From IMG/VR virus record IMGVR_UViG_3300037882_001114, positions 1 through 25,916 of that record: 25,916 bases of DNA; one strand, 5' to 3'. The position numbers and the translations under genes were made by a program. Within the stretch, counting starts at the first letter, position 1; every line of letters begins with the position of its first letter. Below the pieces are notes generated by a model. That model saw only the letters and a list, made by a program, of their open reading frames with translations. It did not search any database and had not been told where the DNA came from. The DNA is from a virus. Shown here one piece after another: positions 1 through 25,916 of this stretch.

Positions 1-2
1 TA

Positions 3-206
3 GCGCGCGGGCGCGCGCGAGCGCCCTCGGAAGGGGCGCTCGGCGCACCGCTTGCCGAAGAGGCGACAGCCTCGGCACGTGAAACAGTTCCTCGCCAAGC
101 GCTTCCCGCCGAGCCCCGAAAAATTCCGGCCGAAGAACGCGAGGCGATCAGCCGCAAAGCGCAACAACTCCGCGCCGAGCTTGCCATGCCGAAGGGCGCG
201 GCATGA
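3..206 (+). CDS. C-terminal end of an unknown protein (left-truncated)
   Basis: An open frame enters from the left edge and stops at TGA 204-206, overlapping the ATG of the next gene in an ATGA junction, as is usual in this window. The visible 67 residues are rich in Ala, Arg and Glu and end in a probable amphipathic helix (EEREAISRKAQQLRAEL). No domain is recognised. The coding call rests on the stop-start coupling and the helical tail. The start and function lie outside the window. Confidence 0.55.
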   Translation, partial: ARGRARAPSEGALGAPLAEEATASARETVPRQALPAEPRKIPAEEREAISRKAQQLRAELAMPKGAA

Positions 207-466
207 GCGTCTCCGAGGATTTCCCCGACCGCCGCGGCGCCCGCGTCAAGGGCGACGATGAGCCGGTGAAAAGCCGGAACCCTAGGCGCGATGAGCAAAT
301 GCGCGCGCTCAGAAAGAGCGGGGAGAGCGTGAAAGCGCTTGCCGTGCGGTTCGGGCTATCGGCGGCTCGCGTCTCACAGATTTGCAAGCCCGAGGCGGCG
401 GTGCGGAACCGCCGGAGAAACCGGGAATACGGCCGGAGAGTGCGCGAGGCGGAGCGCAGCCAATGA
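203..466 (+). CDS. Small helix-turn-helix DNA-binding protein
   Basis: The 87-residue product starts at ATG 203, overlapping the upstream stop. Residues about 33-62 (QMRALRKSGESVKALAVRFG followed by LSAARVSQICK) match a helix-turn-helix of the sigma-70 region 4 or resolvase type: a first helix, a glycine-containing turn and a recognition helix. The flanks are strongly basic, which suits DNA binding. It is coupled by ATGA to the downstream methyltransferase, so it could regulate this accessory operon. The DNA-binding role is inferred from the motif; the target is unknown. Confidence 0.7.
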   Translation: MSVSEDFPDRRGARVKGDDEPVKSRNPRRDEQMRALRKSGESVKALAVRFGLSAARVSQICKPEAAVRNRRRNREYGRRVREAERSQ

Positions 467-1194
467 CCCGCCGTGAGGAAACTATAGGCGACTGCCGGCT
501 TATCCTAGGGGATTGTCGGACGGTGCTGAATTCGCCGAGCGGCGGGATTGAATTTGATGCAATCGTGACAGACCCAGTGTGGCCAAACTGCCCCATTGGA
601 CTTTTGCCGGGAAGCGCTCATCCGCACGATTTGTTGCTCAGCGCTTTGCTCACCTTAATGCCAAAACGAGCTGTAATTATTCTGCGCTCCGATAGCGATC
701 CGCGCTTCTTGTCGGCCGTGCCAAAAGAATGGCCCTTCGTTTGTATGCAGGCGATGTCGTACGCTGTGCCGATGTTTCTCGGGCGGGTGCTCGGCGGAAC
801 GGAGATTGCTTATTGTTTCGGCGAGCCGATTCCATCCGAGGCATCTCGGCGAGTGATCCCGATGTGGGGGCCAAAGGCGCAACCTTCTGATCGTCCGCCG
901 AATGGTCACCCGTGCTCTCGCTCCGAAACACACATGCGTTGGCTAGTCTATTGGTGGTCACAGGAGGCGGAGACCGTTTGCGACCCCTTCATGGGCTCTG
1001 GCACAACGGGCGTTGCTTGCGTCAACCTCGGTCGCAAATTCATCGGCATAGAGATTGAAGAGCGTTATTTCTCGATAGCCTGCAGGCGCATCGAGGAAGC
1101 CTACCGTCAGCCGCGCCTCTTCGAAGAGCCAAAAGCGCAGCCGGTGCAGCAGTCAATGCTGGACCGCGCCCCCGCCAATGGGAGAGACGGATGA
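463..1194 (+). CDS. Phage DNA (N4/N6) methyltransferase with DPVW motif
   Basis: The 243-residue product starts at ATG 463 inside an ATGA overlap; an in-frame upstream extension to 382 is less likely because it covers the HTH gene. The order is that of beta-class amino-methyltransferases: the catalytic motif TDPVW at residues 36-40 comes first, and the AdoMet-binding motif DPFMGSGTTG at about 174-183 follows, then GRKFIGIEIEERYF. These enzymes transfer a methyl group from S-adenosylmethionine to the exocyclic amine of A or C in DNA. The second Pro of DPPY/DPPW is replaced by Val here. No dedicated restriction endonuclease partner is obvious, although a PD-(D/E)XK protein lies two genes downstream. 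Likely roles are protection from host restriction or regulation. Confidence 0.85.
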   Translation: MTRREETIGDCRLILGDCRTVLNSPSGGIEFDAIVTDPVWPNCPIGLLPGSAHPHDLLLSALLTLMPKRAVIILRSDSDPRFLSAVPKEWPFVCMQAMSYAVPMFLGRVLGGTEIAYCFGEPIPSEASRRVIPMWGPKAQPSDRPPNGHPCSRSETHMRWLVYWWSQEAETVCDPFMGSGTTGVACVNLGRKFIGIEIEERYFSIACRRIEEAYRQPRLFEEPKAQPVQQSMLDRAPANGRDG

Positions 1195-1556
1195 TTTCCG
1201 TGTCCGCTAAAGATCGCTCCGGAGGGCCGTCAAGAATTCCATGCCCGAGCTGCGGCTCGCGAAAGTCTGGCGTGACCGATAGCAGGTCCGGCCCGAACAA
1301 ATCAATCAGGCGGCGACGGCAATGCGAATGCGGGCACAGGTTCTCAACTTATGAAGCGGCGATGATCGCCTCGCCGCCGGAAATCATGAAAGAGCTTTGG
1401 GTCCTGCGAACCCACGCAGAACTACTCGTGGAGTCCATCGACAGAGCGATGAAAGCAATTGCGTCTGGCGACAATCTCATTGGAGACGCAGCGGCGCCAG
1501 TACGCGACAATCGCGTCGCCTACCCCGCCCCCTCAAAACAAGGAGAAGGGATGTGA
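1191..1556 (+). CDS. NrdR-like zinc-ribbon protein
   Basis: The 121-residue product starts at ATG 1191 in an ATGA overlap. Residues about 18-53 carry CPSCGS, then IRRRRQCECGHRFSTYE, which closely follows the N-terminal zinc ribbon of the ribonucleotide-reductase repressor NrdR (two CxxC/CxC pairs around a basic IRRRR segment and a terminal TYE). NrdR's ATP-cone domain is missing; a helical stretch of about 30 residues and a low-complexity tail follow instead. It is probably a nucleic-acid-binding protein. Whether it acts at NrdR boxes cannot be told from the sequence. Confidence 0.75.
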   Translation: MISVSAKDRSGGPSRIPCPSCGSRKSGVTDSRSGPNKSIRRRRQCECGHRFSTYEAAMIASPPEIMKELWVLRTHAELLVESIDRAMKAIASGDNLIGDAAAPVRDNRVAYPAPSKQGEGM

Positions 1557-2260
1557 GCCCCATCGAAGAGAGGAGAGCGCCGTCTCGCGCCGCATTGCGG
1601 TCTTCAGCTGAGGCAGAAATCCGCGACGCGGGTGTGGCGAAACTGCGGCGCCTATATCCGCAGGCGCGCATAATTCATGAGCTGAATTGCGCCGGCAGCG
1701 GCTCCAATCGTATCGATGTCGCAGCAGTAGCGCCGGACCAAATCATAGCGGTCGAGATCAAGTCGGCAAAGGACAAACTCGATAGACTGACGAGCCAAGT
1801 CTCGGCTTTCGAGAGGTGTTGCCACGAAGTGCTGATCGTGGCGCACACAAAGTTTTTCGCCAAGGCCGAGCCCTTTGAGGGGCTAGAGCTTTCGTGGCCA
1901 GACAGAAGAAACCATCATCGGTCAAAGGTATGGATGTATCCCGAGCCGGAGCGCGACGCGCCATATCCGACAAGCAACTATGTCTGGCGCGCGCCGGAGC
2001 AAAGCCTGTATCAGCCGCACGCCTATGCCATGCTAGAAATGCTGTGGGCGGAGGAATTACGTTGGCTCTGCGGTGCGCACAGAATCGGCGCTGGGAAGCG
2101 GCCCACATGCGCGACGATGGCGGCGATGCTGGCCTATCACCTCACGGGCAAGGAGATCGCCGAAGGCGTGTGCGAAATGCTCCGTTGGCGGAACTTTACA
2201 GAGGCAGACCCAGCGACCGATCCCAACAGTGAGCGCTTCATTAAAGGAACCGCCCCATGA
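1553..2260 (+). CDS. PD-(D/E)XK nuclease-like protein (MmcB-like)
   Basis: I choose GTG 1553, which overlaps the upstream stop (GTGA) and follows the purine-rich AAGGAGAAGGG. The product has 235 residues. The core RIDVAAVAPDQIIAVEIKS holds D55 and E68-x-K70 with an upstream Glu (E43), the layout of a PD-(D/E)XK nuclease fold. The surroundings resemble MmcB-like proteins of alphaproteobacteria, which are linked to DNA repair. The C-terminal 100 residues are unassigned. The operon with a methyltransferase allows a DNA processing or restriction-like role, but that is inference. Confidence 0.7.
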   Translation: MSPIEERRAPSRAALRSSAEAEIRDAGVAKLRRLYPQARIIHELNCAGSGSNRIDVAAVAPDQIIAVEIKSAKDKLDRLTSQVSAFERCCHEVLIVAHTKFFAKAEPFEGLELSWPDRRNHHRSKVWMYPEPERDAPYPTSNYVWRAPEQSLYQPHAYAMLEMLWAEELRWLCGAHRIGAGKRPTCATMAAMLAYHLTGKEIAEGVCEMLRWRNFTEADPATDPNSERFIKGTAP

Positions 2261-2730
2261 CCAGCGAGGAGAGGAAGGGAGAGGGGAGGTTGCGCCTTAT
2301 CCCGGTCGATTTAGAGGAAGCTAACAACTTTGTGCGCGAGCATCACCGTCACCACGCCGAAGTGCAGGGCCACAAGTTCTCGCTTGGGGCCGCGCTCGGC
2401 GAAAGGATTGTCGGCGTTACCATCGTCGGGCGTCCGGTAGCGCGTGCGCGGCAAGATGGCCGAACGCTTGAGGTAACGCGCCTTTGCACCGACGGGACGA
2501 AAAACGCATGTTCGTTCCTCTATGGTGCAGCATGTCGCGCGACATTCGCGCTCGGCTATAGCCGGATCGGGACATATATTCTATCATCCGAACCCGGAAC
2601 ATCGTTAATGGCCGCTGGATGGCGTCTTATCGGCGAGACTGCGGGCGGATCGTGGTCACGGCCTTCGCGGCCCCGCGTCGATAAGCACCCGTTGCAACAA
2701 AAGCTGCTATTCGAGAGGATCGCCCAATGA
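2257..2730 (+). CDS. XF1762 family phage protein
   Basis: The 157-residue product starts at ATG 2257 in an ATGA overlap. Features recalled for the XF1762 phage family are visible: NNFVREHHRHH near the N-terminus, a central LEVTRLCTDGTKNACSFLYG segment, and a late GYSRIGTYILSSEPGTSL followed by GW. The pattern of a strand, an Arg-Leu-Cys turn and a helix recalls GNAT-like acyltransferases, but catalysis is not demonstrated. The family commonly occurs in prophage accessory regions. Confidence 0.7.
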   Translation: MTSEERKGEGRLRLIPVDLEEANNFVREHHRHHAEVQGHKFSLGAALGERIVGVTIVGRPVARARQDGRTLEVTRLCTDGTKNACSFLYGAACRATFALGYSRIGTYILSSEPGTSLMAAGWRLIGETAGGSWSRPSRPRVDKHPLQQKLLFERIAQ

Positions 2731-3152
2731 CATTCCCCGAGATATACGCAAAGCACGGGCCTGGCTATTACCGGACTCGCGACGGGCGGAAGGCGCTTGT
2801 CGGGGAGTGGCATTCGGAATTTCAGCGCTATGTCGGCGTTGTGATGTCGGACCTGGAAGTCACTTTCGCGACGTGGTCCGCACAAGGAATATGTAACGGC
2901 TCGACCGTGGCGAGGCTTGTTGAAAACGTCGACCTAGTCGACGTTTGGACCGAGCCCCGCAAGATAAGCGGGTGGGTTGCGAGTTATGCGTCGCACCGGC
3001 CTCGCGGGCTTTACGACACGAAAGAGGACGCGCTGCAAATGGCGGTGAAAATTGCGACGTTTAGCGGCCCTGATGTTTATGAGAAGCCAACAGCCGCAAT
3101 CTTCGTGACCGGCGTTGAAGGCGTCGGCCCGGAGGAGTCTGGCAGTGGCTGA
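2727..3152 (+). CDS. Hypothetical phage protein
   Basis: The 141-residue product starts at ATG 2727 in an ATGA overlap. The opening (YYRTRDGRKALVG) and the middle (DLVDVWTEPRKISGWV) follow a pattern common in unassigned phage proteins: a TRDG strand pair followed by an EPR-x-x-G-W/Y-V turn. Function is unknown. Its last residues (VGPEESG) are encoded by the same bases that form the ribosome binding site of the next gene; this junction sequence recurs at the end of the next two genes. Confidence 0.7.
   Translation: MTFPEIYAKHGPGYYRTRDGRKALVGEWHSEFQRYVGVVMSDLEVTFATWSAQGICNGSTVARLVENVDLVDVWTEPRKISGWVASYASHRPRGLYDTKEDALQMAVKIATFSGPDVYEKPTAAIFVTGVEGVGPEESGSG
3122..3136 (+). repeat. Gene-junction repeat encoding VGPEE and an RBS
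   Basis: CGTCGGCCCGGAGGA at 3122-3136 recurs exactly at 3861-3875. The last 11 bases (GGCCCGGAGGA) recur at 4170-4180. Each copy encodes the VGPEE tail of one protein and supplies the GGAGG ribosome binding site of the next gene. Confidence 0.8.
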
Positions 3153-3885
3153 AACAACCTCTATCGGCTGGTGTGAGTCCACCTTCAATCCATGGATCGG
3201 CTGCCAAAAAGTCTCACCGGGTTGCGATCATTGCTACGCCGAGGCGATGGATAAACGCACCGGGGGAGCGCATTGGGGGCCGCACGCGGCGCGCCGGCGA
3301 ACGTCGGAGGCTTATTGGAAGAACCCGCGCAAATGGAACCGCGCGGCGGAGAAGTCCGGGGCGCGGCCGTTCGTTTTCTGCGCGTCGATGGCAGACGTCT
3401 TCGACAATCAAATCGATCCGCAATGGCGCGCCGATCTTTGGGCGCTGATTGAAGCGACGCCGCGCCTTGTCTGGCTTCTCCTGACAAAACGCCCGCAGAA
3501 TGTCGAAGGGATGATCCCGGCCGCAGGCTTGCCGAAAAACGCCGCGCTCGGAACATCGATCTGCACACAGAGCGAAACAAAGAACGGCGACATTATCGCA
3601 AAAATCCCGGCATTATTCCATTTCTATTCGATGGAGCCGCTGCTAGAATCGGTGCGGCTTTCGAGGTTTCCAGATTGGGTGATTGTCGGCGGCGAGAGCG
3701 GCGCGCATCGCCGGGAATGCGATCAGCATTGGGTTCGCGCGCTTCGCGATCAGTGCCTCATTCGGAACGTCCCGTTTTATTTCAAGCAATGGAGCGGGCG
3801 AACGCCGAAAGCGAACGGCTGCGAAATCGACGGGCGGACTTGGAAAGAGCGACCGCTCGCCGTCGGCCCGGAGGAAGGAAAATGA
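3145..3885 (+). CDS. DUF5131 family protein (phage Gp37/Gp68-like)
   Basis: I choose GTG 3145, seven bases after GGAGGAG, rather than an upstream in-frame TTG at 3115. The product has 246 residues. It opens with the family hallmark WCESTFNPWIGC, followed by KVSPGCDHCYAEAM, giving a C-x6-C-x2-C cluster reminiscent of radical-SAM iron-sulfur sites. FCASMADVFD, LLLTKRP, SMEPLLE and VIVGGESG, all typical of the family, follow in order. The biochemical role is not established. The gene is ATGA-coupled to the next. Confidence 0.85.
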   Translation: MAETTSIGWCESTFNPWIGCQKVSPGCDHCYAEAMDKRTGGAHWGPHAARRRTSEAYWKNPRKWNRAAEKSGARPFVFCASMADVFDNQIDPQWRADLWALIEATPRLVWLLLTKRPQNVEGMIPAAGLPKNAALGTSICTQSETKNGDIIAKIPALFHFYSMEPLLESVRLSRFPDWVIVGGESGAHRRECDQHWVRALRDQCLIRNVPFYFKQWSGRTPKANGCEIDGRTWKERPLAVGPEEGK

Positions 3886-4190
3886 GCGAGAGCGGTTATA
3901 GTCTCATCGTGAGCTTCCCCGATCAGTCGGCTTCATTCGTTCATGGGTTCGAAGCCGGGAAGCTAGATACAGCGATGGCGTGTGGCGTTTGGGCAGACAT
4001 TGAAGTTACGACGCACACGGAAAATCACGAGGTGATACGTCGGCTGGCTATTGCGCAAGGCTGGGAAGTAGAATTCAAGCCGAGCGATGTAGATGGGTGG
4101 GAATACGCGACGCTGAAGAAGACGAAGAAAGCACCGGAGAAGCCAAATCCGCACGGGCTGCGCGTCGTTGGCCCGGAGGAGAGAGAATGA
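3882..4190 (+). CDS. Hypothetical phage protein
   Basis: The 102-residue product starts at ATG 3882, directly after GGAGGAAGGAAA. It opens with a predicted strand (YSLIVSFP) and FVHGFEAGKLDTAM, then a strand (ADIEVTTHT), a helix (HEVIRRLAIAQGW) and a final strand (YATLKKTKK). Function is unknown. It ends in VVGPEERE, the third use of the VGPEE junction. Codon usage matches its neighbours, and the strict coupling on both sides supports translation. Confidence 0.7.
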   Translation: MSESGYSLIVSFPDQSASFVHGFEAGKLDTAMACGVWADIEVTTHTENHEVIRRLAIAQGWEVEFKPSDVDGWEYATLKKTKKAPEKPNPHGLRVVGPEERE

Positions 4191-4399
4191 GCGAAAAGCG
4201 ACAGATATTTTGCGACCAATGCGACTCCGAAATATCTCCCGGCGTAGGCAGCCTTCGTTACTATCTGGAGCTTCGCGCTGTTGGTTTTCAAAAACTTGGC
4301 GGCCCAGCTAACGAGTTATTTGTGCCGCCGCCAATTGACGGAGTAAAACAATTGTGCAGCTCTGGCTGCCTTGCCGCGTGGCTCCGGCAGAAGGAATGA
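4187..4399 (+). CDS. Small zinc-finger-like protein
   Basis: The 70-residue product starts at ATG 4187 in an ATGA overlap. FCDQC at residues 8-12 and LCSSGC near residue 60 provide two Cys pairs (CxxC and CxxxC), separated by a hydrophobic stretch. The layout suits a structural zinc site and resembles short treble-clef or zinc-ribbon proteins. Function is unknown. The zinc assignment is inferred from cysteine spacing. Confidence 0.65.
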   Translation: MSEKRQIFCDQCDSEISPGVGSLRYYLELRAVGFQKLGGPANELFVPPPIDGVKQLCSSGCLAAWLRQKE

Positions 4400-4411
4400 A
4401 AGGAGTAGGGG

Positions 4412-4732
4412 ATGAATCCTAAATTCCAGATTTTTCAGGACTCCAAGAAGCAATACCGCTGGCGCCGTCGCGCTAGGAACGGAAAGATTACAGCGGACGG
4501 CTCTGAGGGATATTTCAACAAGGCTGGCGTGAAGCGCGCAATTGCGCGGCATGTTGTCGACATTGCGATCTGCGGGTTCAGCGAGAAGACAGACCTTCGA
4601 ACGGGGAGGCGCACGCCCTACACAACGGCGCCCATCGAAGACCTCACGCTGAGACCCAAGCCCAAGCCCAAGCCCAAGCCCAAGCCCAAGCCCGCGAAGA
4701 AACGCAAGGCCGTGAAGAGGAAGAAACGATGA
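4412..4732 (+). CDS. DUF1508-domain protein with Lys-Pro repeat tail
   Basis: The 106-residue product starts at ATG 4412 behind an AGGAG ribosome binding site. Residues about 5-47 (FQIFQDSKKQYRWRRRARNG and then SEGYFNKAG) match the small beta-rich DUF1508/YegP domain. The rest is basic and contains six PK dipeptides followed by a Lys/Arg-rich end. This suits an extended, DNA- or RNA-binding tail, but no function is shown. The tail's DNA is a tandem hexanucleotide repeat. Confidence 0.75.
   Translation: MNPKFQIFQDSKKQYRWRRRARNGKITADGSEGYFNKAGVKRAIARHVVDIAICGFSEKTDLRTGRRTPYTTAPIEDLTLRPKPKPKPKPKPKPAKKRKAVKRKKR
4655..4690 (+). repeat. Hexanucleotide tandem repeat (CCCAAG)x6
   Basis: Six exact CCCAAG copies lie in frame and encode (Pro-Lys)6. 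A change of one unit keeps the frame, so copy-number variation by replication slippage is plausible. Confidence 0.95.
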
Positions 4733-4908
4733 AACTGTTTCTTTTGGCGGCGCTGGCTATCGCCACTATCGTCATCTCGTTGCTGGTGATGATTCGCGGC
4801 TGGGGGCTCACGGTGCATAGTTGGCCATGGGTGCTCGGCGGAATCTTTTGGAGCGCGATCGCCACGCCGATGATTGCGCACGCCATTAACAGGACCGACA
4901 TGTTATGA
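4729..4908 (+). CDS. Small two-helix membrane protein
   Basis: The 59-residue product runs from ATG 4729 (ATGA overlap with the upstream stop) to TGA 4906-4908, which overlaps the next ATG at 4905. Two hydrophobic segments are visible: residues 3-22 (LFLLAALAIATIVISLLVM) and about 33-52 (PWVLGGIFWSAIATPMIA), separated by a short RGWG loop. It is a probable inner-membrane protein. Function is unknown. Confidence 0.7.
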   Translation: MKLFLLAALAIATIVISLLVMIRGWGLTVHSWPWVLGGIFWSAIATPMIAHAINRTDML

Positions 4909-5918
4909 CCGAAGAATCCTACCCCTCCATCACAGTCGGCCTCTCGGCGGAAGAAAAAGCGCGGGCTCCGTTATTGGAAGCGCTGAGAAAGGCGGCGAAG
5001 CAATTTACCGAATGCGTGATCGCCGCCGACCCTAATGGTCTTCACGACGTGCGCTCGCTCGCTTGCTTTTCGACATATCTCGATGTTGCGGGACGCTCAG
5101 ACGCCGCCGCCGCTATCCGCTCAGGAATCGAAGCGGCGGAAGCCGAAAGAGTAGCTCCAGACCACATCAAGGGCTGTGGATGCGGCGGGTGCGCCAGCAT
5201 AAGCAGGGATATAGATGTCGGCTATCGCCCACCCGCCCAACAGGAAGAGCAGGAGAGCGCCGAGGGCGAGATACGTTACGACGTGAGCATGACCACGACA
5301 AACATTTTTGATCCCGAGATTTGCACAATCTATGAGCCCGGAAAACAACCGCGCTCCATGCGCTTGAGCGAGCTTCCAGCACAAGTGGCGCCAGGCACGC
5401 GCGTGGTGAAAATGACTGCTAGGCATGATGCAAGCCGCCCAGTCTCGATTGGTCTCTATACCGAGCCCGCCATCCTCGCCATCAACGAAGAGCGATGCTC
5501 GCGCTGCGAAAATGTCTACAAGATGGGAGTCAGCGCTGACATGATCGTACAGGCGGAGGGCGCGCCGCCGATGTGCCAGCCCTGTCTCAGGGCCAAGCTA
5601 GAGCAACAAGTGCAAATGATGGCGCTTAAGCGATACGCGTTGTTTGCCGGCGATGACTGCTACCCGCTCGGCGGGTTTGCGGACTATCAAGGCTCATTCG
5701 ATGCGTTGCAGCCGGCGATGGCGCATTGGCCCCTGAAAAACGGAGAAACAAATCCCTACAGCAAGGGCGTCTTCGGATGGCGCCACATCATCGACCTTCA
5801 AACCGGCGTTTGCGTGTTTTCAGACGAGCCCGAACCGACAGACGCCAAGACCATGCCTGAAGGCTGGAGCGTTGCGGAGGCTGAGCTTGCACCGCTCGCG
5901 CCCACGGAGGATGAGTGA
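4905..5918 (+). CDS. Hypothetical protein with cysteine clusters
   Basis: The 337-residue product starts at ATG 4905 in an ATGA overlap. The N-terminal third is helical and ends in a CGCGGC cluster near residue 91-96. The middle has CSRCENVYKMG, followed about 20 residues later by CQPC, a probable four-Cys zinc ribbon. The final third contains HWPLKNGETNPYSKGVFGWRH, which could be an unrecognised compact domain. No family is recognised. It precedes the NusG-like gene in the same coupled chain. Confidence 0.65.
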   Translation: MTEESYPSITVGLSAEEKARAPLLEALRKAAKQFTECVIAADPNGLHDVRSLACFSTYLDVAGRSDAAAAIRSGIEAAEAERVAPDHIKGCGCGGCASISRDIDVGYRPPAQQEEQESAEGEIRYDVSMTTTNIFDPEICTIYEPGKQPRSMRLSELPAQVAPGTRVVKMTARHDASRPVSIGLYTEPAILAINEERCSRCENVYKMGVSADMIVQAEGAPPMCQPCLRAKLEQQVQMMALKRYALFAGDDCYPLGGFADYQGSFDALQPAMAHWPLKNGETNPYSKGVFGWRHIIDLQTGVCVFSDEPEPTDAKTMPEGWSVAEAELAPLAPTEDE

Positions 5919-6466
5919 CAGAACCAATCGCCTCCCATTGGTATTGCGCCATTGTCTCTCCGGCGCGTGAGTTTTCAGCCGAGCGCGCGCTGCGCCAGCA
6001 TGGATACGAAACGCTTTTGCCGACCGAACTGACGTGGAGGCGGTATTCGCGTCATGCAAAGCGGTGCGTTGAAAAGCGTTACAAACTCTGGCGCCCGATC
6101 TTGCCGCGCATGGTCTTTGTCGGAACGGAATATGAAACTGGACTCTCTGGAATCATGGACATTTACTGCGTAAGGGGTATATTATCCGTAGGCGGCGTTC
6201 CGCGCAAATTAAAAGACGATGAGATGGAGATGATCCGCGATCTCGGGCGTCGGGCGGGGAGCTTATCTAAGTTTCATCGCGCGTTCCCGGAGTTCAAGAA
6301 GGGCGAATATGTGCGCATCGTCTCCGGGCCGCTTCAATCGTTTGGCTCTGTCGTTGAGGCGCAGGATAAAAAATCAGGGCTCGTCACGGCGGAAATTGAA
6401 ATCCTTGGGCGAAAGACCAAAACCGTTTTCGACCCGGGACAGCTTGAAAAGGTGAGGGCGGCGTGA
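5915..6466 (+). CDS. NusG/RfaH-like transcription elongation factor
   Basis: The 183-residue product starts at GTG 5915 (GTGA overlap). Residues about 8-115 form an NGN domain: HWYCAIVSPAREFSAERALR, then GYETLLPTE, then RPILPRMVFVGT, as in NusG and RfaH. Residues about 128-180 look like a KOW domain (FKKGEYVRIVSGPLQSFGSV, ending TKTVFDPGQLEKV). NusG proteins bind the RNA polymerase clamp and promote elongation; specialised paralogs counter termination in chosen operons. A phage-encoded paralog placed before the late genes suggests antitermination, which is inference. Confidence 0.85.
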   Translation: MTEPIASHWYCAIVSPAREFSAERALRQHGYETLLPTELTWRRYSRHAKRCVEKRYKLWRPILPRMVFVGTEYETGLSGIMDIYCVRGILSVGGVPRKLKDDEMEMIRDLGRRAGSLSKFHRAFPEFKKGEYVRIVSGPLQSFGSVVEAQDKKSGLVTAEIEILGRKTKTVFDPGQLEKVRAA

Positions 6467-6657
6467 GGCGGTTTATCCAAGGAAGATTATGGAGCCGCTG
6501 GCCCTGGGATAAAATCCCGCCATGGCCGTATCACTCTGGGCGGCTGGCGGATCACCGCGAGAAAATGGATCGCGCCATCGCCACGATGCGAGAGGTCACG
6601 GGCATACACCCGGTTCAGTTCGGCCCGCTCCCCGTCGAGAAGGAGTACCCGTGGTGA
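6463..6657 (+). CDS. Small hypothetical protein
   Basis: The 64-residue product starts at GTG 6463 (GTGA overlap) and ends in a GTGA overlap with the next gene. The N-terminus is Trp-, Arg- and Pro-rich (LWSRWPWDKIPPWPYH); the middle is a charged helix (REKMDRAIATMREVTG). No family is recognised. The bases before its end, GAGAAGGAG, probably serve as ribosome binding site for the next gene. Confidence 0.6.
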   Translation: MRRFIQGRLWSRWPWDKIPPWPYHSGRLADHREKMDRAIATMREVTGIHPVQFGPLPVEKEYPW

Positions 6658-6980
6658 CCGACTGGCGCCCGATAGAGACGGCGCCGAAGGATGGGAGGCG
6701 GATTCTGATTTATTGGCCTAACTATTCATATGAAGTGCAGGGGCCCGGAGAGCCTCTTATTGATATTGGGTGGTGGACAAAAAACTCACGTCTCAACGAG
6801 AGCAGCATAAATTGGAGGCCGCGCTTGAGCGCATCGGAACTATTGGGGCTAGGAGAGAGTGAGGCGAGCGACGAGTATTTCACCAACACAGGTGAGTGGG
6901 ACTGTTACGGCCTCTCGATTAAACGGCACGCCCCCACGCACTGGCTCCCTCTTCCCCCACCCCCAGAGGACGGGAGATGA
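6654..6980 (+). CDS. DUF551-like phage protein
   Basis: I choose GTG 6654 because it forms the GTGA overlap and lies about eight bases after AAGGAG; GTG 6651 is an alternative. The 108-residue product opens with DWRPIETAPKDGRRILIYWP and ends with THWLPLPPPPEDGR, the two hallmarks of DUF551-type phage proteins (W-x-P-I-x-x-A-P-x-D-G and T-H-W-x-P-L-P). The central part is variable. Such genes are common in phage accessory regions, and function is unknown. Confidence 0.8.
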   Translation: MTDWRPIETAPKDGRRILIYWPNYSYEVQGPGEPLIDIGWWTKNSRLNESSINWRPRLSASELLGLGESEASDEYFTNTGEWDCYGLSIKRHAPTHWLPLPPPPEDGR

Positions 6981-7180
6981 AAAGGATGGGGCTATATGCA
7001 GCGCTGGGGCGGGGCGTTTTGTACGCGACGCTCCTAACATTTGTCGTCGTGGTCGTTGTAATGATGATCCCTGGACGGCAAACGCTACTGGGCTTTGTTC
7101 TTGGGGTTTCGGCCGGAGCTGGCGGGGTCCTTCTCGGCTACAAACTGCATTGGCGCCCTCCAACAGAGGATAAAACATGA
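6977..7180 (+). CDS. Small membrane protein
   Basis: The 67-residue product starts at ATG 6977 in an ATGA overlap behind GAGGACGGGAG. Two hydrophobic helices are clear: residues about 14-32 (VLYATLLTFVVVVVVMMIPG) and 37-56 (LLGFVLGVSAGAGGVLLGY). A short loop (RQT) separates them and a polar tail follows. It is a predicted hairpin inner-membrane protein. Function is unknown; a holin-like role is possible but has no lysis-gene context in this window. Confidence 0.65.
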   Translation: MKRMGLYAALGRGVLYATLLTFVVVVVVMMIPGRQTLLGFVLGVSAGAGGVLLGYKLHWRPPTEDKT

Positions 7181-7227
7181 CCGCTTCAAATCTTGAATGG
7201 GCATACACCAAAGAGGACGGGAAATGA
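7177..7227 (+). CDS. 16-codon mini-ORF in a coupled chain
   Basis: ATG 7177 overlaps the upstream stop and TGA 7225-7227 overlaps the next ATG, both as ATGA. The peptide is MTASNLEWAYTKEDGK. Its end (GAGGACGGGAAATGA) nearly repeats the end of the gene at 6654-6980. It may be a translational-coupling relay or a remnant of a longer gene. Translation is unproven. Confidence 0.35.
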   Translation: MTASNLEWAYTKEDGK

Positions 7228-7274
7228 TCGAGCGATCAGCCGCAATTTGGAAGGATTTTCTCTGTGGCCAATAA
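7224..7274 (+). CDS. Second 16-codon mini-ORF
   Basis: ATG 7224 sits in an ATGA overlap with the previous mini-ORF, and TAA 7272-7274 ends it 11 bases into the next gene, which starts at GTG 7264. The peptide is MIERSAAIWKDFLCGQ. It could deliver ribosomes to the GTG start downstream. Translation is unproven. Confidence 0.35.
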   Translation: MIERSAAIWKDFLCGQ

Positions 7275-7569
7275 CAGGATGTTTCTAGCCAACAAACGCA
7301 CGGGCGCGAGGATCATGCTGGCGAAATATTATCCCTCTACGGGGTGGTATACCTCTGACAAGGGCCTGTTGAAGCGACTGGACGAGGCATTCGACGCCGC
7401 CGATTTCGGCCACTTGACGCAAGATCAGAGGACGGAAAACAGCGAGCACGTCGGCCTCGGCGCGCCGCATATCAGCTACGGGCAGACATACGGCGAGGAG
7501 TGGGTCTTGGAATACGAAACAGAACCGAGCGTCCGGACGCCCGTCAGTCCGTCGGGTGGCGAAAAATGA
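7264..7569 (+). CDS. Hypothetical protein
   Basis: I choose GTG 7264, which lies nine bases after GGAAGGA; ATG 7279 is an in-frame alternative. The product has about 101 residues, with an opening of alternating strands (NRMFLANKRTGARIMLAKYY), a WYTSDKGLLKRLDEAFD segment and an acidic, Gly-rich C-terminal half (GEEWVLEYETEP). No family is recognised. It ends in an ATGA junction. Confidence 0.6.
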   Translation: MANNRMFLANKRTGARIMLAKYYPSTGWYTSDKGLLKRLDEAFDAADFGHLTQDQRTENSEHVGLGAPHISYGQTYGEEWVLEYETEPSVRTPVSPSGGEK

Positions 7570-7832
7570 GAATCCCCGGATTAGGCGCGTATTTCGAGAG
7601 CGCAAAAGCAGCCGAGAAGCGCCCGCGGATAACTGAGGATTGGACTGCCGAAGAAATCCTTGCTGAAATTGCGGAGCGACCGATAGACGCCGATGGCCGC
7701 CCGGTTATTTTCCTGAGCGAAACGACGCCGATGATGCTCGCCATCGTCAAAGAAATCGCCGCGATCAAGGAATGGAAAAGAATTCCGCCGGTCGATAAGC
7801 CAGATGGAGCGTCAAATGTCGACGAACGATGA
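7566..7832 (+). CDS. Hypothetical protein
   Basis: The 88-residue product starts at ATG 7566 in an ATGA overlap. It appears mainly helical, with EDWTAEEILAEIAERPIDAD followed by a strand (GRPVIFLSE) and a helix (PMMLAIVKEIAAIKEW). No family is recognised. It overlaps the next gene by 17 bases if that gene starts at 7816. Confidence 0.6.
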   Translation: MRIPGLGAYFESAKAAEKRPRITEDWTAEEILAEIAERPIDADGRPVIFLSETTPMMLAIVKEIAAIKEWKRIPPVDKPDGASNVDER

Positions 7833-8019
7833 TTTCGAGATCGTAAAGATCGGATCGGACTCTGACGGCGAGGAATTATTTGTTGTGCGCCGGAAAGAAA
7901 CCGGCGTTCTAGCGGTAATGAGTTTCGGCAATTCGGAATGGGCAGAGGATGCGCTGTTTTTAGCGGGGGATCAGTGGAGCGCGGAGCAGCGCGAGCGTCT
8001 TGCCGAACCAACCCCTTGA
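7816..8019 (+). CDS. Small acidic hypothetical protein
   Basis: I choose ATG 7816 because TGGAG ends six bases before it; ATG 7804 is an in-frame alternative. The 67-residue product has two strands (FEIVKIGSDSDGEELFVVRR and TGVLAVMSFG) followed by a helix (SEWAEDALFLAGD). No family is recognised. Its stop codon overlaps a candidate promoter -35 box, and it is the last gene before the first structured gap. Confidence 0.6.
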   Translation: MSTNDDFEIVKIGSDSDGEELFVVRRKETGVLAVMSFGNSEWAEDALFLAGDQWSAEQRERLAEPTP

Positions 8020-8043
8020 CCAATCCTCCGAATGCGCCATAAC
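8016..8043 (+). promoter_or_regulatory. Candidate sigma-70 promoter
   Basis: TTGACC at 8016-8021 (5 of 6 to the -35 consensus) and CATAAC at 8038-8043 (4 of 6 to the -10) are 16 bases apart. The site lies at the start of a rare non-coding gap. Transcription would begin near 8050. The spacing is slightly short and the -10 box is weak, so this is a candidate only. Confidence 0.4.
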
Positions 8044-8044
8044 T

Positions 8045-8164
8045 TGACGCCAAGACCTCCCGCCGATCCGTCGGCAAGCGTCGTGTAGCCCGAGCCGCGG
8101 GCGCGGGGTCCGGCCGGAAATGCCGGCAGGGCGGGTAACGCCCTCAGGCGTCATTTGCGACGCC
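8045..8164 (+). ncRNA. Structured intergenic RNA candidate
   Basis: This 120-base stretch lies in a 171-base gap. Four perfect hairpins follow in order: GCCGA/TCGGC with loop TCCG (8062-8075), GCCCG/CGGGC (8088-8102), GCCGG/CCGGC (8113-8127) and AGGGCG/CGCCCT with loop GGTAA (8128-8144). TGACGCC at 8045-8051 can pair with GGCGTCA at 8147-8153 to close them into a junction. GGCGTC 8147-8152 can instead pair with GACGCC 8159-8164. The two pairings exclude each other, as in an RNA switch. No U-tract follows, so it is not a standard terminator. No known RNA family is recognised. Confidence 0.5.
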
Positions 8165-8190
8165 GTGCAGCGCATGAGGAAAATCAGAAA

Positions 8191-8382
8191 ATGACTGACG
8201 CTTCGCGCGATCCTGAATATATCAGCCCAGCGCCGATTGAACTCCGTCTCGAATGCCTTCGGTTCGCCCTCACCCAAGGCGGCTATCTGGGGCCAGAGGC
8301 GTTAATCGACGCGGCCGCGAAATTCCATGCGTATGTGAGTAATTGCGCCGGGCCGACGCCCCCATCCACCACGGTCGGATAA
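8191..8382 (+). CDS. Small phage protein, first gene after the structured gap
   Basis: The 63-residue product starts at ATG 8191, eleven bases after GAGGA. Its core (RLECLRFALTQGGYLGPEALIDAAAKFHAYV) is a helix pair seen in many short phage proteins with a regulatory or unknown role. Starts further upstream would fall within the structured stretch and have no ribosome binding site. Function is unknown. Confidence 0.6.
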   Translation: MTDASRDPEYISPAPIELRLECLRFALTQGGYLGPEALIDAAAKFHAYVSNCAGPTPPSTTVG

Positions 8383-8387
8383 TCGAA

Positions 8388-8540
8388 ATGCCCTTAAAAC
8401 GCGGCAAGAGCCAGAAGACGGTATCAGCGAATATCTCTGAACTCCGCCACGCCGGCTATCCGAAAAAGCGGGCCGTCGCGATTGGATTGGCTAAGGCGCG
8501 CGCTCCCGCCAAGCGAAGCGGAAAGCGCTCGCGTGGGTGA
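8388..8540 (+). CDS. Small basic phage protein (MPLKRGKS type)
   Basis: The 50-residue product starts at ATG 8388. It follows a pattern widespread in phage packaging regions: MPLKRGKSQKTVSANISEL, then AGYPKKRAVAIGLAKA, then a basic tail. The pattern is a short Lys-rich lead, a helix, a G-x-P turn and an alanine-rich helix. It is highly basic and may bind nucleic acid. Function is not established. Confidence 0.7.
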   Translation: MPLKRGKSQKTVSANISELRHAGYPKKRAVAIGLAKARAPAKRSGKRSRG

Positions 8541-8871
8541 TCAACTCTCCCGCCGCTCGTTATTTAAATTCCTCGGCCTTGGCGCGGTTGGCGCATCGGC
8601 TGCGGCTTTGGGTGGAATGGCGAAAGCTGCGCAACTAAAACACCTAAACGACACGGCGCGCCAAATCATGGCTGAGATGGCGACTTACAGCCCGCTTCCG
8701 AAGGAAATAAGCGGCCGATTAAGCGTCGCCTTCAGGCGGCAGATGGAATCCATGGCAGACGGCGGGACGCTAGTTTTGCGCGAGGGGCGCTACACCAAGC
8801 AATCGCGCGTGGTATACGTAAACGGGCAACGAATTGTAATTCCTTATCTAACCAAAGCTATCGATGTCTGA
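8533..8871 (+). CDS. Hypothetical protein with twin-arginine-like signal
   Basis: I choose GTG 8533, which overlaps the upstream stop by eight bases; the in-frame TTG at 8482 would cover much of the previous gene. The 112-residue product has SRRSLFK at residues 6-12, then a hydrophobic run (FLGLGAVGASAAALGGMA) and a possible AKA-A cleavage site near residue 31. This resembles a Tat export signal, though the consensus is S/T-R-R-x-F-L-K. The remainder has a helix (DTARQIMAEMATY) and strands (TLVLREGRYTKQSRVVYV). A viral protein sent to Tat would be unusual. Confidence 0.6.
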   Translation: MGDQLSRRSLFKFLGLGAVGASAAALGGMAKAAQLKHLNDTARQIMAEMATYSPLPKEISGRLSVAFRRQMESMADGGTLVLREGRYTKQSRVVYVNGQRIVIPYLTKAIDV

Positions 8872-9136
8872 CAACGTCGCCTCTCTCGCCGCCGCCCGTG
8901 TGCTAAAGACAGAGGATAACACCCTCTGGTCCCCGGTTGAATGCGCGAGACAATTCATCCTCGACGTTGAAGAGGGAAGGGCAAAACCCAAGCGCCTCCT
9001 CATGATCTGGGAAGAGGATTTGCCAGACGGCCGCGTTGATATTCAAAACATGCGCTGCAACATGGATACGGCTTATGAGGCCTGGCTGCTTTCGTCCGCG
9101 CAATATTTCGCCCACAAGCGTGGCAGTGATGGGTAG
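8864..9136 (+). CDS. Hypothetical phage protein
   Basis: The 90-residue product starts at ATG 8864, overlapping the previous gene by eight bases. It contains WSPVECARQFILDVEEGRAK, then RLLMIWEEDLPDGRVDIQNM, then a helix (MDTAYEAWLLSSAQYFAHK), a pattern of helix, strand pair and helix. No family is recognised, though short proteins of this type are common next to phage terminase genes. Confidence 0.6.
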   Translation: MSDNVASLAAARVLKTEDNTLWSPVECARQFILDVEEGRAKPKRLLMIWEEDLPDGRVDIQNMRCNMDTAYEAWLLSSAQYFAHKRGSDG

Positions 9137-9138
9137 GC

Positions 9139-9186
9139 ATGACAGAACCAAATAAATACGCAGCAGCCCTCGCCGAGCGGATATGA
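9139..9186 (+). CDS. 15-codon mini-ORF
   Basis: ATG 9139 lies two bases after the upstream stop, and TGA 9184-9186 overlaps the next ATG (ATGA). The peptide is MTEPNKYAAALAERI. It resembles the start of a longer protein cut short, but may be a coupling relay. Translation is unproven. Confidence 0.3.
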   Translation: MTEPNKYAAALAERI

Positions 9187-9347
9187 CACGCCGAATGCGC
9201 CAGCCGACTGATGAGGAGCTGATCCGCGCGTGGCGCACTGCCCTGCGGATCGGGATCGTCGGCCCAGACGAGAATCCTAGCGACAGCGTGGCCAAGGCTT
9301 TAGCCGGTGAAAGAGCGCAGCGCACGCAAGCCCGTAAAAGCACATGA
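9183..9347 (+). CDS. Small hypothetical protein before terminase
   Basis: The 54-residue product runs from ATG 9183 to TGA 9345-9347 with ATGA junctions on both sides. It is basic and helical (DEELIRAWRTALRIG, then DSVAKALAGERAQRTQARK) and has an internal IVGPDENP reminiscent of the VGPEE tails upstream. No family is recognised. Its position right before the small terminase gene suggests packaging-operon membership. Confidence 0.55.
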   Translation: MTRRMRQPTDEELIRAWRTALRIGIVGPDENPSDSVAKALAGERAQRTQARKST

Positions 9348-9862
9348 GCGACCGTAAAACCCAAGTACTTGGCCAGAGCGACATCTCCGAGCCGGCCCCA
9401 GATCGCGCCACTCAGATACTCCAACTCATCAGCGACGGTGCAAGCCTGCGCTCGGCCGCGAAAACAGTAGGCATGGGCGCGACGACTTTTCTCGACTGGA
9501 CGGCGCAGGATTCGGCGCTTGCCGAGCGTTACGCGCGCGCGCGCGAGGAGCGCGGGTTTGCGCTCGCTGAGGAAACCCTTGAAATTGCGGACAATCCCGA
9601 TCTCGACGCCAACGACAAGCGGGTCAGGATCGATACGCGCAAATGGTTCGCCTCAAAGCTGAATCCGAAGAACTTGGGCGACAAAACATCGGTAGAACAC
9701 GCTGGCGCTGACGGCGGGCCGATCAAAGTTGAAGATGTAAGCGATCATGAACTCGCTCGACGAATTGCTTTCGCTCTTCGAGGCGCCATCGAGCAGACCA
9801 AGAGCGCTGGAGGCGGGCAAGCTGGCGCTGGAGAAGACGGCCAATCTCCGGTGGACACCTAA
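9344..9862 (+). CDS. terS: Terminase small subunit
   Basis: The 172-residue product starts at ATG 9344 in an ATGA overlap. Residues about 25-58 form a helix-turn-helix (ATQILQLISDGASLRSAAKT followed by VGMGATTFLDW) for DNA recognition. The family signature RIDTRKWFASKLNPKNLGDK lies at about 97-116. The C-terminal tail is Gly/Gln-rich. The small subunit binds the packaging start site and loads the large subunit. Its last 116 bases are shared with the terL frame. Confidence 0.9.
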   Translation: MSDRKTQVLGQSDISEPAPDRATQILQLISDGASLRSAAKTVGMGATTFLDWTAQDSALAERYARAREERGFALAEETLEIADNPDLDANDKRVRIDTRKWFASKLNPKNLGDKTSVEHAGADGGPIKVEDVSDHELARRIAFALRGAIEQTKSAGGGQAGAGEDGQSPVDT

Positions 9863-11285
9863 CCCTGGGCCGCAGACGGATGCGTATTTCTCCGAGGCGG
9901 ACGAGCTTTTCTATGGCGGCGCGGCGGGAGGCGGGAAGACCGATCTTCTCTGCGGGCTCGCGCTAGACCAGCATTTCCGGGCGGCCATCTTCCGCCGTGA
10001 AGGCGTTGACCTCCGAGGCGTGACGCAGCGCCTCGTTGAGATCATGGGGACGACGGACGGCTATAACGACCATGACAAGATATGGAAGTTCAGCCGCGAA
10101 AAGACGGTCGAACTCTGCGCCTGCCAGTACGAAAAGGACAAGCTCTCCTATCAGGGCCGGCCGCATGACTTCTACGGCTTTGACGAGATATGCCAGTTCA
10201 CCAAGGCGCAGTACCAGTACATCATCGGCTGGAACCGGTCGACCAGGCGAGGCCAGCGCTGCCGCGTCGTCGCCGCCGGCAACCCGCCGCAAACCCCTGA
10301 GGGATATTGGGTCAAGGAAGCCTGGGCGCCGTGGCTTGATAAGGCGTTTCCCAACCCGGCAAAACCGGGCGAGCTGCGCTGGTACACGACCGATGAAGAA
10401 ACGGGGCGCACGAAATGGGTAGACAAGGACTGGCGCGGCAAGGACGCGTCCGGCAACGTCATCGCTCCGAAATCGCGGACGTTCATTCCGGCGCTCCTCT
10501 CCGATAACCCGGAGCTTCCCGAGACCTACCGCGCGACGATCCAAGGAATGCCCGAGCCGTTGCGCTCGCAACTGCTCTATGGCGATTTCGACGCGGCCGA
10601 ACGAGATCAGATCAATCAGGTCATTCCGACGGTCTGGATCAGGGCCGCGCAAGAGCGCTGGAAAGCAAACCCGCCTAAGCCCGACGCCAAGATGATTTCT
10701 GTCGGCGTCGACATGGCGCAGGGCGGGGACGATGAAACGGTGTTCGCAATCAGGGTTGAGGGCAGAGCGCTCAGAGAGTGCATCGCCTATCCCGGGCGCG
10801 ATACGCCGGACGGGCCGACCGCAGCGGCGCTGCTCTTAAAGCACCTGCGCAATAAGGCGACGCCCAACATCGATATGGGCGGCGGCTTCGGCCAGTCGAC
10901 CTATGACCATCTGTCGGCGAACGGGATCAGGGCCGAGAAAATGGTCGCTTCCGGCGAGAGTCTGGCTCGTAACGATTCAGGGCTCAAGTTTGTGAACAAG
11001 CGCGCCGAGTGGTGGTGGAAAATGCGCGACGCGCTCGATCCGGGCAAGACGAACCTTGTGAAGCTCCCGCCCGATGAGCGCCTTGCCGCTGACCTCGCTG
11101 CTCCAATGTGGAAGCTGATGCCGCGCGGGATTCAGATCGAGGCCAAAGACGAAGTGCGAAAGCGTCTCGGCCGCTCGCCGGACAGGGGCGACGCTGTCGT
11201 CATGGCGTTTGCAAGTCCGTTGACCGATGACGCGGCGGACATGAGCCGGCCCCGCCGGGAGAAGAGGAACGCATGGGCGGCTTAA
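9747..11285 (+). CDS. terL: Terminase large subunit
   Basis: The 512-residue product is the packaging motor. Walker A is GAAGGGKT at residues 58-65, and Walker B is DFYGFDE at 141-147 with catalytic E147. The RNase H-like nuclease domain shows acidic residues in SVGVDMAQGGDD (about 322), NIDMGGGFG (about 373) and SPDRGDAVVMAF (about 482). The length is normal. The start at ATG 9747 gives a 116-base overlap with terS and a weak ribosome binding site, but the N-terminus (ELLSLF and then ALEAGKLALEK) looks like the family's usual helical lead. It packages DNA into the prohead through the portal. Confidence 0.92.
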   Translation: MNSLDELLSLFEAPSSRPRALEAGKLALEKTANLRWTPNPGPQTDAYFSEADELFYGGAAGGGKTDLLCGLALDQHFRAAIFRREGVDLRGVTQRLVEIMGTTDGYNDHDKIWKFSREKTVELCACQYEKDKLSYQGRPHDFYGFDEICQFTKAQYQYIIGWNRSTRRGQRCRVVAAGNPPQTPEGYWVKEAWAPWLDKAFPNPAKPGELRWYTTDEETGRTKWVDKDWRGKDASGNVIAPKSRTFIPALLSDNPELPETYRATIQGMPEPLRSQLLYGDFDAAERDQINQVIPTVWIRAAQERWKANPPKPDAKMISVGVDMAQGGDDETVFAIRVEGRALRECIAYPGRDTPDGPTAAALLLKHLRNKATPNIDMGGGFGQSTYDHLSANGIRAEKMVASGESLARNDSGLKFVNKRAEWWWKMRDALDPGKTNLVKLPPDERLAADLAAPMWKLMPRGIQIEAKDEVRKRLGRSPDRGDAVVMAFASPLTDDAADMSRPRREKRNAWAA

Positions 11286-11500
11286 TGGAGCGGCAAGGAG
11301 AGATAATCGCCTTGCTGAAAGCCGCCGGATGCGCCGACCCTGAGATCAAGCGCGACGGCGCGAGAACGACCATCTCGGCTGGCATGGGCGGCCGGCGTTA
11401 TACGTGGATGACGATAGCCGAAAACGTCGATTACGGCATGGCTGAGCGTGGCGCGCGCTTCGTTATCGAAAGGCTGCGAGAGCTGAATGCCGGCGATTGA
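11273..11500 (+). CDS. Small protein, member of a candidate paralog cluster
   Basis: The 75-residue product starts at ATG 11273, five bases after AGAGG; ATG 11285 in a TAATG junction is an in-frame alternative. The layout is helix (EIIALLKAAGCADPEI), strands (ARTTISAGM and RRYTWMTIA) and a C-terminal helix (RGARFVIERLREL). The same helix, strands, helix plan with an AAGC/AGC turn recurs in the genes at 11660, 12324 and more weakly at 11971 and 12558. Function is unknown. Confidence 0.65.
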   Translation: MGGLMERQGEIIALLKAAGCADPEIKRDGARTTISAGMGGRRYTWMTIAENVDYGMAERGARFVIERLRELNAGD

Positions 11501-11666
11501 GATTGTCCGCCGCAAAGTGAATTGCGTCTCCGGCGCGTCGTGGTTTGGGACGCCTCATCTTGGCGTTTCGTGGACGAAGGGCTGGTTTCGCGTTGATGTG
11601 CTCGGCCATGGCTTTTGGTGGGCGTGGTCATTGAACCCGCGGAAATTCGAGGCGGCGCGATGGTGA
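11487..11666 (+). CDS. Small Trp-rich hypothetical protein
   Basis: The 59-residue product runs from ATG 11487 to TGA 11664-11666, overlapping its neighbours on both sides. It is predicted to be all strands: IVRRKVNCVSGASWFGTPHL, then GWFRVDVLG, then GFWWAWSLNPRKFEAARW, with seven Trp. It fills an otherwise empty stretch of the packed gene run. No family is recognised. Confidence 0.55.
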   Translation: MPAIEIVRRKVNCVSGASWFGTPHLGVSWTKGWFRVDVLGHGFWWAWSLNPRKFEAARW

Positions 11667-11974
11667 GATCGATAGAAGCGATCAAGGCTGACATCCTCAA
11701 AGAGCGCTCGGCCTTCTCTCCCCATCGCCAGCATGACCGTCACGTCCAATGGCCGCAGGCAGGAGAGATCGCGCGAGCCCTTGTCGCCGCCGGCTGCGAG
11801 GACGTGCATTTCATGTTGAGCCCGTCGCCGGCGGTCGGCGCGTACAAGCTGCACGTCATGGCGACGCGCGACGGAAAGCGCTACGGCGTCATGTTTTCCG
11901 CAGACACGAACTTCGCGGGCGTCGAGAAAGCCGCAGAGCGGTTACTTGAATCGTTCAAGGCGGATGCGGCATGA
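11660..11974 (+). CDS. Small protein, candidate paralog
   Basis: The 104-residue product starts at ATG 11660; GTG 11663 in a GTGA overlap is the next codon and equally possible. After a helical lead it repeats the cluster plan: helix with AGC turn (EIARALVAAGCEDVHFMLS), strands (YKLHVMATRDGKRYGVMFSA) and helix (GVEKAAERLLESFK). It is the clearest match to the gene at 11273. Function is unknown. Confidence 0.65.
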   Translation: MVRSIEAIKADILKERSAFSPHRQHDRHVQWPQAGEIARALVAAGCEDVHFMLSPSPAVGAYKLHVMATRDGKRYGVMFSADTNFAGVEKAAERLLESFKADAA

Positions 11975-12327
11975 ACCGCGACTGGATCGCCTGGTCTCTG
12001 AATAGCGCCGGCGCTGAGAGCGTGACGTTTGACTCCGGTCCTGAAGGCCCTGTTGTGACCGCGGTCGATAATGGCGAGATCGTCGGCGCTCGTTACACAA
12101 ACGATAGAGAGGTTGTCGTCGCTCTAACTCGGCGCATCAAGCAGGGCCGCGAGCGGTCGCTTCTGATCGAGGCGGACGAGTCCGGCAAATTGGACGTTGC
12201 GGCGTATGACGCAGCGAAGGCCGAGCTTGAACCTGACCGCCTGAAGATGAATGCGGGCGATTATTTCGACGCGCTGAAGGCCGCCTACAAGCGCGCTGCA
12301 AAGCAGAAGGAACTGGCGCCTGAATGA
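11971..12327 (+). CDS. Hypothetical protein, possible divergent paralog
   Basis: The 118-residue product starts at ATG 11971 in an ATGA overlap. Its first half (IAWSLNSAGAESVTFDSG, then strands, then REVVVALTRRIKQG) could be a diverged copy of the cluster fold with AGA for AGC. Its second half (DYFDALKAAYKRAAKQKE) is a helical extension. Its end shares 13 exact bases (AAGCAGAAGGAAC) with the end of the next gene. Confidence 0.6.
   Translation: MNRDWIAWSLNSAGAESVTFDSGPEGPVVTAVDNGEIVGARYTNDREVVVALTRRIKQGRERSLLIEADESGKLDVAAYDAAKAELEPDRLKMNAGDYFDALKAAYKRAAKQKELAPE
12301..12313 (+). repeat. Junction repeat AAGCAGAAGGAAC
   Basis: These 13 bases recur exactly at 12534-12546. Each copy encodes a KQKE tail near a gene end and carries an AGAAGGA ribosome-binding-like sequence before the next gene. 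Confidence 0.8.
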
Positions 12328-12557
12328 CGTGGGAGCAAATCAAAGAGAAGCTCGAAGGCGCTGGGTGTCGCGACGTCGAGATGATCGAGCACCCAGCGGA
12401 TGCCGAGTGGGCAGCCGAAACCACAGTTGCAGCGTCGATGGGAGCGGCGCGCCACGTAGTTGCTTGGTTGACAGACGCTATCGGCGACGCCGGAATCGAC
12501 CATCAGCTCAACCGCCTCATAGAAAGACTCCAAAAGCAGAAGGAACGGGCCGCGTAA
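12324..12557 (+). CDS. Small protein, candidate paralog
   Basis: The 77-residue product starts at ATG 12324 in an ATGA overlap. It shows helix and AGC turn (QIKEKLEGAGCRDVEMIEH), a strand region (AAETTVAASMGAARHVVAWL) and a C-terminal helix (INHQ-like DHQLNRLIERLQKQKE). It ends in TAA directly followed by the next ATG. Function is unknown. Confidence 0.62.
   Translation: MTWEQIKEKLEGAGCRDVEMIEHPADAEWAAETTVAASMGAARHVVAWLTDAIGDAGIDHQLNRLIERLQKQKERAA
12546..12557 (+). repeat. Junction repeat CGGGCCGCGTAA
   Basis: These 12 bases, ending in a stop codon, recur exactly at 13348-13359. A related sequence (TGCGTAAATGATC, 12881-12893) differs from CGCGTAAATGATC at 12551-12563 by one base. All three sit at stop-start junctions. 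Confidence 0.75.
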
Positions 12558-12887
12558 ATGATCGGGTTTTTCTATCGGCTCTGGCAGCGCGTTGAGGATG
12601 CATGGCTCACCTATCGTTTGGGGCCGACGCGCCCGGTGCGTCCGCACAAGGACGCTCTTGAGGCGGCCATCGCAGAGCGCGGCAAGCATCACGGCGATAA
12701 TGTGAGGGTCCAATGGTTCGACTACGGATTCCAGTTGGGCGTCCTCTTGACTCAAGGCGAGCACCGTCGCGCGTGGCGCATCGCGCATTTCGGCAGGAGC
12801 AAAGAGCCTGTCACCGAGCATGAAATAAAGCAGGTGATCGAAGGCGCCTTCTCCGATTTGGAGGAAGGCTTGGCGATTGCTGCGTAA
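12558..12887 (+). CDS. Hypothetical protein
   Basis: The 109-residue product starts at ATG 12558, directly after the upstream TAA. The N-terminus is aromatic and basic (FFYRLWQRVEDAWLTYRLG). Residues about 33-102 show helix (DALEAAIAERGKHHG), strands (VRVQWFDYGFQLGVLLTQGE and RAWRIAHFG) and helix (EIKQVIEGAFSDLEEGL), the same order as in the neighbouring cluster but without the AGC turn. Function is unknown. Confidence 0.6.
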   Translation: MIGFFYRLWQRVEDAWLTYRLGPTRPVRPHKDALEAAIAERGKHHGDNVRVQWFDYGFQLGVLLTQGEHRRAWRIAHFGRSKEPVTEHEIKQVIEGAFSDLEEGLAIAA

Positions 12888-13136
12888 ATGATCTTGGCTC
12901 CAGAAGATTACGAGATGTTAGCCCGCGATGAGCAGATGATCTACCCAGACCCCTGCTCCGAAGAATACGCCGAACAATGCATGGCGCTCCTCCGCGAAGA
13001 GCGGCTGGAGGAAGATCGGCGCCGGTTTGCGGAATTCAGGCAGATGGGCTCGGCCATCGGCGCGATGATGGTCGTGATGGTCCTTACGCTTATAGCCGCC
13101 TGCGTCGCGTTGATCGCGAACGCGGTGCAACCATGA
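12888..13136 (+). CDS. Small protein with C-terminal membrane anchor
   Basis: The 82-residue product starts at ATG 12888, directly after TAA. The first 50 residues are acidic and helical (EEYAEQCMALLREERLEEDR). Residues about 54-79 (SAIGAMMVVMVLTLIAACVA then LIANAV) form one transmembrane helix. The cytoplasmic domain with C-terminal anchor is clear; function is not. Confidence 0.62.
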   Translation: MILAPEDYEMLARDEQMIYPDPCSEEYAEQCMALLREERLEEDRRRFAEFRQMGSAIGAMMVVMVLTLIAACVALIANAVQP

Positions 13137-13165
13137 AAGAGCAGGCGAAGGAGACGGCGGAATGA
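13133..13165 (+). CDS. 10-codon mini-ORF
   Basis: ATG 13133 overlaps the upstream stop and TGA 13163-13165 overlaps the next ATG, both as ATGA. The peptide is MKEQAKETAE. Its bases include GCGAAGGAGACGG, so it may simply carry the ribosome binding site of the next gene. Translation is unproven. Confidence 0.3.
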   Translation: MKEQAKETAE

Positions 13166-13359
13166 CACGGGATCAGATACGGAACCATATCGCGCGTCGA
13201 ATTGAAAAGTCTCTCTTCTCCATACAGCGCGGCTATGAGTTGGGGCTGAACGACAACCCAGAGGTTGCTCGCCTCAACGCTCTTCTTGACCGGGTTCTTG
13301 CCGCGAAGACCATTGAGGAAGCGCATTGCATCGCCGGACACAATGATCGGGCCGCGTAA
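13162..13359 (+). CDS. Small hypothetical helical protein
   Basis: The 65-residue product starts at ATG 13162, behind GAAGGAGACGG. It is predicted to be helical (IRNHIARRIEKSLFSIQRGY and EVARLNALLDRVLAAKTIEE). No family is recognised. It ends in TAATG with the next gene and carries the CGGGCCGCGTAA junction sequence, so its tail (DRAA) resembles that of the gene at 12324 (ERAA). Confidence 0.55.
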   Translation: MTRDQIRNHIARRIEKSLFSIQRGYELGLNDNPEVARLNALLDRVLAAKTIEEAHCIAGHNDRAA

Positions 13360-13487
13360 TGGAACGCTTAGCAGACTGGCTCACGCTGAAAATGGGGATT
13401 TGGGGCGACCCGCGCCATGCGAGCCTTTGCGCGTTCATCAACGGCTTTCTCCTCTGTGCGTTTTTCTGGGTTGTGAGCGCGAACTGA
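13359..13487 (+). CDS. Very small membrane protein
   Basis: The 42-residue product runs from ATG 13359 (TAATG overlap) to TGA 13485-13487. An amphipathic lead (MERLADWLTLKMGIWG) is followed by one hydrophobic segment (LCAFINGFLLCAFFWVVSA). It is a probable single-pass membrane peptide. Function is unknown. Confidence 0.5.
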   Translation: MERLADWLTLKMGIWGDPRHASLCAFINGFLLCAFFWVVSAN

Positions 13488-13491
13488 GCAA

Positions 13492-13686
13492 ATGGCCGAC
13501 GACACTGAAGGCGCGCCAAAGGCCTACAGAGATCGCCTGTATTTTTGGACGCCGGACGGCGGGATAATCATGGGGCATTGCGCCCCCGAGGATGGAGAAT
13601 CCATAAAAGCGTGGGTCGCCCGCGACTATCCTGGCTCGACGCTGCACTGGGCGACAGTCAAGCAAGAGGTCCCAAAGGACGCGTAA
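13492..13686 (+). CDS. Small hypothetical protein
   Basis: The 64-residue product starts at ATG 13492. It alternates strands and short helices (DRLYFWTPDGGIIMGHC, ESIKAWVARDYPG, TLHWATVKQEV). No family is recognised. It lies immediately before the portal gene and ends with GAGGTCCCAAAGG, leaving a six-base gap to the portal start. Confidence 0.55.
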   Translation: MADDTEGAPKAYRDRLYFWTPDGGIIMGHCAPEDGESIKAWVARDYPGSTLHWATVKQEVPKDA

Positions 13687-13692
13687 CAGCCA

Positions 13693-15867
13693 ATGGCCTA
13701 CGACGAAGCCGACGTGGCGAGCGCTGACGAAGCGCCGCCCGCCGAGCGAAAACATTCAGACGAAGACCTCCACAAGCTCTTCTCCCAATGGGACCGCGAC
13801 GTCATGGACGCGCAGTCGCATTGGGCGGTAGAGGCGCGCCTTTGCTATGACATGGTTTCTGGCGAACAATGGGAAGAAACGGCGAAAAAGCAGCTCAAGG
13901 ACGAGTGCGTCGCCGCGATCACATGGAACAGGATTCAGCCTCTTGTCGATGCTGTCTCCGGCGCGCAAATCCAGAACCGCCATGAGACGAAGTACTATCC
14001 GAGAGAGATCGGCGATGTTGGGGTCAACGAGACTCTGACCGCAGCCGCCGAATGGGTCGGCGACGAAGGCGACTTCGAAGACGAAGAGACGGATGCATTC
14101 TACGATGCGCTTGTCTGCGGGCTTGGGTGGACCGAGCTCAGGATCGATTACGAGGAAGAGCCGGACGGGCAAATCCTAAAAGACAGGGTCGATGCGCTGG
14201 AGATGCGCTGGGACCCGTCGTCAAGGAAGAGAAACCTCGCCGATGCGCGGTACTACCGCCGCAAGCGCCCGTTTTCGAAAGACCAGTTCAAGGACCGCTT
14301 TCCGGAATGGGCGGGCAAGATCGATACTGGGACAGACAGCGATCAGCCCGCGACGTCGACCGATAATCCGGGCGATGATTATAATGACGACACTGTTCCG
14401 GACGAGCGGAAATCCAAGAACGAGATTTTCGTCAAGGAATATCAGTGGTTCGAGATCGAGACGTTCTTCACCGTTTACGATTCAAGAACGGGAGAAAAGA
14501 CAGAGTTTGAGGAAGAGGCGTTTGAGAACCTGATCGCCGAGCTCAAGGCGCGCAACATGCTCGGCCGCATGGATTGGACGAAGCAGAAGCGGCGCTGCTA
14601 CTATCGCGCGTTCTGCGCCGACGATGAAATCCTCGATTATGAAGAAATGCCTAAGCGCCGGGACGGCTCGCCGGTCGGCTTCACCTATCATGCGATCACG
14701 GGAAAGAGAGATAGAAACAAAGGCACATGGTACGGGCTTGTCCGCTCCATGGTCGACCCGCAGCGCTGGGCGAACAAGTGGCTGACGCAGATTCTCGTTA
14801 TCATCAACAAGAACGCGAAGGGCGGCGCGTTCGTCGAGATCGGCGCGCTCGCCGAACCGAACAAGGCGATTGAAGACTGGTCCCAGCCCAATCCGCTTAT
14901 ATTCGTCAACTCCGGCGCCCTCGCCGGCGGCGCAATCCGCGAGCGCACCGCGCCGCCCTACCCGCAAGGGCTTGACCGCCTCATTCAAATGGCGATCGCC
15001 TCAATCAGGGACGTGACGGGGATCAATCAGGAATTGCTCGGCATGGTCGACAGGGACCAGCCTGGGATTCTAGAGCAGCAGCGGAAAGAAGCGGGCTACG
15101 CGATGCTGTCGATGTATTTCGACGCGCTTCGCCGCTACCGCAAGATGTCTGGCCGGACGCTTCTCGACTTCATTCAATTGTTCCTGTCGCCCGAAACGAA
15201 GATCAGGATTGTCGGCCAAGAGGGTGGGGTCAAGTATGTCGCGCTTGGCGATCAGCGCGAGACGGCGCGCTTTGACGTCATTGTCGACGAAGCTCCTTCA
15301 GGACCGAACCAGAAGGATAAAGTCTGGGCGATGATCGTGCAGATGCTGCCGCTGTTGACGCGCCAGCCTTTGCCGCCGGAAGTCTGGGCCGAGGCGCTTC
15401 GCTATTCGCCGATCCCGTCGGCGCTCGCCGAAAAGTTCGGCGCCGCGCTCGTCAAGCCGCCCGATCCGCAACAGCAACAGGCCATGGCCGAGCAACAGAT
15501 AATGCAGAAGGCGATGGCGCAGGCGCAGTTGCGCAAGCTGAATGCAGAGGCGGCGGGCAAAGAGGCGGACGCGCAAGCAACGATGGGCGAATTGCCGCTC
15601 CGGCAGATGGAATTGCAGATCGACGCGCAAAAGCTGCAAGTCGATGCGCAGAAGACGCAGGCCGATTTCATAACGTCGCAGGCGAACGCCCAATCGGCGA
15701 TGATGGACGCCGGCCAGCGCAGAGCCGATGCTGAGTTAACCGCCGCAAAGACCGAACTCACCAAGGCGCAGACCGCGCATCAGGTGATCGAGTCCGCGAT
15801 CAGCAAGCTCTTTGCGCTGAGGGATACGCTCGTTGCGGCTGAAACCGAAGTGAGGATCACGACGTAA
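13693..15867 (+). CDS. Portal protein (P22-like)
   Basis: The 724-residue product is close to the length of P22 gp1. It opens with an acidic segment, then WDRDVMDAQSHWAVEARLCY, QLKDECVAAITWNRIQPLVD and AVSGAQIQNRHETKYYPRE, typical of P22-like portals. The central domain has DPSSRKRNLADARY and the late core has GINQELLGMVDRDQPGILEQ followed by QRK. The last 130 residues are Gln/Ala-rich heptads (MAEQQIMQKAMAQAQLRKL), matching the helical barrel of P22. The dodecameric ring forms the DNA entry vertex and binds terminase and the gp4-like adaptor. Confidence 0.93.
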   Translation: MAYDEADVASADEAPPAERKHSDEDLHKLFSQWDRDVMDAQSHWAVEARLCYDMVSGEQWEETAKKQLKDECVAAITWNRIQPLVDAVSGAQIQNRHETKYYPREIGDVGVNETLTAAAEWVGDEGDFEDEETDAFYDALVCGLGWTELRIDYEEEPDGQILKDRVDALEMRWDPSSRKRNLADARYYRRKRPFSKDQFKDRFPEWAGKIDTGTDSDQPATSTDNPGDDYNDDTVPDERKSKNEIFVKEYQWFEIETFFTVYDSRTGEKTEFEEEAFENLIAELKARNMLGRMDWTKQKRRCYYRAFCADDEILDYEEMPKRRDGSPVGFTYHAITGKRDRNKGTWYGLVRSMVDPQRWANKWLTQILVIINKNAKGGAFVEIGALAEPNKAIEDWSQPNPLIFVNSGALAGGAIRERTAPPYPQGLDRLIQMAIASIRDVTGINQELLGMVDRDQPGILEQQRKEAGYAMLSMYFDALRRYRKMSGRTLLDFIQLFLSPETKIRIVGQEGGVKYVALGDQRETARFDVIVDEAPSGPNQKDKVWAMIVQMLPLLTRQPLPPEVWAEALRYSPIPSALAEKFGAALVKPPDPQQQQAMAEQQIMQKAMAQAQLRKLNAEAAGKEADAQATMGELPLRQMELQIDAQKLQVDAQKTQADFITSQANAQSAMMDAGQRRADAELTAAKTELTKAQTAHQVIESAISKLFALRDTLVAAETEVRITT
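15849..15865 (+). repeat. 17-base junction repeat
   Basis: AGTGAGGATCACGACGT at 15849-15865 recurs exactly at 16066-16082. The shorter ACGACGTGA core appears at the starts of three successive genes: 16076-16084, 16342-16350 and 16586-16594. Confidence 0.9.
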
Positions 15868-16070
15868 TGGCAAACACGACTTACGGCGACATGAAAGAGG
15901 CAAGCCATCAGTGGCTAGCCAATCTGCGCAGCACATACGCTGAAGACCCAGAGTTTCGCGCGGCCATCGATGTTCATAACGAGGCGTTCAAGCGCTATCC
16001 TGAGGAAGCGAATGAGTGGTCGAAAGAAGCGCTCGCTAGCTGGTTAGTCAATCGAGACCGGCGCGAGTGA
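15867..16070 (+). CDS. Small hypothetical protein
   Basis: The 67-residue product starts at ATG 15867 in a TAATG junction. It is acidic and helical (HQWLANLRSTYAEDPEFRAA, then EANEWSKEALASWLVNR). No family is recognised. The 17-base repeat at its end duplicates the end of the portal gene. Confidence 0.55.
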   Translation: MANTTYGDMKEASHQWLANLRSTYAEDPEFRAAIDVHNEAFKRYPEEANEWSKEALASWLVNRDRRE

Positions 16071-16080
16071 GGATCACGAC

Positions 16081-16350
16081 GTGACGGAAGGCTTCACGCT
16101 CGCCGACATGGATCGCCTGAAGGCTAAACTGGAGGCTAGCGACGCCGTCGTGAAACCAGAGACCATAAACGGGAACCAGTACTACTTTCTTCCTGTGCAC
16201 CCGTCGCACTTAGCAACGCCTGAGAGCCGACGCGACCTCGCGGTTGTCTGCGCTGAAATACTCCTAACGCAAACCGATCCGGTTGTCGCCGAAAGTCTCA
16301 CGGGAATCATGCGTGCGTGCGGGTATCAACTGAATGAGGCGACGACGTGA
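16081..16350 (+). CDS. Hypothetical protein
   Basis: The 89-residue product starts at GTG 16081 in the shared ACGACGTGA context, behind GAGGATCACGAC. It has a helix (LADMDRLKAKLEASD), a strand (NQYYFLPVHPS), then helices (SRRDLAVVCAEILLTQTDP, VVAESLTGIMRACGY). No family is recognised. A GTGA overlap couples it to the next gene. Confidence 0.6.
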   Translation: MTEGFTLADMDRLKAKLEASDAVVKPETINGNQYYFLPVHPSHLATPESRRDLAVVCAEILLTQTDPVVAESLTGIMRACGYQLNEATT

Positions 16351-16586
16351 TCGAAACGACGTTTGACCGCATCAAGCAGCTGCGAGCGCAGCGCCAAGAG
16401 TTTGACGCCGGCTGCTTGATGCCGATCAGCAGAAGCTCTCACCGCGTGCTCTGGCGCGGATTCGATCAGGAATTCGAAACAGAGCCAGCACAGGCGTACT
16501 CTAGCGCGACGCTCGAACAGCGCCGCGCTCATGAGCTTGAGGAACCTAGGGTGCGCGAATTCATGAAACGGCACGCTCAAGGGTGA
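16347..16586 (+). CDS. Hypothetical protein
   Basis: The 79-residue product starts at GTG 16347 (GTGA overlap). It is charged, with a lead helix (FDRIKQLRAQRQEFDAG) and a tail helix (TLEQRRAHELEEPRVREFMK). No family is recognised. It shares the ACGACGTGA start context with its two neighbours. Confidence 0.58.
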   Translation: MIETTFDRIKQLRAQRQEFDAGCLMPISRSSHRVLWRGFDQEFETEPAQAYSSATLEQRRAHELEEPRVREFMKRHAQG

Positions 16587-16590
16587 CGAC

Positions 16591-16740
16591 GTGAAAAACA
16601 CGATTGATCCAATAGACGATCCGCTCGGCGCACTGAAACAGCTTCAGGCGCAGATGCAGACACTGCTCAAAAAAACGCGAGCCCCAAAAAAGAGCATCCA
16701 ACCCATGGCCAAGAAGAAAAAGAAAGGCGTCCGCTGCTAG
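16591..16740 (+). CDS. Small basic hypothetical protein
   Basis: The 49-residue product runs from GTG 16591 to TAG 16738-16740. A helix (PLGALKQLQAQMQTLLKK) is followed by a Lys-rich tail (MAKKKKKGVRC). No Shine-Dalgarno sequence is obvious; it again uses the ACGACGTGA context, so coupling to the upstream gene is likely. Function is unknown. Confidence 0.5.
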   Translation: MKNTIDPIDDPLGALKQLQAQMQTLLKKTRAPKKSIQPMAKKKKKGVRC

Positions 16741-16754
16741 GCGGATGAAAGCGA

Positions 16755-17051
16755 ATGGACATTGAACCAATCATTGCGGAAGCGAAAAAGGTCCTCGGCG
16801 CGACAACGACGATAGTCGATTACGCTGATACGTCCGGCAAGGTGAGGGTCTTCACGCCTTCTGGCGTCCTCACCCTTGATCTCGCCGGCTTCAACGATCC
16901 AGTCCTCGCGCTGATCTTGCTTCTCGATAAAGAGAAGGCCGAGCAATACGCCAAGTCGAAAGAAAAAGCGGCAGACGCGAGAGCCAAGGCAGACGCGCTG
17001 AAATCCCAAGCCGCAGCGCTCATTGCTGAGGCGGAAAAACTGACGGCCTAA
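16755..17051 (+). CDS. Hypothetical protein with coiled coil
   Basis: The 98-residue product starts at ATG 16755 behind GGCGGATGAAAGCGA. The first 60 residues alternate helix and strands (PIIAEAKKVLGATTTIVDYA, GKVRVFTPSGVLTLDLAGF). The last 40 are an Ala/Lys/Glu coiled coil (KSKEKAADARAKADALKSQA). No family is recognised. It sits among the head genes, so a minor head-assembly role is possible. Confidence 0.6.
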   Translation: MDIEPIIAEAKKVLGATTTIVDYADTSGKVRVFTPSGVLTLDLAGFNDPVLALILLLDKEKAEQYAKSKEKAADARAKADALKSQAAALIAEAEKLTA

Positions 17052-17060
17052 GGAGCCACA

Positions 17061-17573
17061 ATGGACGACGTACAAGCCCTGACCAAAGCGATCATCTCGG
17101 AGGCCTCGCTGAAATGCGGCAAGGCCTTGCAGCTCGACAGCTTCCAAAGCTACGGCAACGACCACTCAAAGCCCGGCGAAATGCGCGTCATCGTCGGCGA
17201 GATGCGGGAAACGATGACGATGACCGGCGAGGGGTTTATGCAAAAGGTCTGCGCGCTCGCCGCGCAATTCACGGTCGAGGTTAAAATCCCGATGCTGCAG
17301 AGCGACAATTACGATGAAGTCGCGTCGAAGACGCGCCCGGGCCACAAAGACCGCAAGTACTGGCAAGCATATCCCGACAAAGACGCCGGCGTTGCGGTTC
17401 TTGTCGCCGCGATCGCAGCAAAGCAGCGCGAGTACGATGCGCTTCTCGCGGAGCAGACGAAGGAATCCCCGGCGAGCGAGACAGAACAAGAGCCGGCGAA
17501 GCGCAAGCCCGGCCGTCCGCCGAAAGCCCCGACCGCAGCGACGACATCAGAATTGTCGCCGGTCAACCAGTAA
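17061..17573 (+). CDS. Hypothetical protein with AT-hook-like motif
   Basis: The 170-residue product starts at ATG 17061 behind AAGGAG. The first 120 residues look globular, ending in a helix (VAVLVAAIAAKQREYDALLA). The tail is disordered and holds KRKPGRPPKAP, an AT-hook-like GRP core with basic flanks, which can bind the DNA minor groove. The next gene carries the same KRKPGRP string. No family is recognised. Confidence 0.62.
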   Translation: MDDVQALTKAIISEASLKCGKALQLDSFQSYGNDHSKPGEMRVIVGEMRETMTMTGEGFMQKVCALAAQFTVEVKIPMLQSDNYDEVASKTRPGHKDRKYWQAYPDKDAGVAVLVAAIAAKQREYDALLAEQTKESPASETEQEPAKRKPGRPPKAPTAATTSELSPVNQ

Positions 17574-17610
17574 CAGCCAAACGCTATAGCGAATAACGAG
17601 GAAAGCCTAA

Positions 17611-18579
17611 ATGGCCGAACGCGAACTTATTGTCACCGAAACGCCTATCGTCCCGCCGCAAGAAGCGCCGCAAGAAGAAGCGCCCGAGGCGCAGGAAGCG
17701 CCGGAACCGGAAGAAGGCGCAGAGCCGGAAGCCGATGCAACGGAAGAAGGCAAGCCCGAGGAGAAGAGAAAGCCGGGCCGGCCGTCATACGCTGAAGTCC
17801 AAGAGCGCTTGCGCAAGGCCGAGTATGCGCGCGCGCAAGACCGCGCCCGCTTTCGTCGGCAGAGCCAGGACCTGCAGGAAAGAGAGCGGCAATATCAAGA
17901 GCGCTTGGCGCGGATAGAGGGCCATCTTCAGGCGAAAGAGCAGCCAAAGACGCAGGCCGAACCGCCTATTCCGCGATTCGCCGATTCGCCTGTTGAAGTC
18001 GGAGAAATCCTCCAGAAAAAGATCGAGCAACTCGAATCGGCGCGCGCGAACTTTGAGCGCCAAGCGGCCGAGCGCGCCCAGCGCGACCAGCACGCGCAAC
18101 AGCAAGAAAGTCAGTTCAAAGCCGTCAGGCTGTGGGTGGAGAAAAACGAACGCGAGTATTCGCAGATCAACCCCGACTACCTGCCGGCGACGCAGCACCT
18201 GAAGGGCGTCTGGTACGCCCAAGCGGAAATGCAGTTTCCAAACGCGACGGCGGACGAATTAGAAAATGTCGTCAGGAGCCACGCCTATCTCATCGCGAAC
18301 GCCGCGGCTCAAGCCGGGCATGATCCGTGCGAGCACGCCTACAATCTCGCGCAAAAGATGGGCTACCGCGCAGCCGTAGAGGCAAAGCCGTCCCCGCTCG
18401 CGCAGATCAAGGCTGGGCAAACCGTCGCCAAAACCATGTCCGGCGGCGGGCGCTCCGTGAAAGGCCCGATCGGTTTCAAAGAACTCGGGCAGATCAGGGA
18501 CAAAAAGGAATTCGAGAAAAAGTTTGACGAGATGGAAGCCGAGACGGCTCGCCGCCTTGGCCTCAACTCGTCCTCGTAA
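17611..18579 (+). CDS. Probable scaffolding protein
   Basis: The 322-residue product starts at ATG 17611 behind GAGGAAAG. It has an acidic Pro/Glu-rich N-terminus, KRKPGRPS, a long coiled coil (residues about 65-170; SQDLQERERQYQERLARIEG and similar), a helical middle and a basic helical C-terminus (KEFEKKFDEMEAETARRL). Position between portal and major capsid genes, plus a helical charged composition, fits a scaffold that directs prohead assembly and later leaves. Assignment is by position and composition. Confidence 0.65.
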   Translation: MAERELIVTETPIVPPQEAPQEEAPEAQEAPEPEEGAEPEADATEEGKPEEKRKPGRPSYAEVQERLRKAEYARAQDRARFRRQSQDLQERERQYQERLARIEGHLQAKEQPKTQAEPPIPRFADSPVEVGEILQKKIEQLESARANFERQAAERAQRDQHAQQQESQFKAVRLWVEKNEREYSQINPDYLPATQHLKGVWYAQAEMQFPNATADELENVVRSHAYLIANAAAQAGHDPCEHAYNLAQKMGYRAAVEAKPSPLAQIKAGQTVAKTMSGGGRSVKGPIGFKELGQIRDKKEFEKKFDEMEAETARRLGLNSSS

Positions 18580-18764
18580 GGCTCACGTCACGAGCCGACG
18601 TCACGAGTCGCGTCAGAACTCGCCCGTCCGGAGGAAACGTCATTCCTCCCTTCGCGTTCCCTGTCAGGAATAGCGCCCGTCACGAGCCGCGTTAGAGCTC
18701 GCCCGTAAGCCGCCGACGTTACTGGCCGCAACTTCCAGCCACTCAACAAAACAGGAATGAACCA
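18580..18764 (+). promoter_or_regulatory. Structured leader of the major capsid gene
   Basis: This 185-base gap holds four hairpins: GGCTC/GAGCC (18580-18596), CGAGT/ACTCG (18604-18622), GGAGGAA/TTCCTCC with loop ACGTCA (18630-18649) and CGAGC/GCTCG (18683-18701). The second and fourth lie in a 28-base direct repeat (18600-18627 and 18679-18706) that differs at three positions, two of which form a T-A to C-G swap in the stem. No U-tract follows any hairpin, so a classic terminator is not supported. RNA processing, stability or translation control is plausible. No clear promoter is seen. Confidence 0.6.
18600..18627 (+). repeat. 28-base direct repeat, first copy
   Basis: Matches 18679-18706 at 25 of 28 positions. 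It starts GTCACGAG and ends CTCGCCCGT, with a nine-base loop (CGCGTCAGA here, CGCGTTAGA in the second copy). Confidence 0.85.
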
Positions 18765-19877
18765 ATGGCCGACACGGCTTTTGGCGTCAATGACGCCGAA
18801 ACCGTCAAGGTCTGGCGGAAGAAGCATGCCATCGAGACCAGAAAGAAAATGGCTCTTGGCCCGCTTATCGGCACAGGCCCTGACAGTTTAATTCAACAGG
18901 TCGACGAGCTTAAAGGACCGGGCGACCGGGTCCGCACAACCCTCATCATGCAGATGAACCAGCGCGGCGTGCAAGGCGACGCGACGGCCGAGGGCAACGA
19001 GGAGACGGTCGCGTCTTTCACCGACGACGTGGTGATCGACCAGATTCGCTTCCAACACCGAAGCGCCGGCAAGATGTCGGAGCAGCGCGTCGCGTTCAAC
19101 GTCAGAAAGACGGCGCGCGGGCTTCTCTCCGAACTCAACGCCGCGCGTCTTGACCGCGCCGGGTTCCTGCAGCTTGCGGGATATACCGGCGGCTCCGTCA
19201 CCGAGCATGGGGAGACCTATGACGGGACGGATACGATCTACACCGGCAATAACGCGACGCTCGCGCCGAACTCAACCTCGAAATATCGGTGCGACAACGC
19301 CGCTGGCGTCATCACCATGCCGCAGGAGGAAGACGAGTCCATCGGCTCCGCCGACGTGATGAATCTCACCGTCCTCGACTACGCCAAAGCGATCGCCGAA
19401 ACGCGCTCGCCGATGTTGAAGCCGATCATGATCGACGGCGAGAAGCACTACGTGTTTTTCCTCCATCCCTATCAGGTGAAAGACCTTCGTTCCAACACCT
19501 CATCGGGCCAGTGGCAGGCGATTCACTTGGCTGGCCTCGCCGGCGGCAAAGACACCAAGAGCCCGATCTTCACCGGCGCCCTTGGCATGTACAACGGGAT
19601 CGTGCTTCGCGAATCTCCGCGCGTTCCGCTCGGCGTTAATTCGTCGACAAGCGCGGCGATCACTACCGTACGCAGGTCATTCCTCGCCGGCGCCCAAGCC
19701 GCAACGATCGCGTTCGCAGACGGCTCTGACTACGAGAGCTGGGACTGGAACGAGAAGACGTTCGACTACGGCAACAAGGGCGGCGTCTCGGTCGGCTGCA
19801 TCTACGGCATCAAGAAAAACCGCTGGAACTCGATCGACTTCTCGTCGCTCGTCGTTTCGACCTACGCGACGATTTAG
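18765..19877 (+). CDS. Major capsid protein (N4-gp56 family)
   Basis: The 370-residue product starts at ATG 18765. The N-terminus (VWRKKHAIETRKKMALGPLI) and the motifs GPGDRVRTTLIMQMNQRGVQ, LRDL-like SFTDDVVIDQIRFQHRSAGK, and KHYVFFLHPYQVKDLRSNT fit the N4-gp56 (DUF4043) major capsid family with an HK97-like fold. The C-terminal part has YGIKKNRWNSIDFSSLVVST. The length is typical. It is the shell subunit, preceded by its probable scaffold and followed by a probable decoration protein. Confidence 0.88.
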   Translation: MADTAFGVNDAETVKVWRKKHAIETRKKMALGPLIGTGPDSLIQQVDELKGPGDRVRTTLIMQMNQRGVQGDATAEGNEETVASFTDDVVIDQIRFQHRSAGKMSEQRVAFNVRKTARGLLSELNAARLDRAGFLQLAGYTGGSVTEHGETYDGTDTIYTGNNATLAPNSTSKYRCDNAAGVITMPQEEDESIGSADVMNLTVLDYAKAIAETRSPMLKPIMIDGEKHYVFFLHPYQVKDLRSNTSSGQWQAIHLAGLAGGKDTKSPIFTGALGMYNGIVLRESPRVPLGVNSSTSAAITTVRRSFLAGAQAATIAFADGSDYESWDWNEKTFDYGNKGGVSVGCIYGIKKNRWNSIDFSSLVVSTYATI

Positions 19878-19889
19878 GGAGGACATCAC

Positions 19890-20312
19890 ATGGCAGCTTC
19901 TAGAACAGGCTATGGGACCGAGAATTCGGTCGAACATGTCCTCGCGAAAAAAGTCGTGTTCGGGGACATCGGCGATGGCGATCTTGTCATCGGCACATTG
20001 TCGAATGCGGTCGTCGTCGACACGTTCTGCGTCGTCGAGACTGTGTTCAATGCGGGAACGTCGTGCGTTCTCGACATCGGAACGGCCGGAGACCCTGACG
20101 GGTTTGCGACCGATTACGACGTCTTGGCTTCCGTCGGCTCTATTGCAAGAGATACGGCGATTGCGACATCGAACGACTGCGTCATCACGACAGACACCAA
20201 TATCGTCTGCTCGCTTGTCGCGGTCGGCACGGCGGCGACGACGGGCTCTGCCTGGGTCGGGGTGAAATTCATCCCGATGCAGGCGTTCAAGAGTTCCGGC
20301 GTCATCGGCTAA
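19890..20312 (+). CDS. Probable head decoration or minor capsid protein
   Basis: The 140-residue product starts at ATG 19890 behind AGGGAGGA. It is almost entirely short strands rich in Val, Thr and Gly (GDGDLVIGTLSNAVVVDTFC, then DTNIVCSLVAVGTAAT), as expected for a small beta-sandwich. Its place right after the major capsid gene suggests a capsid decoration or stabilising protein. No family is recognised with certainty. Confidence 0.6.
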   Translation: MAASRTGYGTENSVEHVLAKKVVFGDIGDGDLVIGTLSNAVVVDTFCVVETVFNAGTSCVLDIGTAGDPDGFATDYDVLASVGSIARDTAIATSNDCVITTDTNIVCSLVAVGTAATTGSAWVGVKFIPMQAFKSSGVIG

Positions 20313-21091
20313 TGACTGACATGGGCGCGCTTCGTTATTCCAAGGTTGCTCTGTGTACGCCTTGCTATGACGGGCGCGCCCATATCGGGCACAACCGCTC
20401 TATCGGCGCGTTTTTAGGAACATTGAAGCGTCTCGATTGCGAAGGGCGCTACTTCGACGCTCAGCACGGGGCGAATCTTCCAAGGCTCAGGAACACGCTT
20501 GTCGCAGAGGCCCTATCGTGGGGCGCGGAAACGATCCTATGGGTCGATTCCGATGTGGCGTTCACGCCGCATGACGCGCTTCCCTTATTGCGGGCGCGCG
20601 AGGCGTGCGTCGGGGCCGCGATCCAAAGACGGCCGATCGCAGAAAACGAGCCGCCCTCCGTGACGTTTCGATTGATGGAGAACGGCGGGGTCAATTACCG
20701 ATCCGACGGGCTTGTCGAGGTCGGGCTTATCGGCACCGCGTTTGCGAAAACGGATCGCATCGTCTTTGAGAAAATGGGCGAGGCTGGAATAGCGCTAAGG
20801 CTCGAGAACGAAGGATGCTCGGCCGCGGCGCTTCCCTTCCTGCGCAGCTACTTCTGGTACGATCCGGAAGATACGGGCCGCGTCTGCGCTAAGACCGGCG
20901 AGAAACTCTACCGCGATCCGGGCGAGGACTACACGTTTTTCCGGCGCGCTTCGGCGCTCGGCTTCAAATCCTTCATCCATCCGACGATCAGGCCGGTCCA
21001 CCACGAAGGACGCATGCGGCTTGAGAAGAACTTCTGGGACCTCCACGGGGCGCAGATCGAGGCGCAGCTAAAGCCTCACGCCGCCGAATAA
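20312..21091 (+). CDS. GT-A type glycosyltransferase
   Basis: The 259-residue product starts at ATG 20312 in a TAATG junction. It opens with a strand (SKVALCTPCYDGRAH), has ARN-like LPRLRNTLVAEAL, and a DxD metal and sugar-nucleotide motif in LWVDSDVAF (D79-S80-D81). A late GEDYTFFRRASALGFKSFIH (about 204-223) followed by PVHHEG resembles the acceptor-side acidic and His motifs of GT-A enzymes. It is located within the capsid genes, so glycosylation of a virion protein is an attractive but unproven role; host-surface or DNA modification are alternatives. Confidence 0.75.
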   Translation: MTDMGALRYSKVALCTPCYDGRAHIGHNRSIGAFLGTLKRLDCEGRYFDAQHGANLPRLRNTLVAEALSWGAETILWVDSDVAFTPHDALPLLRAREACVGAAIQRRPIAENEPPSVTFRLMENGGVNYRSDGLVEVGLIGTAFAKTDRIVFEKMGEAGIALRLENEGCSAAALPFLRSYFWYDPEDTGRVCAKTGEKLYRDPGEDYTFFRRASALGFKSFIHPTIRPVHHEGRMRLEKNFWDLHGAQIEAQLKPHAAE

Positions 21092-21116
21092 CTGACAACC
21101 GAAAGGACTAAAGGCC

Positions 21117-21740
21117 ATGGTCGACTACAAAACGGACACCCAAGACCAATACCTGAAAGTCGCCGGCCTCTCCATCGCCGGCGTCGATCTTCCATCAACT
21201 GCGGTTGATGAACTCGCAACGCTCGGCGGTCTCACAGCGACAGCCGCGGAGCTCAATACCCTAGACGGCATTCTCGCGACCGTCACCGAACTGAACCAGA
21301 CTTGCGACGTATCGACGAGACATGTCGCGGCCGGCGCGACGCTCACCGTCACGGCGGCGCTCCACGCCGACAAGGTGATCCTCCTCGATACCTTAGCCGG
21401 CTCGGTCTGCACGCTTCCCGCCGCGACCGGGACGGGCAACGTCTACAGGTTCATGACGAGCGTCATCGCGACCTCGAACTCGCATATCGTCCAAGTTGCC
21501 AACGCAACCGACGTGATGACGGGATCGCTCAACGTCGTCGATCATGCCGACGGGACCGTGACTGCCTTTGGCACGGTCGCCGCCTCCGACACGATTACGC
21601 TCAACCGAACGACGACGGGCTCGGTCAAGATCGGCGAATATATCGAGATCAGGGACGTCAAAGCCGGGTTCTTCTCTGTCTTCGGCACGGTGACGGCGAC
21701 CGGCGCAGAAGCGAATCCGTTCTCGGCCGCCGTCTCTTAA
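21117..21740 (+). CDS. Beta-rich virion protein
   Basis: The 207-residue product starts at ATG 21117 behind GAAAGGACTAAAGG. Residues about 35-62 include LTATAAELNTLDGILATVTE, the TAAELNxLDG repeat found in many phage tail and head fibre proteins. The rest is strands (GATLTVTAALHADKVILLDT, GTVTAFGTVAASDTITLN). It probably forms a beta-helix or trimeric structural protein of the head or tail. The exact role is unknown. Confidence 0.65.
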   Translation: MVDYKTDTQDQYLKVAGLSIAGVDLPSTAVDELATLGGLTATAAELNTLDGILATVTELNQTCDVSTRHVAAGATLTVTAALHADKVILLDTLAGSVCTLPAATGTGNVYRFMTSVIATSNSHIVQVANATDVMTGSLNVVDHADGTVTAFGTVAASDTITLNRTTTGSVKIGEYIEIRDVKAGFFSVFGTVTATGAEANPFSAAVS

Positions 21741-21756
21741 AGCCTGACAGCGCGCC

Positions 21757-22629
21757 ATGACGACCCTCGCAACCATGGCGACGAATATCCTGACGCACGA
21801 GCGGCGCACGACAGACACGGGCGCCGTGACTGCGGTCGATCTCTTTATTCAGGACGCAATCCGGCACTACGCCGGAAAGCGCTGGTGGGCGACGGAAGCG
21901 GACGGGCTGATCTTCACGACCGTCGCCGACACCGAGTACTATTCGGTCCCGGCCCCGTTGCGCGTCATCGACACCGTCTCGACATCGCAGAGCGTCGTTG
22001 TGAGGAAGACCATCACGGCGATTACAAAAGCAAATCCCGCCGTGGTCACATCGGCGGCGCACGGTATTGCCGACGGCGAGATCATACGCATCGTCGAAGC
22101 GGGAGGCATGACCGAGGTCAACGGCGTCCAGTTCACCGTCGACAATCCGGCGACGAACACCTTCGAACTTTCAGGGATCGATTCCTCCGCCTATACGACC
22201 TACACGTCCGGCGGGGCCGCCTATGTCACGCCTTCGACGGTCTACGCGCTAGACCCGATCAGCAATCTGCAACTGGAGGCGTGCTATTTTCAGCCGGAGC
22301 GCCAGTCCACAGGCCAGCCCGACGTATGGGCGATGCACAAGGACAGAATAAGGCTCTGGCCGATCCCGGACGGGACTTACGAAGTCAGGACCCAAGGCTA
22401 CGGCGCGACGCTCCCGATCTCGACAAGCCTCGATACGAGCCCTTGGTCGAACGAGCTTTACTCGCTGATCTATTCAAGAGCGAGGGCGCTCTTTGCTCGC
22501 GACTACCGTCAAGACATCGAAGCCTATCAGCTCCACACAGCAGCAGAGCGCGACACCTGGGCGGCGCTTGAGTCTGAATCCGTGAAACGCACTGTCACGC
22601 GACGCTTCAAAAGCTGGGGGATTGTTTGA
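21757..22629 (+). CDS. Head-tail adaptor (P22 gp4-like) with inserted domain
   Basis: The 290-residue product starts at ATG 21757. The N-terminus (AVDLFIQDAIRHYAGKRWWA) and the later RIRLWPIPDGTYEVRTQGYG plus YSLIYSRARALFARDYRQD fit P22 gp4-like adaptors, which attach below the portal and seal the channel. Residues about 85-157 (NPAVVTSAAHGIADGEIIRI, GMTEVNGVQFTVDNPATNTF) look like an inserted small beta domain common in phage proteins and related to the FCCH-type barrel. The insertion lengthens the adaptor well beyond the 166 residues of P22 gp4. Confidence 0.75.
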   Translation: MTTLATMATNILTHERRTTDTGAVTAVDLFIQDAIRHYAGKRWWATEADGLIFTTVADTEYYSVPAPLRVIDTVSTSQSVVVRKTITAITKANPAVVTSAAHGIADGEIIRIVEAGGMTEVNGVQFTVDNPATNTFELSGIDSSAYTTYTSGGAAYVTPSTVYALDPISNLQLEACYFQPERQSTGQPDVWAMHKDRIRLWPIPDGTYEVRTQGYGATLPISTSLDTSPWSNELYSLIYSRARALFARDYRQDIEAYQLHTAAERDTWAALESESVKRTVTRRFKSWGIV

Positions 22630-22645
22630 AACGTAGGAGAAACTT

Positions 22646-22834
22646 ATGACGTATCAAGAGAGCGACGAGTACTGGGCTGCGAAGAAGCGCGCCAGAAAGA
22701 TAGCTGAAGTGCAGTCAGACTATTTTAAGGGCCTGCTTAAGTTCGCGCATTCCGAAAACATTCTTGATACGGCGCTTGTCGATGCGGGCATTCCGCGCAC
22801 GCGCACAGCGTCTGAAAGCCGGGCGATTGTTTGA
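22646..22834 (+). CDS. Small hypothetical protein
   Basis: The 62-residue product starts at ATG 22646 behind TAGGAGAAAC. It is helical and charged (YWAAKKRARKIAEVQSDYFK, then LLKFAHSENILDTALVDAG). It ends in AIV; the adaptor upstream ends in GIV. No family is recognised. It lies between the adaptor and the tail-hub region, so it may be a minor virion or assembly protein. Confidence 0.55.
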   Translation: MTYQESDEYWAAKKRARKIAEVQSDYFKGLLKFAHSENILDTALVDAGIPRTRTASESRAIV

Positions 22835-22844
22835 GTGCGCGTGC

Positions 22845-22949
22845 GGGCCGGGCTCCCATCCGGCCTCCATCGATGGCCTAACCCATCTCGAAACATAGCT
22901 TTGGCCGCTAAAGAGGCAGGGCCTTAGCGATCCTCCGGGGCGCTGCCTC
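22845..22949 (+). ncRNA. Structured intergenic element with H-type pseudoknot
   Basis: Within the 163-base gap 22835-22997, GGCCGG/CCGGCC form a hairpin (22846-22865). A 10-base palindrome CCATCGATGG follows at 22867-22876. CGCTAA 22906-22911 pairs with TTAGCG 22924-22929, and GAGGCAG 22913-22919 in its loop pairs with CTGCCTC 22943-22949. The loops of this H-type pseudoknot are 1, 4 and 13 bases, a feasible geometry. A plain hairpin using GAGGCAG/CTGCCTC is the alternative fold. All frames near it contain stops. It lies 49 bases before the next start; no known RNA family is recognised. Confidence 0.5.
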
Positions 22950-22997
22950 GCGCCGCCGCACGCCCTAGCAACAAACCACAATTCGCCGCGGAGATAA

Positions 22998-24056
22998 ATG
23001 CCCCGCTCCTCAACCTTCATCTTCGGCCCTTGGGCGCCGGATAACCCGTCATGGGGCGGGTCCCGGCTTGGCTCCGGCGGCGAGATTATTCTTGAAGACG
23101 CGCATGGGTGCTTCTGGGCGTCTACCCCCTATGGCGGGGGATACAGGCCTCTGAGCGGGCCCGGAACGACAATTGCGCTCTTTGAAGACACCGGCGGGGA
23201 AGGCGGCGGCGGGGGAGGAGAGGACCCGCCATTCCCAGTTCTATATACGCCGAACACCATGCCGGCTTCGGCTTGCGCCAAGGGTTGGTTCGACGATCAG
23301 GACGCGTCGACCATCGACGTAGAGGCGGGCTCTCCAGGCGGGGAAGAAATTTCGGAGTGGCGCAACAAGATCACCGACGCGACGGACCACGCAATCCCGC
23401 GCGACTTCAACAACCCCGATCCATGGACGTCAGGGCCTACGTACAATTCCGGGCAGATGATGTTCACGGCGCTGAATTCATCTGTGCTCGATATCCAGCT
23501 TCCGGCGCAGCACACCGGCGCCAATCTCTGGTGCATCATCGTCGGACGCATCGGCCCGTTCTCCGGCGGACCAGACAACGTCTTTGTCGAGTTCGGCAAT
23601 GACGGCGAGCTAGCGCAGTCAAACGCCGATTCCTTGACCATCATGCGCAACGGAACGAATTACCAGATCGCGGTCGACAGAAGCGGAGAAACCGACGCTC
23701 TTTCCGACACGGTTCCGAACGCGACAGACGATGACAGGCCGGGCAAGTCGGAATTCATGCTGTTGGTTCGCTGCGACGGAACGAACAAGATCGTGCGCAC
23801 GAACGGCGTCTTGTCTGACACCGAGACATCGACGACGGCGTTTGACATCACTCGGGTTCGCCTCGGCGCCCGCGGCGACGATAACTCCAGCTACGATCTC
23901 AAGGGCACATTGCGGGCCATCGTCTACGGCACATGCGCCTTGACGGACGAAGACGTCGAGAAGCTGGAAGGCTTCATGGCGCACTGGCGCGGCAAGCCGA
24001 CTGAATTCCTGCCGACGACGCATACGCATTACTCCTCCGCCCCGATGACGAGCTAG
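22998..24056 (+). CDS. Lectin-domain protein carrying a tail-hub-like N-terminus
   Basis: The 352-residue product starts at ATG 22998 behind GCGGAGA. Residues 1-60 (IFGPWAPDNPSWGG and later YGGGYRPLSGPGTT) match the usual opening of gp10-like tail-hub proteins, which read FGP-x-x-PD-x-P ... GGYRP. A glycine run (about 66-74) follows. Residues about 81-345 resemble a concanavalin A/laminin-G-like jelly roll: DDQDASTID, ISEWRNKITDATD, LWCIIVGRIGPFSGG, and the closing LRAIVYGTCALTDEDVEKLE. Such domains bind sugars, so it could be a receptor-binding part of the tail. The next gene is the rest of the hub. Confidence 0.7.
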   Translation: MPRSSTFIFGPWAPDNPSWGGSRLGSGGEIILEDAHGCFWASTPYGGGYRPLSGPGTTIALFEDTGGEGGGGGGEDPPFPVLYTPNTMPASACAKGWFDDQDASTIDVEAGSPGGEEISEWRNKITDATDHAIPRDFNNPDPWTSGPTYNSGQMMFTALNSSVLDIQLPAQHTGANLWCIIVGRIGPFSGGPDNVFVEFGNDGELAQSNADSLTIMRNGTNYQIAVDRSGETDALSDTVPNATDDDRPGKSEFMLLVRCDGTNKIVRTNGVLSDTETSTTAFDITRVRLGARGDDNSSYDLKGTLRAIVYGTCALTDEDVEKLEGFMAHWRGKPTEFLPTTHTHYSSAPMTS

Positions 24057-24060
24057 CGCC

Positions 24061-25470
24061 ATGGTCGAAGTCAACGAACCGTCCGGAGACGGGGTGTTCT
24101 GGTCGGCGAACGGCGACGGGTACTTCTTCGTCGGCGACTACACGCGCATCTGGATGCTGAACGAAGCGCAAGACATTTTCGACGACGTGACGAAAGCGTC
24201 GGCGACCTACGAAGCCTCAAAGCTCGTTCCCTGGCAATTCGTCCAATACGGGGACAGGGTCACAGCGGTTTCGAAAAACCAGACGACGCAATATTTCGAC
24301 CTCGGCGATTCAACGACGTTTGACGATCTTGCAGGCTCTCCCCCGAAGGCAAGATGCGGGGCGCAGGTTCGAGACTTCGTCATGGTCGGCTCGACGACGG
24401 AAGCGGGAACGAGTTTCAACACGCGCGTCCGCTGGTGCGGCTTTGACGACACCGAGGACTGGACGACAGACCCCGGCGGGACGCAAGCCGATTTCCAGGA
24501 CATGGATGCAGCCTATGGCGAAGTCATCGGGATTGTCGGCGGCGAATTCGCGACCGTGTTTCAGCAAAGAGCGATCTCGCGCTTCACCTATGCCGGCCCG
24601 CCGTTCATTTTTCAGCGTGACACGGTCGAGATCAACAGGGGCGCGATTGCAACCCTCTCTATCGTCCCGGTTGGACGGCTGATCTTCTACTATTCGCAGG
24701 AGGGGTTCTTTGCTTTCGACGGGGCGTCGTCGACGCCTGTGTCGCAGAACATGAACCGCTGGATCAAGAACAAGATCACCGACGATACGGCGCAGCGGAT
24801 GAGATCGGCGCACTACCCGGACATCCGCTGCATCATGTGGTCGTGGCCCTATGACCCGACAGGGGCTGATCGCCCGACATCGTCCTTAAGGATTATTTTC
24901 AATTACGACGTTGGGCGCTGGACCTGGGATTATTCGGCGACCGCGCGCTGGTATTGGACCGTTGCCCCCTCTGAAACGCTTTACATCGACGATCCCGTTT
25001 ATGGCGAACTACTCATCGATGATCTCGACGATCCGATTGACTCGCAGGACGGCAGGCAAACGCGCGTCGTCGCCTGGAATTACGACGGAGTCGATTGGTC
25101 CTTGAAAGAACTCGACGGCGGCGATGTCGAGGCAAGGCTCGAAACCGTAAAGCTCGATCTATCTCCGGGACGGCGCACCATGATCACGTCGGCGCGCGTC
25201 ATCGGGAACCTGACATCGGCGACGACAATGCGCGTCGCGGCGCAATCGTCGGCCGCATACCCCGCAAACACGCTCGCCTCTGATTCAGGCGTTGCAGATT
25301 TCGGACAGAACGCCTTCGAAGACGGGTTCGTCCCGTTGATGGCGGAGGGGCGCTATCACGGGATCATGACGAAATGGGACGGCGGGATTGGAACCACGAC
25401 CGGCGATCTTGAGGAACTGACGGTCGTTCAAGGGATCGAGATCGAGTGGACACCGCTCGGCAAGTTCTGA
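24061..25470 (+). CDS. Tail hub protein (P22 gp10-like), lacking its usual N-terminus
   Basis: The 469-residue product has the beta-propeller repeats of gp10-like hub proteins: DGYFFVGDYTRIWMLNE, WQFVQYGDRVTAVSKNQTTQ, PPKARCGAQVRDFVMVGST, GIVGGEFATVFQQRAISRFT, VPVGRLIFYYSQEGFFAFDG. It starts at ATG 24061, four bases after the upstream TAG and in a different frame, with no clear Shine-Dalgarno sequence. The usual FGP...GGYRP opening of about 60 residues is missing and is instead found at the head of the upstream gene. The hub closes the channel under the adaptor. Confidence 0.8.
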   Translation: MVEVNEPSGDGVFWSANGDGYFFVGDYTRIWMLNEAQDIFDDVTKASATYEASKLVPWQFVQYGDRVTAVSKNQTTQYFDLGDSTTFDDLAGSPPKARCGAQVRDFVMVGSTTEAGTSFNTRVRWCGFDDTEDWTTDPGGTQADFQDMDAAYGEVIGIVGGEFATVFQQRAISRFTYAGPPFIFQRDTVEINRGAIATLSIVPVGRLIFYYSQEGFFAFDGASSTPVSQNMNRWIKNKITDDTAQRMRSAHYPDIRCIMWSWPYDPTGADRPTSSLRIIFNYDVGRWTWDYSATARWYWTVAPSETLYIDDPVYGELLIDDLDDPIDSQDGRQTRVVAWNYDGVDWSLKELDGGDVEARLETVKLDLSPGRRTMITSARVIGNLTSATTMRVAAQSSAAYPANTLASDSGVADFGQNAFEDGFVPLMAEGRYHGIMTKWDGGIGTTTGDLEELTVVQGIEIEWTPLGKF

Positions 25471-25471
25471 C

Positions 25472-25801
25472 ATGACGCACGGGCACAGAATTCCCCCGGC
25501 GATGCCGGCGACGGCTGCAGGCTTTAAGTCGGCGCTGCATCAAATCATTACGGCGGTTGATCGCCTGTTTAAGGGCCACGTCAATTGCGTCGGCGAAATC
25601 ACGCTAACGGCCGGAACGACGACGGTCCTCACATACCCCGAGCTTCATTCCGAGAAAGGGATCTTCTTCATGCCGAAATCAGCAGCTGCGGCGGCGCTTT
25701 ATACCTCCTCGGCGTTTCGCTGCGCGGTGACGCAAGGCTCGGCGACGATCACTCATGCGAGTGCGGCAGGCACTGAAACTTACAGATGGGCGGCGTTCTG
25801 A
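25472..25801 (+). CDS. Small beta-rich virion protein
   Basis: The 109-residue product starts at ATG 25472, just after the hub stop. After a short lead (FKSALHQIITAVDRLFKGHV) it is strands (GEITLTAGTTTVLTYPELHS, GIFFMPKSAAAAALYTSSAF) and ends in TITHASAAGTETYRWAAF. This is a common pattern of small phage head- or tail-fibre-associated proteins that end in a T-I-T-H turn. Exact role is unknown. Confidence 0.6.
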   Translation: MTHGHRIPPAMPATAAGFKSALHQIITAVDRLFKGHVNCVGEITLTAGTTTVLTYPELHSEKGIFFMPKSAAAAALYTSSAFRCAVTQGSATITHASAAGTETYRWAAF

Positions 25802-25916
25802 TGGCAGGGATCAACGATTGGGCCGCGCTCGGCCGACAGCAATTTCCAACGTCGCAGTTTCCCTTGAACCTGACCGGCGTCGACCCCAACAAGTTCGCAA
25901 CGTGGCAGGGAAACCA
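25801..25916 (+). CDS. N-terminus of the next virion gene (right-truncated)
   Basis: ATG 25801 overlaps the upstream stop (TGATG), and the frame stays open to the right edge (38 residues). The visible part is MAGINDWAALGRQQFPTSQF, followed by PLNLTGVDPNKFATWQG. Too little remains for a family call; the position suggests a tail or injection protein. Confidence 0.5.
   Translation, partial: MAGINDWAALGRQQFPTSQFPLNLTGVDPNKFATWQGN

What the first reader, a model, noticed from the sequence alone, without database searches (positions are those of the whole stretch)
22998..25470. Tail hub appears split, with its N-terminus heading a lectin-domain gene
Seen: the gene at 22998 opens with FGPWAPDNPSWGG and GGGYRP, then a glycine run, then a laminin-G/concanavalin A-like domain. 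The next gene (24061) is a gp10-like propeller that lacks this same opening. Known: gp10-like hub proteins normally carry FGP-x-x-PD-x-P and GGYRP in the first 60 residues of the same chain as the propeller. Inference: a lectin-coding segment was inserted after residue 60 of an ancestral hub gene and the rest now restarts separately. The N-terminal strand could then dock in the hub and tether a lectin to the tail tip, a new way to display a receptor-binding domain.
Basis: partly seen in the sequence, partly recalled or inferred. Interest (0 to 1): 0.8.

Follow-up and report, generated by a model that had tools for sequence, protein, structure and literature searches.

The report
Split tail nozzle carrying a lectin
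In this uncultured phage the tail-nozzle (hub) gene carries an inserted sugar-binding-type domain and is cut in two right after it, so the first strands of the nozzle now head a separate lectin protein; a sister phage keeps the same parts in one chain, and whether the two pieces re-join in the virion is still inferred.

Summary
ORF 22998-24056 starts with a nozzle/hub N-terminus (FGPWAPDNP...GGYRP), then a Gly run, then a concanavalin-A/LamG-like domain. ORF 24061-25470 is the rest of the nozzle (phrog_3287, E 4e-44) without that N-terminus. Of 96 distinct nozzle ORFs fetched, 93 carry the N-terminal motif in the same chain, 39-86 residues before the propeller, except one with a 330-residue gap. 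Two of the three automatic misses are variant or more distant N-termini; only the window's propeller has none.

The 330-residue exception decides the case. IMG/VR contig 3300032277_000133 (L111) is a syntenic sister phage with one uninterrupted ORF: N-terminus (54% identical), lectin (40%), propeller (55%). So the lectin was inserted into a nozzle gene and is tolerated in one chain. The split is a separate, later step: a +1 frame change (net 4 nt, 'TAGC') exactly at the lectin/propeller junction, with stop TAG at 24054 and ATG at 24061.

Most likely the two chains re-associate, the N-terminal strands completing the platform domain and tethering the lectin. That is inference. The main rival is an assembly indel. 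No second split example was found. New variant of a known kind (compare evolved Dit).

The parts
21757..22629 (+). gp4-like tail adaptor gene just upstream (290 aa, with an inserted ~70-aa module)
   Evidence: phrog_584 and phrog_10775 tail proteins; aligned to the G001 adaptor, which lacks the insert
22998..24056 (+). P0001, 352 aa: nozzle N-terminus + Gly linker + ConA/LamG-like lectin; good Shine-Dalgarno (CGGAG)
22998..23168 (+). nozzle/hub N-terminal segment (residues 1-57), homologous to the first ~41 residues of ordinary nozzles; [quoted passage not shown]
   Evidence: platform assignment from SU10 nozzle (PMC9509320), inferred
23193..23222 (+). glycine-rich linker GGEGGGGGGE (residues 66-75), absent from single-chain sister L111
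23250..24035 (+). inserted concanavalin-A/LamG-like lectin domain (residues 85-346)
   Evidence: 40% identical to the L111 lectin over residues 81-352; L111 copy hits PF13385 at E 0.0017, below cut-off; Foldseek jelly-roll/LamG matches
24054..24060 (+). junction: stop TAG (24054-24056) and CGCC before the restart; net +4 nt relative to the L111 frame, a +1 frame change exactly at the lectin/propeller boundary
24061..25470 (+). P0002, 469 aa: nozzle propeller plus C-terminal part, lacking the N-terminal segment
   Evidence: phrog_3287 E 4e-44 from profile position 66; the family profile matches the VP1 nozzle gp16 and Pa223 tail chains

Best explanation
[quoted passage not shown] That much is shown by alignment and by the single-chain sister in L111. 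In this phage the gene was then cut exactly at the lectin/propeller junction, so it makes two proteins: N-terminal strands + Gly linker + lectin (P0001), and propeller + C-terminal platform (P0002), the second translated by restart or coupling at ATG 24061, 4 nt after the P0001 stop. Inferred: the P0001 N-terminal strands add to the platform domain formed by the C-terminal part of P0002, completing the nozzle without a covalent bond and holding up to six lectins around the tail near the adaptor-nozzle joint, where they could help the phage bind a surface glycan.
For: Single-chain orthologue with the same domain order in a syntenic sister phage. The N-terminal HMM score lies far above shuffles. 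Motif-to-propeller distance is 39-86 aa in all nozzles with the motif except L111 at 330. The frame break falls at the domain boundary: only 2-3% of random indel sites in the L111 gene give a stop within 1 codon and a restart within 12 nt, and none of those lies within 10 codons of the junction. Portal and major head protein match nearly their full PHROG profiles, so the contig is not generally frameshifted. Nozzle fold: Foldseek 9nwi, 8zkk, SU10 7z4f, P22 gp10 8eap. N-terminal strands are predicted ordered in the joined chain (pLDDT 69 for residues 1-10, 68 for 31-40) and disordered in P0001 alone (35 and 44). In SU10 the platform domain is built from an N-terminal and a C-terminal part, the propeller being entered from the N-terminal part at blade 1 (PMC9509320).
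Against: One contig only; no second split relative was found. The break is a net 4-nt difference that an assembly error could cause. The start at 24061 has a weak Shine-Dalgarno (dG -2.2), although several abutting genes here are equally weak. The joined model has modest confidence (mean pLDDT 64.6, N-terminal strands about 60-69), and no inter-chain prediction, PAE or coordinates were available. Sugar binding by the domain is untested.
Confidence: 0.55

Rival explanations
1. Sequencing or assembly indel: the real gene is one ~820-aa lectin-bearing nozzle, as in L111, and the split is an artefact. The lectin insertion into the nozzle stays real.
For: A single net 4-nt difference separates the two states; the sister is uninterrupted; the window is one metagenome-derived contig.
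Against: The break sits precisely at the domain boundary with an immediate stop and restart, which random indels rarely produce. Portal and major head genes in the contig are intact. A 4-nt insertion is not a typical short-read error (general knowledge).
Confidence: 0.3
2. The gene is decaying: a real frameshift broke the nozzle and this genome is defective.
For: A tail nozzle is expected to be needed for infection, and losing its N-terminal strands could inactivate it.
Against: No other broken structural gene was seen. Both halves keep full-length open frames with no further stops or indels. The break is at the least harmful point of the gene.
Confidence: 0.08
3. Programmed +1 frameshift at AGC-TAG-C joins the two frames in a fraction of translations, giving both a lectin-only protein and a full nozzle.
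For: The frame change is +1 and occurs at a stop codon; joined translation gives a continuous 823-residue chain.
Against: No known slippery motif: AGC to GCT re-pairing is poor and there is no CTT-TGA-C-like site (general knowledge). Stimulators were not searched for. An ATG lies 4 nt after the stop.
Confidence: 0.05

Closest known systems
P22 gp10 / podophage tail nozzle family (VP1 gp16, Pa223, SU10 gp17, Sf6 gp8)
   Same: Propeller homologous by profile and by fold; gene directly downstream of the adaptor; N-terminal motif present in the locus.
   Different: A lectin domain is inserted after the N-terminal strands, and the chain is cut after it, so the N-terminus is on another polypeptide.
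L111 / IMGVR_UViG_3300032277_000133 nozzle
   Same: Same order N-terminus-lectin-propeller, 54/40/55% identical; syntenic virion block.
   Different: One uninterrupted ORF (contig ends before its C-terminus); no Gly run.
Evolved Dit proteins of lactococcal siphophages (PMC6669499)
   Same: A carbohydrate-binding module inserted in a core tail-hub protein to add host binding.
   Different: Dit is an unrelated fold in long-tailed phages; the insertion is covalent, not split.
Phage ConA/LamG-like domains (PF13385, phrog_8174, phrog_10356)
   Same: Jelly-roll fold; phrog_10356 matches the end of the L111 domain, E 5e-9.
   Different: In the window and L111 it sits inside a nozzle gene rather than in a fibre or minor tail gene.

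Membership tests
P22 gp10-like tail nozzle/hub | Propeller homologous to nozzle proteins | tested here: met
   phrog_3287 E 4e-44; family profile vs 8zkk/8zkm E ~1e-31 and 9nwi E 1e-26
P22 gp10-like tail nozzle/hub | Fold matches solved nozzles | tested here: met
   Foldseek E 1e-21 to 4e-12 against 9nwi, 8zkk, 7z4f, 8eap
P22 gp10-like tail nozzle/hub | N-terminal (platform) strands on the same chain as the propeller | tested here: not met
   P0002 lacks them and its frame closes 4 codons upstream; they are on P0001. So the gene pair, not P0002 alone, equals the family member
P22 gp10-like tail nozzle/hub | Gene next to the tail adaptor | tested here: met
   adaptor 21757-22629 precedes it, with one small ORF at 22646-22834 between
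P22 gp10-like tail nozzle/hub | Hexamer bound to adaptor, closed by needle | not testable with these tools
   needs structure or biochemistry
ConA/LamG-like lectin | Profile match above curated cut-off | tested here: inconclusive
   PF13385 hit only by the L111 copy, 18.9 bits vs 27.6 cut-off
ConA/LamG-like lectin | Jelly-roll fold | tested here: met
   Foldseek matches to galectin-8, CBM40 and LamG jelly-rolls, E 1e-5 to 1e-10, TM 0.3-0.6, lectin part of the model mostly pLDDT 50-82
ConA/LamG-like lectin | Binds a carbohydrate | not testable with these tools
   no assay
Evolved Dit | Dit fold in a siphophage tail | tested here: not met
   the host protein of the insert is a nozzle propeller; comparison is by analogy only

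The most novel reading that the evidence does not exclude
A naturally two-chain tail nozzle: the first platform strands of the hub are supplied in trans by a lectin protein (strand complementation), so the phage tethers receptor-binding lectins to its tail through a piece of the nozzle itself.
Probability: 0.4. Interest if true: 0.75.

Novelty: new variant of a known kind. Interest (0 to 1): 0.5.

Why it matters
It shows a lectin inserted in a podophage nozzle, the counterpart of the evolved Dit proteins of long-tailed phages, and the sister single-chain form gives a clear order of events (insertion first, split second). If the two-chain form is real, the nozzle N-terminal strands would be a natural docking tag for attaching domains to a tail.

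Tried and rejected
First HMM from 14 nozzles without the FGPW type gave no significant score for P0001, so homology could not be claimed from it; settled by L111 and the larger HMM. tblastn of P0001 against 50,697 phages: no match. Single-protein and profile scans of viral and genome collections found no second member of the clade except L111; L134 was a chance DNA match. The 15-row hub alignment had no stretch conserved enough to scan with. Default MAFFT of 47 sequences misaligned GYxP to the end of the lectin; a subset and E-INS-i fixed it. Lectin matches to clostridial neurotoxin binding domains were judged generic jelly-roll similarity (8-14% identity), not kinship. Programmed frameshifting judged unlikely.

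Full report
What is there. The window is a 25,916-base virus record with an ordinary short-tailed-phage virion block: terminase, portal, major head protein, a decoration-like gene, a gp4-like adaptor, then the two ORFs of the finding. P0001 (22998-24056) opens with FGPWAPDNPSWGG, reaches GGYRP at residues 47-51, has a glycine run (66-75) and then a beta-rich domain. P0002 (24061-25470) is a nozzle propeller (phrog_3287, E 4e-44, starting at profile position 66 of 524).

Is the N-terminus really a hub N-terminus? Full-length nozzles from named phages begin with (F)GxWxPDxP...NVxP...GYxP about 45 residues before the point where P0002 starts. A scan for FGPW-x-PD-x-P in viral contigs returned 99 stretches, and the large majority of the ORFs holding it are nozzles by an independent propeller HMM. 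In 96 distinct nozzle ORFs, 93 carry the motif; all but one have it 39-86 residues before the propeller match. The three ORFs without a motif call are the window, L012 (which has a variant, AEYAPD, missed by the regular expression) and L017 (a more distant nozzle with a different N-terminus). An HMM of 45 nozzle N-termini gives P0001 27.6 bits against at most 11.0 in 20,000 shuffles. An earlier HMM lacking the FGPW-type sequences was not significant (5.1 bits), so on its own the sequence match is only as good as the second HMM, which is partly selected for the motif.

The decisive relative. L111 (IMGVR_UViG_3300032277_000133, 18,861 bases) holds one uninterrupted ORF: FGPWAPDHPAYGGNRLNGGGQVFLEDAKG...GGYRPIIAPGT, then a lectin, then the propeller. 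Against the window it is 54% identical in the N-terminus, 40% in the lectin and 55% in the propeller, collinear to the last codon of P0001 and from the first codon of P0002. Its contig is syntenic (portal 54%, major head protein 56%). The reverse (an ancestral split re-fused in L111) is not formally excluded with two members.

The split. L111 reads ...SVPYTN-A-IVTANEP...; the window reads ...SAPMTS-TAG-C-GCC-ATG GTC GAA GTC AAC GAA CCG.... The frame change is +1 (net 4 nt). In the L111 gene only 2-3% of all single-site indels of three kinds give a stop within one codon and a restart codon within 12 nt, and none of those lies within ten codons of the junction. This argues for a real, tolerated split but does not exclude an assembly error: there is no second split copy, near-identical records may be hidden by the tools, and raw reads could not be seen. 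The start at 24061 has a weak Shine-Dalgarno, as do other genes here that abut their upstream neighbour.

How it would work. The family profile matches the solved nozzles of Vibrio phage VP1 and Pseudomonas phage Pa223, and the joined-chain model matches these plus SU10 and P22 gp10. In SU10 the platform domain, which contacts the adaptor, is made from an N-terminal and a C-terminal part, and the propeller is entered from the N-terminal part at blade 1 (PMC9509320). By analogy the first 57 residues of P0001 are platform strands whose partner strands lie in the C-terminal part of P0002. AlphaFold2 orders these residues in the joined chain (pLDDT 69 for 1-10, 68 for 31-40, with strands 3-8, 32-36, 38-41) but not in P0001 alone (35 and 44, no strand before 38). 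Both runs held hub N-terminal sequences, though not an identical set of rows, so the difference most likely comes from the presence of the rest of the nozzle. This is suggestive only: pLDDT is modest and no contact map was available. The lectin has a jelly-roll fold similar to galectins, CBM40 and phage LamG domains; ligand unknown.

Known or new. Nozzle proteins, LamG domains and binding-module insertion in tail hubs (evolved Dit, PMC6669499) are all known. A lectin inserted at this point of a podophage nozzle was seen here only in this two-member clade. A two-chain nozzle would be new, and is the part that needs proof.

Noticed in passing
window 21757-22629: The adaptor carries a ~70-aa insert (TITAITKANPAVVTSAAHG...YTSGGAAY) absent from the sister phage adaptor; a similar module is inserted in the nozzle of L031 and, more loosely, L007.
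   Followed up: partly
window 20312-21091: A glycosyltransferase-like gene (phrog_1574; weak phrog_34859) sits inside the virion block between the decoration-like gene and 21117; no counterpart seen in the corresponding stretch of sister G001.
   Followed up: partly
window 22646-22834: Small ORF (62 aa, strong Shine-Dalgarno) followed by about 160 nt without a called gene, between adaptor and P0001; in the sister phage the nozzle start overlaps the adaptor stop.
   Followed up: no
window 23193-23222: The glycine run is present only in the split version and absent from single-chain L111, as if a flexible linker came with the split.
   Followed up: no
L002 3144-3854 and L007 2699-3529: Genes just upstream of the nozzle begin with LD-x-LD repeats like those in the nozzle itself (LDSLDNLKASLDDLTLSLDS), possibly another piece of nozzle reused in a neighbouring protein.
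   Followed up: no
L006 3845-5554: Bradyrhizobium phage ppBeUSDA76-2 nozzle is an intact ORF but has no annotated feature in the record.
   Followed up: no
window 4412-4732: ORF ending in a (PK)n repeat.
   Followed up: no
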